A stretch of DNA of 64,000 bases from an uncultured Acidobacteriia bacterium (GTDB taxonomy: Bacteria > Acidobacteriota > Terriglobia > Bryobacterales > Bryobacteraceae), in the NCBI GenBank assembly GCA_903851195.1, contig CAINNJ010000025.1, positions 496,001-560,000 of the forward strand, written 5' to 3'. The position numbers and the translations under genes are program-made. Below the pieces are notes generated by a model. It was not told the DNA's origin, made no database searches, and saw only the letters and a list, made by a program, of their open reading frames with translations. Shown here piece by piece: positions 1 to 64,000 of this stretch (position 1 is the stretch's first letter; every line of letters starts with the position of its first letter).

Positions 1-314
1 GAGGCGGGAAAGAAATCCGCGAAATCGACCTCATGATCCTCAACGGGCCGCAGTTTGTGAATCGTAAACTGCGGCCGGTTGTTATAGAGCTGGAGCAGGC
101 CTTTGACCTTGATGAAGTCGTCGCGGTCGAAGGTGTCCATCACCTCCGCCACGTTGTCCCACATCTTGGCGTCCATTTCGCCGGAGCGATCGGAAAGAGT
201 GATCGAGAGGTAAGGCTCGCCCGTGCGTTTCTGCCGGATCTCCTTGGCATGAACCAGGAGAACGACAGTGACGATTTCGTTCGGCTTTAACTCCCTTACG
301 AAAGGAGATTTCAT
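1..314 (-). CDS. YhaM-like 3'-5' exoribonuclease, N-terminal part (runs off the window)
   Basis: About 104 N-terminal residues are visible before the left edge. They read as an OB-fold: a beta-rich stretch with 'LSITLSDRSGEMDAKMWD' and 'DFIKVKGLLQLYNNRPQFT', typical of the nucleic-acid-binding domain at the start of YhaM/CBF1-type exoribonucleases, which carry a C-terminal HD phosphohydrolase domain (not visible here). The ATG at 314 overlaps the stop of the upstream isomerase gene (ATGA), so the two are translationally coupled. The family trims RNA from the 3' end. The assignment rests on the OB-fold alone, so another OB-fold/HD protein remains possible. Confidence 0.75.
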   Translation of the reverse strand, partial: MKSPFVRELKPNEIVTVVLLVHAKEIRQKRTGEPYLSITLSDRSGEMDAKMWDNVAEVMDTFDRDDFIKVKGLLQLYNNRPQFTIHKLRPVEDHEVDFADFFPA

Positions 315-1552
315 TTGTTCGGTGAGCTGTCCGCGTTCTTCACGGGGGTGGACGGCACAGGCGCGACTTCCGGCGCCGCCGCGCCCTGCGTGTCTTTCAC
401 GCCGGTACGGCCATACGGTATCACCTTCATCACTTTCTTCCAGTGACGCTGGTTCGCGACCGCCTCTTTAGTGGTGGTCTGCGGCTTCAGCTGCGCGGGG
501 TCTTTCCAGGTAGTGTCTTTGTTGGGCGCGGCGCCGGAATCGACGAAGCCGGGCTTAATCTGCAGGAAAGCGTTGGCGCGGAGCTGGGTGAGAAGCTCGC
601 GCAGTTTCGGCTGCACTTTGGGCTCGGAAAGACGACCGTTAATTTCGTTCTGCACTTCATCGAAACTGGCCTGGCCTTCGGCGGTGCGTTCCTCGACCTT
701 CAGGATTTCAAAGCCGGCGTCGATGCGGATGGGGTCGGTGACAAAACCCTTCTTTTGCGGAAAGACCACCGACTCGATGGCGGGATTCAGCTGGCCTTTG
801 GTGAAGGTGCCGAGCATGCCGTCCTCTTTGGCGGTTTCGGCGTCCGAGTACTGGCGCGCCAGTTCCGGAAACTTCTCGCCCTTGCGGATGCGATCGACAA
901 TGTCTTTCGCTTTCTTATCGGCGGCCGCGACCGCGGCGGGAGACTTGTCGCCGGCGGAGATCAGGATCTCGCGAACCGAGACGGATTCCTTGCGGACGAA
1001 CTCGGCCTTGTGTTCGTCGTAATACTTCTGCATGTCGGCTTTGGGGATGGTGACGTTGCGGTACACCTCCTCACCGATGACCCTTTGCGTGAGCAGCTGA
1101 TTCTTAAAGGCCAGCTTCAGATCTTCGAAGCTTTCGCCGGTCTGCTCGCGGACCCAGTCGTGAAACTTGTCGGGATCGGCAAGTCCGCTGGTCTTCTGAA
1201 TTTCGGCCACGCGGCGGTTCACGTCGGCATCGACATTGATGCTGAGATCTTTACCCTTCTGCACGAGGAGCAACTGATCGATCTGATCGCGCAGGGCGTC
1301 GGCGGCGGCTTTATCGACTGCCTGTTGCAACGCGGGACCGACGAGCCCCGGCTGCTTTTCGAGCTGCGCCTGAATCATGGCGCGCTGCTTTTCCAGTTCG
1401 CCGCGCGTGATGATCTCGCCGTTCACCTTGGCGACGATTTCTTCCACGATGCGGGTTTGCAGCTCCGGCCTGTCGGCGGCCTGCACAGATGAGGTGATCA
1501 CGCACAAAAACGCTCCGGCGAACGCGCCCGCGAGCCCATGCTTCGAAGACAT
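311..1552 (-). CDS. SurA-like periplasmic peptidyl-prolyl cis-trans isomerase
   Basis: 413 residues. An N-terminal signal peptide (hydrophobic residues about 8-25, ending 'SSVQAADR') is followed by a SurA_N-type chaperone region containing 'IVAKVNGEIITRGELEKQR', then a parvulin (PPIC) rotamase domain around residues 190-300 with 'VREILISAG', 'FPELARQYSDAETAKEDG' and 'GFEILKVEE'. The C-terminal tail is low in complexity. SurA-type proteins escort outer-membrane proteins through the periplasm, which fits a diderm. It is the first gene of an operon with the YhaM-like gene. An AATAAT hexamer lies 8 nt before the ATG at 1552, so the transcript may be nearly leaderless. Confidence 0.88.
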   Translation of the reverse strand: MSSKHGLAGAFAGAFLCVITSSVQAADRPELQTRIVEEIVAKVNGEIITRGELEKQRAMIQAQLEKQPGLVGPALQQAVDKAAADALRDQIDQLLLVQKGKDLSINVDADVNRRVAEIQKTSGLADPDKFHDWVREQTGESFEDLKLAFKNQLLTQRVIGEEVYRNVTIPKADMQKYYDEHKAEFVRKESVSVREILISAGDKSPAAVAAADKKAKDIVDRIRKGEKFPELARQYSDAETAKEDGMLGTFTKGQLNPAIESVVFPQKKGFVTDPIRIDAGFEILKVEERTAEGQASFDEVQNEINGRLSEPKVQPKLRELLTQLRANAFLQIKPGFVDSGAAPNKDTTWKDPAQLKPQTTTKEAVANQRHWKKVMKVIPYGRTGVKDTQGAAAPEVAPVPSTPVKNADSSPNK

Positions 1553-1671
1553 ATGTAGTTATTATTGCAGATAATTACGCGCGCGGAGTACCCCCGTTTT
1601 GGGCCGGGTCCGGGGGTGGAAAAAGCGGCCTGGAGCGCGCGCCGGAACGGTATTGTGTATGATCTTTGCGT

Positions 1672-2010
1672 ATGATCTTCGCACGCCGAATACTGGCTCA
1701 ACTGATTACGATTCTGCTTCTCTCTACGGCTTTCGGGACTCTGCCCGCAAGCGCCCAGAGCACCGGCGCCACGAACAAGGCGGCGAAGTCCAAGGCGGCC
1801 AAGAGCGATCCGGCCCCAACCGGCGCTCTGATCGATCTGAACAGCGCCAGCGTGGCGGAACTGAAAACTCTGCCCGGCATCGGCGACGCTTACGCGGCGG
1901 CGATTGTGAAGAACCGGAAGTACGCCAACAAGACGCAGCTGAAGAGCCGCAACGTAATCCCGGCCGGCACGTACGAGAAGATCAAAGACAAAGTCATTGC
2001 CAAACAGTAG
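1672..2010 (+). CDS. Exported ComEA-like helix-hairpin-helix protein
   Basis: 112 residues from the ATG at 1672 (an in-frame TTG lies two codons upstream). A signal peptide (residues about 5-28, ending 'PASAQS') is followed by a Lys/Ala-rich linker and a HhH domain with 'LIDLNSASVAELKTLPGIG' and 'YAAAIVKNRKY', the ComEA/T2SK-type signature. Such domains bind DNA non-specifically; ComEA does so during DNA uptake, but short exported HhH proteins of unknown role are also common. A TATGAT hexamer lies 8 nt before the ATG. The next gene overlaps its 3' end by 14 nt. Confidence 0.82.
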   Translation: MIFARRILAQLITILLLSTAFGTLPASAQSTGATNKAAKSKAAKSDPAPTGALIDLNSASVAELKTLPGIGDAYAAAIVKNRKYANKTQLKSRNVIPAGTYEKIKDKVIAKQ

Positions 2011-2389
2011 AGCGTTCCTTCCGAGTTCGTGCGCGGGCGCCCTTGCCGGCGTGATTTTCCTGCTGGTTGCGGCGTCTCCGGCGGTGGCCGGAGGACGGGG
2101 CTTCCGCACGCAGCACATGCTGGAGGAGCACTATGCCAAATACGGGGCGTCCTTCGGGAAGATCACGCAGGAGCAGTATCTCCGGCTGGCACAGCAGCTC
2201 CGCGATGCGCGGCCGGGAAAGAATGTGCTCGAGGTGAAAACGAACGGCGGCGGGGGCTCGAAGTTCGATAAGCGCTGGGGCTGGTTCGTGGCTTACGACG
2301 GAGACGGCACGATCCGGACCTTTTTCGTTCCGAAAGAAGGAATCCGGTTCTTTGCGCGGCAGGGCGGGAATCGACCACTGCCGGAGTGA
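1997..2389 (+). CDS. Small secreted protein with a BECR/RelE-like toxin-fold domain
   Basis: 130 residues from a TTG at 1997 (GTG at 2051 is the main alternative, but the longer form gives a better signal peptide ending 'PAVAGG'). The mature part begins 'RTQHMLEEHYAKYGASFG' and continues through a tyrosine-rich helix to a basic strand 'WGWFVAYDGDGTIRTFFVPK'. This His...Lys-x-Gly...Phe-Gly plus 'DGTIRTFF' layout recalls RelE/EndoU/colicin-like (BECR) nuclease domains found at the ends of bacterial toxins; I infer this from pattern, not a search. It overlaps the HhH gene by 14 nt. No immunity or antitoxin gene is apparent beside it, so enzymatic activity is uncertain. Confidence 0.55.
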   Translation: MPNSRAFLPSSCAGALAGVIFLLVAASPAVAGGRGFRTQHMLEEHYAKYGASFGKITQEQYLRLAQQLRDARPGKNVLEVKTNGGGGSKFDKRWGWFVAYDGDGTIRTFFVPKEGIRFFARQGGNRPLPE

Positions 2390-2443
2390 GGGGCAAGACC
2401 CGCGCGTGTCCGTGGATTCGGGCTGTGTTACATTGCAGGGGAT

Positions 2444-2923
2444 ATGGCATCACGTAGTGTCAACAAAGTCATTCTGGTGGGGCATCTGGGCCGGGACGCG
2501 GAAACGAAGTTCACGCCCGGAGGAGCGGCTGTCACCCGCTTTTCCGTAGCCACCAGCCGCCGCTGGAAGGATCAGCAGTCGGGAGAGTGGAAAGAGGAGA
2601 CCGACTGGTCCAACGTAACGCTCTGGCGCGCGGAGAATCTGGCCAACTATCTCACGAAGGGCAAGCAGGTCTACGTGGAAGGCCGGCTGCAGACACGCAG
2701 CTACGAAGATAAAGACGGCAAAAAAGTTTACGCGACCGACGTGGTGGCGGACGAAGTGATTCTGCTGGGCGGCCAGGGTGGCGGCGGCGGACGCGGCGGA
2801 GACGACGAGTATGCGCAGCGGCCGGTTTCGATGCCGCGTTCGGCGCAGAGAGCGCCGGCGCCCGCGGCGAGTTCGCATGACGATTTCCCGCAGGGAATCA
2901 CGGACGACGACGTTCCGTTTTAG
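2444..2923 (+). CDS. ssb: Single-stranded DNA-binding protein
   Basis: 159 residues, usual length for SSB. The OB-fold occupies residues 1-110: 'SVNKVILVGHLGRDAE' at the start, 'TDWSNVTLW', 'KGKQVYVEGRLQTRSYEDKDG'. A Gly-rich flexible linker follows, and the last residues 'DDDVPF' form the acidic tip that recruits replication and repair proteins. A TACATT hexamer ends 9 nt before the ATG and an AGGGG stretch lies close to it. The gene stands alone, convergent with the VWFA gene, rather than with rpsF/rpsR. Confidence 0.96.
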   Translation: MASRSVNKVILVGHLGRDAETKFTPGGAAVTRFSVATSRRWKDQQSGEWKEETDWSNVTLWRAENLANYLTKGKQVYVEGRLQTRSYEDKDGKKVYATDVVADEVILLGGQGGGGGRGGDDEYAQRPVSMPRSAQRAPAPAASSHDDFPQGITDDDVPF

Positions 2924-2936
2924 ACCAGACGCGAGT

Positions 2937-3803
2937 TCAGTTCGGAAAATATCCCTGCTTGCCCCGAACCTTCTGTCCGGTGAGGCCGGTCACTTCCACC
3001 TGAATGGTCCGCCATTTCGTCTGGTCGGCTTCGGGCGGCCTGAAAGACAGCAGATAAACGTGGCTCAGCACCGACTGGATTTCCGTGAAGATCTTCGAGA
3101 CTTCGCCGGCGGTTCGGGCGCGATAACAAACGCCGCCCGTTTTCTCCGATAAAACCTTGAGTTGCTGCAGCAACCGGCCTTCGTGAGTGGCATCGCCTTC
3201 CGCGACGCTATAGACGGGAATTCCCGCCTTCAGAGATGCGTCCGTAATCGCCTGTGGCAGAAGACGGCTGGCGTTATCCGCTCCGTCGGTGAAGAGGACG
3301 ATGACCTTTTTTCCCTGATGCGCCGCGAGGTCGCGGGTGACTTCCGCCAGAGCGTCGAACAGGGCGGTTCCGCCCGCTGCCCGCGTCCTCTGCACCGCGC
3401 GCCGGGCGGCGTCCTTATCGGTTGTGAAGTCTTGTAGCACGGTCACCGAGGTATTGAAGCCGAAGACGCCCACTTTATCGCCGGGGCGCATCTGGCCGAT
3501 CAGCGCCGAGACCGCGTTCCTGACGCTCGCGAGCGCGTCCCGCATACTTCCCGTGGTGTCCAGAAGGATGGCAACGGTCAGGTCTTCGGACGTCGCCTCG
3601 AACGAATACACGGGCCGGGGCTCGCCGTTGTCCAGAATTCTGAAGCGGTCGCGGCTCAACCCGTCCACCGCATTCCCCTGACGGTCGAAAACGGAGGCGT
3701 AGATCTCCACCAGGCGCACATCGGACTTAAACTGCGCACAGGTGAACGGCGCGGAAGCCAGGACGGCGATAAGGCCGGTTGTCAGCCGGCGGCGGCTTGT
3801 CAT
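2937..3803 (-). CDS. Secreted VWFA-related acidobacterial protein
   Basis: 288 residues: signal peptide (ending 'FTCAQF'), a beta-rich segment 'VRLVEIYASVFDRQGNAVDGL' typical of the VWFA-related acidobacterial family (TIGR03436), then a von Willebrand A domain with the MIDAS sequence 'LLDTTGSM' (DxTxS variant), 'GGTALFDAL' and 'IVLFTDGADNAS'. VWA domains bind partner proteins through a metal ion. The ATG overlaps the stop of the giant TPR gene (ATGA at 3800-3803), so the two products are probably made together and may act together outside the cytoplasm. The substrate or partner is unknown. Confidence 0.85.
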   Translation of the reverse strand: MTSRRRLTTGLIAVLASAPFTCAQFKSDVRLVEIYASVFDRQGNAVDGLSRDRFRILDNGEPRPVYSFEATSEDLTVAILLDTTGSMRDALASVRNAVSALIGQMRPGDKVGVFGFNTSVTVLQDFTTDKDAARRAVQRTRAAGGTALFDALAEVTRDLAAHQGKKVIVLFTDGADNASRLLPQAITDASLKAGIPVYSVAEGDATHEGRLLQQLKVLSEKTGGVCYRARTAGEVSKIFTEIQSVLSHVYLLSFRPPEADQTKWRTIQVEVTGLTGQKVRGKQGYFPN

Positions 3804-6800
3804 TTCAACTCCTCCAGCGCGGCGCGAATCGTCTTTTCGTCGATGGCGGCGAAGGCGGCGAGCGCTCCGTTCCAGTCCCGTTCATCGGACATGCGCATCG
3901 ACCGAAAGACGCGTTTGGCCACGATTTCGGCAAGGGCGGGCAGGACCGCGGCAGGCATCGTGCTCCTGTCCAGCGCGGCCGCCAGATACAGGTTCATCTC
4001 CGCCGCCCGGTCGGCCATTTCGGCCGGAAAGAGATGGTGCTCGAACTCCTCATAGGGCGCCGTTGGCGCTCCCTCGGGCCGAAGGTACGCCAGCCCGGAA
4101 CCATCCGTGAGTGCCAGGGTGTGCCGCAGTGCCGCGTCGGCGGGCGAAGGCCACGGCGCTTCCGGATAGCGCGCCAGATAGCGGTCGGAGAGGAAGAGCA
4201 GATCGGACAAAGTGGGGTTCTCGCGGATGGCGGCCCACCGGCGGGCGGCTATGCCCTGCAGCAGCGCGCGGCGGCGGTTGAGGGAAAGAATTCCCAGCGT
4301 GTCCTCCGCCAGAGCCTTCAGCAGCGCGGGATCGTCCGCCGCGTAGACGCACCACTCCCGGGCCATGCGGATTCGGAAGCCCAGCAGGCGCTGATCGGCT
4401 TCTCCATAAAGCCCCCACGGCGTGGATCGGATCCATCCCATCTGGCTGACGTAGAGCATGCCGTTCACGCCGGCGCCGGAGGCGCTCTCCGCCAGCACGG
4501 CGGCTTTTGAAAAAGCCGCGAAGCCGCCCACGAAGAAACTGCCTTCGCCCGCACTGCTGGTTTCGAGGCGCGCTTCCGGGAAGTGCGTGTCGCGGTGAGT
4601 TCCGGCGGAAAGAAACGCCCTGTGCTTGCGGACCAGCAAAGGATCGTTACCGACCAGAATATTATCCGGGCTGAAGTGGAGAGCGTAGATGGCGCCCGTC
4701 AGCGCCAGCCTGATCTGGGGCGCGAGTTCTTCCAGAATTTCCCGGCAGACAGCCTGTATTTCCTTCGGATTGACCTTCTTCTTCAGGGACTTCTGCTGTA
4801 AATCGGCAATCAGCTGACGTGTCTTCGCGGGATTGAAGCGCTCGACGATCGTTTTGGCGATCCCCTGGAATTTGACCCCTTTCGGGATATCCACCGACGG
4901 GAGCGCCGCGGCGTCTTTTGACAGGCCGGCGATGAGCGGTCCGGCGGGCTCTTTGCCGCCCGCGATGCGGCGAACCGCGTCATCCATGCGCAGCAGAGGC
5001 ACGAACTCCGGGATCTTCTGCAGGTTCAGCACGCGGGCGTACGCGACGGCGCGCCGGTGGCCGGGATCCCACACCGCGGTTTCTCCGTCCGGATCCGTTT
5101 CAAAGGGCGCGACCGTGCCCATCGTCAGCATTGCGGCGGAACGATCCGGATCGCCGCTTCCCAGCAACTGGCGCACCGCGTCGAAAGTGGCCGCGGTATA
5201 GCCGGCAAGGTCGGCCGCGTTGCCGAACGCCGCACACACCGAACGAAAGATGGCGGCGGCCTTTTCGTCTTTCAGCCCGCCCGAGCGGATGCCGAGCCGG
5301 ATCCACTCCAGCAGAGCGTTGAACTGGCCCAGCGCGGTCTCGGTCTGATAATCGGTCCCCTGTCTTACTTTCTGCAGGAAGGCGAAAAAGCTTCTGAAAT
5401 CGTCCGCCGTCAGCGTTCTCAGATCGGAAAAACAGGGGTAATAGTTGCGAAATTCCTGATAATTCTGCGCCAGCCAGAGAGCGGACTCCTCGTCGAGCGG
5501 ATCGGTCCGGCGCGCGTCGATCGCGGCCACGGCGAGGAACGCGGCGGTCTCCGAAAGGCTCTCCTCCTCGATTTTGGTGCGGGTTTTCGCGAGCCGGAGC
5601 AGGATCTCATCCTCGATTTCGGGCGCTACCGCCCGCCGGAGTTTCCGCAGGAGTTTTCCGCTCTGGCCGGCCGCCATGGAGCGACCGTTGGAGACGACCC
5701 AGACTTCGGCCGAACCGGGGAAATTCACGGCGCCATCGCGCAACGGAACGGCTCGCATGAATTCGCCGAAAGAGGCGCCCTGGACCAGTTTGCCGGCGCC
5801 CGCTCTCAGCTCGTCGGACTGCGTGAACGCCGTATAGAACGCCCGCGTGCGCTGCAGGGAATGCGTGAAGAAGCGCTGGTGCGCGGGATCGAGTTCCGAC
5901 ATCAGGAAGAACCACGCCAGCATTTTTCCGTCGTCCTTCTCGAGGAGACGGCGAAAGAAATCGGCGGGATCGGCCGGGCCGGCGCCCACCAGGCTGGCCC
6001 AGATGCTTTCCGCCGCGGAACCGCCGGGAACCGCGGCCCTGCCTCCCTCGATGGCCAGCGAGGAGGAGTAGGACGCGAGCAGATCGGCATACCGGGGAGT
6101 GAGACCGAAATTCCGGAGCAGCACGGCGCCGGTCGGGCGGTCCACGTTGCTCAGACCGAGATAAATGCGCGCCCAGGCGGGATTCTGGCTCAGAGCCTCC
6201 ACCAGCCCGGCCCCGTATTTGTCGGTCCGGAAGGCCGTCCGCCAGGTGGTCTCGTCGAACAGCAGAGGCACCCGGTCGGAGGGGATTTCCAGCCGGAACG
6301 GCTTGCCTTCCCGAAAGGCGTTTTGCATGCCGCCCTGATCCACCGCCAGCGCGGAGGCGATGTCCTGATGTTTCGCCTGCTCGTGCTTCTCCCCGAACGT
6401 GATGGTGATTTCCCTGTTGACGCGGCGTTGCCTCCAGCCGAGAACGGCGAGGACCGCATCCGTGCGGGCCTGCGCCAGTTTGTTCGCGACAGAGAGCGTG
6501 ATCACGGCGCGGTCGCCGGACCTTGTCGAGAACGAGAGCAACTGGTTGAGATCTTTAAAGTAGGCGGCGACCTCTTTCTGGAACTGTGCGGTGGCAAGGG
6601 GCGTCGTCGAATGTGCGATCACGGCGCGGCAGAAAGAAATCAGGAAGCGGTCGGCCGGAGTGCCCGGCTGGCTGCCCACAATGTAAGCCAACGCTTCCAC
6701 GCCCCCGGGAATCCAGACGCCGGCCTCCTCTCCCGGCGCTGCCTGCCGGGCCACGGAGAGGGAACCGGGATTCATCAGGTGCGGCAGTTCGCGCTCAAAC

Positions 6801-8791
6801 CAGTCGAAGGCCGCCTCATCGCCTTCGCGGGCGGCGACACGCGCGCCCCTTTCGCGGACGCGTTTGAGTTCGGCGATTTCGTCCGGTTTTTGCAGAAGCG
6901 ATTCCGCGTAGCGCCTGTAGGCTGCCGGGGCCGGGCCTCCATACGCGTCCGCCGCTTCCGCCGCGCGACGCAGGAACTCCGGATCGGGCGTGCCGGGCTT
7001 GAAGCGCTCCAGCGAGCGGCGCAGGTCGTAGACCCGATCGAGACTCCGCAGCGCATCCGCCTTCACGACCTCCAGACGGGCCGATTGCGGATCCGCCTCA
7101 AGTCCCCGCTCGGCAGCGGCCAGCGCGTCGGGATAAAGCTTGCGGCTGAGCAGGACCGAGGCGATCGCGTGGTGGCCTGGCTCGTTCTTCGGGTCCGCCT
7201 CGACCACGCGCTGCCAGCAGCTGAAGGCGTCATCCTGCCGGGAGAGCTTTTCATAGAAGCGAGCCCAGATGGTTTGCGTTTCCGCGTCGGCGGGCAACCG
7301 GGGACGCTCGATATCGGCATGCCGCGCGGCGTTAACGGGATCGCCGTTATCGAAATAAACGCGGATCAGTTCGATGCGGCGCGGCAACTGATTGCCGCCC
7401 AGGCCAAGACCGCGCTCCAGCGCCTCGATCCGATCGCCCGTCTTGCCTGTCTCCTTCGCGAGGTCCGCGGCAAGAAACCAGAGAGCCTGCTGGCTGGGGT
7501 CGAGCTTCACGCTCTCCAAAAAGTAGCCGAGGGCGCGCGGGAGATCCTGTTTCGCGAGGCGGATGCGACCAAGTTCTTCCGACCAGCGCGCTCCGGAGGC
7601 GCCGAGTTCCCTCGCCCGCAGCAAGGCGGTTTCGGCCGCCGGGAAGTCTTTTTGGGCGAACTGCAAATCGCCGAGCCGGCTCCACAGGGGCGCTTCGGCG
7701 GGAGTCAGTTCCAATGCGGTGGTGAGCAGAGGGATTTCGGCGGACACATTCTTTTCGAGGGCGGCCTGAGCGATGGCCAGTCGCAACGCCTGGCGGTCCG
7801 ACGGATTGATCTGCAGGGCGCGCTCGAGATCCGCGTGGACGCTGGTGGCAGCGGGATTCGGAGAGGCCATCGTCGCCTGGGTGCGCCGAACTCGTTCCCG
7901 GAGTTCGGCATATTCCGCAATAGAGGGGATTACAGCGGAAGGCGTTTCGATGGCCGGCACGGCGACGGGTTCCGGAAATCCTTTGATCCGGACGACCTCG
8001 AAATCGAAGCCCGCCGTCAGACGGATCGGAGTCCAGGAGACGCGAACCGAGACACCGGGACTCTGCAATGCGGCGATCAGGTCGTCCGCGGGTGTTGCGG
8101 TGGGTGTCGCGGCGGGTATTGAGGTGGGTGTCCACGTTGTGCCGCCCGTGCCCCTGGAGACGAAATCGGTCAGGGGCGAGGCGGTTTGCCCGGCGGGATT
8201 CCAGAACCAGAGCGTTCGTCTTTGACGGACGAACTTACGAATCAGCCACGCACCGGCGTAATCGTTGAATTCGACCTGCGGAATGGCGCCGATAACGAGA
8301 GTGTGGCCCCATTGGGACGGAACGGGATCGAGAGCAGTAACCAGTTCAGTGAGGAACGCAGTGGCGTCGGCGGGATTGGACCGTGCCGGATCGGTTGGGA
8401 TGTCCGCCGGCAGCAAAGGCGGGTTGGCGGGCCGGGTTTTCCGGAGAACGGTTTGCAGTTCGGCGGCGGTATTGAAGGGTCCGGCAATGTCAAGGTCGCC
8501 GCGGTGGAGCACCGCGAGCTGGATGCCGACCGTGGAGTGTGTGGCCTTGTAAACGGCGGCGATGAGCTGACGCGCGGGTTCGTAATCTTCCGGGCGCATG
8601 ACGTCCTCGGCCAGGACGACCAGCAGTTCCGGTGAATGCCGCACAGGTTCCTGACGGGCGGGAATCTCGCCGGACCGGGTCTCGATCACCACGGCGGCCG
8701 GGGAGTCCACGGCGTGAACGACGAAATCCTGCGCGAGGGAGAGAGAGGCGAAGAGCGTCAGCGGCCCCAGGATTCGGAGCATGCCGCGCAT
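3800..8791 (-). CDS. Giant secreted TPR protein, function unknown
   Basis: 1663 residues from the ATG at 8791, chosen because it is directly followed by a signal peptide ('MLRILGPLTLFASLSLAQ'); an ATG at 8869 would add 26 non-hydrophobic residues. Residues about 20-230 resemble the N-terminal VWA-like region of acidobacterial secreted proteins ('LLVVLAEDVMRPEDY'). Residues about 320-590 are TPR-like helical repeats ('LERALQINPSDRQALRLA', 'ALELTPAEAPLWSRLGDLQ'). The remaining thousand residues are mostly helical with no motif I recognise. It is coupled to the downstream VWFA gene. It could be a scaffold on the cell surface or in the periplasm. Confidence 0.7.
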   Translation of the reverse strand: MRGMLRILGPLTLFASLSLAQDFVVHAVDSPAAVVIETRSGEIPARQEPVRHSPELLVVLAEDVMRPEDYEPARQLIAAVYKATHSTVGIQLAVLHRGDLDIAGPFNTAAELQTVLRKTRPANPPLLPADIPTDPARSNPADATAFLTELVTALDPVPSQWGHTLVIGAIPQVEFNDYAGAWLIRKFVRQRRTLWFWNPAGQTASPLTDFVSRGTGGTTWTPTSIPAATPTATPADDLIAALQSPGVSVRVSWTPIRLTAGFDFEVVRIKGFPEPVAVPAIETPSAVIPSIAEYAELRERVRRTQATMASPNPAATSVHADLERALQINPSDRQALRLAIAQAALEKNVSAEIPLLTTALELTPAEAPLWSRLGDLQFAQKDFPAAETALLRARELGASGARWSEELGRIRLAKQDLPRALGYFLESVKLDPSQQALWFLAADLAKETGKTGDRIEALERGLGLGGNQLPRRIELIRVYFDNGDPVNAARHADIERPRLPADAETQTIWARFYEKLSRQDDAFSCWQRVVEADPKNEPGHHAIASVLLSRKLYPDALAAAERGLEADPQSARLEVVKADALRSLDRVYDLRRSLERFKPGTPDPEFLRRAAEAADAYGGPAPAAYRRYAESLLQKPDEIAELKRVRERGARVAAREGDEAAFDWFERELPHLMNPGSLSVARQAAPGEEAGVWIPGGVEALAYIVGSQPGTPADRFLISFCRAVIAHSTTPLATAQFQKEVAAYFKDLNQLLSFSTRSGDRAVITLSVANKLAQARTDAVLAVLGWRQRRVNREITITFGEKHEQAKHQDIASALAVDQGGMQNAFREGKPFRLEIPSDRVPLLFDETTWRTAFRTDKYGAGLVEALSQNPAWARIYLGLSNVDRPTGAVLLRNFGLTPRYADLLASYSSSLAIEGGRAAVPGGSAAESIWASLVGAGPADPADFFRRLLEKDDGKMLAWFFLMSELDPAHQRFFTHSLQRTRAFYTAFTQSDELRAGAGKLVQGASFGEFMRAVPLRDGAVNFPGSAEVWVVSNGRSMAAGQSGKLLRKLRRAVAPEIEDEILLRLAKTRTKIEEESLSETAAFLAVAAIDARRTDPLDEESALWLAQNYQEFRNYYPCFSDLRTLTADDFRSFFAFLQKVRQGTDYQTETALGQFNALLEWIRLGIRSGGLKDEKAAAIFRSVCAAFGNAADLAGYTAATFDAVRQLLGSGDPDRSAAMLTMGTVAPFETDPDGETAVWDPGHRRAVAYARVLNLQKIPEFVPLLRMDDAVRRIAGGKEPAGPLIAGLSKDAAALPSVDIPKGVKFQGIAKTIVERFNPAKTRQLIADLQQKSLKKKVNPKEIQAVCREILEELAPQIRLALTGAIYALHFSPDNILVGNDPLLVRKHRAFLSAGTHRDTHFPEARLETSSAGEGSFFVGGFAAFSKAAVLAESASGAGVNGMLYVSQMGWIRSTPWGLYGEADQRLLGFRIRMAREWCVYAADDPALLKALAEDTLGILSLNRRRALLQGIAARRWAAIRENPTLSDLLFLSDRYLARYPEAPWPSPADAALRHTLALTDGSGLAYLRPEGAPTAPYEEFEHHLFPAEMADRAAEMNLYLAAALDRSTMPAAVLPALAEIVAKRVFRSMRMSDERDWNGALAAFAAIDEKTIRAALEELK

Positions 8792-9009
8792 AGGGCGGTT
8801 CCCTGGCTTAGTCAATACGTTCAAAGTGCCCCTGTTGGATAGGCGATGAGAACCCGCGAAACATGACAAGTAGTTCCCGCGCGGATCGATTTATTATGCG
8901 ACGCGGGCGAATAAGGCGAAGGAACGGGAGAATCGGACGGATTGCAGAGGGGGGAATCCGGCAGCGCCGAGAGCTTGCGCCCCGCAGCCTGCCGGAATGT
9001 TTGGAACGT

Positions 9010-10365
9010 CTATTTCAGGAAGCCCAGATTCTTCGCAGTGAACTGGTTCAGGTTGGGAAACACCGCTGGCAGTGCCGTGTCCGGGATGCCGAACCAACTG
9101 CACAGCGTGGCGGCGTACTGGTCGACGGAGGTCGTCGGGATCCAGCGGCCCCGGGTGTCGGCATCGTCGGGACCGGCGAACTGGAACGACGGGAATCTTC
9201 CGAAGATATTGCCGCCTTTCACAGCGCCGCCCAGCACGAAGTGGTGAGCGCCCCAGGCGTGGTCGCTGCCGTTGTCGGAGGTTGGCTGGAAGGTGCGGCT
9301 GAAGTCCGATTCCGTGAATGTCGTGACGGAGTCGGCGAGGCCAAGTTCCTGCGTGGCGTTGTAGAACGCGGCAATGGCCTGGCTGACCTGGGGATACAGG
9401 TTGTTGTGCGTAACCAGTTCGTTCGCGTGCGTATCGAAGCCGCCCAAAGAACAGAAAAAGATCTGGCGTCGCATGCCAAGGTAAGAGTGGACCTGGATAA
9501 TCTGGGCGACCTGCTGCAACTGCTGGCCGAGGCTGGTAGCGGGAAACGCAGTCTTGAAGGGCATGGTTTTGGAGAGCGCCGTGGAGAGCACGTTGGCATC
9601 CTGAATGGTGTTGGCAAGCACGCCGTTGGCCGCCTGCACCATGGATAGTCCGCTATCGAACGCGAGCAGCTGATTGAGCGCCTGGTAGCGGGCCTGTGAG
9701 GCGGCGGCAGTGGTGAAGCCGGATAACTGCAGCGTCTGGCCGGGCGAGAGGGCGACCTGCTGTGTCTGCACTCCGGCGCCTTGCAAGGTATTTCCCGCAA
9801 CCGAGAAAAACGCGGGGAAAGCGGACGAGTTCACGCCCTGTGAGGCCAGGTAGTCGGCCGTTCTCCCCGCCCATCCCGTGGGACTGTGGCCCTGCGCGAT
9901 GGAGGTCTGCCATTCCAGTTGCTGATCGGAATGGGAGAACAGATTGTTGGGCACGGGCGTTTGCTGCGCTTTGTACTGCGCCTGCGTCAAAGGCTGGATG
10001 AGGGTGCCGCAGTTGGCGACCACGGCCAGTTCTCCGCTGCCGAACAGGCTGGCGAGTTCGGCCAGCTTGCCGTGAAAAGCGTAGGAATTGCCGGTCCCCG
10101 CCGGGATGGGCTGCGTGAGGGCGGTAGTGGGCAGCGCGAGCGCTCCGCGCAGGTTGGTGTAAGCCTTAAACGATGCGTCGTCCATCGGGACGATGGAGTT
10201 ATTGGTGTCGTTTCCGCCGAAGAGGAAGACGCACACCAGGGCACGGTAATCGGGCGCGCTCTGTGCGAGCGCGGGAAGCAGGCCGAAAGGGCGCAGCGCG
10301 AGGGAGCCGACGCCCGCCATTCCGGCGCGAACAAAGCCGCGTCTGTTGAATTGTGTTTTCAGCAT
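9010..10365 (-). CDS. DUF1501 family Tat-exported protein
   Basis: 451 residues from the ATG at 10365, which has an AGGAG 8 nt upstream (10374-10378). The N-terminus carries a twin-arginine-like motif 'NRRGFVRAG' before a hydrophobic stretch ending 'LPALAQSA'. Family hallmarks include 'VCVFLFGGNDTNNSIVPMD' and near the end 'TTFTESDFSRTFQPTSDNG' with 'DHAWGAHHFVLGG', an alkaline-phosphatase-like fold. It follows the DUF1800 gene by 22 nt. DUF1800/DUF1501 pairs recur in Planctomycetes, Acidobacteria and Proteobacteria, but the reaction is not established. Confidence 0.88.
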   Translation of the reverse strand: MLKTQFNRRGFVRAGMAGVGSLALRPFGLLPALAQSAPDYRALVCVFLFGGNDTNNSIVPMDDASFKAYTNLRGALALPTTALTQPIPAGTGNSYAFHGKLAELASLFGSGELAVVANCGTLIQPLTQAQYKAQQTPVPNNLFSHSDQQLEWQTSIAQGHSPTGWAGRTADYLASQGVNSSAFPAFFSVAGNTLQGAGVQTQQVALSPGQTLQLSGFTTAAASQARYQALNQLLAFDSGLSMVQAANGVLANTIQDANVLSTALSKTMPFKTAFPATSLGQQLQQVAQIIQVHSYLGMRRQIFFCSLGGFDTHANELVTHNNLYPQVSQAIAAFYNATQELGLADSVTTFTESDFSRTFQPTSDNGSDHAWGAHHFVLGGAVKGGNIFGRFPSFQFAGPDDADTRGRWIPTTSVDQYAATLCSWFGIPDTALPAVFPNLNQFTAKNLGFLK

Positions 10366-10387
10366 GTCTTTATCTCCTGTTTTCGCT

Positions 10388-11944
10388 CTACTGAACAATC
10401 TGGTACTCGCCGGAGGTCAGGACCAGATACAGCGCGGCCTGGGCTTTCTGCAAGGGATCGGTCAAGGGACTGACGGCGGAGGCGATGGCCGAACGCAGCG
10501 CCGCCGACATGCGGTTGTGGAGGAAAAGGTAACTCAGGTAATCGGACACCCCCGTGGGCGAGAGTCGTCCGACATCCACCAGGACCGTGAGATCCGCGGG
10601 ACTGAGGTTGGCCAGGTTGTGGTAAACCACGTTGTTCACAAAATCCGTGCGGTTTTTTGCGGTTTGCGTGGAGTAGATCTGGAACTCCGGTCCGAGCAGC
10701 CCGCCTTTAATACGGAATTGCGGCGAAAAGTAGCTGAAGACGCTGGGAGCGTAGAACAGATTCTCGCTCTCCAGCGACGAATCGTTGTAGAGCGTATTGA
10801 AGGAGCTGACGCCGATATTGAGGGCGCGAAGCACGCCGGAGATGAACAGGACGGGCTCGCGCAGATGGCCGAAATTTCGGTCGACCGGCGCGGAAGGGTT
10901 GTCTCCCGCGCGCGCTTCGGGATCCATCAGAATGGCGGTGATGACGGCCTTCAGGTCGCCCCGAACGCCCTGCCCGTTATTGAGAAACACGGAGGATACC
11001 CGCTGGATATAGGCGGCACTGGGGTTGCTGGTGACCAGATGTTCAATCAGTTGCTGGGACACGAACGGAGCCATGGTGGTCTGCTGCATCAGGGCATCGA
11101 TAACCGACTCCAGATCCTGTTCCGCGGTCTGGCCGGCGGGAATCGTAATGCCGCCGAAGATATGTTTTTCCGAAGTGTCGTGATTGGCCTGCACGGCATA
11201 CATGCGGCCGAAAAAGTATTGGGGATTGTTGGCGCGGGGCGTGACGCCGGGGGTGTCGGGATAAGTCCAGCCGGTCAGGGCGTCGGCCACACCCGTGACG
11301 GCAGCCGCATCGTACGTCGGAACGGGCTGGCCGTTCGCGCCGATCACCGGCGTGCCGTTCAGATTGAGCTGCGTCAGGCCCAGCGTGAATAACTGCAGGA
11401 GTTCGCGCCCGTAATTTTCGTTGGCCGAAGTTCCTTTGGCGGGATTTCCTTTATTATTGTTGGCCATGTTGAGATAGCGGCCCATGGCGGGATTGAGGGT
11501 GACCTCCCGGATGAGATCGCGGTAATTGCCGAACGCGTTATCCCGAAAGACACGCCAGTACGGCGGGAACGCATAGGCATAATTCACGTCGAAATCGGAC
11601 ACGACCCAGATCTGACTGAGAGCGAAGGCGACGCGCTGGCGAAGCTGATCGGTACCCTGCACCGTGTTCTGGAAGAAGGCGGCCTGAACGGGACGCAGAT
11701 CGTTGTTGTTGTTGCCCAGGAGGCTGAGAATATTCTGATCGGGAAGGTCGGAAACCGCCGGAGTGTTGAACTGATTCTGCAGCCAGGCGCCGGTGCCGGT
11801 CCATACGACGCTGTTAATGGAATCGGCGGAAGCGCCCCAGGACGCCTGGTCGAGAAAACGCGCGGCGGCGGTGGGGCTGATTTGAGCGACGGCGTCCGAA
11901 GAGAACGCCGCGAGAAGACAAATAAAACAGGGAATTTTCAGCAT
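10388..11944 (-). CDS. DUF1800 family secreted protein
   Basis: 518 residues with a signal peptide (residues 1-20, 'CFICLLAAFSSDAVAQ'). Diagnostic stretches of DUF1800 are 'AAARFLDQASWGASADSI' at the N-terminus, 'LREVTLNPAMGRYLNM' in its local form, 'NENYGRELLQLFTLG', 'DALTGWTYPDT' and 'HDTSEKHIFGG'. It leads a two-gene operon with the DUF1501 gene. The family is exported and of unknown function. The 188 bases upstream, shared with the divergent 86-aa gene, contain no further gene. Confidence 0.9.
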   Translation of the reverse strand: MLKIPCFICLLAAFSSDAVAQISPTAAARFLDQASWGASADSINSVVWTGTGAWLQNQFNTPAVSDLPDQNILSLLGNNNNDLRPVQAAFFQNTVQGTDQLRQRVAFALSQIWVVSDFDVNYAYAFPPYWRVFRDNAFGNYRDLIREVTLNPAMGRYLNMANNNKGNPAKGTSANENYGRELLQLFTLGLTQLNLNGTPVIGANGQPVPTYDAAAVTGVADALTGWTYPDTPGVTPRANNPQYFFGRMYAVQANHDTSEKHIFGGITIPAGQTAEQDLESVIDALMQQTTMAPFVSQQLIEHLVTSNPSAAYIQRVSSVFLNNGQGVRGDLKAVITAILMDPEARAGDNPSAPVDRNFGHLREPVLFISGVLRALNIGVSSFNTLYNDSSLESENLFYAPSVFSYFSPQFRIKGGLLGPEFQIYSTQTAKNRTDFVNNVVYHNLANLSPADLTVLVDVGRLSPTGVSDYLSYLFLHNRMSAALRSAIASAVSPLTDPLQKAQAALYLVLTSGEYQIVQ

Positions 11945-12120
11945 GGAATGCTCGTGTGAGAAGGTTACCCCTCGCGGGGCGGAAAGTTGCGAGGGAACTC
12001 CCGATTCACCCGGATCAACGTTCTCCCGATCACATTAACCGGAAATCACTGTTGAATTTCCCACAATCCAGCGAAATTAAGGCATCTTGTTCAGAAGCCC
12101 GCGCTCCTGTTCGGGCCCGC

Positions 12121-12126
12121 TAAACT
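12121..12126 (+). promoter_or_regulatory. -10-like TAAACT hexamer 6 nt before a GTG start
   Basis: TAAACT ends exactly 6 nt before the GTG at 12133, the usual distance from a -10 box to the transcription start. No good -35 is visible and the GGAG between them is too close to the start to be a normal Shine-Dalgarno site, which supports a leaderless transcript. Confidence 0.4.
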
Positions 12127-12132
12127 GGAGAC

Positions 12133-12393
12133 GTGAACGTATATCAGGAGCGTCGCGAGGAACTGGAAAAACACGAGTTCATGATGGGCGTGCCGCGTGG
12201 CCGTCTGGCCGTGACGCTGGACGTGCTCACGGACGCGCTGGTGCTGGTGGGGCAGCACGGCGTCTACTGCCAGAGCGCGCGTCAGCCCGGCAAGCCGGCC
12301 ATGGACATTCAGATTATTACGAAATCGATCACGGATGCGAAAGATCTGATCGCGGGCGTGATGGCGGAACTGAAGGCGCAGAAGGAAAGCTGA
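12133..12393 (+). CDS. Small conserved-looking protein of unknown function
   Basis: 86 residues from a GTG; an in-frame TAA lies just upstream, so no longer form exists. The sequence is soluble: a charged N-terminal helix ('YQERREELEKHEF'), then 'MGVPRGRLAVTLDVLTDALVLVGQHGVY' split between beta and hydrophobic segments, and a C-terminal helix 'SITDAKDLIAGVMAELKAQ'. I do not recognise the family. It is not in an operon: the frameshifted MBL gene converges on it 10 nt downstream. The codon pattern is like its neighbours. Confidence 0.6.
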   Translation: MNVYQERREELEKHEFMMGVPRGRLAVTLDVLTDALVLVGQHGVYCQSARQPGKPAMDIQIITKSITDAKDLIAGVMAELKAQKES

Positions 12394-12403
12394 AATACCG
12401 TCC

Positions 12404-13032
12404 TTACGGACGCACAAACGGATTCGAGGCTTTTTCCCGGCCGATCGACGTTTCCTCGCCATGTCCCGGCGTGACGATGGTGTCGTCGGGAAGCGTGTAC
12501 AGCTTGCCGCGGATGGAGTTCGCGATGGCGCGGGAATCGCCGCCTGGCAGATCGGTGCGACCCACGCTGCCGCGGAAGAGCGTATCTCCCGCGATCAGTT
12601 TTTTTTCAGCGGGAATAAACAGAGAAATGCTGCCCGGGGTGTGTCCCGGCGTGTGCAGCACGTTCAATTCGAGGGAACCGGCCTGCAGAATATCGCCTTC
12701 CCGCGCCGGCTTATCGATACCCGGATTTTCCGGGTCTCGCAGCCGAGCCACGACGCCTGGATGTCGAGGTTCGCCGCCAGCACGCCGTCGTCACGGTGCA
12801 TATAGACGGGGGCGCCGGTGAGTGATCGCAGTTTGTGAGCGCCGCCAATGTGATCGATGTGCGCATGCGTGATCACAATCATGTTGACCTTCAGGGCGTG
12901 GCGGTCGAGAATGCTCACGATTTCGGAAATATCGCCACCGGGATCGATAACGACGGCTTCATGCGTGATTTCGTCGCCGACGATGGAGCAGTTGCAGGCG
13001 AGCTGGCCTACAGGCAGGACTTCATGGATCAT
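12404..13032 (-). pseudogene. MBL-fold hydrolase (hydroxyacylglutathione hydrolase-like), frameshifted
   Basis: Two overlapping reading frames together encode one complete MBL hydrolase of about 210 residues. The first half starts 'MIHEVLPVGQLACNC' (ATG at 13032) and contains the metal motif 'THAHIDHIGG'; the second half carries 'HTPGHTPGSI', 'LIAGDTLFRG' and 'TPGHGEE'. The frame changes between about 12740 and 12750, where one base appears missing after 'ASWLG'. There is no slippery heptamer at the junction, so a one-base deletion or a sequencing error is likelier than programmed shifting. If intact, it would be a glyoxalase-II-like thioester or phosphodiester hydrolase with a binuclear metal site. 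Confidence 0.8.
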
Positions 13033-13077
13033 GAGGATACTGCAATCAGCGTAGCCCATGCCTCATGATGGATATTT

Positions 13078-13494
13078 ATGCCTGCTTTGACGATTCTGAT
13101 GCGATTTCTCCATATTCTTTCCGCGGTGACGCTGGTGGGAGGAGCGCTGGCGTGGCGGTTCGGGGTGATCCCGGCACTGACGTCGCTGAGCGCGGATACG
13201 CAGGGCAAAGTAGACCGTGCCATCGCCGCCTCATGGCGTCCGTTCGTGTTCGCGGCGATTGCCGGACTGCTGGTCTCCGGAATTTACAATTTCCTGAACA
13301 AAACGGGGCTGACGCCGGCCTACCACGCGGTGATCGGCGTGAAATTCCTGCTGGTGCTGCATGTCTTCGCGGTGATGGTGCTTGTGTGCAGGCCGGATAA
13401 TGCGAAGCGCGCGCGGCAACTTACGGGCGTGGCGGTGAGCGGCGTGACGATCGTCATTTTGTCGGCGGTGCTGCGCTGGATAATGACGGTATGA
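13078..13494 (+). CDS. CopD-like small integral membrane protein
   Basis: 138 residues with four predicted membrane helices (about 5-25, 55-75, 85-103, 115-135). The first helix holds 'MRFLHILSAVTLVGGALAW', the pattern of CopD/YkgB-type and related four-helix proteins, in which a histidine in helix 1 lies in the membrane. Its stop overlaps the start of ygfZ (ATGA at 13491-13494). Copper transport is one option for the wider family but cannot be claimed here. Confidence 0.65.
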   Translation: MPALTILMRFLHILSAVTLVGGALAWRFGVIPALTSLSADTQGKVDRAIAASWRPFVFAAIAGLLVSGIYNFLNKTGLTPAYHAVIGVKFLLVLHVFAVMVLVCRPDNAKRARQLTGVAVSGVTIVILSAVLRWIMTV

Positions 13495-14429
13495 CGCCCG
13501 GATACTCGGCACTGGTGCACGGCACGGCAGTTCTGGATCTTTCGTCGCGGGGACGGATTCGCGTGACCGGTGATGACCGCGCGCGTCTGCTGCACGCCAT
13601 GACGACGAACCATGTACAGCAACTGACGCCGGGAGCGGGCCTTTATGCGTTCTTCCTGAATGCGCAGGGCAGGATTCAGGCGGATGCGTATGTGCTGTGC
13701 TTCGAGGACCACTTTCTGCTCGATACCGAACCGGAGACGAGGACGCCGATCTTCGAGCACCTGGACCGCTACATCATTGCGGACGACGTGACGCTGGAAG
13801 ACGTCACGGAACAGACGTTCTGTCTCGGCGTCGAAGGGGTTTCAGCGACGGCGACCGCGCAGTCGGCGGGGATGCCGGCGCCCGAAGTTCCTTGCTCCCA
13901 CGCGGCCTGGGGCGAATTTGAGGTGGCGGCGATCTCTTCCACGGGCGCTCCGGCAGTTCGCGTCTACGGTCCGGCGCTGCGGCGGGAAGAGGCGCTGCGC
14001 ACACTTGAAGGCGCGGGCGCGGTGGCGGCCGTGCCGGCGGATGCGGAAACCGTGCGCATCCAGCACTACAGCCCGCGCTTTGGGGACGATATTACGGAGA
14101 ACACGCTGCCGCAGGAAAGCCAGCAGATGCACGCGCTGCACTTCCAGAAGGGCTGCTACCTGGGGCAGGAGATTGTGGAGCGGATCCGGTCCCGCGGTCA
14201 TGTCAACAAACAACTGATGGGTTTTCGGCTGGACGGTCATACCGCTCCCGCGCGCGGCGTTCAGTTGTTCGCGGGCGGCAAAGAGGCCGGAGAAGTGACA
14301 TCGTCCACGATTTGTCCGGAAGGCAAGGTCTACGGGCTCGCCTACGTGCGCGTGCCGTACAACAAGCCGGGAGGTACGGTTGGTATCGACGGGCGTCCGG
14401 CTGAACTGTTCGCTCCGGCCGGCCGGTAG
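13491..14429 (+). CDS. ygfZ: Folate-binding YgfZ/GcvT-like protein
   Basis: 312 residues. The diagnostic 'KGCYLGQEIVERIRSRG' motif with its conserved cysteine is present around residue 220, and the N-terminal half has the GcvT fold ('RIRVTGDDRARLLHAMTTN', 'LYAFFLNAQGRIQADAYVL'). YgfZ binds tetrahydrofolate and helps certain Fe-S enzymes assemble or repair their clusters in the cytoplasm. It is coupled to the upstream membrane protein through an ATGA overlap. The length matches the family. Confidence 0.9.
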   Translation: MTPGYSALVHGTAVLDLSSRGRIRVTGDDRARLLHAMTTNHVQQLTPGAGLYAFFLNAQGRIQADAYVLCFEDHFLLDTEPETRTPIFEHLDRYIIADDVTLEDVTEQTFCLGVEGVSATATAQSAGMPAPEVPCSHAAWGEFEVAAISSTGAPAVRVYGPALRREEALRTLEGAGAVAAVPADAETVRIQHYSPRFGDDITENTLPQESQQMHALHFQKGCYLGQEIVERIRSRGHVNKQLMGFRLDGHTAPARGVQLFAGGKEAGEVTSSTICPEGKVYGLAYVRVPYNKPGGTVGIDGRPAELFAPAGR

Positions 14430-14472
14430 ACACCGCAGCGTTTTGGCGCGCTATCCTGAAAGCAGGCTCATT

Positions 14473-14949
14473 ATGCGATTTTCTCTGGCTGTCAACACGT
14501 TTTTCGCTACCGCTCTTTTCGCCACCACATTCACGGTTTCCGCGATGGCCGAACTGCCCCCCGGGCCGGGCCACGACGAAACCACGAAAGTCTGCGGGAA
14601 GTGCCATTCTCCGGAACAGGCCGCGTCCCTGCACCAGAGCAAGACCGGCTGGGAAGAGACCATTTCCAAGATGGTGAACATGGGTTCGGAAGGCACGGAC
14701 GAGGAGTACGAAGCGATTCTGAACTATCTGGTGAAGAACTTCGGTCCGGAAGCGGCCAAGCCGGTGAACGTCAACAAGGCGACGGGAGTGGAGCTGGAAG
14801 CGGGGCTGGGGTTATCGAGGACGGAATCGGCGGCCGTGCTGCAGTATCGCGCGGATAAAGGCGATTTCAAGACGCTGGACGATCTGAAGGCAGTTCCGGG
14901 CCTCGACTTCAAGAAGGTGGAAGCGAAGAAAGCGCGCGTCACTTTTTAA
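14473..14949 (+). CDS. Exported c-type cytochrome fused to a helix-hairpin-helix domain
   Basis: 158 residues from the ATG at 14473, picked because a signal peptide follows at once (ending 'VSAMAEL'). A single haem site 'VCGKCHS' is followed by a helical region like the haem domain of quinohaemoprotein amine dehydrogenases ('GWEETISKMVNMGSEGTDEE'). Residues about 98-158 form a ComEA-like HhH: 'PVNVNKATGVELEAGLG' and 'SAAVLQYRADKGDF'. It precedes two PQQ-like propellers on the same strand, so an electron-transfer role with them is plausible. The HhH half is hard to explain; it may bind a protein rather than DNA. Confidence 0.8.
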   Translation: MRFSLAVNTFFATALFATTFTVSAMAELPPGPGHDETTKVCGKCHSPEQAASLHQSKTGWEETISKMVNMGSEGTDEEYEAILNYLVKNFGPEAAKPVNVNKATGVELEAGLGLSRTESAAVLQYRADKGDFKTLDDLKAVPGLDFKKVEAKKARVTF

Positions 14950-14989
14950 GACATCGCTTAAAGTCAGCCGCCGCCGCGTCGCGCAGGGT

Positions 14990-15040
14990 GGCGATTGCGC
15001 GTGGAACCTTTTTAAACGGCCGAAAACCACCGCAATCGCC
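14990..15040 (+). other. Long imperfect stem-loop upstream of the PQQ-like genes
   Basis: GGCGATTGCG at 14990-14999 and CGCAATCGCC at 15031-15040 pair perfectly, extended inward by GTGG/CCAC with one bulged C at 15000. The loop is about 22 nt (15005-15026). No T-tract follows, so it is not a canonical terminator. It could end the cytochrome transcript, protect RNA, or be a protein-binding site upstream of the promoter at 15062. Confidence 0.5.
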
Positions 15041-15061
15041 GCTGCCGTTCCCCGCACGTGA

Positions 15062-15067
15062 TATACT
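15062..15067 (+). promoter_or_regulatory. -10-like TATACT before the PQQ-like operon
   Basis: TATACT (5 of 6 consensus) would place the transcription start near 15074 and give a leader of about 57 nt containing an AAAGGAAGG stretch at 15114-15122. I see no clear -35 element. Confidence 0.35.
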
Positions 15068-15130
15068 CCACCGCAGGTTTTGAGTCGTTTCAATCTGTGT
15101 AAGAGTTGTGACCAAAGGAAGGTCGTTGCG

Positions 15131-16858
15131 ATGCGAAAGTTTTCATTGATGGCCCTGTCGGCCAGTGTGGCGTGTGCCGTCATCTGGGCCGCGGACTGGC
15201 CGGGTCAGAGCGGAAATCCCCAGCGGGACGGGTGGGCCAAAGCGGAAAAGGCCTTCACCAAAGAGAACGCGGGAAAAATCGAATTTCTCTATAAATATAA
15301 GGCAGAGAACCAGGCCAAAGGCCTGAGCGCGTTAGGTTCGCCGGTGATCAACGGCATGCTGATCACCTACCTCGGGTTCAAGGAAATGCTGGTGTTCGGC
15401 GGCAGTTCCGACAACGTCTACTCTGTCGACGCCGATCTGGCGCGGCTCATCTGGAAAGTCCATTTCGACAACAAGAGTGACAAGGCGGCGCCGGCGCCCA
15501 CCGCGGTCTGTCCGGGCGGCATGACGGCGGCGATTGCGATGCCCGGAAGCAGCACGGCAGGCGGTCGCGGACCCGGTGGTGGCGGCAGAGGACGCGGACC
15601 TGGAGCGCCCGGCGCAGCGGGCCCCGGACGTGGTCCGGGTGCCCCTGCCGCTGGCCGTGGCGCGGCTCCGGCTTTCCCCGCCCCGGGCGCCCCGCAACCG
15701 TTGTTTGCAGCGGGCAATTTCGGGCGCGCGGCGAACTTCGCGGCGATTGGCAGCGACGGCAATCTGCACGCGCTGAACTCCTCCACCGGCGGCGACCGGG
15801 CCACCCCGATTAAGTTCGTCCCGCCGAATTCCAAGGTCAGCGGTTTGAACGTGAACGACGGCGTGGTCTACGCGGCCACCCAGGATAGCTGCGGCGGTAA
15901 CGCGAACGGCATTTACGCGCTGGATCTGTCCACGCTGGAACCGAAGGCGTCGTCAATGGAACTGAATGGCGGCGGCGCGGCGGGATCCGGCGGCACGGCG
16001 GTCGGCACGGATGGCACGGTTTACGCCCAGATTCCGGACGGCACGGGTGAAGTGGCGGGTAAGTACAACGACACCGTAATCGCGATGTCGAAAGACCTGA
16101 AGGTGAAGGATTATTTCACGCCCTCCTCCACGGTTTCCGCCGTCACAAAGGGTATCCCGGCGCCCGGCGCCACGCCGGTGGTCTTCAGCTGGAAAGGCAG
16201 CGATGTGATCGTGGCGGGTGGACGTGACGGACGTCTGTATCTGCTCGATTCGAAGTCGCTGGGCGGCGCGGATCACCACACCCCGCTGTCGATGACGGAA
16301 CCGGTCGCGAGCCCCGACACGAAGTTCGCGGGCAATGGTTTCTGGGGGACGTTCGCAAGCTGGGAAGATACCGACAATGGCAATGCCCGCTGGGTGTATG
16401 CCTCCCTGTGGGGACCGGCCGCCGGCAGCGCGAAGTTGGGCGCCACCAACGGCAACGCCCCCAACGGCAGCATCGTGGCATTCAAGGTGGAAGAGCAGGG
16501 TGGCAAGCCCGTGCTGACTCCCGCCTGGTCGTCACGCGACATGCAGGCGCCGGCGCCCGTGGTGACGGCCAACGGTCTGGTGTTTGCGCTCTCGTCCGGT
16601 GAATCCGCCCGTCAGGCGAAAGAGAACGGAACGCCTTACACGGTTGCGGAAAAGCAGAAGATGGCGGGACGCGCGGTGCTGTATGTTCTGGACGGCGCGA
16701 CCGGCAAGGAACTCTATTCGAGCGGCAACATGACGGCGACGTTCTCCCACGGAACCGGCATCGCGGTAGCGAATCGCCGCATCTACTTCACCACTCATGA
16801 CAATCTGATGTACGCGCTGGGCTTCCTTGCGGAACAGCCGCAGCTGACCGGGAAATAA
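15131..16858 (+). CDS. Secreted PQQ-like beta-propeller protein, copy 1
   Basis: 575 residues from the ATG at 15131, with an AAAGGAAGG site 9 nt upstream and a signal peptide ending 'AVIWAADW'. Repeated blades include 'DNVYSVDADLARLIWKVHF', 'DGNLHALNSSTGG', 'DGRLYLLDSKSLGG' and 'VLYVLDGATGKELYSSG', typical of PQQ-dependent dehydrogenase-like propellers. Residues about 150-195 are an insert rich in Gly, Pro, Arg and Ala between blades. I see no complete set of quinone-binding residues, so enzymatic activity is unproven. The next gene, 11 nt downstream, is a paralogue. Confidence 0.8.
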   Translation: MRKFSLMALSASVACAVIWAADWPGQSGNPQRDGWAKAEKAFTKENAGKIEFLYKYKAENQAKGLSALGSPVINGMLITYLGFKEMLVFGGSSDNVYSVDADLARLIWKVHFDNKSDKAAPAPTAVCPGGMTAAIAMPGSSTAGGRGPGGGGRGRGPGAPGAAGPGRGPGAPAAGRGAAPAFPAPGAPQPLFAAGNFGRAANFAAIGSDGNLHALNSSTGGDRATPIKFVPPNSKVSGLNVNDGVVYAATQDSCGGNANGIYALDLSTLEPKASSMELNGGGAAGSGGTAVGTDGTVYAQIPDGTGEVAGKYNDTVIAMSKDLKVKDYFTPSSTVSAVTKGIPAPGATPVVFSWKGSDVIVAGGRDGRLYLLDSKSLGGADHHTPLSMTEPVASPDTKFAGNGFWGTFASWEDTDNGNARWVYASLWGPAAGSAKLGATNGNAPNGSIVAFKVEEQGGKPVLTPAWSSRDMQAPAPVVTANGLVFALSSGESARQAKENGTPYTVAEKQKMAGRAVLYVLDGATGKELYSSGNMTATFSHGTGIAVANRRIYFTTHDNLMYALGFLAEQPQLTGK

Positions 16859-16869
16859 GGACAACCACA

Positions 16870-18426
16870 ATGCGAAGACTCTATTCTTGTTTGATGTTCG
16901 CGGGCCTGATGACCATGCCCGCATCCGGCGCGGACTGGTTGACCGACGGCGGGAATCCACAGCGCACGGCCTGGCAGAAGGACGAACACATCCTGTCGCC
17001 TTCGAACGTAAAGGGTATGCAGATTCTGTGGAAACTGCAGCTCGATAATAAGCCGCAGCAGATGCACTCGCTGTTTCCGCCGCTGGTGATCGACCATCTG
17101 AAGACGTCGGCGGGCGATAAGCAGGTCGCGATCGTCTCCGGTATTTCGGACAACATTTACGCCATCGACGCGGTGGCCGGCACGGTGATCTGGAAGAAGC
17201 ATTTCGATTATCCGGAGCCTGCCAACAACCGTCCGGGCAATGACGATCCTCTTTGTCCCGAAGGCGCGCTCGCGACGCCCGTGATCGGGCCGGTGAATGC
17301 CAACGGACAACGGCCGGTGTACGCGCTGGCCGGCGACGGGAAGCTGCATACTCTCAACGCGGCGGACGGCGAGGAGTTGTCGCAGCCGGTGCAGTTCATG
17401 GGCGCGAACGCCAAGGCCTATGCGCTGAATCTGTGGAACAACGCGATCTACACGACCACAGCCCAGGGCTGCCACGGCAATCCGAATCAGATGTGGGCGA
17501 TGAAGCTCGACGATCCGACGCACAAGGTGATGACGGCGAGTCCGAAGAGCGGCGGGTTGTGGGGACGGACCGGCGCGGCGATCGATTCCAATGGCGTCGC
17601 CTGGGCGCCCACCGGCGACGGCCGTTATGAGAAGGACACGCAGACCTACGGTAACGGGCTGATCGGCGGCAAGATTTTCGGCGATGAACTGAAGATCGCC
17701 GATTATTTCATTCCCTCGAACTGGTCCTGGCTGCAGAAGCGCGATCTCGATTTCCAGGTGACGCCCGCGATCTTCACCTACAAGGGCCGCGAACTGATGG
17801 TGACGGCGAGTAAGGAATGCCGCGTCTACCTGATGGATCCGAAGAACCCGGGCGGGGACGATCACCAGACGCCGCTCGACCGGACGCCGCTGCTATGCAA
17901 CGAAGAAGTGAATTTCGCTTCGGCCGGCATCTGGGGCTCCATGGCGAGCTGGGAAGATTCCAAGGGCACGCGCTGGGTGCTCACGCCCTTCTGGGGACCG
18001 GTGCATCCCAAGCTGAAGGTGCCGATCACGAACGGCCCGGTGACCCACGGGGCGGTGATCGCGTTCAAGGTGGAAGAAAAGGGCGGCAAGCTGCAGTTGA
18101 CGCCGGCCTGGATCTCGCGGGATATGGATCAGGCGGAGCCTCCGGTGGTAGCCAACGGCGTGGTGTTTGCCTTCGGCAGCGGCGAGAATACGGTGCAGGC
18201 TTACCCGGAACTGGGCCTGCGGGATTCCAGCAAGATGCGCATCGCGGCATCGAAGCATGCGACGTTCTATGCGCTCGACGGCGAGACCGGCAAAGAGCTG
18301 TATTCGAGCGGCGAGCAGATCAAGTCGTGGGTGCACTTCGGCGGGCTGTCGGTCGCCAACGGGAGGGTTTACCTGGGGACGTACGACAGTATTCTGTATT
18401 GCTTCGGATTGCCGGGAACGAAGTAG
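16870..18426 (+). CDS. Secreted PQQ-like beta-propeller protein, copy 2
   Basis: 518 residues, signal peptide ending 'MPASGADW', AAGGAC 6 nt before the ATG. It aligns along its length with the preceding gene: both start with 'GNPQR', share 'DNIYAIDAVAGTVIWKKHF', 'WGSMASWED' against 'WGTFASWED' and 'ATFYALDGETGKELYSSG', but this copy lacks the Gly/Pro-rich insert. The pair arose by tandem duplication and is followed by a strong terminator. Such propellers can act as dehydrogenases or as scaffolds. Confidence 0.82.
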   Translation: MRRLYSCLMFAGLMTMPASGADWLTDGGNPQRTAWQKDEHILSPSNVKGMQILWKLQLDNKPQQMHSLFPPLVIDHLKTSAGDKQVAIVSGISDNIYAIDAVAGTVIWKKHFDYPEPANNRPGNDDPLCPEGALATPVIGPVNANGQRPVYALAGDGKLHTLNAADGEELSQPVQFMGANAKAYALNLWNNAIYTTTAQGCHGNPNQMWAMKLDDPTHKVMTASPKSGGLWGRTGAAIDSNGVAWAPTGDGRYEKDTQTYGNGLIGGKIFGDELKIADYFIPSNWSWLQKRDLDFQVTPAIFTYKGRELMVTASKECRVYLMDPKNPGGDDHQTPLDRTPLLCNEEVNFASAGIWGSMASWEDSKGTRWVLTPFWGPVHPKLKVPITNGPVTHGAVIAFKVEEKGGKLQLTPAWISRDMDQAEPPVVANGVVFAFGSGENTVQAYPELGLRDSSKMRIAASKHATFYALDGETGKELYSSGEQIKSWVHFGGLSVANGRVYLGTYDSILYCFGLPGTK

Positions 18427-18444
18427 TTCTTCAGATCGAATGAA

Positions 18445-18479
18445 AAAGGGACTCCGCTCTCGCGCGGAGTCCTTTTTTT
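18445..18479. terminator. Bidirectional rho-independent terminator
   Basis: A 9-bp perfect GC-rich stem (18449-18457 with 18464-18472) with a 6-nt loop, followed by seven T on the plus strand and preceded by five A, giving a T-run on the minus strand. It sits between the convergent PQQ-like and vapC genes and can serve both. Confidence 0.9.
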
Positions 18480-18490
18480 GTCTTTCGGGT

Positions 18491-18883
18491 TTACCAGGGC
18501 GTCGCTTCGAGATCGGTTTTCGAAAAATCTTCGCCCTTGAACAGCAGCGGTTGGCCTTTTTCCAATGCCGCCGCGTAGGCGCAGCAATCGCCCATGTTCA
18601 GCGCCGCGGGATGCCGGCCTTTGCCGAATTTCCGCCATGCCTCCCGCGCCTCATGCATCTGTTTCGCATCGAAGGGCACGGGAACGATTTCGAGTTGTTC
18701 CAGAATCAGCAGCGCTTCGTCGCCCGACGCCTCGCCGTACTTCCCTTCCGCGACCATCAGGGTTTCCAGCCAGTTCACCGTCGACATGTAACGTTCTCTT
18801 GAGCCAACAATCGCGGTGGCCATGCGGCGGGCTTCCGGCTCCTGAAATACGATCGCCAGAACCGCCGAGGAGTCGATCATCAT
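18491..18883 (-). CDS. vapC: VapC-type PIN-domain toxin ribonuclease
   Basis: 130 residues. PIN-domain acidic residues are visible: Asp in 'MMIDSSAVLAIVFQEPE', Glu in 'STVNWLETLMV', and Asp in 'ALNMGDCCAYAAALEKGQPLL', followed by 'KGEDFSKTDL'. VapC toxins cut RNA in a metal-dependent manner and are neutralised by the upstream VapB. The start lies 6 nt downstream of the vapB stop. The toxin appears intact. Confidence 0.93.
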   Translation of the reverse strand: MMIDSSAVLAIVFQEPEARRMATAIVGSRERYMSTVNWLETLMVAEGKYGEASGDEALLILEQLEIVPVPFDAKQMHEAREAWRKFGKGRHPAALNMGDCCAYAAALEKGQPLLFKGEDFSKTDLEATPW

Positions 18884-18889
18884 CGATTC

Positions 18890-19153
18890 TTATCCGCGCG
18901 GAACGCCAATCTCGTCGTAACCGAGGATTTCGTCGGGAGTGCGATCGTCCAGAACGGGACGAGACACGGCACGGCGGCCGATCGCCATCACACGATCCAC
19001 CAGCCGTTCCTGGGCGCGGTGATCCTGCTGGACGAGACGGAGGCTCATCCGCACGGAGTCGCGGACTGCCTCGGTAATGGATTTTCCGGTCTGTATTGCA
19101 AGTTGCATAGCCATTTCGTGGGTCTCCGGGTCTTTAATATTTAGAGCAGCCAT
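18890..19153 (-). CDS. vapB: VapB-type antitoxin
   Basis: 87 residues from the ATG at 19153, which has a GGAGGACAGGAAG purine-rich region just upstream. It begins 'AALNIKDPETHEMAMQLA', the short ribbon-helix-helix/PSK transcription-factor pattern that binds its own operator, and then 'ITEAVRDSVRMSLR'. The C-terminal half, with 'RTPDEILGYDEIG', matches the toxin-binding tail seen in this VapB subgroup. It precedes vapC and probably autoregulates the pair. Confidence 0.9.
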   Translation of the reverse strand: MAALNIKDPETHEMAMQLAIQTGKSITEAVRDSVRMSLRLVQQDHRAQERLVDRVMAIGRRAVSRPVLDDRTPDEILGYDEIGVPRG

Positions 19154-19211
19154 TCTTCCTGTCCTCCGTTTTTTCCACCATAACACCGGAGAGGGAAGAA
19201 ATCAAGTTCGC

Positions 19212-20270
19212 TTACAGGTCGTTCCAGTCCAGAACGATCTTCCCGGAATTACCCGACTTCATCAGTTCGAACGCCTCCCGGAAGTCCTTGTGAGAAAAAC
19301 GGTTCGTGATCACCGGGCTAATGTCGAGGCCGGATTCCAGCATCACCGTCATCTTGTACCAGGTTTCGTACATTTCCCGGCCGTAGATTCCGTGGATGGT
19401 CAGCATATTGAAGATCACCAGATTCCAGTCGATGGCGATCTCATTCGGCGGGATACCGAGCATCGCAATGCGGCCGCCGTGCGACATGTTCGCCAGCATG
19501 TCGCGGAAGGCCGAGGCGTTGCCGGACATCTCCAGCCCGACGTCAAAGCCCTCGCTCATCCCGATCTCCTCCTGCACCTGCTTGAGAGTTTTCTCCCGAG
19601 GATCGACGGCCAGCGTCACGCCGACCTTGCGCGCGAGTTCGAGGCGGAACGGATTCAGATCCGTAATCACGACGTGCCGGGCGCCCGCGTGCTTCGCCAC
19701 GGCGGCAGCCATGATGCCGATGGGTCCGGCGCCGGTGACCAGAACATCCTCACCCAGAACCGGGAACGCCAGAGCGGTGTGCACCGCGTTGCCAAACGGA
19801 TCGAAGATGCAGGCGATCTCCGGGTCGACTTCATGTTTGTGGACCCAGACGTTGGTCATGGGAAGCGCGATGTACTCCGCGAACGCGCCGGGCCGGTTCA
19901 CGCCCACTCCGCTGGTGTGCGCGCAGAGGTGGCGGCGTCCGGCGAGGCAGTTCCGGCAGCGGCCGCACACCACGTGGCCTTCTCCGCTCACCATCTGACC
20001 GGGGAAAAAGTCGACCACGTTCGAGCCGACCGCGACAATTTCGCCCATGAACTCATGCCCGATCACCATGGGCACGGGAATGGTGCGGGCTGCCCAGGCA
20101 TCCCAGTTCAGGATGTGGATGTCCGTGCCGCAGATCGAGGCTTTTTTCACCCGCACCAGCACATCGTTGATGCCGATCTCCGGAACGGGAACGTCTTCGA
20201 GCCATAGCCCGGGTTCGGGCCGGCTCTTCACCAGCGCCTTCATCAGTTTGGAAGTGGCCATTGCCTTCAT
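19212..20270 (-). CDS. tdh: L-threonine 3-dehydrogenase
   Basis: 352 residues from an ATG at 20270; ATGs at 20261 and 20243 are possible and the last gives the usual start '[12 protein letters not shown]'. Zinc alcohol dehydrogenase features: catalytic 'ICGTDIHI', 'GHEFMGEIV', four structural cysteines in '[15 protein letters not shown]', Rossmann '[12 protein letters not shown]' and the threonine-dehydrogenase stretch '[13 protein letters not shown]'. It oxidises threonine with NAD to 2-amino-3-ketobutyrate. The start is only 28 bases from that of a divergent aminotransferase. Confidence 0.93.
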
Positions 20271-20298
20271 GGTAATAATGGGGCAACGCCGGAACCTA

Positions 20299-21609
20299 AT
20301 GACCAAACAGGAAATACTTCTCGCCCAAAAGGAATTCCTCTTCCCCGCGGTGTTCAACTACTTCAAAGAGCCGCTGGTGGTGAGTCACGCGAAGGATCAG
20401 TACGTGTGGGACATCGAAGGGAATCAGTACCTGGATTTCTTCGGCGGCATCGTCACGGTGAGCGTCGGCCACTGCAATGAACAGGTGAACGAAAAGGTCA
20501 AAAAGCAGATCGACACGCTGGAGCATGTTTCCACGGTGTTCGTGAATGAGCCGCAGGTCGCTCTCGCGCAGAAACTGGCGCAGATCACACCTGCCGGCGC
20601 GCTGCGGAAGTCCTTCTTCACAAACAGCGGTTCGGAGGCGAACGAGGCAGCGATCCTGGCGGCACGCTGCTATACGGGATCCACCGAAATCGTCGCGCTG
20701 CGTCACTCCTATCACGGGCGGACGGCAGGCACCATGGGGCTTTCCGGGCAATCCACCTGGAAACTGGGACCGCCGCAGGCGGGCGTCGCGCATGCGGTCA
20801 ACGCGTATTGCTACCGCTGTCCCTTCGGGCTGGAGTATCCGTCGTGCGAAGTCAAATGCGCGCAGGACGTGGAACAGGTGATCCGCACCACGACGTCCGG
20901 ACGGGTCGCCGCTTTCATCGCGGAACCAATCCAGGGCGTGGGTGGTTTCATCACACCTCCAAAGGAGTACTTCAGGATCGTCACGGATATCGTGCGGCAG
21001 TACGGCGGTATCTTCATCGCGGATGAAGTGCAGACTGCGTGGGGACGCACGGGCAGCAAGTGGTTCGGTATCGAACACTGGGGGGTGCAGCCGGACATCA
21101 TCACGAGCGCCAAGGGACTGGGCAACGGCCTGCCGATCGGCCTGACCATCGCGCGGCCCGAAGTGGCCGACGCCGTGAAAGGCCTGACCATTTCCACGTT
21201 CGGCGGCAACCCGGTCGTGACCACGGCGGCGAAGGCGGTGATCGATTACATCGAAGAAAAGAACCTGCTGCGCAACACCGAAGAAACCGGCGCGTATCTG
21301 AAAAGTAAGCTGCTGGAACTGAAGGATAAACATCCGCTGATCGGCGATGTGCGCGGCATGGGACTGCTGCTCGCCATGGAACTGGTGGAAGACCGCAAGA
21401 CCAAGGCTCCCGCGGCCGCCGCGACCCTGCGGGCGATGGATGCGGCGAAAGAGAACCGCATCATCATCGGCCGCGGCGGACTATTCGGGAACGTCCTGCG
21501 GCTCTCCCCGCCCATGAATATCAGCCGCGCCGATGTCGACGAGTTCGCGCTGCGGCTCGACGCCTGTCTCACGCAGGCCGCGGGAGTTACTCAAGCCGCC
21601 ACACGGTAA
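20299..21609 (+). CDS. Class-III PLP aminotransferase (AGXT2-like)
   Basis: 436 residues. The PLP site is clear: '[14 protein letters not shown]' and the lysine in '[16 protein letters not shown]'; the N-terminal '[18 protein letters not shown]' and '[18 protein letters not shown]' are family hallmarks. It is closest in feel to alanine-glyoxylate (AGXT2) or 4-aminobutyrate/ornithine-type enzymes; the substrate cannot be fixed by eye. It is divergent from tdh with a tiny shared spacer. A role in glycine/glyoxylate metabolism is a reasonable inference. Confidence 0.88.
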
Positions 21610-21775
21610 ACAGCACGCCGCCGGCGATCAGACCGAAAGCTATCGCTCCGGCGAACAACTGGTTGATGGTGAGTGCCGCCGCGGGCAAGGCCACCGCGGC
21701 GGCATCAGCCAGCGCGAAGGTAAGAAGAAGAATCACGCCGAAGAGCCAATACGCGAGTTGATGTTTTTTCTGCAT
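21587..21775 (-). CDS. Small two-helix membrane protein
   Basis: 62 residues from the ATG at 21775, preceded by GGAG. Two hydrophobic helices: 'YWLFGVILLLTFALADAAAV' in part and '[17 protein letters not shown]'. It overlaps the 3' end of the convergent aminotransferase gene by 23 nt. I do not recognise a family. Convergent overlap makes it a less certain gene, but the start context and clean membrane profile support it. Confidence 0.5.
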   Translation of the reverse strand: MQKKHQLAYWLFGVILLLTFALADAAAVALPAAALTINQLFAGAIAFGLIAGGVLFTVWRLE

Positions 21776-21915
21776 TTTACGTCTCCGTTCTGCCTGTCTG
21801 GACGGAAGGAACAACCGCGGCGGAAGTAAAAAAAGTGTGAAAGCTTGTCACTCCCGGACGCGGCCGCCTGCCGGAAGTCGGGTTTGGTATTGGTTTGGCC
21901 CGCCCGAAACTGACA

Positions 21916-21921
21916 TATAAT
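21916..21921 (+). promoter_or_regulatory. Consensus TATAAT 6 nt before a GTG start
   Basis: A perfect TATAAT ends exactly 6 nt before the GTG at 21928, with TTGGCC (15-nt spacing) or TTTGGC (16-nt) as weak -35 candidates. Transcription would begin at the start codon itself, giving a leaderless mRNA. Confidence 0.6.
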
Positions 21922-21927
21922 CGCAGC

Positions 21928-24531
21928 GTGATCCGCACTGCGTTTTGTGTCCTGACGGCGACGGCTTTGGCAGCCACGGCCCTGCCTGCCGCGGACCGCC
22001 AGGTGTCATTTCAAAAGGACATTCAGCCCGTCTTTGAAAAGAGTTGCTGGAACTGCCACAGCAACTCGGTGCAACTTTCGAAGCTGAGTCTGGCCTCGCG
22101 CGATGCCGCGCTGAGAGGCGGCGAGCACGGCGCGAGCATCGTGCCGGGCAACGCGGAGAAGAGCCGCCTTTATCGACTGGTCGCGGGTCTGGATAAGCCG
22201 GCGATGCCGATCGGCGGGAAGATCACTCCCGACGAAGTGGAAGCGTTTCGGCTCTGGATTAATCAGGGCGCGGTGTGGGAGGGTGCGGCGGCGGTCATTA
22301 CGCAAAGAGCAGATCCGCTGCAGGACGCGCCGATCCGCCCGGAAGAGCGGAATTACTGGGCTTTCCGGCTCCCTTCGAAACCCGCATTGCCGGTGGCGGC
22401 CGCGAATCCCGCCGCGAATCCAATAGACGCGTTCATCCATGCCGCGCTGGAGAAGAAAGGTCTGCGGCGAGCGCCGGAGGCGGACCGCATTACCCTGCTG
22501 CGACGCGCGTATTTCGATCTGATCGGGATGCCGCCCACGCCTGCCGAAGCGGCGGAGTTCCTGAACGATCAATCGCCGGACGCCTGGGAGAAACTGGTGG
22601 ACCGCCTCCTCGCCTCTCCCCATTACGGCGAGCGCTGGGGCCGGCACTGGCTGGATGTGGCGCGCTATGCGGATTCCAATGGCTTCGAGCATGATTTCGA
22701 CCGCCCCAACGCCTGGCGCTATCGCGATTACGTGATCCGCGCCTTCAATCAGGACAAGCCATACGACACGTTTCTGCGCGAGCAGATCGCGGGCGACGAA
22801 CTGCCAAACGTGACGTACGACAGCCAGATCGCGACGGGCTTTCTGCGCAGTTACGCCAAGGTCGGCTTTCGCGAGAAAGACAACCCGGAGTTACGGTACG
22901 AGTATCTCGACGACATGATCGCGACCATCGGGCGCGGCGTGTTGGGCATGACCGTGCAGTGCGCGCGCTGTCACGATCATAAGTTCGATCCGATCCGCCA
23001 GGCCGATTACTACCGGCTGCAATCGTCTCTATGGGGCGCCGTGGAAGTGGATCAGCCCTTGGCGCCGAAGGAGACCGCGGCCGCCTATCTGAAAAAGAAC
23101 GCGGAAATCGATTCGAAAATCGCCGATCTGCGGGCGGATATTCGCGCGCTCGACAAGCCTTACCGCGACCAGTTACTGCCCGCGAAGTATCAGAAGTTTC
23201 AGCAAAACGTCCAGGAAGCCATCGCTACTCCGGAAGAAAAACGGACACCCGGGCAGGTGTTGCTGGCGAACCAGGTGATCCGCACCGTGGGCGTTTCGGA
23301 CGGCGAAATCGCCCGGATTATTTCGCCCGCCGACAAGGCGGAAAAACAGCGCCTCCAGGCTGCCATCGCGCAACTGGATAAAGAGCGGCCCGCGCCCCTC
23401 CCGATGGCGATGGCGGTGACGGACGGCGACTATCGGTTCACGCCGGATGGCCCCGGCGACGAGCCGGCGCCCGGCAAGGGCAAGCAGCGGGAAGCCCTGG
23501 AAGGCAGCTATCTGCATACCGGCGAGGGCCGCTATGTGCCGCCGCCATCGTACTTCCTCATTCGCGGGGACGTGAACAGCCATGGTCCGGAGACGCGGCC
23601 TGGCTTCGTGAAAGTGGTGACGTACGGGAATCCCCCGACGGAACTGCCCGCCCCCACGCCGCATACGTCGGGCAGACGTCTGGCGCTCGCGGAATGGCTG
23701 GTTTCGAAAGACAATCCAATGACCGCGCGCGTGGCGGTGAATCGCCTCTGGAGCCACCATTTCGGCACCGGCATTGTTGCCTCGCTGGACAATTTCGGCA
23801 AAATGGGGGAGACGCCGACAAATCCCGAGTTGCTCGACTGGCTGGCGGTGGAATTTCGCGAGCGCGGCTGGAGCATGAAGCAGATGCACCGGCTGATCAT
23901 GACCTCGGAAACTTACAAAATGGCGTCACAGGTTTCCGAAGCCGAAGGGCTGTCGGCGAACACGGCGAAGGATCCGGAAGACAAACTGCTCTGGCACTAT
24001 CCGGTGCAGCGTCTCGACGCGGAAAGCATCCGCGATTCCATTCTTGTGGCCAGCGGCGGCATCAATCTGCAGATGGACGGGCCGCCGGTCTTCCCGGTGT
24101 TGCCGCGGGAAATTCTGCGGTCCATGACCAACGGCATCTGGAAACAGAAGGACGACGGGCCGGCGGTCTGGCGTCGGAGCGTTTACATCTACCGCAAGCG
24201 CGGACTGCCCATGCCGATGCTGGACGTCTTCGATCTGCCGAATCAGAACATCAGTTGCGGCGCGCGGAATGTGACCACGGTGCCTACGCAGGCGCTCACG
24301 CTGATGAACAACGAATTCGTGCTCAACCAGGCGCAACTGTTCGCGAACCGCCTCCAGGAAGCCGCGCCGCGGGATAGCGGGAAACAGATCGATCTCGCCT
24401 ACCAGATCGCGCTCTCACGCGCGCCACAGCCGGAAGAAAAGCGACTGGCGTCCGATTTCCTGCGCGAGCACACGCTGGGCGATTTCGCGAACGTGATGCT
24501 GAATCTGAACGAGTTCCTGTACGTGAGGTAA
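21928..24531 (+). CDS. PSD1/DUF1549/DUF1553 cytochrome-type secreted protein
   Basis: 867 residues from a GTG at 21928, chosen because the TATAAT lies just upstream and the signal peptide (ending 'TALPAADR') then starts properly. A planctomycete-type cytochrome domain has the haem site 'SCWNCHSNS' and 'LDKPAMPIGGKI'. DUF1549 follows with 'ARYADSNGFEHDFDRPNAW' and the second CxxCH 'CARCHDHKFDP'; DUF1553 ends the protein ('NRLWSHHFGTGIVASLDNFG', 'TQALTLMNNEFV'). It is 3 nt upstream of a DUF1501 gene, its usual partner. The pair is abundant in Planctomycetes and Acidobacteria; the substrate is unknown. Confidence 0.9.
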   Translation: MIRTAFCVLTATALAATALPAADRQVSFQKDIQPVFEKSCWNCHSNSVQLSKLSLASRDAALRGGEHGASIVPGNAEKSRLYRLVAGLDKPAMPIGGKITPDEVEAFRLWINQGAVWEGAAAVITQRADPLQDAPIRPEERNYWAFRLPSKPALPVAAANPAANPIDAFIHAALEKKGLRRAPEADRITLLRRAYFDLIGMPPTPAEAAEFLNDQSPDAWEKLVDRLLASPHYGERWGRHWLDVARYADSNGFEHDFDRPNAWRYRDYVIRAFNQDKPYDTFLREQIAGDELPNVTYDSQIATGFLRSYAKVGFREKDNPELRYEYLDDMIATIGRGVLGMTVQCARCHDHKFDPIRQADYYRLQSSLWGAVEVDQPLAPKETAAAYLKKNAEIDSKIADLRADIRALDKPYRDQLLPAKYQKFQQNVQEAIATPEEKRTPGQVLLANQVIRTVGVSDGEIARIISPADKAEKQRLQAAIAQLDKERPAPLPMAMAVTDGDYRFTPDGPGDEPAPGKGKQREALEGSYLHTGEGRYVPPPSYFLIRGDVNSHGPETRPGFVKVVTYGNPPTELPAPTPHTSGRRLALAEWLVSKDNPMTARVAVNRLWSHHFGTGIVASLDNFGKMGETPTNPELLDWLAVEFRERGWSMKQMHRLIMTSETYKMASQVSEAEGLSANTAKDPEDKLLWHYPVQRLDAESIRDSILVASGGINLQMDGPPVFPVLPREILRSMTNGIWKQKDDGPAVWRRSVYIYRKRGLPMPMLDVFDLPNQNISCGARNVTTVPTQALTLMNNEFVLNQAQLFANRLQEAAPRDSGKQIDLAYQIALSRAPQPEEKRLASDFLREHTLGDFANVMLNLNEFLYVR

Positions 24532-24534
24532 GGC

Positions 24535-25986
24535 ATGAAAAGATTTCGATCGCGACGCGATTTCCTGTTCGAAAGCTGCGGCGGTATCAGCGGCCTGGGC
24601 CTGGCTTACCTGCTGAATCAGGATGGTCTGCTGGGCGCGCCGGCGGGGAGCGCGTGCGCCTCGAACACGCCCGTACAGAGCCCGCTGGCCGCGAAAAAGC
24701 CGCACTTCGAGCCCCGCGCGAAGGCCGTGATCTCCCTGTTCATGAGCGGCGGAGTCAGCCACATGGACACTTTCGATCCCAAGCCCGCGCTGTCGAAATA
24801 CGCCGGGCAGCCGCTCGAAGGCAAGGGCGATGTGATCGTGCGGCAGGGGAACCCGGGGCCTCTGATGCCGTCTCCGTTCACGTTCAAGAAGTACGGGCAG
24901 AGCGGGATGGATGTGTCGGAAATCTTCCCGCGGCTGGCCACGAAGGTGGATGAACTGGCGCTGCTGCGATCCGTGCACGGGCAGTCGAACGATCACGTGC
25001 AGGCGCACTACGAACTGGGCACGGGGATGATCCGGATGGGCTTCCCCAGCGTGGGCGCGTGGGTGTCGTACGGGCTCGGGTCGGAGAATCAGAATCTGCC
25101 CGCGTTCGTGGTGATTTACGATGCGCACGGAGGGCCGTTCGGCGGACCCGCGAACTGGAGTTCCGGCTTCATGCCGGCCGCGTACCAGGGCACGGTATTC
25201 AAGTCCTCCGGCGTGCCGATTATCGATCTGAAGCCGCCGGACAGCGTCACGCCCGAACAGCAGCGCGCGCGCCTGGGGCTGCTGGGCAAGCTGAATGAGA
25301 TGGACGCGCGGAAGTATCCGGGCAACACGGAACTGACGGCGCGTATTGCGTCCTACGAACTCGCTTACCGGATGCAGGGCTGCGCGCCGGAAGCGGTGGA
25401 CGTGAGCGTGGAATCGGCCGCTGTGAAGAAGCTCTACGGTCTGGACGATCCGAAGACGGCGCTGTTCGGCAAGCAGTGTCTGATGGCGCGCCGGCTGGTC
25501 GAGCGAGGCGTCCGGTTCGTGCAGCTTTATCACGGCGGCCTGGGTATTCAGAACGTGGATACCTGGGACGCGCATGAGAACGTGGAGGACAATCACCGCC
25601 GACACGCCAACGAAGTGGATCAGCCGATTACCGGCCTGCTGACGGATCTGAAAGAGTCCGGGCTGCTCGATACCACGCTGGTGGTCTGGCACGGAGAGTT
25701 CGGGCGCATGCCGATCTCCCAGCGCGGCATGGGGCGCGATCACAATCCCGGCGCCATGAGCATGTGGATGGCGGGAGCGAAGATTCAGGGCGGACAGATG
25801 ATCGGATCGAGCGATGAGTTCGGCTACAAGGCGGAAGAGCAGCCCATTGCGGTGCACGATCTGCATGCGAGTATGCTGCACCTGCTCGGCATGGATCACA
25901 CGAAACTGACATACCGGTTCAACGGGCGGGATATGCGCCTCACCGATGTGTATGGAAATCTGATTCCGCAAATCGTGAAAACATAG
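24535..25986 (+). CDS. DUF1501 Tat-exported protein, partner of the PSD1 cytochrome
   Basis: 483 residues, usual for the planctomycete-type DUF1501. A twin-arginine motif 'SRRDFLFESCGGISGLG' opens the protein, followed by 'VISLFMSGGVSHMDTFDPK'. Sulfatase/phosphatase-like residues appear in 'VVWHGEFGRMPISQ' and 'MGRDHNPGAMSMWMAG'. It differs clearly from the shorter DUF1501 at 9010, which pairs with DUF1800, so the window holds both arrangements. It probably works with the PSD1 cytochrome outside the cytoplasm. Confidence 0.9.
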   Translation: MKRFRSRRDFLFESCGGISGLGLAYLLNQDGLLGAPAGSACASNTPVQSPLAAKKPHFEPRAKAVISLFMSGGVSHMDTFDPKPALSKYAGQPLEGKGDVIVRQGNPGPLMPSPFTFKKYGQSGMDVSEIFPRLATKVDELALLRSVHGQSNDHVQAHYELGTGMIRMGFPSVGAWVSYGLGSENQNLPAFVVIYDAHGGPFGGPANWSSGFMPAAYQGTVFKSSGVPIIDLKPPDSVTPEQQRARLGLLGKLNEMDARKYPGNTELTARIASYELAYRMQGCAPEAVDVSVESAAVKKLYGLDDPKTALFGKQCLMARRLVERGVRFVQLYHGGLGIQNVDTWDAHENVEDNHRRHANEVDQPITGLLTDLKESGLLDTTLVVWHGEFGRMPISQRGMGRDHNPGAMSMWMAGAKIQGGQMIGSSDEFGYKAEEQPIAVHDLHASMLHLLGMDHTKLTYRFNGRDMRLTDVYGNLIPQIVKT

Positions 25987-26124
25987 CTCGCCCGCGTTGG
26001 CCGGTATTCGCGACCGTCCTGCCCAAGTGGCGTTGAGGCTGACTGCATCGGCGGCAAAGTCGTGGTGGGAATATTGTTCGGAATCCCCGGAACGGCGGCG
26101 CGCCGGGTCCCGTACAATGTGGAC

Positions 26125-28209
26125 TTGGCACATACGTCTGTCCGACTCCTCGCCTTGTCCCTGCTGGCTGCCACGCTGGCCGGGCAGAACATTACCTGGA
26201 CGGAGCATATCGCGCCGTTGATCTATAACAACTGCACAAAATGTCATCGAACCGGGCAGGTGGCGCCGTTTACCCTGGCCAGCTATGACGATGTGAAGCG
26301 GCACGCGCCGACCATCGCGGCGGTAACACAGTCGCGTTACATGCCGCCATGGAAGGCGGAGCCGGGCTGGGCGCCGTTCCGCGATGAGCGGCGGCTTTCC
26401 ACCGCTCAGATCGCCCTGATTCAGCAGTGGATCGCGGGCGGGATGCAACAGGGCGATCCGGCAAAAGAACCCGCAATGCCGGCGTTTCCGGATGGCTGGC
26501 AACTGGGCACGCCGGACCTGATTCTGGAGATGCCCGCGGCCTTTTCCGTTCCCGCGGACGGGGCGGATATTTACCGGAATTTCGTGTTGCGCACCGGACT
26601 GACGGACGACCGCTGGATTAAAGCGATTGAACTGAAGCCTTCGGCCCGCAGCGCGGTGCACCACGTCCTGTTCTATTCCGACAGCACGGGCGCCGGGCGG
26701 ATGATGGACGGTCAGGACGGACAGCCAGGTTTCCCCGGCGTGGGATCGGTCTTCACCCTCGGAGTCACAAATCTGGCCAGCGCGCTCAGTAATCCCGCGA
26801 TTATCGCCAATGCGCTTGCGGGCGGGCTGGGCGGCTGGGTGCCGGGCACCACGCCGGAATTTCTCCCGGACGGTATTGCCTACGCGCTGCCGAAGGGCGC
26901 GGATCTGATTCTCCAGACGCATTTCCACCCGGATGGCAAGGCGGAGAACGAGAAGACTCAGGTCGGGATCTTCTTCGCGCCGAAACCGGACCGCGATATT
27001 ACGCAGGTGCAGGCGCCCGCGCTGTTCGGCATTCAGGCCAACATCGACATTCCGGCCGGCGTGAGCGATTACATGGTTCGCGGCTCGTTCACCATTCCCG
27101 TGGACGTGGATGCGTTCAGCATTTCCGCGCACACGCACTATCTGGGACGCGGAACCCGGCTGACCGCGACGCTGCCTTCCGGCGAAGTCCGGATTCTGCT
27201 TTCCATTAAAGACTGGGATTTTAACTGGCAGGACACCTATATTTTCAAAGATATTGTGGCTCTGCCCGCCGGCACGCGCATCGATGGCGAGCTGATTTAC
27301 GATAATTCGGCGAATAATCCGCGAAATCCGTTCAGCCCGCCGAAGCGTGTTCGCTGGGGCGAAAACTCCACCGATGAGATGGGCAGCCTGATTCTGAATA
27401 TCGTGCCTCACCAACAGGCGGACAGCGCGGCGCTGCGGCTTGCCATGGCGGCCTACGCGCTCAAAACGGCGGCTCCGGTGGGGAGTAAGCCGCTCTTTAT
27501 CAGTGCGGGCGTGGTGGATGGAGCGAGCGCGCAGGCAGGCGCGGTAACACCGGGCAAGGTGGTTGTTCTCTATGGGAACCGTTTGGGACCGGCGACGCTG
27601 GCCGGTGGGCAGATTTCGACGGGCGGAAAACTCTCCGGGAATCTCGGCAATACACAGGTTCTGTTCGATGGCGTTCCCGCACCGCTGCTTTATACTTCAG
27701 CCGGACAGGTGGGCGCGATTGTTCCCTACGCTCTGGACGGAAAATCCGGCACCCAGGTGCAGGTCCGGAACGGAACGAATCTGTCGGACGCCGTGGCGCT
27801 GCCCGTCACCCCGACGAGCCCCTCCATTTTCACCAGCGATCTGAGCGGCAGCGGGCAGGGCGTCATCCTGAATCAGGACGTCGTCACGGTGAATTCGGCC
27901 GCGAAACCGGCCGAGAAGGGTTCCGTCGTGGTAATCTACGCGACCGGTGAAGGGCAGACCAATCCGCCCGGGATCGACGGGCAACTCGCTAACGGGCGCA
28001 CCCTCCCGGCCCCCGTACTGCCCGTGCAGGTCAATATTGGCGGAAGCCCGGCAGAAGTTCTCTACGCGGGTGCCGCGCCGTCCCTGGTAGCGGGCGTGAT
28101 GCAGATCAACGTTCGCGTTCCGGTCGATGCGCCTTCCGGCGCGGTGCCGGTGGAAGTGGTTGTCGGCGGAATGCGCAGCCAGCCGGGCGTCACGCTTTCG
28201 GTCAAATAG
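26125..28209 (+). CDS. Copper monooxygenase-like c-type cytochrome with TIGR03437 C-terminal domain
   Basis: About 694 residues. A signal peptide is followed by a haem site 'NNCTKCHRTGQVAPF', then a PHM/DBM-like copper fold with His motifs 'RSAVHHVLFYSD', 'LILQTHFHPDGKAENE' and 'SISAHTHYLGRGT'. Residues about 455-694 form a TIGR03437 Ig-like domain ('GKVVVLYGNRLGP', 'AGQVGAIVPYAL', 'VVIYATGEGQTNPPG'), a lineage marker for Solibacter relatives. The start is uncertain: TACAAT at 26113-26118 abuts a GTG at 26119, and a TTG at 26125 sits where transcription would start. Oxidation of a peptide- or phenol-like substrate is inference only. Confidence 0.82.
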   Translation: MAHTSVRLLALSLLAATLAGQNITWTEHIAPLIYNNCTKCHRTGQVAPFTLASYDDVKRHAPTIAAVTQSRYMPPWKAEPGWAPFRDERRLSTAQIALIQQWIAGGMQQGDPAKEPAMPAFPDGWQLGTPDLILEMPAAFSVPADGADIYRNFVLRTGLTDDRWIKAIELKPSARSAVHHVLFYSDSTGAGRMMDGQDGQPGFPGVGSVFTLGVTNLASALSNPAIIANALAGGLGGWVPGTTPEFLPDGIAYALPKGADLILQTHFHPDGKAENEKTQVGIFFAPKPDRDITQVQAPALFGIQANIDIPAGVSDYMVRGSFTIPVDVDAFSISAHTHYLGRGTRLTATLPSGEVRILLSIKDWDFNWQDTYIFKDIVALPAGTRIDGELIYDNSANNPRNPFSPPKRVRWGENSTDEMGSLILNIVPHQQADSAALRLAMAAYALKTAAPVGSKPLFISAGVVDGASAQAGAVTPGKVVVLYGNRLGPATLAGGQISTGGKLSGNLGNTQVLFDGVPAPLLYTSAGQVGAIVPYALDGKSGTQVQVRNGTNLSDAVALPVTPTSPSIFTSDLSGSGQGVILNQDVVTVNSAAKPAEKGSVVVIYATGEGQTNPPGIDGQLANGRTLPAPVLPVQVNIGGSPAEVLYAGAAPSLVAGVMQINVRVPVDAPSGAVPVEVVVGGMRSQPGVTLSVK

Positions 28210-28212
28210 CGT

Positions 28213-29100
28213 CTATTCCACGCGAATGGTTGCGGTGAGCGTGTGGGTTTCCCCGGGCGCAAGCGTAAGAGCGTTGTCGGCGGCATTCCCGCTTTCCACG
28301 CAGAGCATCCGTTCCCATTCGGCGGGACCCATGTCGGCCATAGCCGCGGCTTTCCCGCTCCACGGATTCCAGACAATCGTGGACCGGGAGCCGGTCTTCT
28401 CCACCACGATCCGGCGATCCCAGCCCGCGTCGTGCACCACACAGGTTGCGGCCGTATCCAGGTGGACCTGGTCGGTCTCCCGGGTGCAGAACACCGGTTC
28501 ATCCGGCTGGACTTTGCGTGAGAACCCGTCCGTCTTGTCGAGGTAGGTAGTGCCTTCGAGGCCGGTCACGGAGGCGTCCTGAATGCCGGAAACAGCGAGA
28601 TAGGTGTGCAGGGCGTCTTCGTACAGGACAGGTTCCGCGGCGTCGTTCCGGAACTCCAGTTCGACATGCAGCGCCGTGCCGACAACAACCCGGCAGCGCG
28701 CGTGAAACGCTCCGAAACCGAGCGCGGAAGTAGCCTCGTCCGGCCCCAGGCTCATCGTCACTTCCACGCCCCCATCGCCGGAAAGCCGTGTGCTTTCGAG
28801 AGTCCAGGTCGCGGTGCGCGCGAAGCCGTGAGCCGGACCGGGCCGGCCTCCGGAGCGGGCGCCGAACCACGGAAAAATCACCGGAATACCACCACGAATC
28901 GCCTTGCCGGGGGCGAACTGGCTGGTGGAACTGAGGAACAGCACCGGTTTTTGGCCGCGCGGCGTCCATTGCGCGACATGCGCGCCCTGCAGGTAAATTT
29001 CCGCCGCCGCGACGGGAGTCGAGACGAGGACGCGCACCAGGCCGGCGGGCGTCGTTTCCAGCGTCAGCGCGCCGGGTATTTCAAAGCTGCTCAGATTCAT
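28213..29100 (-). CDS. D-hexose-6-phosphate mutarotase (aldose 1-epimerase family)
   Basis: 295 residues from the ATG at 29100. The galactose-mutarotase fold motifs of the YeaD group are present: 'LQGAHVAQWTPRGQKPVLF', 'AIRGGIPVIFPWFG', 'PAHGFARTATWTL' and 'FRNDAAEPVLYEDALHTYL'. It interconverts alpha and beta hexose-6-phosphates in the cytoplasm. TACACT at 29109-29114 lies 8 nt before the start, so the mRNA may lack a leader. It converges on the monooxygenase-like gene with 3 nt between stops and is divergent from the sigma factor gene. Confidence 0.88.
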   Translation of the reverse strand: MNLSSFEIPGALTLETTPAGLVRVLVSTPVAAAEIYLQGAHVAQWTPRGQKPVLFLSSTSQFAPGKAIRGGIPVIFPWFGARSGGRPGPAHGFARTATWTLESTRLSGDGGVEVTMSLGPDEATSALGFGAFHARCRVVVGTALHVELEFRNDAAEPVLYEDALHTYLAVSGIQDASVTGLEGTTYLDKTDGFSRKVQPDEPVFCTRETDQVHLDTAATCVVHDAGWDRRIVVEKTGSRSTIVWNPWSGKAAAMADMGPAEWERMLCVESGNAADNALTLAPGETHTLTATIRVE

Positions 29101-29160
29101 CCTTCGCCAGTGTAAGCGAAAAAGTGTGAACATGAAGAACGAAGAGAGAATGTTCGTTTA

Positions 29161-29724
29161 GTGGCGGCGTCACTGCAATCCGCGGCGGGTTTCTTCGTCG
29201 GTTCACGACCGGCGGAGTGGTCTCCGCTCGAAGAAGAGGTTACCGCGCTGTATGACCAGCATCGCGGCCCTCTGCTGCGCTATTTGGGCTCCCTTCGTGT
29301 ATCTGCCGCTGATGGAGAAGAGATTGTGCAGGAGGTGTTCCTCGCCCTCTTCCGGCACCTGCGGCAGAACAAATCGCGCGCCAATCTGCGGGGCTGGATC
29401 TTCGCTGTCGCGCACAACCTGGCGCTGAAAAACCGCGCGGCGCGCCTGCGCCACGCGGAAGTGGACGCGCCGGGTGAGTATCGGGATCCCGGTCCCGATC
29501 CGGAGCAACTGGCCGCGGGCAATCAGCGCCAGGCGAGACTGCTCGCCGTGGTGCGCGCGCTGCCGGAACAGGACCGGTGTTGCCTCTCGCTGCGCGCCGA
29601 GGGTTTCCGGTATCGGGAGATCGCGCAGATTGTCGGCATCTCTTTAGGATCCGTGGCGAATGCGCTCGAACGTTCGCTGTCGCGGCTCAGCCGGGCCTGT
29701 CCGGAAGGGGCGGAACGAACATGA
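29161..29724 (+). CDS. ECF-family RNA polymerase sigma factor
   Basis: 187 residues from a GTG. Region 2 is seen in 'LYDQHRGPLLRYLGSLRV' and 'EEIVQEVFLALFRHL', with 'NLRGWIFAVAHNLALKNRA'; region 4 is a helix-turn-helix in 'LPEQDRCCLSLRAEGFRY' and 'EIAQIVGISLGSVANALER'. It directs RNA polymerase to stress-type promoters. The stop overlaps the start of its anti-sigma gene (ATGA). A 9-codon frame (29132-29161) ends at its start codon. No Shine-Dalgarno site is evident. Confidence 0.9.
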   Translation: MAASLQSAAGFFVGSRPAEWSPLEEEVTALYDQHRGPLLRYLGSLRVSAADGEEIVQEVFLALFRHLRQNKSRANLRGWIFAVAHNLALKNRAARLRHAEVDAPGEYRDPGPDPEQLAAGNQRQARLLAVVRALPEQDRCCLSLRAEGFRYREIAQIVGISLGSVANALERSLSRLSRACPEGAERT

Positions 29725-30494
29725 GGGAGCGGAATCCGCACCTTCCGAATGCCGACCTGATCCGTCTGGCCGATGGCGAATGCGGGCCCGCGGAGTCGGC
29801 ACAGGCCCGCGCCCATCTGGAGTCCTGCTGGAAATGCCGGTCCCGTCTGCAGGAACTCGAAAGCGCGATTCACGATTTTATGCAGGCGGCTCCGGAACTT
29901 CCGGAATTGCCGTCGCCGGATCCGGCGCGGGCCGTCTTTCGCGCGCGCCTTTCCCAACTGGCGGCGGAGGCTCCCCCTCCACGGTGGAACGCTTTCTGGC
30001 GCGGCGTGCCGGCTCTGGCCGCGGCTGCCGTGGCGATCGCCACAATCCTGATCACTTTCGGCGGGACCGTGAATGCCGATGGCCCCAAGCCACGCACCAG
30101 TCTGACACCGGGCGAAACCCGGCCCGTCAGCCTGGCGGAGGTTTGCGCGGTGCCCGAACCGGACCCCGAACAGGACAACGAGACCGCCCGGCAAATTCCG
30201 GTTGAAATGCAGCGCCAGGTTTTTGCGGCTTATGGCATGGATCCCGCGCAGGCAGGCGCCTATGAGGTGGATTATCTGATCACGCCGGAACTGGGCGGGG
30301 CACACACGGTGCGCAATCTCTGGCCGCAGCCCTACTCGGCGCGCTGGAACGCGCGAGTGAAAGACCGGCTGGAGCACCGCCTGCATCAACTCGTCTGCCA
30401 GGGTAAGGTAAATCTTGCGACTGCACAACACGATATTGCAAAGGACTGGATTGGCGCCTACCGGAAATACGTCACCCCGTCAAGTCCCCGCTAA
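29721..30494 (+). CDS. Zinc-finger anti-sigma factor with an HNH-like C-terminal domain
   Basis: 257 residues. The ZAS motif (HxxxCxxC) is in 'QARAHLESCWKCRSRLQ'. A membrane helix lies near residues 95-115 ('VPALAAAAVAIATILITFGG'), placing the C-terminal half outside the cytoplasm. That half contains 'YEVDYLITPELGGAHTVRN' and 'LWPQPYSARWNARVKD', strongly resembling a His-Me-finger/HNH-like domain in which I would expect 'DHL' where this has 'DYL'. It is fused to an anti-sigma factor, which is unusual, and may be a degenerate sensory domain. Overlaps both neighbours. Confidence 0.8.
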   Translation: MRERNPHLPNADLIRLADGECGPAESAQARAHLESCWKCRSRLQELESAIHDFMQAAPELPELPSPDPARAVFRARLSQLAAEAPPPRWNAFWRGVPALAAAAVAIATILITFGGTVNADGPKPRTSLTPGETRPVSLAEVCAVPEPDPEQDNETARQIPVEMQRQVFAAYGMDPAQAGAYEVDYLITPELGGAHTVRNLWPQPYSARWNARVKDRLEHRLHQLVCQGKVNLATAQHDIAKDWIGAYRKYVTPSSPR

Positions 30495-31224
30495 GCTCGC
30501 CGCCGCCTGCGCCGCGCTTGCTTTCACAACGCTCCTGACGGCGCAGGGCCCGGAAATCGCTACTTTCCACGTCAAGCCTCTGCGACCACTCAAGGAACTC
30601 CGGAAAGAGGCGCTGGCCGCGTCCCCGCCGGTGGAGAAGGGCGATTTCCTCCCCGCCGACCTGGTGGAACTGAATACCGTGGCAGCGGATTTCCACTACG
30701 ACATCCGGTACGCCACCAGCAACAACTTCCTGAGCGCGCCGTTCTACTCCCAGGCCCGCGCCTTTCTGGAACGGCCCGCCGCGCAGGCACTCGCCGCCGC
30801 CGCCGCGGATCTGAAGAAGCACGGCTACGGCGTCCTGGTCCACGACGGCTATCGGCCCTGGTACGTGACGAAGATGTTCTGGGACGCCACGCCGGACAAC
30901 CTGCACACGTTCGTGGCGGACCCCGCGAAAGGCTCGAAACACAACCGCGGCTGCGCCATCGACATGTCGCTCTACGATCTGAAGACCGGCAAAGCGGTGG
31001 AAATGCCCAGCGGATACGACGAAATGACCGAACGAGCGCACCCTTACTACAAAGGCGCTTCGAAAGAACTCACCGAACGGCGGGATCTGTTGCGCACCAC
31101 CATGGAAGCGCACGGCTTTTCCGTGGATCCCGGCGAGTGGTGGCATTTCGATTTCAGCGAGTGGCGCCGGTACCCCATCGTCAACATTCCCTTCGAGAAA
31201 CTGTCGCCGATCCAGGGTAAATAA
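30451..31224 (+). CDS. D-alanyl-D-alanine dipeptidase (VanX/DdpX-like)
   Basis: 257 residues from the TTG at 30451, with AAGGA 5 nt before it and a signal peptide following ('LAAACAALAFTTLLTAQ'). It overlaps the anti-sigma gene by 44 nt. Peptidase M15D motifs are complete: 'SKHNRGCAIDMSLYDL' (SxHxxGxAxD, zinc His and Asp) and 'EWWHFDF' (catalytic Glu, zinc His). The enzyme hydrolyses D-Ala-D-Ala, a peptidoglycan precursor or turnover product. Cotranscription with the sigma pair suggests a cell-wall stress regulon. A TTG at 30415 is possible but has no such site. Confidence 0.88.
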   Translation: MAPTGNTSPRQVPAKLAAACAALAFTTLLTAQGPEIATFHVKPLRPLKELRKEALAASPPVEKGDFLPADLVELNTVAADFHYDIRYATSNNFLSAPFYSQARAFLERPAAQALAAAAADLKKHGYGVLVHDGYRPWYVTKMFWDATPDNLHTFVADPAKGSKHNRGCAIDMSLYDLKTGKAVEMPSGYDEMTERAHPYYKGASKELTERRDLLRTTMEAHGFSVDPGEWWHFDFSEWRRYPIVNIPFEKLSPIQGK

Positions 31225-31245
31225 CGGTACCTGGTACTGCACGAA

Positions 31246-31274
31246 TTGAATTGGCGTCCTGCTTGCCCTACGGT
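31246..31274 (+). promoter_or_regulatory. Promoter TTGAAT-17-TACGGT
   Basis: TTGAAT (31246-31251), a 17-nt spacer and TACGGT (31269-31274) predict a start near 31281, close to the AGGAGGGG site of the 77-aa gene. The -35 matches 5 of 6 and the -10 matches 3 of 6. Confidence 0.45.
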
Positions 31275-31293
31275 GAGTAGGAGGGGATACGCC

Positions 31294-31527
31294 TTGGGAA
31301 AAATTTGGCGCGATTCGGAAACAGTCTGTGCACTCGCCGATGACGAACGGCACCTGGGACATGTGGTCCTCACGAACGGGTTGTGGTTCGCCTTCGACGC
31401 GACGCACTTCAACGAGAAATCGAACGGATACCGTCTGGTGGGTTCGTTTATCTCTCTGTCGACCGCGAAAGAAGCCTTACTTTCCCAAAATGCGGAACAT
31501 CGTGAGACCGCGAGAGTAGCCGCCTAG
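31294..31527 (+). CDS. Small soluble protein of unknown function
   Basis: 77 residues from a TTG at 31294, chosen because AGGAGGGG lies about 6 nt upstream. It has the look of a compact beta-rich domain: 'TVCALADDERHLGHVVL' and 'GLWFAFDATHFNEKSNG', then 'GSFISLSTAKEALLSQN'. The phrase 'GYRLVGSF' near the middle recalls small acidobacterial and proteobacterial hypothetical proteins, but I cannot name a family. It has its own promoter and converges on tig. Confidence 0.6.
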   Translation: MGKIWRDSETVCALADDERHLGHVVLTNGLWFAFDATHFNEKSNGYRLVGSFISLSTAKEALLSQNAEHRETARVAA

Positions 31528-31547
31528 AACCGGCTTTCGGGGATGCG

Positions 31548-31579
31548 AAAAGGCGGCACGGAAGCAACGCCGCGCCGCC
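31548..31579 (-). terminator. Rho-independent terminator of the trigger factor gene
   Basis: On the minus strand a 10-bp GC stem (31579-31570 with 31561-31552, one G-U pair) with an 8-nt loop is followed by TTTT. It lies 12 nt past the tig stop codon. Confidence 0.75.
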
Positions 31580-31591
31580 CGTAAGACAAGT

Positions 31592-32854
31592 TTATTCCGC
31601 GGTTTTAACGGCGTTATCGAAGAGGAAGTTCAGGGTTTTCTCGGTCTGGATGTGGGAGGCGATCCGGTCCAGTCCGCCATTTTCCAGCAACTTCTTTCGG
31701 GTAGCCGCCACCACTTCACGCTCCTGCCGGGCGACGCGCTCCACTTCGGCGTCCACTTCGGCATTGGTCGGCATGATCGATTCCCGCTCGGAGACGCGGC
31801 CCAGAATCAGAGAGGCCCGCACTTCGCGGGTTGCCTGGTCGCGCTGTGCTTCTTTGATCTTCGTCCAGTCGAGATTGAAGGAACTCGGATCGACGCCTTC
31901 CTGTGCCAGAGCCCGCAGGCGCTGCTGCACGCGGTTTTCGATCTGCTTGTCGACAAAAACCGTCGGCACGTCGAACACGTTGGAATCCACCAGTTTGTCC
32001 ACCAGTTTGTCTTTGGCGGCGCGCTGGGCTTCCATCTGGCGCTGGCCGAAAATGGACTTGCGGACGGCGTCCTTCAGTTCGTCCACGGTGCGGAAATCGC
32101 CCAGATCCTGCGCGAAGTCGTCGTTCAGTTCCGGCAGTTCCTTGCGGCGCAGGCCGTTGACAACAACTTTGAATCGAACGGTCTTGCCCGCCAGTTGTTC
32201 GCGGCCGTAGTCTTCCGGATACGTGACGTCGAATTCCTTCTCGTCGCCTGGGGAAGCGCCGGTCAGGTTTTCAGTAAAGCCAGCCATGGTTTCGGCGCCG
32301 CCGATCAGAACCTGCACTTCGTCGGCTTTGATGGGTTCATCGGAGCCGGCGAGGCTTTCGAGAGACACCACGGCATAATCGCCATCGGCAAGAGGACGCG
32401 GGTCTTCGTTGGCGTACGTCGCTTTGGTGTCGCGAATCTCTTCAATCCGCTTCTCGACATCTTCGTCCGTCACCACGGGCTCGGCGTAGGGAACTTCCAC
32501 GCCCTTGTAGTCGCCCAGTTCGAACTGCGGGAAAACTTCGAACTGCGCTTTGAAGTGAACCGCCTCGCCGTCGTGAAAATGGACGTCGCTGATGTTGGGC
32601 GTTCCGACCACACGAAGATTCTCTTCGGCGACCTTCGCGTCCAGAAACTTCGGAATCAGGTTTTCCAGAACCTTCTGCCGGATATCGCCGCTGAAATTCT
32701 TGCGCACGAGCGACAAAGGCGCTTTACCGGCGCGGAAGCCCTTCAACTGGGCGCGCTGCTGATAGTGTTCTGTTACCTTGCGAGTCTCTTGCTCCACGGC
32801 CTCGCCGGGAATCGAGATTTCAAGCTCGTGCTTGCAGCCTTCAACTAATGCCAA
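31592..32854 (-). CDS. tig: Trigger factor, ribosome-associated chaperone
   Basis: 420 residues from a TTG at 32854 with GAGG about 9 nt upstream. The ribosome-binding region contains 'QLKGFRAGKAPLSLVRKNF' (a variant of the GFRxGK signature). A FKBP-like domain around residues 150-235 has 'GDYAVVSLESLAG' and 'DVTYPEDYGREQLAGKTV', and a helical C-terminal chaperone domain follows with 'VFVDKQIENRVQQRLRALA'. It folds nascent chains at the tunnel exit. It stands apart from clpP/clpX, its usual neighbours, but clpC is nearby. Confidence 0.94.
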   Translation of the reverse strand: MALVEGCKHELEISIPGEAVEQETRKVTEHYQQRAQLKGFRAGKAPLSLVRKNFSGDIRQKVLENLIPKFLDAKVAEENLRVVGTPNISDVHFHDGEAVHFKAQFEVFPQFELGDYKGVEVPYAEPVVTDEDVEKRIEEIRDTKATYANEDPRPLADGDYAVVSLESLAGSDEPIKADEVQVLIGGAETMAGFTENLTGASPGDEKEFDVTYPEDYGREQLAGKTVRFKVVVNGLRRKELPELNDDFAQDLGDFRTVDELKDAVRKSIFGQRQMEAQRAAKDKLVDKLVDSNVFDVPTVFVDKQIENRVQQRLRALAQEGVDPSSFNLDWTKIKEAQRDQATREVRASLILGRVSERESIMPTNAEVDAEVERVARQEREVVAATRKKLLENGGLDRIASHIQTEKTLNFLFDNAVKTAE

Positions 32855-32933
32855 TTCGGATTTACCTCGGAATGATGGGAACGAAACCTTCAGGATAGCA
32901 TTTGCCGGTAACCGTCTGGTTTCAGAGGGGTCT

Positions 32934-33665
32934 TCAGAGGGATCTCAGGTGAAAGCCGCCATCGGCATGAATCACCTGGCCGGCACAGTAGTCGAGATGG
33001 CCCGCCGCAATGGAACGGACTACCTGCGCGATGTCCCGGGGCTCGCCCATCCGCCGCTGCGGGAGCAGGCCGCCCGCGATTTTCTCGTCGTACACCTTTT
33101 CCACTTTGGCGATCATGTCGGTCCGGATAATGCCGGGCTGAATTTCGAAAACCCCGATGCCCTCCGCCGCCAGGCGCTGCGCGAAGACCATGCGGGACAT
33201 GCTTTCGCCCGCCTTCGAGATGCAGTACTCGGCACGGTTGACGGACGCCGTGAAAGCGGAGATGGAGGAAACGAACACGATGCGGCCGCGTTTCTGTTCC
33301 AGCATCCAGCGCGCGGCGAGTTGCGTGAGGAAGTGCGGTCCTTTCAGGTTCGTGGCCATCAGTTCGTCGAAGCTCTCTTCGGTGGCGTCGAGCACGTCTC
33401 GGCGCTCACGCGGGGCGATGCCGGCGTTGTTGACCAGCAGATCCAGACCTTCCGGGAAGATTTCGCGCGCGTGCGCGATGAGCGCCTCGCGATCTTCCGG
33501 CCGCGAGATATCGCAGCGAAAGATGTCGCAGCCGGTTTGCGCCCGGAGAGATTCGGCATGGTCACGGCTGCCGAGGTAGGTCGCGAGGACGTGGTGGGTC
33601 GAGGAAAGCTCCAGCGCGATGCCGCGCCCGATGCCGCGGCTTGCGCCGGTAACAATGGCGTTCAT
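32934..33665 (-). CDS. Short-chain dehydrogenase/reductase (FabG-like)
   Basis: 243 residues. The NAD(P) site 'NAIVTGASRGIGRGIAL', 'LLVNNAGIAPR', the catalytic Ser in 'IVFVSSISAF' and the Tyr-Lys pair 'AEYCISKAGES' are intact, and the 'PGIIRTDM' loop is present. The likeliest reaction is a 3-ketoacyl-thioester or sugar ketone reduction; the substrate is undetermined. TAAAAT ends 9 nt before the ATG. It follows the prepilin peptidase gene by 25 nt on the same strand. Confidence 0.85.
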   Translation of the reverse strand: MNAIVTGASRGIGRGIALELSSTHHVLATYLGSRDHAESLRAQTGCDIFRCDISRPEDREALIAHAREIFPEGLDLLVNNAGIAPRERRDVLDATEESFDELMATNLKGPHFLTQLAARWMLEQKRGRIVFVSSISAFTASVNRAEYCISKAGESMSRMVFAQRLAAEGIGVFEIQPGIIRTDMIAKVEKVYDEKIAGGLLPQRRMGEPRDIAQVVRSIAAGHLDYCAGQVIHADGGFHLRSL

Positions 33666-33690
33666 TCAGGCTCTATTTTATGCCGTGGAA

Positions 33691-34524
33691 TCAGTTGAAG
33701 AGCGACCAGTACCATTCCTGCCCCGACATGGCCACCGCAATGCCCGCCGCGCCGAGGAAGGCGCCGAAGGGCAACTGGTACTCGCCGGCATCCCGCCGCG
33801 TGGCTTTGATGTAAACGAGACCGATCACCGAACCCGCGACCGAGCCCAGGATCACCGTCAGCAGCGCCCCGCGCAGGCCGAGGAACGCGCCCACCATGGC
33901 GATCATCTTCACGTCCCCAAAACCCAGCCCCTCCTTATGGCGAAGCTTTTCGAAAAGCCAGCCGAGCAGCCAAAGCGTGCCGGCCGGAACCACACCGCCC
34001 AGCAGCGCTTCGCCCAAAGAAGAGACGCGGGGCGGGACGCTGAAACCGGCCAGGGCGGCCAGCAACCGGAACGTGGAATCGGGCACCGCCACAACCGGGG
34101 CCAGTGCCAGCCCGAGGAAAAAGCCGCCGATGGTGAACTGATCGGGCAGCAGCAGCGTTTCCAGATCGCTGAAAAGCAGGCCAATGAGCATCGCCGCGAA
34201 CAGGCAGTATTTCGCGGCGGCCGGAGTGAGGCCAAGATGCGCGCCGAACCAGCCGAAGCAGACGGCGGTGAGGAGTTCCACCAGCGGGTAGCGCCAGGAA
34301 ATCGGGCACCCGCAGTGGCGGCACCGGGCGCGCAGGACCAGCCAGCTCAGCACCGGAATGTTGTCGTACCAGGCGATCAGGTGCTCACAGCCAGGACAGC
34401 GCGAACGCGGGGCGACCACCGACTGGTCTTCCGGCCAGCGGTGGATGCAGACGTTCAGGAAACTGCCGATCAGCAGTCCGAAGAGAGCGGCAAGTACGCC
34501 GGTTATCAGTCCGGCGTCAGGCAT
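33691..34524 (-). CDS. pilD: Prepilin peptidase (A24 family)
   Basis: 277 residues, with about seven membrane helices. The N-terminal methyltransferase-type region has two CxxC pairs ('RCPGCEHL' and 'RCRHCGCP'), and both catalytic aspartates are present: 'LLFSDLETLLLPDQF' and 'GFGDVKMIAMVG'. It cleaves and N-methylates type IV pilin or type II secretion pseudopilin leaders in the inner membrane. It overlaps the upstream glycosyltransferase gene by 8 nt. No pilin gene lies in the window. Confidence 0.94.
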   Translation of the reverse strand: MPDAGLITGVLAALFGLLIGSFLNVCIHRWPEDQSVVAPRSRCPGCEHLIAWYDNIPVLSWLVLRARCRHCGCPISWRYPLVELLTAVCFGWFGAHLGLTPAAAKYCLFAAMLIGLLFSDLETLLLPDQFTIGGFFLGLALAPVVAVPDSTFRLLAALAGFSVPPRVSSLGEALLGGVVPAGTLWLLGWLFEKLRHKEGLGFGDVKMIAMVGAFLGLRGALLTVILGSVAGSVIGLVYIKATRRDAGEYQLPFGAFLGAAGIAVAMSGQEWYWSLFN

Positions 34525-35398
34525 TGAGGGCCTGTCGATACGCGGCGAGAGTCGCCTGCACCATGTGTTGTTCGGTGAATCGGTTCAATACGGTCTGACG
34601 CGCGGCAAGGCCCATTTGTCGGTTCAGCCGGAAAAAAGCGCGCGCGATCGCCGCGGCGTCGTTGGGAACGAGAATGCCGTTCACCCCGTCCGTGATCAGT
34701 TCGGGAATGCCGCCCACGTTGCTGGCGATCACCGGGACCGCGTGCGCCATGGCAAGCAGGATGCCGGAACCGAGACCTTCGGAGTACGAGAGGTAGACCA
34801 GACCACGGGCGTGGGGCAGGTCGGCCTCCAGGTTTTTCGATTGGCGCAGCGGAATCCCGGCCATCGCGGCGGCCTGCTCCGCCAGAGCCATGCCTTTCCT
34901 GGGGTCGAGCGAAAACGGAACCAGCAATGCGTCGCCACCGGAGGGAACCTCTGCCGGCGCCGGGATACCGTCATAGACGATACGGATCCGCTCCTCAGGA
35001 ACTCCCGCCTCCCGCAACTGTCCGGCGACAAACGCGGACACGGCGAGGTAAAGCGCGGGCCGCCCGTACTTCCAGCGGGAAACCGCCGATTTCTTCACCG
35101 GGAATGCCACGCGGCGCGAGACGATCAGCGGCGTGGACGAGAGCAGCATGGCGAAGGTGTGGCTGCGCGCGTCATGCACGTGGACCACGTCGTACCGGCG
35201 GGAGAGATACGCCACGAGCGGCCAGTTGAGCGGCCTGCAGGGCAATTCCCGGTCTCTCGCCATGCGCAGCAGAGGCGCTTCAGCGCGCGCAAGCAACACG
35301 GAGTCGTGCCCGGCCTCCACCAGCCCCTGGTGCAGCCGCAGAACCTGCCATTGCCCGCCGCGCATTTCCCGGCCGCTGTCCAGATGGAGAATCCGCAT
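34517..35398 (-). CDS. Glycosyltransferase family 4
   Basis: 293 residues from the ATG at 35398, which overlaps the stop of the upstream glycosyltransferase (ATGA). It begins 'MRILHLDSGREMRGGQW', and the C-terminal donor domain has 'RGLVYLSYSEGLGSGILLA' and 'VIASNVGGIPELI' (EX7E-like site). Acceptor and sugar are unknown; the adjacent family-2 enzyme suggests envelope polysaccharide or lipopolysaccharide synthesis in the cytoplasm or at the membrane. Confidence 0.88.
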   Translation of the reverse strand: MRILHLDSGREMRGGQWQVLRLHQGLVEAGHDSVLLARAEAPLLRMARDRELPCRPLNWPLVAYLSRRYDVVHVHDARSHTFAMLLSSTPLIVSRRVAFPVKKSAVSRWKYGRPALYLAVSAFVAGQLREAGVPEERIRIVYDGIPAPAEVPSGGDALLVPFSLDPRKGMALAEQAAAMAGIPLRQSKNLEADLPHARGLVYLSYSEGLGSGILLAMAHAVPVIASNVGGIPELITDGVNGILVPNDAAAIARAFFRLNRQMGLAARQTVLNRFTEQHMVQATLAAYRQALNA

Positions 35399-36141
35399 CA
35401 GCCGGCCAGTTCCTTCCGGGCTTTGGCGTATTTCAGGAACGTGTAGAGCGCCGCCATCCAGGCGATCGCGAGGCCCTGCGGGCCATCGAGGAAACCGCGC
35501 CGGATGAAGTAGGTTCGCGCGAACGTCCACGCGGGGTCGAGCAGCAGGCGGCGAATGGGCACCTGAGCGTTGCGCGCCGTCAGTTCCCGGGCGGCGAGGG
35601 TGGTGTAGCGGTCGAGCGTACGCAGATGCGCGGACAGCGAATCGCAGGTGAAATGCTGCAGGTTGCCGTCCAGAGCGCCCACCGTGCCGTTGACCCGGAC
35701 GCTCTCATGGACATACTCGCCCTGCCACGCGCCGCGCTGCCGGTGAAACAGCCGGATCTTTCGATCCGGATACCAGCCGCCGTGGAGAATCCACCGGCCC
35801 AGGTACTGCGCCAGGCGCGGCATCGAGTAGCCGTCGTACCGGGGACCGTCGAGCTTCAGGGCGAGGATCTCGGCTTCCAGTTCTTCGGTGAGCGCCTCAT
35901 CCGCGTCGAGCGAGAGAATCCAGTCGTTCGCGGCGCAGGCGGAGGCGAAATTCTTCTGGGCGGCAAAGCCGCGCCACGGCTCTTCGATGACGCGGGCGCC
36001 CAAACGCCGCGCGATTTCACGAGTGCGGTCGGTGGAACCGCTGTCCACCACCAGGATCTCCTCCACGCACCGAAGACTTTCGATGACTCGTGCGATGTGG
36101 CGTTCCTCGTTCAGCGTGACGATGGTAGCGCTGATCTTCAT
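35398..36141 (-). CDS. Glycosyltransferase family 2 (WaaE-like)
   Basis: 247 residues. GT-A features: 'ISATIVTLNEERHIARVI', 'ILVVDSGSTDRTREIA', DxD in 'WILSLDADEALTEEL', and 'KIRLFHRQRGAWQGEYVHE', the pattern of the LPS core beta-1,4-glucosyltransferase (WaaE/KdtX) group. Both ends overlap neighbours by 4 nt or less, so it is part of a coupled chain with the S2P-like protease and GT4. Confidence 0.88.
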   Translation of the reverse strand: MKISATIVTLNEERHIARVIESLRCVEEILVVDSGSTDRTREIARRLGARVIEEPWRGFAAQKNFASACAANDWILSLDADEALTEELEAEILALKLDGPRYDGYSMPRLAQYLGRWILHGGWYPDRKIRLFHRQRGAWQGEYVHESVRVNGTVGALDGNLQHFTCDSLSAHLRTLDRYTTLAARELTARNAQVPIRRLLLDPAWTFARTYFIRRGFLDGPQGLAIAWMAALYTFLKYAKARKELAG

Positions 36142-37190
36142 CCGGCGATATCACGGATCGGCGATGCCGTGAAGCAAAGAATAAACACGAGTAGGGCCAG
36201 CCATCCCAGCCGGACGCGCGCGAATCCGATCTCGCTTTCGTCGAACACGGGCGGGTGTTTGCGCGCAAGGAAAAACAGCAGCACGGCAAAACCCCACCAG
36301 TGCCAGCTGGCCGAAAACCAGCCGAGCGGCAGCAGCGCAATGATCACGCCGAAGGTGATCCGTTTGTGCCACCGGCTCATCAGGCCGTAAATGATATGGC
36401 CGCCATCGAGTTGACCGGCCGGCAGCAGGTTCATCGCGGTGGCGAGCATGCCGACCCAGGCGGCACGCGCCACGGGATGCAAGTAGATCCACTGGGTGGG
36501 TACGCCCGGGAAAATCAGGCGCCTCGCCAACCATTCGAGCAGCGGTATGCCGAACTGCATGGAGTGGCTCTGGTCGGCCCCGGGCACCACTTTCGAAAAG
36601 GCGAGACCGACTCCGAGGGCGGGGATCAGGAACAGGAAGCCCGCGAGTGGCCCGGCGATACCGATATCGAACAGCGCGCGCTTCGTGTAGATGGGCGAAC
36701 GGATTCGAATAAATGCCCCGAAGGTACCGGTGACCGGCACGGGTGAGGGCAGAAAGAATGGCAGCGTGGCGTCGACGCCGTAATAGACGCAGGCGAGAAA
36801 GTGGCCCAGCTCATGAGCCATCAGAATGGTCAGCAGCGTGAGCGAGAAGGGCAGGCCGGCGGCAAACAGGGCGGGGCTGCCCAGCCCGAGCGTGAGAATT
36901 CTTTTGAGTTCGTCAAGAGAGAGATCGCTGAGGTCGGGAAAAAGGACGTTGTGCGCAAAGATGTACTGCATATGCGCGCCGATCAGCGTCGTCGTGAAGA
37001 AGGTAAGCACCAGGAGGAGCGCGTTCAGCCACAATTTCTGACCACGCATGAGTTCCCGAAAAGTCTCCGGCGCGGAGGCGTCTTTCGGCGAATCGAAATC
37101 AAAGCGGCTGGGCCCTGCCGGTGAGCGGTCCGGCTGGGCTTCGGCAGGCCCATCCGGGCGGGGAATATCGATCAGGTCTTCTGGCAGCAC
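36138..37190 (-). CDS. Site-2 protease family (M50) membrane metalloprotease
   Basis: 350 residues, GTG start with GGGGA about 7 nt upstream. The zinc motif HELGH is at residues 126-130 within a membrane helix ('TILMAHELGHFLACVYYG'), and the third ligand is in 'LPAGQLDGGHIIYGLM'. There are about six helices and a Pro/Ser-rich cytoplasmic N-terminus. Such enzymes cut membrane proteins inside the bilayer, often anti-sigma factors, but the target here is unknown. Its stop overlaps the glycosyltransferase start. Confidence 0.88.
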   Translation of the reverse strand: MLPEDLIDIPRPDGPAEAQPDRSPAGPSRFDFDSPKDASAPETFRELMRGQKLWLNALLLVLTFFTTTLIGAHMQYIFAHNVLFPDLSDLSLDELKRILTLGLGSPALFAAGLPFSLTLLTILMAHELGHFLACVYYGVDATLPFFLPSPVPVTGTFGAFIRIRSPIYTKRALFDIGIAGPLAGFLFLIPALGVGLAFSKVVPGADQSHSMQFGIPLLEWLARRLIFPGVPTQWIYLHPVARAAWVGMLATAMNLLPAGQLDGGHIIYGLMSRWHKRITFGVIIALLPLGWFSASWHWWGFAVLLFFLARKHPPVFDESEIGFARVRLGWLALLVFILCFTASPIRDIAG

Positions 37191-37221
37191 GAATCATCCC
37201 CGTCCATGGGGGAAAGCGGCA

Positions 37222-37491
37222 CTACTGCAGGGTCTGCAATTCTTTGCCGGGTTTAAAACGCACCGCTTTGCCCGGAGGTATAGAGACTTCCGCGCCGGTC
37301 CGGGGGTTTCGCCCGATGCCGGTCTTGCGGGGCTTCACGGTGAACACGCCGAAGCCGCGGAGTTCAATCCGGTCGCCGTGTTCCAGGGCGCGTTTCATCT
37401 TCTCAAAGACGGTCTCGACAGCCATCTCCGCTTTCGTTTTGGTAATCCCGGTTTTGTTGACTACTTCATTGATGATGTCGAGCTTAATCAA
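37222..37491 (-). CDS. HU/IHF family DNA-binding protein
   Basis: 89 residues from the TTG at 37491, with GGGAGGG 7 nt upstream. 'DIINEVVNKTGITKTKAE' and the arm 'GIGRNPRTGAEVSIPPGK' identify an HU-like histone. A TTGACA-18-TATCAT promoter is readable at 37547-37576. Nothing shows whether it acts as HU or as one IHF subunit. It heads the chain of minus-strand genes below. Confidence 0.93.
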   Translation of the reverse strand: MIKLDIINEVVNKTGITKTKAEMAVETVFEKMKRALEHGDRIELRGFGVFTVKPRKTGIGRNPRTGAEVSIPPGKAVRFKPGKELQTLQ

Positions 37492-37546
37492 AACAGCCCT
37501 CCCTGTCGGCACAAGCCGCGCGCGAAAAGCGAACGCGGACAAACCG

Positions 37547-37576
37547 ATGATAGAATTAGGGTTATCTCAATGTCAA
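37547..37576 (-). promoter_or_regulatory. HU promoter TTGACA-18-TATCAT, overlapping flavin reductase start
   Basis: On the minus strand TTGACA (37576-37571), an 18-nt spacer, and TATCAT (37552-37547), with predicted start near 37540 and a leader of about 49 nt. The -35 covers the ATG region of the divergent flavin reductase gene, whose own -10 candidate TAGAAT (37551-37556) overlaps the HU -10. Confidence 0.65.
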
Positions 37577-38076
37577 GCAAGACGGACCAACGGCGGCCGG
37601 CGCCCGTTGACCCGCTCCTCTATCGCCAGACGTGTGCCCGCTTCGCAACCGGCATCACCGTTGTGACGGTGGTGGACGGGGAGGGGCGGCCGCACGGCAT
37701 GACCGTCAATTCGTTCTCCTCGGTTTCGCTCGACCCGCCGCTGATCCTGGTCAGTATCGATCTGCGGAATGCCATTCTGGGCCACTTTCTCTCCACCCGG
37801 AATTTCGCCATCAATATCCTCGCGGAGAATCAGCAGCATCTGTCCCGTCAGTTCTCGGTCCCGTCGGAGAACCGGTTCCGGGGCGTCGACTGGCAATCCG
37901 GTGAACTGGGTGTGCCGCTTCTGGATGGGGTACTGGCACATCTGGAGTGCGCGGTGGCCAACACCTTCGAGGCCGGAGACCATTCGGTGCTGATCGGTGA
38001 GGTACGGTTCGCCGCTTATAGGGAAGGGCGACCTCTGGTTTACTTCGGCAGTTCCTACAACGAGCTTGCGCAATAG
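37570..38076 (+). CDS. Flavin reductase family protein
   Basis: 168 residues. 'ARFATGITVVTVVDGEG' and 'HGMTVNSFSSVSLDPPLIL' are the FMN-binding signature of the flavin reductase-like (DIM6/NTAB) fold, followed by 'FAINILAENQQHLSRQFS' and 'SVLIGEVRFAAYREG'. It uses NAD(P)H to reduce FMN/FAD, usually for a monooxygenase partner that is not visible nearby. The promoter region overlaps that of the divergent HU gene. Confidence 0.9.
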   Translation: MSSKTDQRRPAPVDPLLYRQTCARFATGITVVTVVDGEGRPHGMTVNSFSSVSLDPPLILVSIDLRNAILGHFLSTRNFAINILAENQQHLSRQFSVPSENRFRGVDWQSGELGVPLLDGVLAHLECAVANTFEAGDHSVLIGEVRFAAYREGRPLVYFGSSYNELAQ

Positions 38077-38124
38077 ACGTCTGGCGGACAGCCCGGAAGG
38101 CCGCCCGCCAAAAACGTCTTCCCG

Positions 38125-40626
<2,502 letters not shown>

Positions 40627-40700
40627 TTGGTTTAGGTACTCCCTTTTTCGCGCTTGGCCGTAGCATCTCGTCTGTGCTGGACCGTTGCATCTCTACTATA

Positions 40701-40730
40701 AAGATACTCTTGAGCGCCCGTTTGTTGCAA
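40701..40730 (-). promoter_or_regulatory. Possible clpC promoter
   Basis: TTGCAA (40730-40725), 18-nt spacer, TATCTT (40706-40701) on the minus strand; predicted leader of about 67 nt with GGGAG 13 nt before the ATG. Weak match; no heat-shock operator recognised. Confidence 0.3.
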
Positions 40731-40737
40731 AACTCGT

Positions 40738-41433
40738 TCACGAAACATTGATGTCGCCCTCAGCGCCCACCTCATGCAACATTCCTCCGTCCAGTTTCAG
40801 TATCCGATTGCACCCGCGGGCAAACTCCAAGTTGTGCGTGACCAGAATGGTGGTCAGATTCCGGCGCGCGCGAAGGTCCGCGAGGAGCCGGAAAATCCAC
40901 TCGCCGGTCCGGACATCCAGATTGCCGGTGGGCTCGTCCGCGAGAAGGAGAGAGGGTTCCGCCACCAGGGCGCGGGCGATCGCGATGCGCTGCTGCTCGC
41001 CGCCCGAAAGTTCGCCGGCCCGGTGGTGTGCGCGGGCGGCCAGACCCACTTCCTCGAGACAGGCGAGCGCGGCGCGCGACGCTTTCGCGTGCGCCTCGCC
41101 CCGGATGAACAGCGGCATCATGACGTTCTCTTCGGCTGTGAACTCCGGCAGTAAGTGGTGCTGCTGCCACACATAGCCGATTTCGCGGTTCCGGAAGGCG
41201 GAAAGCGCAGGCTCCGGCAGGTTGGTGATGTTCCGGTCTTTGTAGAAGATCTCGCCCGAAGTGGGACTATCCAGCCCGGCAATCAGGTGGAGCAGTGTGC
41301 TCTTCCCCGCCCCGCTGGGACCAATGACGGCGACCTGATCACCGGCCTCGACACGAAGTTCCATATCTCTGAAGATCACCAGATCGGAGTCGCCGGAACG
41401 ATATATTTTCGTCAGATTCTCAATGCGGATCAG
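40738..41433 (-). CDS. LolD/MacB-type ABC transporter ATP-binding protein
   Basis: 231 residues if translation begins at a CTG at 41433, which has a perfect AGGGAGG 8 nt upstream (41442-41448); the residues then read 'IRIENLTKIYRSGD', the standard N-terminus. The nearest ATG, at 41514, would overlap the divergent dehydrogenase's start codon and add 27 odd residues. Walker A 'VIGPSGAGKSTLLHLIAGL', signature 'LSGGEQQRIAIARAL' and Walker B 'LLLADEPTGNLD' are intact. Lipoprotein release or MacB-like export is likely. No permease gene is adjacent. Confidence 0.85.
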   Translation of the reverse strand: MIRIENLTKIYRSGDSDLVIFRDMELRVEAGDQVAVIGPSGAGKSTLLHLIAGLDSPTSGEIFYKDRNITNLPEPALSAFRNREIGYVWQQHHLLPEFTAEENVMMPLFIRGEAHAKASRAALACLEEVGLAARAHHRAGELSGGEQQRIAIARALVAEPSLLLADEPTGNLDVRTGEWIFRLLADLRARRNLTTILVTHNLEFARGCNRILKLDGGMLHEVGAEGDINVS

Positions 41434-41500
41434 GCAGCGGGCCTCCCTGGCGACAGTGTAGCGCCCAAGTAGTCCTATCGTCGGTTTTGCGAAATTTGAG

Positions 41501-41506
41501 TAGACT
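41501..41506 (+). promoter_or_regulatory. -10-like TAGACT 6 nt before an ATG
   Basis: TAGACT ends 6 nt before the ATG at 41513 with no purine-rich site between. It supports leaderless transcription of the dehydrogenase gene. Confidence 0.4.
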
Positions 41507-41512
41507 AACCAC

Positions 41513-42616
41513 ATGCTTCAGATATTCTGCGCTCCAGGACGGTACACGCAGGGACCTCACGCCACGGCTTTGCTGGGAGAGGAGATCCAAAATCTGGGCC
41601 TCAATGGCCCCGCCCTGGTGATCGCGGGCCGCAGCGCGGTGGCGCTGCTGGCGGCCACATGGCAGAGCAGTCTGGGTGCCGCCGGTATTGCCTACACGGT
41701 TTTCCCTTTCCGCGGGGAGTGTTCCTCGGCTGAGATCGCTCGTGGCGTGACTGCCGCGAAAGAGACCGGCGCGCGAATTATCATCGGCGCGGGCGGGGGC
41801 AAAGTGCTGGACACAGCGCGGGCAGTCGCCTCGGATCTGGAACTGCCTGTCGTCAACTGCCCCACCATCGCGTCGAGCGATGCCCCCTGCAGCGCTCTCT
41901 CCGTGGTGTATTCCGAAGAAGGCGTTTTCGAGCAGTACCGGATCTATCGCCGCAATCCGGACCTGGTGCTGGTGGACACGGACGTGATCGCCAAAAGCCC
42001 GGCCCGGTTTCTGGTGGCTGGCATGGGAGACGCGCTGGCCACCTGGTTCGAAGCCAAAGTCTGTTCGGACGGCGGGGTAAAAAACATGCGCGGCGGAGCA
42101 TCCACCAGAAGCGCCCTCGCGCTCGCGGAACTTTGCTACAAAACCCTGCTGGCGGACGGAACGGCGGCCCTCGAAGCCCTGCGAAAAAAGACCGTGACTC
42201 CGGCGCTGGAACGTCTGGTCGAGGCGAATACCCTGCTTTCCGGGCTCGGCTTTGAATCTTCCGGACTCGCCGCCGCCCACGCTATCCACAACGGACTCAC
42301 CGTTGCCCCGCCCACGCACGCCTTTATGCACGGGGAAAAGGTGGCCTTCGGCGTGATCGTGCAGTTGATGCTGGAAGAACAGTCCGCCGCCGTCCTGGAG
42401 AAGGTTCTGGAGTTCTCCGTGTCGGTCGGACTGCCGGTGACGTTCGCAGGAATCGGGCTCGACGCGCCCGGCCGCGACACGCTGGAGCAGATCGCGCGCC
42501 GCTCTGTCGCGCCCGGCGAAACCATCCACAACGAGCCGTTTCCGGTTCGGCAGGAGATGGTCTTTGAGGCTCTGCGGGCGGCGAACGCAGCCGGCGAACG
42601 GTTTCTCGCGCTCTGA
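41513..42616 (+). CDS. gldA: Iron-containing alcohol dehydrogenase (glycerol dehydrogenase type)
   Basis: 367 residues. The glycerol dehydrogenase pattern is clear: 'GARIIIGAGGGKVLDTARA' (NAD loop), metal ligands in 'AGMGDALATWFEAKVCS', 'AAHAIHNGLTVAPPTHAF' and 'MHGEKVAFGVIVQLMLE', and 'PTIASSDAPCSALSVVY'. It oxidises glycerol or a related polyol with NAD. It lies alone between the ABC ATPase and the porin operon; the leader seems absent. Confidence 0.9.
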   Translation: MLQIFCAPGRYTQGPHATALLGEEIQNLGLNGPALVIAGRSAVALLAATWQSSLGAAGIAYTVFPFRGECSSAEIARGVTAAKETGARIIIGAGGGKVLDTARAVASDLELPVVNCPTIASSDAPCSALSVVYSEEGVFEQYRIYRRNPDLVLVDTDVIAKSPARFLVAGMGDALATWFEAKVCSDGGVKNMRGGASTRSALALAELCYKTLLADGTAALEALRKKTVTPALERLVEANTLLSGLGFESSGLAAAHAIHNGLTVAPPTHAFMHGEKVAFGVIVQLMLEEQSAAVLEKVLEFSVSVGLPVTFAGIGLDAPGRDTLEQIARRSVAPGETIHNEPFPVRQEMVFEALRAANAAGERFLAL

Positions 42617-42715
42617 TATACGGCTGGTTTGCGTGCCGTTTCGGTATTCCAAAAAAGTACGATTTAGCACTCTAAATAGCTGAGAAAAATCTCGCCCTTC
42701 TTCCACTACAGGGTT

Positions 42716-44044
42716 GTGACTTTCGCTATAAATGCCGTGACACGGCTCGCCGTCGTCGTGCTGGTGGCCACTGGAAACGCGGCAGCGCAAAATCCAGGAG
42801 CGCCCCTTCCGGAAAAGGCTTCCGAACAAAACGTCGAAAAACTTCTCCGGCGCCTCGAAGCCGATGAGAGCCGGATTCGGGAACTGGAGCAAAAGCTCGG
42901 CCTGCAGACGCCGTCTGCGCCCGTGCATGCTTTGGAACCCGCGGATCCCGCACCCGCGCCTGGACAGATAGCCCCCGCCTTTCAAGCACCGGAACCGGAG
43001 AGCACGGACGCTCACGATCACATGATCGAAATTCCCGGTGGGCCGGCGCTCAAGTTCAAAGGGTTTACGGACCTGAACGCAGGCGGCGGACAACTTGCTA
43101 ATCCGCTGATCTTCCCCCTCGGTGCCACCGCCCACAACTCATTCCAGATCGGCGAATTCGATCTCTTCATGTCGTCGAGAATTTCCAGCCATCTGAGCTT
43201 TGTCGCCGAACTGGTGGTGGGCGCCGACCGCACCAATTCCTGGGGCCTCGACATTGAACGGATTCAGGTCACTTACAAGGCCAATCCGTTCTTCGAGATC
43301 AGCGCCGGCCGGTATCATTCGGCCATCGGTTACTACAACACGACCTTTCATCACGGCACATGGTTCCAGACCGCTACCGGTCGCCCTTTGATGTACTACT
43401 TCGAAGATTCCGGCGGTCTGCTGCCCATGCATAATGTCGGTGTTACAACGACTGGTCTGGTGCCCCATACCGGTAAGCTCAATCTGCACTGGGTGGCCGA
43501 AGCGGGGAACGGCAGAACGTCGAGCCTGTCGCCCGACACCCAGCCGGTTCAGAACTTTCTCTCGGACCGGAACCACAAGAGCGTGAACTTCGCGGCGTAC
43601 ATCAAACCGCAGTGGCTCGAAGGTCTGCAGATCGGCGGCAACCTGTATCGGGATCATCTGTACCCCGATGGCGTTTCCGGTGTCCGGCAGACCGCTTCCG
43701 GTCTCTATGCCGTCTTCATCAACTCGTCGTGGGAGTTTCTGAATGAGGGTGTCCTGCTCCGGCATGAGTCGGACATGGATCACCGCGCCTACAACTCACC
43801 CCTGTTCTATACGCAGGTTTCGAAGCGATTCGGCGAATACCGGCCGTATCTTCGCTATCAATATGTGAATGCGGTACAGGGGGATCCTTTAAACGCGTGG
43901 CACGGCCGCTATACCGGGCCGTCCGTCGGCGTCCGGTACAACATTTCCGAGTACGCCGCCTTTAAAATTCAGTACAACCAGTTGTTCCAGGGCGGCGCCA
44001 AATCGCTGCACGGGCTCGACACGCAACTGGCCTTCACGTTTTGA
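42716..44044 (+). CDS. Outer-membrane porin-like beta-barrel with N-terminal coiled coil
   Basis: 442 residues from a GTG at 42716 (GTG at 42737 is an alternative, both give a signal peptide ending 'NAAAQ'). Residues about 35-65 form a short coiled coil ('NVEKLLRRLEADESRIREL'), a Pro/Ala-rich linker follows, and the rest is amphipathic beta strands ending in aromatic-Phe 'LDTQLAFTF', the C-terminal signature recognised by BamA. It is 10 nt upstream of the next gene. It resembles phosphate-selective or OprO/P-like porins in layout but the substrate is unknown. Confidence 0.78.
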   Translation: MTFAINAVTRLAVVVLVATGNAAAQNPGAPLPEKASEQNVEKLLRRLEADESRIRELEQKLGLQTPSAPVHALEPADPAPAPGQIAPAFQAPEPESTDAHDHMIEIPGGPALKFKGFTDLNAGGGQLANPLIFPLGATAHNSFQIGEFDLFMSSRISSHLSFVAELVVGADRTNSWGLDIERIQVTYKANPFFEISAGRYHSAIGYYNTTFHHGTWFQTATGRPLMYYFEDSGGLLPMHNVGVTTTGLVPHTGKLNLHWVAEAGNGRTSSLSPDTQPVQNFLSDRNHKSVNFAAYIKPQWLEGLQIGGNLYRDHLYPDGVSGVRQTASGLYAVFINSSWEFLNEGVLLRHESDMDHRAYNSPLFYTQVSKRFGEYRPYLRYQYVNAVQGDPLNAWHGRYTGPSVGVRYNISEYAAFKIQYNQLFQGGAKSLHGLDTQLAFTF

Positions 44045-44054
44045 GGAGATCCCG

Positions 44055-44543
44055 ATGAAACCGACTTACAGAAACTGCCTCGCGGTCATCGTCTTTGCGT
44101 TTCTCCCTTGCACCCATGCAGCCGCTCAGTGCGCGGCCGGCGGACTGGCTGTGGTGGTGAACAAGGCCAACCCCACGGACAGCCTCTCGATGGCTCAACT
44201 TCGCAAGCTGATCATGGGCGACGTGCATGCCTGGCCGGATCAGAAGAAGATCCTGCTGATTGCCCGGGATCCCTCCAGCCCTGTCTACAAGTGCGTCCTT
44301 TCCATGATCGTTCGCATGTCCGATTCCGAGTACCACCGTTACGTGATGAACGCGGAATTTCGAGGCGAAGAACCCGTGCAGATGAAAGCCGCGGATTCGG
44401 GAGCCACCGCTGTCAAGGTAGTGGGCTCCGCGCCCGGATCCATCTCGGTCGTCGAAACCAATCTCTTATCGACCCTCCGACCAACGGTCAAGGTAGTCCG
44501 TATTAACGGGAAACAGCCGGGTGAAGCCGGCTACCCACTCTGA
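44055..44543 (+). CDS. Small periplasmic PBP-like (PstS-type) protein
   Basis: 162 residues, strong GAGGAG upstream, signal peptide ending 'HAAAQC'. The mature domain has the compact PBP-like pattern of PstS-related proteins: 'LSMAQLRKLIMGDVHAWPD', 'KKILLIARDPSSPVYKCVL' and 'VVGSAPGSISVVETNLL'. At about half the length of a true binding protein, it probably folds as one lobe. It overlaps nothing but sits 16 nt before the HAMP gene and may hand a ligand to it. Confidence 0.7.
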   Translation: MKPTYRNCLAVIVFAFLPCTHAAAQCAAGGLAVVVNKANPTDSLSMAQLRKLIMGDVHAWPDQKKILLIARDPSSPVYKCVLSMIVRMSDSEYHRYVMNAEFRGEEPVQMKAADSGATAVKVVGSAPGSISVVETNLLSTLRPTVKVVRINGKQPGEAGYPL

Positions 44544-44559
44544 AAAGGAGCTTCCTGCG

Positions 44560-45399
44560 ATGAAAATGACGATCCGAAACAAACTCATTGCCGGATTCTC
44601 CGGCGTCCTGGTGCTGATGGGTGTCGTCGCCGCCAATGCCTCCGTGGCTTTTCTGGCTCTGCGACACAGCGCCCACGAGGCGACCACGGTAGGGGGACGG
44701 CTGAACTCGACGGCGCTCGAAATTCAGGTCCACAACCTCGAAGCGCAGCGGCGCATTAAGAACTACCTCGATCAGGTTGGATCCCTCGGCGCTGAAAAGG
44801 CCGGGGAGATGTACCTCGGCGAAGCGCGGTTTGAAATCCATGAAATCAGGACACTCGCCGCGAAGGCGTCGGCCATCGCGCCCGACCCCGGGAAGCGCGC
44901 GAAGTTCGAAAAGATTTCGCAGGCTCTTTCCGATTACGAAAAGGCGGTGGACGCGGCCGTGAGCGCGGCATCGGCGGGACGGAGCACCGCCGCCGCGATA
45001 GCCGACTGCGAAACGGCGGCCGAAAGCCTTCACGAATTCGCGGAAGACGGCGAGGTGGCCGGCCGCGAGGCGAGCCAGGCTTCCGAGGACGATATCAAAC
45101 GGGTCAGCGACCGGGCTCTGGTGATCGCAAGCGTGGTATCCCTCTTCGGCCTGATCCTTGGAATGGTGATGAGTGCGCTGCTAACCAGAGCAATCCTGAC
45201 GCCTGTAAATCACCTCAGGGAAGTCGCCGACAACGTCAGCATGGGGAATCTGGCGATCGAGGTCCAGCGGCACTCCAGCGACGAAATCGGCGATCTGGCG
45301 GATTCTTTCGGGCGCATGCTGACGGCGGTCAAGTTTTTCCGCATGGAAGCCGAGTACGCACAGCAGGATGCGATTGCGGCACTGGAGGGAAAGCAATGA
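44560..45399 (+). CDS. HAMP-domain membrane sensor lacking an output domain
   Basis: 279 residues from the ATG at 44560, with AGGAG at 44546-44550. A first membrane helix ('GFSGVLVLMGVVAANASV'), a helical extracytoplasmic ligand domain like the 4HB of chemoreceptors (about residues 35-185), a second helix ('ALVIASVVSLFGLILGM'), and a HAMP domain ('TPVNHLREVADNVSMGN', 'SSDEIGDLADSFGRML') follow. It stops about 20 residues after HAMP, with no kinase, GGDEF or MCP signalling module. Its stop overlaps the next start (ATGA). Confidence 0.8.
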   Translation: MKMTIRNKLIAGFSGVLVLMGVVAANASVAFLALRHSAHEATTVGGRLNSTALEIQVHNLEAQRRIKNYLDQVGSLGAEKAGEMYLGEARFEIHEIRTLAAKASAIAPDPGKRAKFEKISQALSDYEKAVDAAVSAASAGRSTAAAIADCETAAESLHEFAEDGEVAGREASQASEDDIKRVSDRALVIASVVSLFGLILGMVMSALLTRAILTPVNHLREVADNVSMGNLAIEVQRHSSDEIGDLADSFGRMLTAVKFFRMEAEYAQQDAIAALEGKQ

Positions 45400-45620
45400 G
45401 TCTTTACGAGACCGTAGTCAACACGGGCAAACCTTATCTCGGCCCGGCGGCGGAATCCTTCATCGCCCGGCAGTGCAAGTCCCATCTCAAGATCGACCCC
45501 GCCGCGCTGTCCCGACCGCATCTGAAGGAACTGGCGAAGTGGATGGAGATTGGCGGCGGCCTGATTATGGACAGCGCCAAAGCCGCGGAAATGGCGAAGA
45601 AGATTCTGGCTTTGAGCTAA
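45396..45620 (+). CDS. 74-aa cytoplasmic protein coupled to the HAMP sensor
   Basis: 74 residues, ATGA overlap with the HAMP gene. The sequence is mostly helical and soluble, 'PYLGPAAESFIARQCKSHL' and 'ALSRPHLKELAKWMEIGGG' being its two notable stretches. I do not recognise a named family. The tight coupling to a sensor without an output domain suggests it is the missing output or an adaptor for it. Confidence 0.65.
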   Translation: MSLYETVVNTGKPYLGPAAESFIARQCKSHLKIDPAALSRPHLKELAKWMEIGGGLIMDSAKAAEMAKKILALS

Positions 45621-45627
45621 ACGCAGC

Positions 45628-46422
45628 TCAGGCCGGATCGCACCGGAGACGGACTTGACCCAGGTAGATTTCGTCCCCCGGTCGCAGCATCACGCCACGA
45701 GCCGCATGGGCTGGAACTTCAATACGCCGGCCTTCGCGAAATATGACGGTCCCGAGGGAACTGCCGTCATCATAAATCCGCCAGTCGCCCGTGGCCGCTT
45801 CGAACCGCAGATGGGCATGCGCGCGAGACACCGTGGCGTTCGCTTCGTCGGCGCCCTCGGGGAAGTAAAGATCGTTGCGGCGAATAGCGCGGCCGAGGGA
45901 ATCGAGCACCTCCGGCACGCGTCCGATGCTGATGTGCGGACGTTCCGCGACAAAGTCCCGCGCAGAAGAACAGCCCGTGAGCGTGACCAGGCGCATCGGC
46001 GCCAACGGGACAACGGCGGGCTGCGCGGGCACCCCCGGTTGCGCCGTTTTCTCGCACAGGACCCTGAGTTCCACCGCTGCCTCGGCCGGGTAGCCGACGG
46101 TAACGCTCAGTTCGTCCGGCGATTTTACCCCCGCTTCCACCAGAGTCGCCCGGATATCGCCGATCATCTGTTCCGGCGCGAACAAAGCTTCCAGCAGCAC
46201 CCGCCGGTCGGCCGTTTCCGCGCGCAGTTCCACCCGGATCCGGTCGAACGGAAACACACGGTCCCCGCGGCGGCCGACGGTAGCCCGGGCCGCGATCTGA
46301 TCGAGCGCATCGCGATAGAGTTCGATCGCTTCGCTCTGCGAAGCGGTACCCGCACCCGCTCCGGCGAACAGCCCGCGAACACGCTCATCGAGAGTCTTTT
46401 CCAGCCGGCGTAAAAAGCTCAT
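45628..46422 (-). CDS. FHA-domain protein, last gene of the cell-wall operon
   Basis: 264 residues from the ATG at 46422, overlapping the stop of the SEDS-PBP gene. An N-terminal helical region ('FLRRLEKTLDERVRGLFAG') is followed by a DUF3662-like stretch 'FPFDRIRVELRAETAD', then a C-terminal FHA domain with the phosphothreonine-binding 'ERPHISIGRVPEV' and 'SRAHAHLRFE', 'YDDGSSLGTV'. It would dock on proteins phosphorylated by the kinase three genes away. It resembles actinobacterial FhaA in layout. Confidence 0.85.
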   Translation of the reverse strand: MSFLRRLEKTLDERVRGLFAGAGAGTASQSEAIELYRDALDQIAARATVGRRGDRVFPFDRIRVELRAETADRRVLLEALFAPEQMIGDIRATLVEAGVKSPDELSVTVGYPAEAAVELRVLCEKTAQPGVPAQPAVVPLAPMRLVTLTGCSSARDFVAERPHISIGRVPEVLDSLGRAIRRNDLYFPEGADEANATVSRAHAHLRFEAATGDWRIYDDGSSLGTVIFREGRRIEVPAHAARGVMLRPGDEIYLGQVRLRCDPA

Positions 46423-49400
46423 GGGATTATTTTCAGCTGTTGCGCCGCAAGCACCAGATCGCCGGCCATGGGAGCCGCCGCCGTGCCGCCATAATGGCCG
46501 TTTTCCGCAAGGATGGAGAACGCGATCCGGCCCCGGTTCGCGGCGCCAGTGTTCGCCGGGGCAGTGCTCGCCGCACCCGTGTTCGCCGCGCCGGCCTTCG
46601 CCTCGCTGTACGGCGCAAAACCGATAAACCACGCGTGCGACGGCGCGTTCGCCAGTTCCGCCGTTCCCGTCTTCCCGGCAATAGCGGGACTGATCCCGGC
46701 GAGCCGTTTTCCGGTCCCGCTGGTCACCACGCCGCGCATATCTTTCGCCAGCAGATCCGCCAGACTGGAAGGAAGCAGTTTCTCCGGGGGCGCCGTGCGT
46801 GTGTTGCTGTCGTCCAGCACCCAGCGGCCGAACGGCAGCGCCCCGCCCGCCGCAATCGACGACGCCACGCGCGCCATCTGAAACGGCGACACCACCACCT
46901 GCCCCTGGCCGTACGAAATCTGCGGCATCTGCGGCTTCAGGTTCTTTACCGTCGCCGGATTCGCCACCGAAATACCGATCGTTTTCGCGGTTTCGAGCAA
47001 TGCTTCCGGGCCCACTTTATACGTCCCCAACTGCGCGAAATACGCATTACAGGAAACCACCAGAGCACGGTTCATGTCGAGCGTGCCGTGCGCGCCCGTA
47101 TCCTCCACGTCATCCCGTATCGGCCGTTTGGAGTTCCCCACGAAATTCCCGTTGCGGCCATCCGGCAGGCGCACGCACTGGTAGGTCTGGTGCGCCAGAC
47201 CGGGATCCACCCGCAGCGCCGCAATCGCGGTGACCACTTTAAACGTGGAACCCGGCGGATAAAGGCCGTATCTCGCACGGTCGAGCAGCGGACCAGCCGC
47301 TTCTCCCATCGACAGCTTTTCCTGCGTTAAATCCGGCGCGGGCCAGTTCACCGACGCCAGCAGATCACCCGTGGCCGGCTCCATCACCACCACCGAACCG
47401 CGCTGCAAATGCTGCTCCGCCAGACGCGTCTGCAGTATCTGCCCGGCCTTCACCTGAAGACCCGCATGGATGGACAGATGCACATTCCGCTCGCGATCGC
47501 GAATCCGCTTCACGGCCGGATAGTCGGGTTCCCAGCGATGACGAAGCAACGGCAGCAGTTCCCGGTAGTCGTACCGGACAGTGTTGAACGCTTTCCCGTC
47601 CCCACCTTTCACCTCGACGATGCGGGCCCGGTCGTCATAGCCCTGCAGACGAACCGCCTCGTCCCGCTCCACCAGCGAACTGTTCTGCGCGCCCCAGCTG
47701 GCGCGCGTCCGCAGATCCCCCAGCAGATGGAAGGTCAGCGACCCGAACGGATAGTGGCGGAAATCCGCGCGATTACAGGCCTTGTCGATATCGATTCCCA
47801 GTTCGTTATATTGCGCCCGGTGCTGTTCCAGTTCCGCCCAGTTGCTGGTCGCGAGAGGCAGTCCGGTGCGGTCGTATATGCCGCCGCGCTGCAGATCCCG
47901 GGCGGCGGCGATCAGACGGGGATTGTAGATGAACCGGCGTCCGCCATCGGCCTGCAGCACCAGCGTGCCTTCGCCGGCCACGGCATCGGCCCGCACCAGC
48001 TGGATGTAACCAGCCTTTCCAACCACGGCGAACGCCAGAACGGCGAGAATGATCTCCGCCCACCGCAGCCCGGCATGGAACGGAGCGGTCCTTTCCACCG
48101 GACCCTTCTCACGGCCCAGCGCCAGCAGAATTCCGGCGATCAGGAAATTGGCCAGCATCGCCGTGCGCCCATAACTAAGAAACGGCGTGGCCACGCCGGA
48201 CAGCGGAAACAGGTCCAGAATGCCGCCGGAAATCAGCAGCAGTTCTGCGCTCAGCAGCAGCGCCAGGCCCAGCGCAAGGAAGAACGCATAGTCCGTGCGG
48301 GCGCGGCGCGCGATGCGCAGGGCCATCCAGATCAGCAGGCCAAAGCTGCAGTAAGCGACCGCGATGCCCGCGAACCCCCATTCTTCTCCCAACACGGACA
48401 CAATCAGATCCGTATAGCCCGCGGGAATGACGTCGGATTCTCCCAGTCCGGGGCCGGTGCCAAGCGGACCGCCGGACGCCATCGCCCAGAGCGAGTGGAC
48501 CACCTGGTCGCCGCCCCGCACCGTATTGCTCCACGGCGAGAGCCACATGGAGACGCGATCGTGCACGGTCTTCGGAGTTCCCAGGAAATATCCGGCCAGA
48601 AAGCCGCCGCACAGCGTCGCCATGCCAAGAATCGCCAGCGGCGCACGGTTCCGGGCAATTGCATAGAGCGAAAGAAAGACCGCCGCGAACACCAGCGCCG
48701 GGCCCAGATCGCGCTGCAGATAGAAGAACAGCACCGCCACGCCGACCCCCAGCATCACCGGCGCCGCGTACTCCAGACGCGGCAACTCCACGCCGGGGAT
48801 CACAAAACGCTTTTCGTGCAACTGGCGCAACAGCGGCCAGCGTTTCGAGAAATACCCGGCCAGGAAGAACACCAGCAGAATCTTGATCGCTTCCACCGGC
48901 TGGAACGGTCCCAGGTTTACCCGCGCGTCGCTGCCGGCGGGTCCCGATCCGAAGAAGATCAGGGCCACCGAAAGCGCAATCGCTCCCAACAGCGGCACGA
49001 AACTGTAGCCCGCCGTGGTGGACTCCCAGTCGACGAAACCAGCCAGCATCATGAGCAGGCAGCCGCCCGCCACTCCCTGCGCAAACGGGACGAAGATCAG
49101 CGTGTCCCGCAGCGGATCGCGCAAAGCCACCATCAGCGCGAATCCGATTCCCGTAAGCAGCAACAGCAGAGGCAGAAAGGCCCACGGCCCGGTGAAGCCG
49201 CGAAACGTCCAGATCAGACTGACCAGCAGAAAAGCCGCGAGCATCATCCCCGCCGAAAGCAGAAATTCGTGCCGGAATACCGCCGCATCCCGCACGGCAA
49301 TCTGCGGTTTGAGTTGCGCGAACTCGGGCGAAGTGAGCAGGGTGATGGTTTCCGACTTCGCGTTTTCCGCTCGCTTGCGCAGTTCATCAAGCCTGCGGTT

Positions 49401-49766
49401 GCCCATCAGATCGGCCCGCGCCACACGGAGACGAGCCAGCGCGCCGGTGTTGGCAATCGGCCCTCCCTGCTCTGTCAGAAAATCAAACAGGCGCCGCGCC
49501 ACAAACTCCCGGTCGGCCGGGCTCTGGAACACGGCCAGCACGGGGTAAAGCTTCTCCGCCCGGTCTACCTGCGAAAGATTGATCTGCGGCGCGGGAACAG
49601 CCGAACGCCGGAGCTTGGCCGAGTACACCAGCCACCACGCTCCGGACACGATCACGGCGATCAGCAACAACGCGATCAGTTCGGGCGCGCGATTCGCACG
49701 CGCGATCCCCCCCGGCCTCTGTCGCGCCGCTTCGCGGGATACCGCAGTGCTGCGTGTAACGGCCAT
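46419..49766 (-). CDS. RodA/FtsW (SEDS)-penicillin-binding protein fusion
   Basis: 1115 residues, ATG at 49766, overlapping both neighbours by 3-4 nt. A first membrane helix is followed by an extracytoplasmic helical domain (about residues 50-165), then a SEDS polymerase domain of about ten helices ('NLGPFQPVEAIKILLVFFL', 'LWAMASGGPLGTGPGLGES') and a class-B transpeptidase half. Catalytic motifs are complete: SxxK 'STFK' (Ser840, Lys843), SxN 'SCN' (905-907) and KTG (1032-1034). It would polymerise and crosslink peptidoglycan in one chain. A short 'NTG-AA' repeat-rich loop lies near the C-terminus. Confidence 0.92.
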   Translation of the reverse strand: MAVTRSTAVSREAARQRPGGIARANRAPELIALLLIAVIVSGAWWLVYSAKLRRSAVPAPQINLSQVDRAEKLYPVLAVFQSPADREFVARRLFDFLTEQGGPIANTGALARLRVARADLMGNRRLDELRKRAENAKSETITLLTSPEFAQLKPQIAVRDAAVFRHEFLLSAGMMLAAFLLVSLIWTFRGFTGPWAFLPLLLLLTGIGFALMVALRDPLRDTLIFVPFAQGVAGGCLLMMLAGFVDWESTTAGYSFVPLLGAIALSVALIFFGSGPAGSDARVNLGPFQPVEAIKILLVFFLAGYFSKRWPLLRQLHEKRFVIPGVELPRLEYAAPVMLGVGVAVLFFYLQRDLGPALVFAAVFLSLYAIARNRAPLAILGMATLCGGFLAGYFLGTPKTVHDRVSMWLSPWSNTVRGGDQVVHSLWAMASGGPLGTGPGLGESDVIPAGYTDLIVSVLGEEWGFAGIAVAYCSFGLLIWMALRIARRARTDYAFFLALGLALLLSAELLLISGGILDLFPLSGVATPFLSYGRTAMLANFLIAGILLALGREKGPVERTAPFHAGLRWAEIILAVLAFAVVGKAGYIQLVRADAVAGEGTLVLQADGGRRFIYNPRLIAAARDLQRGGIYDRTGLPLATSNWAELEQHRAQYNELGIDIDKACNRADFRHYPFGSLTFHLLGDLRTRASWGAQNSSLVERDEAVRLQGYDDRARIVEVKGGDGKAFNTVRYDYRELLPLLRHRWEPDYPAVKRIRDRERNVHLSIHAGLQVKAGQILQTRLAEQHLQRGSVVVMEPATGDLLASVNWPAPDLTQEKLSMGEAAGPLLDRARYGLYPPGSTFKVVTAIAALRVDPGLAHQTYQCVRLPDGRNGNFVGNSKRPIRDDVEDTGAHGTLDMNRALVVSCNAYFAQLGTYKVGPEALLETAKTIGISVANPATVKNLKPQMPQISYGQGQVVVSPFQMARVASSIAAGGALPFGRWVLDDSNTRTAPPEKLLPSSLADLLAKDMRGVVTSGTGKRLAGISPAIAGKTGTAELANAPSHAWFIGFAPYSEAKAGAANTGAASTAPANTGAANRGRIAFSILAENGHYGGTAAAPMAGDLVLAAQQLKIIP

Positions 49767-51622
49767 CAGGGCGTTTCCTTTGGCGCGGGCGCCGGCGGGG
49801 AGGGCGGTTGCGCGGCCTGCTGCGCCGCCGCCAGGGTTCGCTGCGCCTGCTCGCGCTCCGCGGAGACCTGTTCGGAAAGCTGTACGCCTTTCAGGAACGG
49901 GGCCACGGCATTGTAGAGACTCTGCGCATGTTCCAGATCGCTGTCGGCATGCTTCAGCGCATCCTGCATCTGATTGATGTCGTGTGCCCGTTTCGCCTCC
50001 GCGATCCACCGCTCGCCGTGCTTCCGGTACGCATCGGCCAGAGCTTTCTGCTCCCGCCGCCCGGGGCGGAACCCATTCCGCTGGGCCTCATGCAGTTCCT
50101 CTTCAGCCCGGTCCAGTTCACTGTCGTTCATGTGGATCAGCGCCAGGCCCAGATGCGGATCGGGCGAATTCGGCAGCAGATTCCGGGCATCTTCAAAGTC
50201 CGACCGGGCGGTTTTCAGATCCCCGGCCCGCAGGCGCAGATGGCCATCCACCATCTTCGATTTGCCGCGAATCGACTTGTCGTCCGGCGCGATCGACACC
50301 GCCTGCGTGAGCGCGCCCTGCGCCCGTTTCCAGTCCCGCGAATAAACCGGCGTGCTTTCACTGGCCTCGCGGTAATCGGCGATGACGCGATCGGCTTCCG
50401 CCACATAGCGGTCGCGCAGACTGTTGCGCGCCGGCCAGAGGGGCCAGGCAAACAGACTCTTCCGCGCCAGCGCCCGGTACTGCTTCGCGCCTTCGTCCGT
50501 GCTGAGCTGGCCGGAATCGATCTGTTTTCTCAGCGCGATGGCGTTGTTCAGCATGCGAACTTCATACACCACGGTGAATACAGCGGCCAGGAACAGCGCC
50601 ACGCCCGTGACGATGCCGATCCGCAGCGCCTGACTGGCAATCCGGAACGCACGGGGTTTCTTCGCTATCGCCGCGGAGATGGGCACCGCGGTGCGGCGCG
50701 TGCGCTCCTCCGTATTCGCGTAAGCCGTGCGGCGCGTGGCTTCGGGATCCGCCGACGGCGCCGGCTCCGGACGCGCCATCAACTGCCAGTCGTGAAGCGC
50801 CGCCTGGAACTGCGCGGCACTGACGAACCGCCGGTTCAGATCCGGATCGAGAGCGCGCGCCAGAATCTCGCGCAGCCCCCGCGGCAAGTTCGCAACGGCC
50901 GGGGACAGCGCTTTATAGTTGCGGATCATCCATTCGAGTTTGGACGACGCTTCGGATTCGAAATACGTCTTGCCGGTCAGCATTTCAAACAGCACGATGG
51001 CGACCGACCAAACATCGGAACGGGCGTCCATATCGCCTGTCTGCAAACGTTCCGGCGACGAATACGGAATGCTGCCGTACTGATTGAAGGTAATGCTGCG
51101 CGTCATGGACACGGCTTTGGCGATCCCGAAATCGAGCACCTTCACGTGTCCGGCCGGCGTAATACGAATATTGCGCGGCTTGATATCGCCATGAATAATG
51201 CCGCGGTGAGCGCGCTCTTCGATGACGGTCTGAAAATTATGCGCCTTGACCAGAACGTCGAGGATATCGAGCGCGATGGACACCGCCCGATCCGGCTGCA
51301 GCGGGCCGCGCAGAACCAGTTCGGACAGATCCTCGCCCTCGATATACTCCATGGCGATGTAGAAGTAGCCGTCGCGCTCGCCGACATCGAAGATCTGCGC
51401 CACCCGTCCGCCCGGTTCGCGCTTGGCCAACTGGTCCTGCAGCGTAGCCCCGCGCCGCTCGGCAGCCACGGCTTCAAGACTGTCGTGATCGCCTCCGGCA
51501 TCGATGAGTTTCAGCCCCACCTGCCGGTTCAGCACCGGGTCGTAAGCCAGAAAGACCCGCCCCATGCCGCCGCCCGCGAGCTTGCGAACAATCTGGTAAC
51601 GGCCGAAGAGTTTCGGGTCCAC
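49766..51622 (-). CDS. Transmembrane Ser/Thr protein kinase with TPR-like C-terminal domain
   Basis: 618 residues from a GTG at 51622. Kinase residues 1-290: glycine loop 'LAGGGMGRVF' (17-24), Lys38, catalytic Asp146 in 'HGDIKPRN', DFG at 164-166, 'SPERL'. The catalytic loop is HGD rather than HRD. A helix follows near 335-357 ('TGVALFLAAVFTVVYEV'). The remaining part (about 370-600) is TPR-like helical repeats rather than the PASTA domains of PknB, and would be outside the cytoplasm if the topology is as predicted. It sits directly before the SEDS-PBP fusion. Confidence 0.9.
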   Translation of the reverse strand: MDPKLFGRYQIVRKLAGGGMGRVFLAYDPVLNRQVGLKLIDAGGDHDSLEAVAAERRGATLQDQLAKREPGGRVAQIFDVGERDGYFYIAMEYIEGEDLSELVLRGPLQPDRAVSIALDILDVLVKAHNFQTVIEERAHRGIIHGDIKPRNIRITPAGHVKVLDFGIAKAVSMTRSITFNQYGSIPYSSPERLQTGDMDARSDVWSVAIVLFEMLTGKTYFESEASSKLEWMIRNYKALSPAVANLPRGLREILARALDPDLNRRFVSAAQFQAALHDWQLMARPEPAPSADPEATRRTAYANTEERTRRTAVPISAAIAKKPRAFRIASQALRIGIVTGVALFLAAVFTVVYEVRMLNNAIALRKQIDSGQLSTDEGAKQYRALARKSLFAWPLWPARNSLRDRYVAEADRVIADYREASESTPVYSRDWKRAQGALTQAVSIAPDDKSIRGKSKMVDGHLRLRAGDLKTARSDFEDARNLLPNSPDPHLGLALIHMNDSELDRAEEELHEAQRNGFRPGRREQKALADAYRKHGERWIAEAKRAHDINQMQDALKHADSDLEHAQSLYNAVAPFLKGVQLSEQVSAEREQAQRTLAAAQQAAQPPSPPAPAPKETP

Positions 51623-51623
51623 G

Positions 51624-53222
51624 CTAAGGCCGCCCCTTCTTTGTAGTCAGCGCCGGCTTTGTTGTCACCGGCGCCGGCTCGTCGACCAGTCGCACGGCTT
51701 TCTTCGCGGACAGGCCGCCGAAGAAATTCTCCTGGAAATCGGCCGGCTGCCAGGCGTGCCCGTGAACCCAGACCGGATCCGCGCCATTATCGGAAATCGA
51801 GTTATCTTTCAGCACCGGATGCCCGGTGTCCTGCACCTCAATGCCCGGTTTCGGCTCGCCGGGTTTGCCGTTCCCGTTGGCCGCGATCTGGTTATTCTCG
51901 ATGCGCGGTTTCGAATTGGCGCCCACCTCGATGCCGGTCCCCAGATTATTCGCGATCTGGCTCGATGAAAGCAGCGGCGCGGACGCGCCTTTCAGCACAA
52001 TCCCCGTCTGCGCGCCCGTCACCCGCACATACGAAATCGTGGGACTCGAGTCGATCAGTTCAATGCCCGCCGAAGCCGGAGCATTGAGATCGCTTTGAAT
52101 CCAGATGCCTTCCACCGAGCCGGTCTGCAGATTCCGCGCCGTCACGGCCGGCCCGCCATCCGGTGAAATCAGGGTCACCGAATTCGGCTGCTGCGCCCGC
52201 AGCGTCACACCTTCCCGCAACTGCACGCGCTCTTTGTATTTGCCCTGCGGAATAAGAACCGTGTCACCCGAATGTGCCTGACTGAGCGCGGCGCCGATGC
52301 TGCCGGCGGCGACAAGCGTGCGTGGGCCCGCGGCCGAAAACTGACCGCGCAGATACGGGATCGACAGGCCGAGAACGGTGCCGAGCAGCAGACCGCCAAC
52401 CAGCGCGTACGGCCAGATGAGCGGCGTCTTGCCCCGCTTTTCCTTCACGGGCGCGACTTCCGGGGCCTGCGGCTTATAGCCCGGCGCCGCCACCACGACA
52501 ATCGTGATGTTGTCCTTGCCGCCCGCGTGGTTCGCCGCATCGATCAGCGCATGGATCGCCGCCTCGTAATCGGGGGCATAACGCTCCACCCCGGCGCGGA
52601 TTTCGGCGCTGCCGATCAGGTCCGTCAGACCGTCCGAACACAGCAGAATGGCCGCATCCGCGGGCATCCCGAAACTGGCAATCTCGATGAAGGAAGGATC
52701 GTCCGGCGAGCGCTCGCCCGTGCCGACATCCCGGTAAATCTCATTGCGCCGGGGGTGGCGCATGGCGTCGGCTTCCGAAATATCGCCCTTGTCTTCCCTC
52801 TCGCCCACCGGAGAATGATCATGCGTAATCTTTCGAATCACGCCGGGCTGCAGCAGGTAAAGCCGCGAATCGCCCACATGCCCCACCGTCACCACGTCCT
52901 CTTCGATGAGCGCAACCGTGAGGACACACGCCATGCCTGTCCATTCCGGCCGCGACCTGGCGAGACGGTAAATCTCATTATTCGCGAGCGCGATGGCCTC
53001 GCGGATACGGTCTTCGGGTGTGCCCGTGGGGCGCTCGAGGCGTTCCTTCAGGACGTCGACAGCGGCCGCCGCCGCATGCTCGCCCGCCGCGTGGCCGCCT
53101 ACACCGTCGATCACGGCAAAAATGCCGCGCTCGGCATCCACGTAATACCGATCTTCGTTATTCGTGCGCCGGCGGCCCATATCGCTGGCCGCCGCCGACA
53201 ACAGCCGCGCCCGAACCGCCAT
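51624..53222 (-). CDS. PP2C phosphatase with membrane helix and parallel beta-helix domain
   Basis: 532 residues. The PP2C metal-site motifs are all present: 'RTNNEDRYYVD', 'AVIDGVGGHAAGE', 'LCSDGLTDLI' and 'GGKDNITIVVV'. A helix follows near residue 270 ('YALVGGLLLGTVLGLSIPY'), then about 240 residues of right-handed beta-helix repeats ('GIVLKGASAPLLSSSQIAN', 'GIEVGANSKPRIENNQIA'), as in NosD-like carbohydrate-binding folds. The enzyme would reverse the kinase, and the helix domain would be extracytoplasmic. ATGA overlap with the microprotein gene and 1 nt before the kinase start. Confidence 0.9.
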   Translation of the reverse strand: MAVRARLLSAAASDMGRRRTNNEDRYYVDAERGIFAVIDGVGGHAAGEHAAAAAVDVLKERLERPTGTPEDRIREAIALANNEIYRLARSRPEWTGMACVLTVALIEEDVVTVGHVGDSRLYLLQPGVIRKITHDHSPVGEREDKGDISEADAMRHPRRNEIYRDVGTGERSPDDPSFIEIASFGMPADAAILLCSDGLTDLIGSAEIRAGVERYAPDYEAAIHALIDAANHAGGKDNITIVVVAAPGYKPQAPEVAPVKEKRGKTPLIWPYALVGGLLLGTVLGLSIPYLRGQFSAAGPRTLVAAGSIGAALSQAHSGDTVLIPQGKYKERVQLREGVTLRAQQPNSVTLISPDGGPAVTARNLQTGSVEGIWIQSDLNAPASAGIELIDSSPTISYVRVTGAQTGIVLKGASAPLLSSSQIANNLGTGIEVGANSKPRIENNQIAANGNGKPGEPKPGIEVQDTGHPVLKDNSISDNGADPVWVHGHAWQPADFQENFFGGLSAKKAVRLVDEPAPVTTKPALTTKKGRP

Positions 53223-53323
53223 CAGCGCCGCTCCCGGGTCACCGCGAAATAACCGATCAGAGCGACCGCGACCAGCATCGCCACCAGCACGACCGTTCGC
53301 CCCAGCAGAAGATCTTTCATCAT
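53222..53323 (-). CDS. 33-aa single-pass membrane microprotein
   Basis: 33 residues from an ATG at 53323 (a second ATG follows at once). Residues about 11-28 form one membrane helix ('VVLVAMLVAVALIGYFAV') flanked by a Lys/Asp/Arg N-terminus and 'TRERR'. It starts 13 nt after the FHA stop, and its TGA overlaps the PP2C ATG (ATGA at 53219-53224 region), so the spacing strongly favours real translation. It may tether or regulate an operon partner; I know no family for it. Confidence 0.6.
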   Translation of the reverse strand: MMKDLLLGRTVVLVAMLVAVALIGYFAVTRERR

Positions 53324-53336
53324 TCGCGAACCCGAA

Positions 53337-54269
53337 CTAAATCGTTTCCCACTGCAGGTCGATCACGCCCGCCAGGCTGATGGTGGCGCGCGCCGGAATC
53401 TCCACCGGACTGTTCTGCACCACCGGTTTGCCGTTCACCGCGGTGCCGAACTGGCTGGTGTCTTCGATCGTGAAACGGCCGGTTTCCGGATCGCGCCGGA
53501 TCCGGCAATGTTCCCGCGAAACGTCGGGCAGGGTCTCCAGCCGGAGATCCACCCAGTACGATCTGCCGCCTCGCCCGATCACCATCTGATTCTTCGTCAC
53601 CTCGAACGTTTTCGCACCCTGCTGGTCCGCATAACGGATATACGCAAAAGCGCGCCCTTTTGTGCCATCGTCTTGCGGAATTTTTCCGGCGGGCTCCGCT
53701 TCGGGGGACGGCTCGGAAGCAAGCTGCGTTGCAGCGGGCGCGACAGATGTCACCACCGTGGGAGCGCTGTCCGCGGGTTCGGGTCCGGCATTCTCCTGAT
53801 CGTCAGCTTTTCTGGGGAAGATCCGGCGGGTCAGCGATCCCGCGCCGTACTCCGGCTTCTGCGGCGCACCCAGATCGGAATACACTTCGATCTCACCGGG
53901 CTGCAGTTTTTCATCCAGATCCGGATAGATCTCGACCGTCCAGCCCTCCGCCACCCGGACGAACTCACTGGCCTCGATCACCTCGCCCACTCCGATCCTG
54001 CCGAGCAGCGATTGCGCGAGTTTTCGCTTCGAGCCATTCCACCTCGCCAGCCGTTCATCCAGCGAGGCTCGAATCTCGCCCGCGATAAACGGCACCACAT
54101 CGCGGAAGGGTTCATAATCCGCCGGGCTCAGGTAGATCCGGTAAATCGCGGGGACGATGGTTTTCCGGCGGATACGGAACAGTCCCTCTTCCATGTTGCG
54201 CAGCACTTCTCCGATAAGATCGTCGCCATTCAGACGACCGGAGGGGCGGCCCGCGGCTCGGCCAGTCAT
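53337..54269 (-). CDS. FHA-domain protein with DUF3662-like N-terminus (FhaA-like)
   Basis: 310 residues. The N-terminal part (about 15-130) looks like DUF3662: 'IVPAIYRIYLSPADYEPF', 'GWTVEIYPDLDEKLQPGEI'. An acidic Pro/Ala-rich linker follows, then an FHA domain near 215-300 with 'TKNQMVIGRGGRSYWVDL', 'LPDVSREHCRIRRD' and 'SQFGTAVNGK'. This is the FhaA architecture. It is the first gene of the operon; TACAAT (54278-54283) lies 8 nt before its ATG, beside an AGGA. Confidence 0.87.
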   Translation of the reverse strand: MTGRAAGRPSGRLNGDDLIGEVLRNMEEGLFRIRRKTIVPAIYRIYLSPADYEPFRDVVPFIAGEIRASLDERLARWNGSKRKLAQSLLGRIGVGEVIEASEFVRVAEGWTVEIYPDLDEKLQPGEIEVYSDLGAPQKPEYGAGSLTRRIFPRKADDQENAGPEPADSAPTVVTSVAPAATQLASEPSPEAEPAGKIPQDDGTKGRAFAYIRYADQQGAKTFEVTKNQMVIGRGGRSYWVDLRLETLPDVSREHCRIRRDPETGRFTIEDTSQFGTAVNGKPVVQNSPVEIPARATISLAGVIDLQWETI

Positions 54270-54360
54270 AATTTCCTATTGTAGAGTCAGCGAGCGAGCC
54301 CGTGACGTCCAGGGTGAGCCAACTGCAAATGCCTTAGACTGAAGGAAGCAGTTCGGAAAT

Positions 54361-54639
54361 ATGACAGACGCTCAGATCATTGCTATCGGGATCACGGTGC
54401 TCGCGGTATTGGCCGGGACACTGTTCAACAACGCCCGGATTTCGGACCTCAACGGCGCGGTCAATGCGCGCCTCGGTTCCGTGGAAAGCCGCTTTGCTTC
54501 CATGGAAAGCCGTTTCTCGTCGATGGAGACGCGCTTTGAGAATCGTTTCAACTCCATCGACCGCAAACTCGATGAAATCCTCCGCATCGTCGGCAATCAC
54601 GAGACGCGCATTTCAGTCCTCGAACAGCATCCCCGCTGA
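54361..54639 (+). CDS. Membrane-anchored coiled-coil protein, copy A
   Basis: 92 residues. One membrane helix ('IIAIGITVLAVLAGTLFNN') is followed by heptad-like repeats built from 'RFSSMET' and similar units and a C-terminal helix 'RKLDEILRIVGNHETRISV'. TAGACT at 54335-54340 and a GGAA before the ATG are both preserved in the second copy. The protein would project into the cytoplasm or periplasm; nothing indicates its partner. Confidence 0.65.
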   Translation: MTDAQIIAIGITVLAVLAGTLFNNARISDLNGAVNARLGSVESRFASMESRFSSMETRFENRFNSIDRKLDEILRIVGNHETRISVLEQHPR

Positions 54640-54672
54640 TCCCGGCCCGCCGATTCCCGAAAGCCTGCCTGC

Positions 54673-54744
54673 TCAGCGCCGGCTTTTCAGATTCTCCTCA
54701 AACAGCTTAAAGATCCGCTTGTACTCGTCGGCCCAGTTCGAAGC
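54673..54744 (-). pseudogene. Duplicated 3' remnant of the S9 peptidase gene
   Basis: The minus strand encodes the last 23 or so residues of the peptidase ('WADEYKRIFKLFEENLKSRR' then stop), nearly identical to the true end at 55177. The sequence breaks off at 54744, where FHA-derived sequence starts. It has no start and cannot be a gene. Confidence 0.85.
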
Positions 54745-54833
54745 AGTCCCTCTTCCCTGTTGCGCAGCACTTCTCCGTGCCTGTACAAATTGCCGGGTGC
54801 AAATGCCTTAGACTGAAAAAGCAGTTCGGAAAT

Positions 54834-55145
54834 ATGACAGACGCTCAGATCATTGCTATCGGGATCACGGTGCTCGCGGTATTGGCCGGGACCCTGTTCA
54901 ATAACGCCCGGATTTCGGACCTCAACGGCACGGTCAACGCGCGCCTCGGTTCCGTGGAAGGGCGCATCTCTTCGTTGGAGACGCGCTTTGAGAATCGTTT
55001 CAACTCCATCGAAAGCCGCCTGGGTTCGATGGAGAATCGCGCCGAAAACCGTTACAGTTCCATCGACCGCAAACTCGATGAAATCCTGCGCATCGTCGGA
55101 CACCACGAGACGCGGATTTCGGTCCTCGAACAGCATCCCCGCTGA
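54834..55145 (+). CDS. Membrane-anchored coiled-coil protein, copy B
   Basis: 103 residues. Identical at both ends to copy A, it differs inside the coiled coil, where one extra heptad-type block ('SIESRLGSMENRAENRYS') is present, so the repeat region has expanded or shrunk since duplication. The promoter-like TAGACT (54810-54815) and start context match copy A. Both copies are open, so both may be expressed. Confidence 0.65.
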   Translation: MTDAQIIAIGITVLAVLAGTLFNNARISDLNGTVNARLGSVEGRISSLETRFENRFNSIESRLGSMENRAENRYSSIDRKLDEILRIVGHHETRISVLEQHPR

Positions 55146-55163
55146 TCCCGCCGCCGATTCCCG

Positions 55164-55190
55164 AAAGCCGGCCTGCTCAGCGCCGGCTTT
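55164..55190. terminator. Convergent terminator overlapping the peptidase stop codon
   Basis: AAAGCCGGC (55164-55172) pairs perfectly with GCCGGCTTT (55182-55190), 9-nt loop, with T runs at both ends. It lies between the coiled-coil gene and the peptidase stop (55177-55179). Confidence 0.55.
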
Positions 55191-57648
55191 TCAGATTGTC
55201 CTCAAACAGCTTAAAAATTCGCTTGTACTCGTCGGCCCAGCTCGAAGCTTCCCGGAAACTGTGATCCTCCACCGGATACACCGCCAGATCCCAGTTTTCT
55301 TTCCGCAGCTCAATGAGCTTCTGCACCAGACGCACCGTGTCCACGAAATGGACATTTGTATCCACCATGCCGTGACAGATCAGCAGGTGTCCCTTCAGAC
55401 CGTTCGCGAAATAGATCGGTGAAGACTGCTTATACGCCTCTGCGTCCGTCTGCGGCTGGTTGAGAATGTTGCCGCTGTACTGCTGGTTGTAATAAGCCCA
55501 GTCGCTGACCGGACGCAGCGCGGCCCCGGCGGCAAATACGTCGGGCTCCGTGAACATCGCCATCAGCGTAATAAATCCGCCGTAGCTGCCGCCGTAAATT
55601 CCGATTTTCTTGGGATCCACGCCATGCTCGGACACAATCCATTTCGCCGTATCCACCTCGTCCGTCAGATCCGTTCCGCCCATGTGGCGATAGATCGCCG
55701 TCCGCCAGTCGCGCCCATAGCCCTTGGACGCCCGATAATCCACTTCGACCACCAGATACCCGTGTTCCATCAGAAAGTGATGAAACAGATACTCGTGAAA
55801 ATAACTGGACGACCACCCTTTCGTGATGTCCTGCAAATAGCCCGCGCCATGCACGAACACCACCGCCGGGCCGCCCTTCTTATAGCCCGCCGGTTTATAC
55901 AGATGAGCGGGAAGCTTCGCGCCATCCCGCGCCGGAATTTCCACAACGGGCGTATCGAGCCACGCATATTCGGCGAAATCGGAAGCGGGTGAAGAGGTAA
56001 TTTTCGCCGCCGCGGCCATGGCCTGATTCGGCTGCACATATAACTCCGGCGGCTTATTCGTAGAAGAGTAAATATCCGCCACCCACTTCTCATCGGGGGA
56101 AAGCTGAGCCGCATGATTGCCGGGCAGTTTCGTCATCCGCGTGCGGGCGCCGCCATTCACGCTCATGCGCCACAGATGATGCTCATACGGGCTGCCCTCG
56201 CTGCTGCTCAGATAAAACGTCGACTTATCCCGTGACAGCACCACGCGGTCCACTTCGAACCGGCCCTGCGTCAACTGCTTCGGCGTACCGCCTTCCCACG
56301 GCACTTCATACAGATGATTAAACCCGTCCCGTTCGGACGTAAAATAAAAGGTCTTATTGTCGGCCAGCCAGCCCGAGCCACCGCCGGGGCCGCCGAGCCA
56401 GGCCGCATCCTTATCCGACGCGATCACCCGCGCCTTCGCGCTGGCCGGATCGAGCGCAAAAATCCAGCAGCTCTTGTTGTCCTGCGAACGCGCGCTGAAC
56501 ACGGCCTTCTGGCCGTCCGGCGAAAAGGAAACCGTCTGGGCCTGACCGCCCCGTCCGCCCCCGCCAAAGTCACCGCAGCCGCCGCCGTCTTCGATCTGCG
56601 CGGCCGCCACGCCCACTTCACCATGCTCGATATTCTTCACTTCGCCCGTCACCACATCGATGACAGCCAGCCGGCGATGCGAAATGCCATCGCCTACGCG
56701 CGCCCGGCCCGGAATGTCTTCGGGGAAGGCGGAATCCGTCACATAGTTGGGAACGTTCGACGTCTTCGAACCGTTCGGCAACTCCGTGATGGAGGCGAGC
56801 ACGAACTTGCCATCGGGCGAAAGCTGCAGTTGTCCCACGGTCTGCCGCGCGCCTAAAGTGAAAGGCTTCCGGACGGCGAGTTTCTTCTGCCGGGCGTCCG
56901 CCTCCTCCTTGTATTTCAGGCGGTCGCGAACCACCTCGAACATCTCGCGCTGCTCTTTCTTCAGATATTCCTGCGCATCGGTGCCCTTCGGAGTTTCACC
57001 GGCGGCCGGTGTGCCACCGCCCCGACCGCCACGCCCGCCAGCACCCCCGCGCCCACCCGCGGCAGCAGCAGCCGCGCCAGCAGCATCCGGAGCACCCGCC
57101 GGACGGATATCGGTCAACTGTTCCAGGTCCCCATTGTCGAGCGACAGCAGAAACAGATTCCCGCCGCGCTGGAACGTGATCCGGTGTCCCGCAGGCAGAA
57201 ATCGCGGATTGGTTTCCGCGTCGGCGGTCTTCGTGATCTGGCGCCGCTTGCCCGTGGCATTCTCCACCAGAACCAGATCGCCATCCTGCGAAAAGACCGA
57301 CTCCGTGCCGCTCTCATTGGTTTCAGCGAAGGCCGGCGGCGCGAGCCGCGCTTCCTCTTCCGCGAGCTTACGAAGCCCCGTGCCATCGCGGTTCACCACG
57401 TAGGTATCGAGCGGCGCGGCCACCGGCTCCGAAGCCTGTTTCCACTGGAAATAGATCCTGGCGTTATCGCCGGACCAGCGCACCTGCGCCGGCTCATAGC
57501 CCACCAGATTGGGCCCCCGCATCAGATTGTCGATCGTGAGCGAGAACTTCGTCTCGCCCGCGCTGGCCGCCAGCGGACCCAGCACCAGACAGGAGGCAAG
57601 AACGCCGGTCAGCGGACCGTTCGCGAGAGCACGAAACATATTCTGCAT
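55177..57648 (-). CDS. S9 family serine peptidase (prolyl oligopeptidase/DPP-IV-like)
   Basis: 823 residues from the ATG at 57648 (57639 is a possible start), with a signal peptide ending 'PLAASAGE'. A beta-propeller half with 'VSFSPDGQKAVFSARSQDN' is followed by an alpha/beta hydrolase domain: Ser688 in 'GGSYGGFITL', Asp763 in 'CHGMVDTNVHF' and His796 in 'PVEDHSFRE'. It would cleave peptides outside the cytoplasm. A Gly/Arg/Ala-rich insert lies in the propeller, and the start region overlaps that of a divergent gene. Confidence 0.92.
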   Translation of the reverse strand: MQNMFRALANGPLTGVLASCLVLGPLAASAGETKFSLTIDNLMRGPNLVGYEPAQVRWSGDNARIYFQWKQASEPVAAPLDTYVVNRDGTGLRKLAEEEARLAPPAFAETNESGTESVFSQDGDLVLVENATGKRRQITKTADAETNPRFLPAGHRITFQRGGNLFLLSLDNGDLEQLTDIRPAGAPDAAGAAAAAAGGRGGAGGRGGRGGGTPAAGETPKGTDAQEYLKKEQREMFEVVRDRLKYKEEADARQKKLAVRKPFTLGARQTVGQLQLSPDGKFVLASITELPNGSKTSNVPNYVTDSAFPEDIPGRARVGDGISHRRLAVIDVVTGEVKNIEHGEVGVAAAQIEDGGGCGDFGGGGRGGQAQTVSFSPDGQKAVFSARSQDNKSCWIFALDPASAKARVIASDKDAAWLGGPGGGSGWLADNKTFYFTSERDGFNHLYEVPWEGGTPKQLTQGRFEVDRVVLSRDKSTFYLSSSEGSPYEHHLWRMSVNGGARTRMTKLPGNHAAQLSPDEKWVADIYSSTNKPPELYVQPNQAMAAAAKITSSPASDFAEYAWLDTPVVEIPARDGAKLPAHLYKPAGYKKGGPAVVFVHGAGYLQDITKGWSSSYFHEYLFHHFLMEHGYLVVEVDYRASKGYGRDWRTAIYRHMGGTDLTDEVDTAKWIVSEHGVDPKKIGIYGGSYGGFITLMAMFTEPDVFAAGAALRPVSDWAYYNQQYSGNILNQPQTDAEAYKQSSPIYFANGLKGHLLICHGMVDTNVHFVDTVRLVQKLIELRKENWDLAVYPVEDHSFREASSWADEYKRIFKLFEDNLKSRR

Positions 57649-57654
57649 AATGTA
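57646..57654. promoter_or_regulatory. Palindrome-like CATAATGTA with two divergent -10 candidates
   Basis: On the plus strand CATAAT (57646-57651) lies 8 nt before the ATG at 57660; on the minus strand TACATT (57654-57649) abuts the ATG at 57648. Both transcripts would be leaderless or nearly so. Confidence 0.4.
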
Positions 57655-57659
57655 GCAGA

Positions 57660-58676
57660 ATGGTTGAAATGCCCCGTCCGCACCACCTCCCGAGACTCCG
57701 GATTCTGCTGTTCGCCATTGGGCTATCTGCCCGCGCGGCATCCGCGCCATCGCTCGTGATCGTCGAAAAAGCGTCCGGCCACGTGGGCTTTTACGACACA
57801 TCCGGTAAACGCCTCGGCGAGGCCGCCGTGGGACATCACCCGCACGAAATGACCTACTCCGCCGACGGCCGGTTCCTCTTCACAACCGACAACGGCGTCA
57901 TGGTCATGACTTCCAAAGACAGCGGCGAAAACACCGTGTCCATCGTGGATGTGGCGAAGCGGACCAAAGCGGGCGTGATCGACCTCGGCGAACACCGGCG
58001 GCCGCACGGCATCGATTTCGACCCCGCGACCGGCCACGTCCTGGTCACCACCGAACTGCCGAGTGCCATGCTGATCCTCGACCCCGCCAGCCGCAAAGTC
58101 CTCGACACTTACGATGTGCAGGGCAAGGCGCCTCACATGGTGCGGCTGGCCAAAGATCACCGTACGGCATGGGTGACCTGCACGGACACCAGTAACGTTT
58201 CCATCATCGACCTGCCGACGCGGAAAGTCATCACCTTACCCACCGGCGCGCGGCCTCAGGGCATCGTTTTCTCGCCGGATCAGGCACGCGTCTACGTGGC
58301 CAATTCCGACGGCCACACCATCACCGTCATCGACGCGGCTTCGAAAAAGTTCATCGGCGAGATCCCGGTCGGCGGCGCGCACAGCGGACCCGTCCGGGTC
58401 GCCATCTCCCCGGACGGCAAAACCGCGCTCTCGGCCCTTCAGCTCGACCACGCCATCAGCTTCTCCAACACCGTCACCATGAAAGAAGAGAAGGTGATTC
58501 CGCTGCCCGGCTCACCGGTCTCCATGACACTCGCGGCGGACGGCAAGACCGCTTACTGCTCCGTGCAGGACCAGGACACCGTTTTCGTCATCTCACTGGC
58601 GGAACGAAAAATCCTCCGCAGTTTCAAAACGCCCGACCATTCCGGGCCCGATCCCGTGACTCCGATCCCGCGTTAG
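57660..58676 (+). CDS. YncE-like secreted beta-propeller
   Basis: 338 residues, signal peptide ending 'LSARAASAP'. Propeller blades repeat 'GHVGFYDTSGKRLGEAAVG', 'NTVSIVDVAKRTKAGVIDL' and 'RVYVANSDGHTITVIDAA' (the YVTN-type motif). Such proteins often bind other proteins or DNA in the periplasm. It is divergent from the peptidase with overlapping promoter sequences. Confidence 0.82.
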   Translation: MVEMPRPHHLPRLRILLFAIGLSARAASAPSLVIVEKASGHVGFYDTSGKRLGEAAVGHHPHEMTYSADGRFLFTTDNGVMVMTSKDSGENTVSIVDVAKRTKAGVIDLGEHRRPHGIDFDPATGHVLVTTELPSAMLILDPASRKVLDTYDVQGKAPHMVRLAKDHRTAWVTCTDTSNVSIIDLPTRKVITLPTGARPQGIVFSPDQARVYVANSDGHTITVIDAASKKFIGEIPVGGAHSGPVRVAISPDGKTALSALQLDHAISFSNTVTMKEEKVIPLPGSPVSMTLAADGKTAYCSVQDQDTVFVISLAERKILRSFKTPDHSGPDPVTPIPR

Positions 58677-58711
58677 GTCCAAATCGGCCCTGCGATTGCT
58701 CCACTCGCGGA

Positions 58712-59602
58712 ATGCCGGCCGAAATTCATCAGGAAGACGGGCTCGTCGCGCCACAACTGACGGATCGCGAAAAAGAAGAAGTCGAACAGCGCAGTTCCGT
58801 CAAAGCCCACGTCGTGCATGAAGCGGTCCGTCACGACGGCGATATCGAACTCGAACGATCAAGCGGCGCCCTCGCCAGTTCCGGTCTCGCGGCCGGACTC
58901 TCCATGGGCTTTTCGTTCATCGCCGAAGGCCTCATCCGGTCGCGCCTTCCCGACGAACCCTGGCGCCCGCTCCTCGCCAAATTCGGCTACTCGCTCGGCT
59001 TCCTGCTCGTCATCATCGGACGGCAACAGTTATTCACCGAAAACACCCTGACCGCCGTGCTGCCCGTGCTGGCGCGCCGCAACTGGAATTCTCTCTACCG
59101 GATGCTCCGCTTGTGGGCGATTGTGCTCGCCGCCAACCTGACAGGCGCTCACATCGTGGCCTGGGTGCTGGCGAACACACCGGTGTTCCGCCCGGAGGTG
59201 CAGCACGCTCTCGCGGAGATCGCGCGCGAAGCCGTTTCCGTCACCCCGCTGCAGGCCATTCTGCGCGGCATCTTCGCCGGCTGGCTGATCGCAATGCTGG
59301 TCTGGATGCGCGCCGCCATCAACAGCGGTCAGATCCCGCTCATCGTGATCATGACTTACTTCGTGGCATTAGGCGGCTTCACCCACATCATCGCAGGCTC
59401 CATCGAAGCGCTGTTCCTCGTCATGTCCGGCGGCATCTCCTGGTTCGCCTACCTGACTGGTTACATGCTGCCGACACTCGTCGGCAACACCCTCGGCGGT
59501 GTGTCTCTGGTGGCAGCGCTGAATCACGCGCAGGTGGTTGCCGGCGAACAGACTCAACAGCAGCAACCACCGCCGCCTTCGCTGATCGTCCCTTCCCGTT
59601 AA
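58712..59602 (+). CDS. Formate/nitrite transporter (FNT) family protein
   Basis: 296 residues. A charged cytoplasmic N-terminal of about 45 residues precedes six helices, including 'ASSGLAAGLSMGFSFIAEG', 'FLLVIIGRQQLFTENTLTA' (the family's central loop motif), and 'FTHIIAGSIEALFLVMSGG'. FNT channels pass small anions such as formate or nitrite. The stop overlaps that of convergent ftsZ. Confidence 0.87.
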   Translation: MPAEIHQEDGLVAPQLTDREKEEVEQRSSVKAHVVHEAVRHDGDIELERSSGALASSGLAAGLSMGFSFIAEGLIRSRLPDEPWRPLLAKFGYSLGFLLVIIGRQQLFTENTLTAVLPVLARRNWNSLYRMLRLWAIVLAANLTGAHIVAWVLANTPVFRPEVQHALAEIAREAVSVTPLQAILRGIFAGWLIAMLVWMRAAINSGQIPLIVIMTYFVALGGFTHIIAGSIEALFLVMSGGISWFAYLTGYMLPTLVGNTLGGVSLVAALNHAQVVAGEQTQQQQPPPPSLIVPSR

Positions 59603-60771
59603 TTCAGCAGCTTGCCCTGGCGCAGGTAGGCAGGAACATCGAGATCTTCCTCATAGACCGGCGCGGGCTCCGCCGGTTCGGCGGCCACCGGCTCTTTCGC
59701 GGCCGAAACAGCGGAATGCGCCGGCCCACTCGCAGCCGGACGTTCGGCGAAGAAATCGCTGGCGGGCAGAGCTTCAATCGCCGGCTCCCGCGCATCTTCC
59801 ACCTTGCTGAAGCCCGTGGCGATGATGGTGACCTTGACCGAATCCCCCATCTCCTCCTTCGCGATCACACCGAAATTCAGCTGCAAATCGTCGGAATCGC
59901 TGGCCTCCCGGATAATCGAGCACGCCTCGTTCAGCTCATGCAGCCCGATCTCGGGCGACGCGGTAATGTTCATCAGCACCTGGCGTGCGCCTTTGATCTT
60001 GGTGTCTTCGAGCAGCGGCGAATTAATCGCGGTCCGCGCCGCTTCCACCACGGCGTTTTCGCCCTTCGCGGTGGCGTTGCCGATGAGCGCGATACCCATG
60101 CCGGAAATGGCCGCCTTAATATCGGAGAAATCCAGATTAATCAGCCCCGGCGTCAGAATTAATTCGCTGATGCCCTGCACCGCCTGCCGCAATACATCGT
60201 CCGCCATGCGGAACGCCTGCGCCATGCTGGTGCCCTTGGGCGCGATCTTCAACAACCGGTCGTTCGGAATCGTCGTCAGAATATCCACGGACGCCGCCAG
60301 ATCCGACACGCTCCGCTCCGCCACGCGCATCCGCTTGCCGCCTTCGAAACTAAACGGTTTGGTGACAATCGCGATGGTCAGTGCGTCGAGTTCCTTCGCC
60401 AGCGACGCCACCACCGGCAGCGCGCCCGCGCCCGTGCCGCCGCCCAGCCCTGCCGTCACGAACACCAGATCCGCGCCTTCCAGAATCGCCAGAATCCGCT
60501 CCGTGTCGTCGAGCGCCGCCTGCCTGCCCACCGCCGGATCCGATCCCGCGCCCAGGCCATGCGTAATCTTCTCGCCGATCTGAATCTTATTCGGGACTTT
60601 GGAGGTTTCCAGCGCCTGCACGTCGGTATTCATGACATAGAATTCGACGCCGTCCAGCCCATCCTCATACATGCGGCCCACGGCGTTCGATCCGCCGCCG
60701 CCCACTCCGATTACCTTAATCCGCGCGCCCTTGCGCGTCTCGTCCTGCATTTCGTACTTGAGTATGTCCAT
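59599..60771 (-). CDS. ftsZ: Cell division protein FtsZ
   Basis: 390 residues from the ATG at 60771, with GGAGGAG about 8 nt upstream. The tubulin signature 'GLGGGTGAGALPVV', 'VIGVGGGGSNAVGRM' and the T7 loop 'INLDFSDIKAAI' are intact; the C-terminal peptide 'DLDVPAYLRQGKLLN' anchors partners such as FtsA. It polymerises with GTP into the division ring. It follows ftsA by 30 nt. Confidence 0.97.
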   Translation of the reverse strand: MDILKYEMQDETRKGARIKVIGVGGGGSNAVGRMYEDGLDGVEFYVMNTDVQALETSKVPNKIQIGEKITHGLGAGSDPAVGRQAALDDTERILAILEGADLVFVTAGLGGGTGAGALPVVASLAKELDALTIAIVTKPFSFEGGKRMRVAERSVSDLAASVDILTTIPNDRLLKIAPKGTSMAQAFRMADDVLRQAVQGISELILTPGLINLDFSDIKAAISGMGIALIGNATAKGENAVVEAARTAINSPLLEDTKIKGARQVLMNITASPEIGLHELNEACSIIREASDSDDLQLNFGVIAKEEMGDSVKVTIIATGFSKVEDAREPAIEALPASDFFAERPAASGPAHSAVSAAKEPVAAEPAEPAPVYEEDLDVPAYLRQGKLLN

Positions 60772-60801
60772 GGGCCGTTCTCCTCCTGCGCCTGTCCCCA
60801 A

Positions 60802-62001
60802 CTATCTCAGAATGCGGCCGAGCATACCGACCGATTGCCTCTCGATATCCACCTGACTCCGCAGCCGCGCCGAGTACATCGCAAGCCCCGCCACCGTCGT
60901 CCACGCCGGGTCGTGCAGTTCCTCCGGCCAGTCCAGAATCCCCTGCGCCAGACCCATGCGCGCCGGGCATTCGAGCACCCGTTCCGCCACGTCGCAGATA
61001 CCCGCCAGCAGCGCCCCGCCGCCACAAAGCACCAGACCGTTCGATAGCGCGCGCTGCATGCCGAAACGAGTCAGCTCCCCCCGCACCATCTCGAACAACT
61101 CCACCGCGCGGGACTCCAGAATCTCATTGATCAGCTTCCGGGGCACGTCGCGCGCCTCGCGGCCGTCCACCAAAGGAACTTCCACCACGCTGTTCTCGGG
61201 CGTGCCTACCGCGACCGCGCTGCCGAACTGCTCTTTCACGATCGCGGCCGATTCCATCGGAATCCGCAGCGCATGCGCCAGATCCCGCGAGAAGTGATCG
61301 CCGCAGATCTTCAGCGAAGTCGCCAGCTGCCCCGATTCCCCGTAGTAACAAACCAGTTCCGTCGATTGCTGCCCGATGTCGATCACCGCCACGCCATCCC
61401 GCCGGTCCTCCGGCAGCACGCTTGCATAGCACGCCGCGATGCTTTCATAAATGGTTTCATCCACCGCCAGATGCGCGCGGTTGATAGCCCCGACCAGATT
61501 GTTGTGTTCCTGAACCGACGTGGTCAGCAGATGTGTGTTGACCTCCAGCACGGAGCCCAGCATCTGCCGCGGATCGTGAAACCCCGGATGATCGTCCACC
61601 ACGAAATCCTGCGGCATCACCTGCAGCAGCATGCGGTCTTCCTGCATCTGCACGCGCATCGCGCGATCCATCGCGCGATTGATGTCTTTCTGGGTAATCT
61701 CCCGCGGGCGCCCCAGATCCCACTTGCCGCGGCTGTTCGCTCCCCGCACGGTTAACCCGCCGATTCCGGCAACCACGTTTTCGATGGCCGTCTGCGCCAT
61801 CGCTTCCGCCTGCACCACCGCCGCTAAAATACAATCCGAAACTGCCTGCTGATCCGCAATGCGGCTCTTCGACCATCCTTGTGACGGCACGCAGCCATAG
61901 CCGAGGAACCGGAACCGGTCGCCCTCCAGCATGGCGATAACGCACCGTGTAGAAGTGCTCCCCGCGTCCACACCGGCCGCGAAGATTGATTTAGTGCTCA
62001 T
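60802..62001 (-). CDS. ftsA: Cell division protein FtsA
   Basis: 399 residues. Actin-like phosphate loops 'AAGVDAGSTSTRCVIAML' and 'GVAVIDIGQQSTELVCYYG', and 'NGLVLCGGGALLAGICD', identify FtsA. The C-terminus 'SVGMLGRILR' is a very short stretch where the membrane-targeting amphipathic helix normally lies. FtsA links FtsZ to the membrane. Confidence 0.95.
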   Translation of the reverse strand: MSTKSIFAAGVDAGSTSTRCVIAMLEGDRFRFLGYGCVPSQGWSKSRIADQQAVSDCILAAVVQAEAMAQTAIENVVAGIGGLTVRGANSRGKWDLGRPREITQKDINRAMDRAMRVQMQEDRMLLQVMPQDFVVDDHPGFHDPRQMLGSVLEVNTHLLTTSVQEHNNLVGAINRAHLAVDETIYESIAACYASVLPEDRRDGVAVIDIGQQSTELVCYYGESGQLATSLKICGDHFSRDLAHALRIPMESAAIVKEQFGSAVAVGTPENSVVEVPLVDGREARDVPRKLINEILESRAVELFEMVRGELTRFGMQRALSNGLVLCGGGALLAGICDVAERVLECPARMGLAQGILDWPEELHDPAWTTVAGLAMYSARLRSQVDIERQSVGMLGRILR

Positions 62002-62032
62002 GAAAGTCTGTTACTCACCGCGCGCATGTGTT

Positions 62033-62839
62033 TCACCGCGCTAAGATCCGGTCGTCCAGCCGCAGATCGAACGTGCTGGCTTCCTGCGAATGCTGACGAA
62101 TATCCTGGTAATGGCTCAGGAAATTGGAGTAGCGGGACCGGAAATGCTGATCGCCCAGCCAAAGCTCCACACCCTGCCCGTCCACATCCGCGATCACGCG
62201 CATCTCCTGCAGACTCGCCGCATTAATCTCGGAAATATCTTTCGCCTGCGGACCCAGATCCTCCAGCAGGCGGTTCATCGCTCGCACCCGCAGCCGGCGG
62301 TCTTCGTCTTTCTGTTCCTCGGTCAGACCACTCAACACCGGCAAATTAAAACGCACCTTCCGCGGCAGCGTCATCAGCACGCCGTCGTTATCCACCAGCG
62401 CCATCCAGTGCCGCGCCGTTCCCGCCACCGGCAGCTTCGCGAACGCCACCGGAACCCGTTCCGCGATGGTCACCACAATGCGGTTCGGCCAGACTCTCGA
62501 AATCGTCGCCGTGCGCACCCAGTCGATCGCCAGCAGATGGCGGCGCCGTTCCGCCAGCGGCAGATGAAACACGCTGCGGCCGAAATCCGGCGTGAACACG
62601 GCCCGCACGCGATCCCGGTTCACGTAGGTAGTCCCCTGAATTTCCAGATTCGAGCAACTGGTCTCCGCGGGATCGCAGGCCAGCCCGAATCGAGGGTCCG
62701 TCAACAGGAAGGAACGGAGTTCCGTGCCTCCCCACAACGCGCCGACAAACAGCCCGGACCATGCCACCACCCGCAGCCACAGCCGCCAACCCGGCTTCTC
62801 GGTCGCGTTCTGCTTCGCGGTCGCAGTCGCTCTAGGCAT
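62033..62839 (-). CDS. ftsQ: Cell division protein FtsQ
   Basis: 268 residues. A cytoplasmic N-terminus, one helix ('LRVVAWSGLFVGALWGG'), then a POTRA domain ('SNLEIQGTTYVNRDRVRAV') and a beta domain ending 'HFRSRYSNFLSHYQDIR'. It couples the division ring to septal synthesis. Its start overlaps the murC stop by 8 nt. Confidence 0.92.
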   Translation of the reverse strand: MPRATATAKQNATEKPGWRLWLRVVAWSGLFVGALWGGTELRSFLLTDPRFGLACDPAETSCSNLEIQGTTYVNRDRVRAVFTPDFGRSVFHLPLAERRRHLLAIDWVRTATISRVWPNRIVVTIAERVPVAFAKLPVAGTARHWMALVDNDGVLMTLPRKVRFNLPVLSGLTEEQKDEDRRLRVRAMNRLLEDLGPQAKDISEINAASLQEMRVIADVDGQGVELWLGDQHFRSRYSNFLSHYQDIRQHSQEASTFDLRLDDRILAR

Positions 62840-64000
62840 GGCGCAGTTTCTCCAGGATCCGATCCCCCAGCAGGGACACGCTGCCGGCGCCCAGCGTCAC
62901 GATCATGTCGCCTGCCTCCACGCCCTCCACAATCTTTTCCACGCCGGCGTCGCTCGAGCCCGCGTACTCCACGCCCCGGTGCCCGAACTGCCGCATGCGC
63001 TCGACCAGGGCTTCCGACGTCACACCCGCAATCGGCTGCTCGGACGCCGCGTAGATATCGAGCATCACCACGCGGTCCGCCGCATGAAAGGCGCGCGCGA
63101 ACTCATCCATCAGGTGCATGGTGCGCGTGTAACGGTGCGGCTGAAACAGCACGTGAACGCGCTTTTTGCACACCGACCGAGCCGCTTCCAGCGTCGCCTG
63201 CACCTCCGTTGGATGATGGCCGTAATCGTCGATCAGCGTCACCCCCCTCGCTTCGCCGCGCACCTCGAACCGGCGCCCCACGCCGGTAAACTTCTTCAGC
63301 CCTTCGCGAATCACCTCCGGCTGCACGCCCAGTTCCAGCGCCACCGCGATGGCGGCCGTGGCGTTCAGAACGTTGTGATCGCCGGGAATATTCAGATGGA
63401 ACTCGCCCAGATCCGCCGTGCGCGACCGCAGCGTGAACGTGGTGTGCAGTTCGCTGTGCCGCTGATCGCCCGGCCGATAATCCGCCTGCGCGCTGGTGCC
63501 ATACGTGATCGTGCGGCGGCGGATCGAGGGCAGAATGCTCTGCACGTTCTCACTGTCCAGACACACAATCGCCGCCCCGTAAAACGGCACTTTGTTGACG
63601 AAGTCCGTAAACGCCGCGCGAATGGCGTCGATATCGGCATAGTGGTCCAGATGCTCGCGGTCGATATTCGTGACAATCGCGAGAATCGGCGACAGCTTCA
63701 GAAACGACCCGTCGCTCTCGTCCGACTCAACCACCAGAAAATCGCTCTTGCCCACCCGCGCGTTCGACCCGCCCATCGCCGCGACCTTCCCGCCGACCAC
63801 CACCGTGGGATCCATCCCGGCATGACTCAGAATGGTCGCCACCATCGATGTGGTGGTAGTCTTCCCGTGGCTGCCCGCGACCGCGATGCCGTACTTCAGC
63901 CGCATCAGTTCCGCCAGCAGTTCACCGCGCGGAATCACCGGGATCTGCAGCCGCCGCGCTTCCTGCACTTCGGGGTTCGACTCATCCACCGCCGAACTCA
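62832..64000 (-). CDS. murC: UDP-N-acetylmuramate-L-alanine ligase, C-terminal part (runs off the window)
   Basis: About 389 residues are visible, missing the N-terminal UDP-binding segment. The frame stays open to the edge. The ATP loop 'GIAVAGSHGKTTTTSMVAT', 'LVVESDESDGSFLKLSP', 'NIDREHLDHYAD', 'TGVGRRFEVRGEARGVTLI', 'DDYGHHPTEVQATL' and 'FQPHRYTRTM' are all MurC hallmarks. It adds L-Ala to UDP-MurNAc. It lies directly before ftsQ, with no murB or ddl between. Confidence 0.96.
   Translation of the reverse strand, partial: SSAVDESNPEVQEARRLQIPVIPRGELLAELMRLKYGIAVAGSHGKTTTTSMVATILSHAGMDPTVVVGGKVAAMGGSNARVGKSDFLVVESDESDGSFLKLSPILAIVTNIDREHLDHYADIDAIRAAFTDFVNKVPFYGAAIVCLDSENVQSILPSIRRRTITYGTSAQADYRPGDQRHSELHTTFTLRSRTADLGEFHLNIPGDHNVLNATAAIAVALELGVQPEVIREGLKKFTGVGRRFEVRGEARGVTLIDDYGHHPTEVQATLEAARSVCKKRVHVLFQPHRYTRTMHLMDEFARAFHAADRVVMLDIYAASEQPIAGVTSEALVERMRQFGHRGVEYAGSSDAGVEKIVEGVEAGDMIVTLGAGSVSLLGDRILEKLRHA

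Follow-up and report, generated by a model that had tools for sequence, protein, structure and literature searches.

A conserved gene cassette combining a SEDS-PBP fusion with a kinase, a phosphatase and FHA proteins in Acidobacteriota

Related systems and layout of the cassette

Phospho-regulated peptidoglycan synthesis is best known from Actinobacteria and Firmicutes. A threonine-phosphorylation module, PpkA-PppA-Fha, is also present in type VI secretion. The actinobacterial pstP/pknB locus comprises fhaA, fhaB, pstP, rodA, pbpA, pknA and pknB (PMC6554272, PMC11898655). Natural single-ORF fusions of a SEDS glycosyltransferase and a penicillin-binding protein (PBP) exist, and one report that mentions them cites the Rhodococcus RHA1 genome (PMC10449877). 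In two studies, artificial E. coli RodA-PBP2 fusions are described as polymerising lipid II, and D262 of E. coli RodA is named as a SEDS residue (PMC10449877, PMC6207328).

Here we describe a six-gene cassette (54269-45628, minus strand) in the window, that is, the whole 64,000-nucleotide stretch of DNA that was analysed, which comes from a soil acidobacterium. Its order, 5' to 3', is an FhaA_N-FHA protein, a 33-aa membrane microprotein, a PP2C phosphatase, a Ser/Thr kinase, a SEDS-PBP fusion and an FHA protein, and the Pfam-type domains found were FHA, PP2C with Beta_helix, Pkinase with TPR, and FTSW_RODA_SPOVE with Transpeptidase. The features are as follows (TM, transmembrane segment).

53337..54269, minus strand: FhaN (FHA-1), an FhaA_N-like N-terminal domain and a C-terminal FHA domain, 310 aa
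53222..53323, minus strand: single-pass membrane microprotein, 33 aa
51624..53222, minus strand: PP2C phosphatase with a TM (read from sequence) and an extracytoplasmic right-handed beta-helix, 532 aa
49766..51622, minus strand: Ser/Thr kinase of 618 aa that starts at GTG, with a TM (read from sequence) and an extracytoplasmic TPR region
46419..49766, minus strand: SEDS glycosyltransferase-class B PBP fusion of 1115 aa, preceded at the N-terminus by an additional TM and an extracytoplasmic domain
49749..49766, minus strand: fusion codons 1-6 (MAVTRS), a conserved N-tail in the cytoplasm, whose T4 is a candidate phospho-threonine
45628..46422, minus strand: FhaC (FHA-2), an FHA protein of 264 aa whose divergent N-terminal domain is possibly FhaA_N-like

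The first-pass annotation had claimed six minus-strand genes that either overlap or lie no more than 13 nt apart, and all six ORFs and their junctions were confirmed. The gap is 13 nt between FhaN and the microORF and 1 nt between the PP2C and kinase genes; the microORF/PP2C and kinase/fusion junctions are 1-nt overlaps (TGATG in both), and the fusion and FhaC genes share 4 nt (ATGA). Taken at full length, the open frames of the fusion and FhaC genes would start at 50009 and 46632, respectively, each inside the upstream gene; the starts adopted are the ATG codons at 49766 and 46422, which agree with the junctions and with the relatives. Scans of the locus for transcription signals were uninformative, with one promoter-like site against 1.8 in shuffled sequences and 12 terminator-like sites against 8.6 (s.d. 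3.2), and neither a promoter nor a terminator could be placed at the cassette by this comparison.

Proteins of the cassette

Concerning FhaN, its FHA domain was matched with an E value of 1.9e-12. The earlier description of this protein as DUF3662-like was correct in that the FhaN family matches PF12401 (FhaA_N), but the match is weak in the window's own protein (E=1.3e-4), its 22.8 bits falling short of the 25-bit cut-off. When 25 FhaN proteins, among them that of the window, were aligned, every one matched FhaA_N at E<=1 (best 2.6e-7). FhaN is the sole place with such a match in the window genome, and among 14 control genomes only Corynebacterium glutamicum gave one. The TagH model on the FHA domain of FhaN (26.5 bits vs a cut-off of 120) and the FhaB model, which touches FhaN only (16.4 bits vs 125), stayed below their cut-offs. 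The FHA domain of FhaC was matched with an E value of 2.7e-7. Of 31 FhaC N-terminal slices, 11 matched FhaA_N at E<=1 (best 5.4e-5); the slice from the window did not. Although both proteins match FhaA_N, a common origin of their N-terminal domains is unsupported (profile comparison probability 0.3%), and profile searches with the N-terminal slices of both found no FhaA chain in the PDB. In the AF2 model of FhaC (pLDDT 94.1), the FHA part resembles OdhI/GarA, proteins that act on metabolism. The conserved Arg and Ser, which we take to be the residues holding the phosphate, are invariant in FhaN (R233 and S251, 68/68); in FhaC the Arg is found in 75/75 and the Ser in 68/75, with Gly or Ala in the other 7/75. 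Judged by these residues, phosphothreonine binding sites are intact in the cassette FHA domains.

The kinase (Pkinase E=4.5e-32, TPR_19 E=5.8e-6) carries K38, D146 and D164, which are invariant among 84 kinases. Its catalytic loop is HGD in 78/84, the middle residue of HxD otherwise being Ala (4), Thr (1) or Arg (1), and on this motif the cassette kinase is of the non-RD type. TPR_19 was present in 17 of 27 kinases, and PASTA was absent from the 17 families listed for these 27. The juxtamembrane T296 is found in 82/84, amid an otherwise variable stretch. In the phosphatase, PP2C (E=4.5e-14) and Beta_helix (E=9.9e-14) occur in the same protein, the latter in 20 of the 28 PP2C proteins scanned. 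D24, D39, D118, D197 and D237, presumably the metal site, are invariant (71/71). The best NCBIfam models were the PASTA-kinase PknB family for the kinase and the Stp1 family for PP2C, both below cut-off.

The fusion contains a SEDS domain (235-553, E=4.7e-46) and a Transpeptidase domain (790-1078, E=3.7e-33). T452-D453 was found in 85/85 fusions, and we assume D453 to be the catalytic SEDS Asp. Among the SxxK/SxN/KTG residues of the PBP, S840, T1033 and G1034 are present in 85/85 and K843, S905, N907 and K1032 in 84/85. Near-full-length matches in the order sample were single open frames without stops. Residue 4 is Thr in 74/85; of the 11 fusions without it, two have Ser. All four Thr codons are in use at this position, and T4 is conserved inside an otherwise variable stretch. 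The AF2 model (pLDDT 89.2, pTM 0.82) is of low confidence in the N-tail (block means 49-50). M. tuberculosis PbpA was among the best PDB sequence relatives of the PBP half, fitting with an rmsd of about 5 vs roughly 9-14 for most PBP3/SpoVD chains among the 50 matches listed, but a Klebsiella PBP3 chain fits about equally (TM 0.77 by target vs 0.71-0.74 for PbpA; rmsd 6.4). The genome of the window encodes a separate PBP2 and RodA, above NCBIfam cut-offs, plus FtsI/FtsW-type proteins. Taking into account this RodA-PBP2 pair and the FtsW/FtsI-type genes, the cassette fusion is, by gene content, an accessory third synthase.

A hydrophobic microORF is present in 41/65 other loci. When only the 43 loci with a gap of at least 60 nt were considered, it was found in 41, where 2.6 were expected and the opposite strand of these segments gave 1/43, which rules out a chance ORF; among candidate starts, the one closest to a -4 overlap was chosen, and this favours that class. 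In each of the 11 pairs listed, one of which is almost identical, pN was smaller than pS. The microprotein is, by these measures, real, and the microORF is under selection. In 40 of the 43 microproteins aligned, an Arg or His precedes the TM, and the Lys/Arg-rich C-terminus suggests an N-out/C-in orientation.

Conservation and distribution

The first-pass annotation had named absence of the arrangement from all relatives as an outcome that would speak against it. The arrangement clearly recurs: all five large genes occur at 61 of 90 distinct fusion loci, in the same order and on one strand in 60 of those 61. Since the order is held in this way, protein identity to the window is roughly 28-82% across the relatives, and none of the flanking gene families recurs in more than 6 of the 76 loci with readable flanks, the cassette is conserved beyond chance on these comparisons. 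Across 52 loci, the five proteins have correlated pairwise identities (r = 0.78-0.94), partly through shared ancestry. In the order sample (200 genomes), FhaN was found in 60, the fusion in 60 and both in 59. In the phylum sample the cassette was present in 9/297 genomes, and all seven FhaN genomes carried the fusion. Four listed genomes of the window's genus are without the cassette, and some genomes have it twice. Among its carriers is a cultured species, Occallatibacter savannae. The acidobacterial host assigned earlier was borne out, since the named loci among the best 80 of 261 relatives are acidobacterial by title (80/80) and the fusion tree places the window among genomes of its own genus.

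At L090, L172 and L181 no PP2C was found between FhaN and the kinase. L123 lacks FhaN, FhaC is absent from both L130 and L166, L097 is without the three upstream genes, and at L167 the fusion has none of its four partners, although diverged copies may have been overlooked at these loci. As far as gene presence goes, the cassette is not strictly indivisible. In viral contigs a single weak partial match was found, and viral carriage was set aside. Among plasmids, that of Spirosoma alone covers at least 80% of the fusion; H1 and H6 were inspected among the partial matches. The listed neighbours of a Rhodococcus pseudokoreensis plasmid gene, apparently for a SEDS-PBP fusion, include no FHA, PP2C or kinase gene.

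The Spirosoma oryzicola (Bacteroidota) plasmid unnamed7 (NZ_CP089545.1) carries a homologous cluster in the order FHA, unannotated membrane microORF, PP2C, kinase, kinase, SEDS/PBP, FHA. Five of the six large proteins were compared, and each matches its positional counterpart. On the other hand, there are two kinases, the examined one being HRD; the fusion has a different N-tail, without the T4-type tail, and a larger N-terminal insert; Pfam detected neither FhaA_N nor Beta_helix there and scored the second FHA domain below cut-off. A search of plasmids with the Spirosoma fusion and FhaN found no second plasmid cassette, and no description of the cluster was found among the titles and abstract openings listed.

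A candidate phosphorylation-gated synthase

In common with the actinobacterial locus, the cassette clusters an FhaA-type FHA protein, a PP2C with a TM, a kinase with a TM, and SEDS and class B PBP functions. The first-pass annotation had called it Actinobacteria-like, which holds for gene content, operon layout and a distant kinship (PknB- and Stp1-type models, FhaA_N, PbpA). Its further statement that the content matches the actinobacterial locus is unsupported if equivalence is meant. Whereas rodA and pbpA are separate there, one 1115-aa ORF contains both domains here, and a single kinase, upstream of the synthase, stands against two. The kinase has a TPR-like ectodomain, no PASTA listed and an HGD loop, unlike PknB, whose loop is HRD, and the phosphatase bears a beta-helix. 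FhaB, which has a TM, is replaced in the fhaA-pstP interval by the 33-aa TM microprotein without FHA, the second FHA protein being terminal. The cassette is also accessory to other synthases, and it was found in 9/297 phylum genomes. As in the PpkA-PppA-Fha module, a kinase/phosphatase/FHA trio is tied to a membrane machine, but this machine is a wall synthase and the flanking genes are not conserved. Neither the TagH score nor the recurrence counts of the flanking families, 14 of which are listed, lent support to a link with type VI secretion.

We consider it fairly probable that this locus encodes, as a self-contained cassette, a peptidoglycan synthase gated by phosphorylation, which works beside the synthases of elongation (RodA-PBP2) and division (FtsW/FtsI-type). 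Its SEDS half would polymerise lipid II and the class B PBP half would crosslink the strands. The membrane kinase may phosphorylate its own juxtamembrane threonines (T296) and the fusion N-tail (T4), and FhaN and FhaC would dock on these phosphothreonines to assemble, place or switch the synthase. PP2C would reset the system, its beta-helix perhaps reading wall or surface glycan, and the microprotein may be a small subunit of the synthase complex. We start from what is read directly (a conserved cassette, catalytic and phosphothreonine-binding residues, conserved threonines, selection on the microORF, other synthases) and infer phosphorylation control of the fusion, for which candidate threonines can now be named. 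We counted for this model the order in 60/61 loci, the co-occurrence of FhaN and fusion in 59 genomes, the lack of recurrent flanks, the correlated identities, the conserved catalytic and phosphothreonine-binding residues, the conserved Thr, the other synthases of the genome, the Spirosoma homologue with its microORF and the lipid II polymerisation by artificial E. coli fusions, and against it the non-universal T4, the incomplete loci, the Ser exceptions in FhaC, the Spirosoma domain differences, the share of common ancestry in the correlated identities and the failure to place a promoter or terminator.

Common descent with the actinobacterial fhaA-fhaB-pstP-rodA-pbpA-pknA/B locus, together with the same housekeeping job in elongation, would explain the shared gene kit, the FhaA_N match found among controls in C. 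glutamicum, the kinase and PP2C nearest to PknB- and Stp1-type models, and PbpA, which is near the top of the PDB relatives and fits the PBP half. We regard it as unlikely because RodA-PBP2 and FtsW/FtsI-type genes lie elsewhere in the genome; the fused synthase, non-RD kinase without listed PASTA, locus without FhaB, sparse occurrence in the phylum, absence from four listed genomes of the genus, and the comparable fit of Klebsiella PBP3 also speak against it. A spare, partly mobile synthase for wall damage, cell-wall inhibitors or desiccation, of value for tolerance over growth, appears similarly improbable: the patchy, accessory, self-contained, sometimes doubled and once plasmid-borne occurrence and the TPR or beta-helix ectodomains suit it, but adjoining gene families recur in at most 6/76 loci. 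A third possibility, that the genes share no more than a transcript and their position, with kinase, phosphatase and FHA proteins acting on other targets and leaving the fusion uncontrolled, seems highly improbable. The GarA/OdhI-like FHA domain of FhaC and the lone fusion at L167 agree with it, but the cassette is held without its flanks across the phylum, is homologous in another phylum, and has the conserved Thr in the fusion tail.

Returning to the gated synthase, we tentatively raise, as a doubtful but possible extension, an autonomous, horizontally moving wall module across Acidobacteriota and Bacteroidota, in which a one-chain third SEDS-bPBP synthase is gated by its own kinase/phosphatase via FHA docking on the phosphorylated MAVTRS tail. 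The module would regularly include, as a subunit, a membrane microprotein of ~27-33 residues in the position that FhaB has in Actinobacteria. A conserved membrane microprotein family is also gained, and small-ORF cut-offs would miss such genes. If the gating is true, phospho-regulated peptidoglycan synthesis would extend to other phyla, where a single compact operon, accessory to other synthases, would bring together the polymerase, the crosslinker, the kinase, the phosphatase and the readers. How Ser/Thr phosphorylation gates SEDS-bPBP synthases would then be directly testable in one small system at named threonines, and since the cell has other synthases, essentiality of the genes would probably not stand in the way.

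The cassette and the other synthases of the genome

Six consecutive ORFs were found on the minus strand of the window at 54269-45628, with junctions of +13, −1, +1, −1 and −4 nt. This confirmed the six-gene operon of the first-pass annotation, and the observation proved stronger than had been stated there. The five large ORFs, without the 33-residue ORF, were scanned against Pfam, and the genes are listed below in order of transcription.

Genes of the cassette (window 54269-45628, minus strand) and Pfam matches
FhaN: FhaA_N (below cut-off) and FHA
microORF: 33-residue membrane microprotein
PP2C gene: PP2C and right-handed beta-helix
Kinase gene: Ser/Thr kinase and TPR
Fusion: SEDS (FTSW_RODA_SPOVE) and transpeptidase in a single 1115-aa chain
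FhaC: FHA

The fusion and the last FHA gene each have a longest open frame that extends into the upstream neighbour; the likely starts are ATG 49766 and ATG 46422, respectively, in agreement with relatives. Directly upstream of the operon, a duplication of ~0.5 kb (54346-55248; pieces 84-95% identical, spacing 473-506 nt) spans plus-strand ORFs such as 54361-54639 and 54777-55145.

The same genome encodes a PBP2 (637.6 bits, cut-off 455) adjoining a RodA (408.3, cut-off 336.7). An FtsW-type SEDS scored 317.5 bits, just below the cut-off of 337.5, and the accompanying FtsI/SpoVD-type PBP 393.8 bits, below the cut-off of 688; these two genes begin ~11 kb beyond the operon. Since both pairs are also encoded, the fusion is a third SEDS-bPBP pair of the genome and, judging from gene content, an accessory one.

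Conservation, distribution and possible transfer of the cassette

Neighbourhoods were fetched in sets of 40 and 80, the latter being the best 80 of 261 relatives, with many contigs common to both. After removal of identical fusions, 90 loci remained, the window excluded. All five large genes were detected in 61 of these, and the comparison across Acidobacteria proposed in the first-pass annotation found the arrangement kept, with the same order on one strand in 60 of the 61. The sole exception was a rearranged cassette with extra kinase matches (L087:6052-17667). The remaining 29 loci were mostly cut by contig ends. Judging from tblastn, PP2C is apparently absent in L090, L172 and L181, FhaN in L123, FhaC in L130 and L166, and the three upstream genes in L097, and the fusion of L167 apparently has no partner gene. 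The locus L088:5346-14872, in genome G053, was too diverged for the tblastn queries used on cassette genes; its order differs, with an ORF without Pfam match, an FhaA_N protein, PP2C, the fusion, a kinase (HGD) and FHA. When flanking ORFs were clustered over the 76 loci that had at least one (61 upstream, 66 downstream), no family recurred in more than 6 of the 76, the largest families occurring on both sides, so FhaN and FhaC mark the ends of the conserved unit. An additional kinase match lies immediately downstream of FhaC at L093:14333-15010, and in the relative L068/L109 the FhaN frame is apparently interrupted with homology continuous.

Among 297 genomes sampled from the phylum, the fusion query matched 137 (E≤1e-20), mostly through ordinary separate SEDS or PBP genes. 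A full-length fusion was present in only eight (one split across two contigs, one reported as two pieces), and G053 carries an additional, divergent relative. An independent search with FhaN matched seven genomes, every one a fusion carrier. The two other carriers are G148, whose contig apparently starts within FhaN (33 FhaN residues were read in locus L156, identical to the G148 contig in length and match positions), and G053, where an FhaA_N ORF above the Pfam cut-off lies beside divergent PP2C, fusion, kinase and FHA genes. In a sample from the window's taxonomic order (n=200), the fusion and FhaN were each found in 60 genomes, 59 common to both lists; G444 had only the fusion and G441 only FhaN. 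Neither was present in four genomes listed for the window's genus, one of which is only 83% complete.

Concerning the ectodomains, TPR_19 was found in 17 of 27 kinases, with no PASTA family among the Pfam families listed for them, and Beta_helix in 20 of 28 PP2C proteins. In a second subfamily (L073, L078, L083, L084, L104) the PP2C is short, about 280-320 aa, and probably lacks the beta-helix ectodomain. Some genomes have two cassette copies; in those fetched, G332 and G390, the long-PP2C and short-PP2C forms occur together.

When plasmids were searched by tblastn with the fusion, a single record reached 80% coverage, plasmid unnamed7 of Spirosoma oryzicola (NZ_CP089545.1; Bacteroidota), annotated in order as FHA, PP2C, kinase, kinase, FtsW/RodA/SpoVE and FHA. 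Five acidobacterial family profiles, run on five of the six proteins (second kinase omitted), picked out counterparts of the fusion (E=4e-186), PP2C (1e-94), kinase (2e-38), FhaN (1e-24) and FhaC (9e-21), these E-values referring to five sequences only. With Pfam alone, neither FhaA_N nor Beta_helix was found in the Spirosoma proteins, and the second FHA domain was below cut-off. In a fusion tree built by a quick method without bootstrap, Spirosoma and L088 formed long branches of unsure position. Occallatibacter savannae, placed in Acidobacteriaceae, clustered at SH-aLRT 100 with a genome from the family of the window, a grouping suggestive of transfer within the phylum.

The microprotein between FhaN and PP2C

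We surveyed the FhaN-PP2C gap in 65 further loci, each with a distinct PP2C and readable genes on both sides of the gap; two more were skipped (short FhaN). A hydrophobic ORF of 20-60 residues was present in 41. Among the 43 loci whose gap reaches 60 nt, 41 had it (exceptions, L074 and L160). For these 43 gaps the chance level was 2.6 in resampled sequence and 1 on the reverse strand. The start forms a 4-nt ATGA overlap with FhaN in 32 of the 41. In the fusion tree, a single clade holds 16 of the 24 loci lacking the microORF, as well as L074. A comparison of 14 sequences listed 11 pairs with more than 50% identity, and pN was smaller than pS in all 11 (0.08-0.33 against 0.40-1.0 in ten); the values for L086-L183 are close (0.33 and 0.40), and L151-L153 are too alike for pN/pS to tell. 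The Spirosoma plasmid also harbours a hydrophobic 27-residue microORF between FHA and PP2C (L197:6767-6850), two bases past the first FHA stop, where no gene is annotated. In an alignment of 43 microproteins (the 41, the window and Spirosoma), Arg or His immediately precedes the membrane segment in 40, and Lys/Arg are commoner at the C-end than at the N-end in 39. In position the microprotein corresponds to FhaB of the actinobacterial gene order, and one may speculate that it descended from an FhaB membrane helix.

Conserved residues and relation to the actinobacterial locus

We then consider the residues with catalytic or phosphate-reading roles. In the kinase, Lys38, Asp146 and Asp164 are invariant (n=84), and at the position of the HRD Arg stand Gly (78 sequences), Ala (four), Thr (one) and Arg itself (one); the cassette kinase is thus, from its sequence, a non-RD kinase. 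Asp24, Asp39, Asp118, Asp197 and Asp237 of PP2C are invariant (n=71). All 85 fusions have the SEDS Thr-Asp, and the residues of the PBP motifs are kept in 84 or all 85 of them. Every one of 68 FhaN sequences keeps the FHA Arg and Ser; in FhaC these are kept in 75/75 and 68/75, respectively. Two Thr residues are conserved in otherwise variable cytoplasmic stretches, Thr296 in the juxtamembrane segment of the kinase (82/84) and Thr4 in the MAVTRS tail of the fusion (74/85). Because all four Thr codons are used at Thr4, it is the peptide and not the DNA that is kept. The structural model of the fusion is good (pLDDT 89.2, pTM 0.82) except for the low-confidence first 20 residues. On the other side, Thr4 is absent from 11 of 85 fusions and from the Spirosoma fusion.

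The actinobacterial pstP locus groups PstP, RodA, PbpA and a PASTA kinase with FhaA and FhaB, and some Firmicutes also have a pknB-fhaA cluster (PMC6554272); in wall synthesis FhaA is tied to partners that are phosphorylated (PMC11898655); and single-ORF SEDS-PBP proteins occur naturally, with a Rhodococcus genome cited for them (PMC10449877). An apparent gene of this kind on a Rhodococcus plasmid lacks the kit among its listed neighbours, unlike the fusion of the window. The papers listed by literature searches contain no description of this cassette in their titles or abstract openings, which is weak evidence of absence. The earlier assignment to an actinobacterial-type locus holds for the similar kit and a distant kinship, but not for the architecture, which differs, or for the role, which is accessory here. 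As for the proposal that phosphorylation controls the fusion through FHA docking, phosphorylation control of the cassette's synthase is the best explanation and would be a candidate mechanism.
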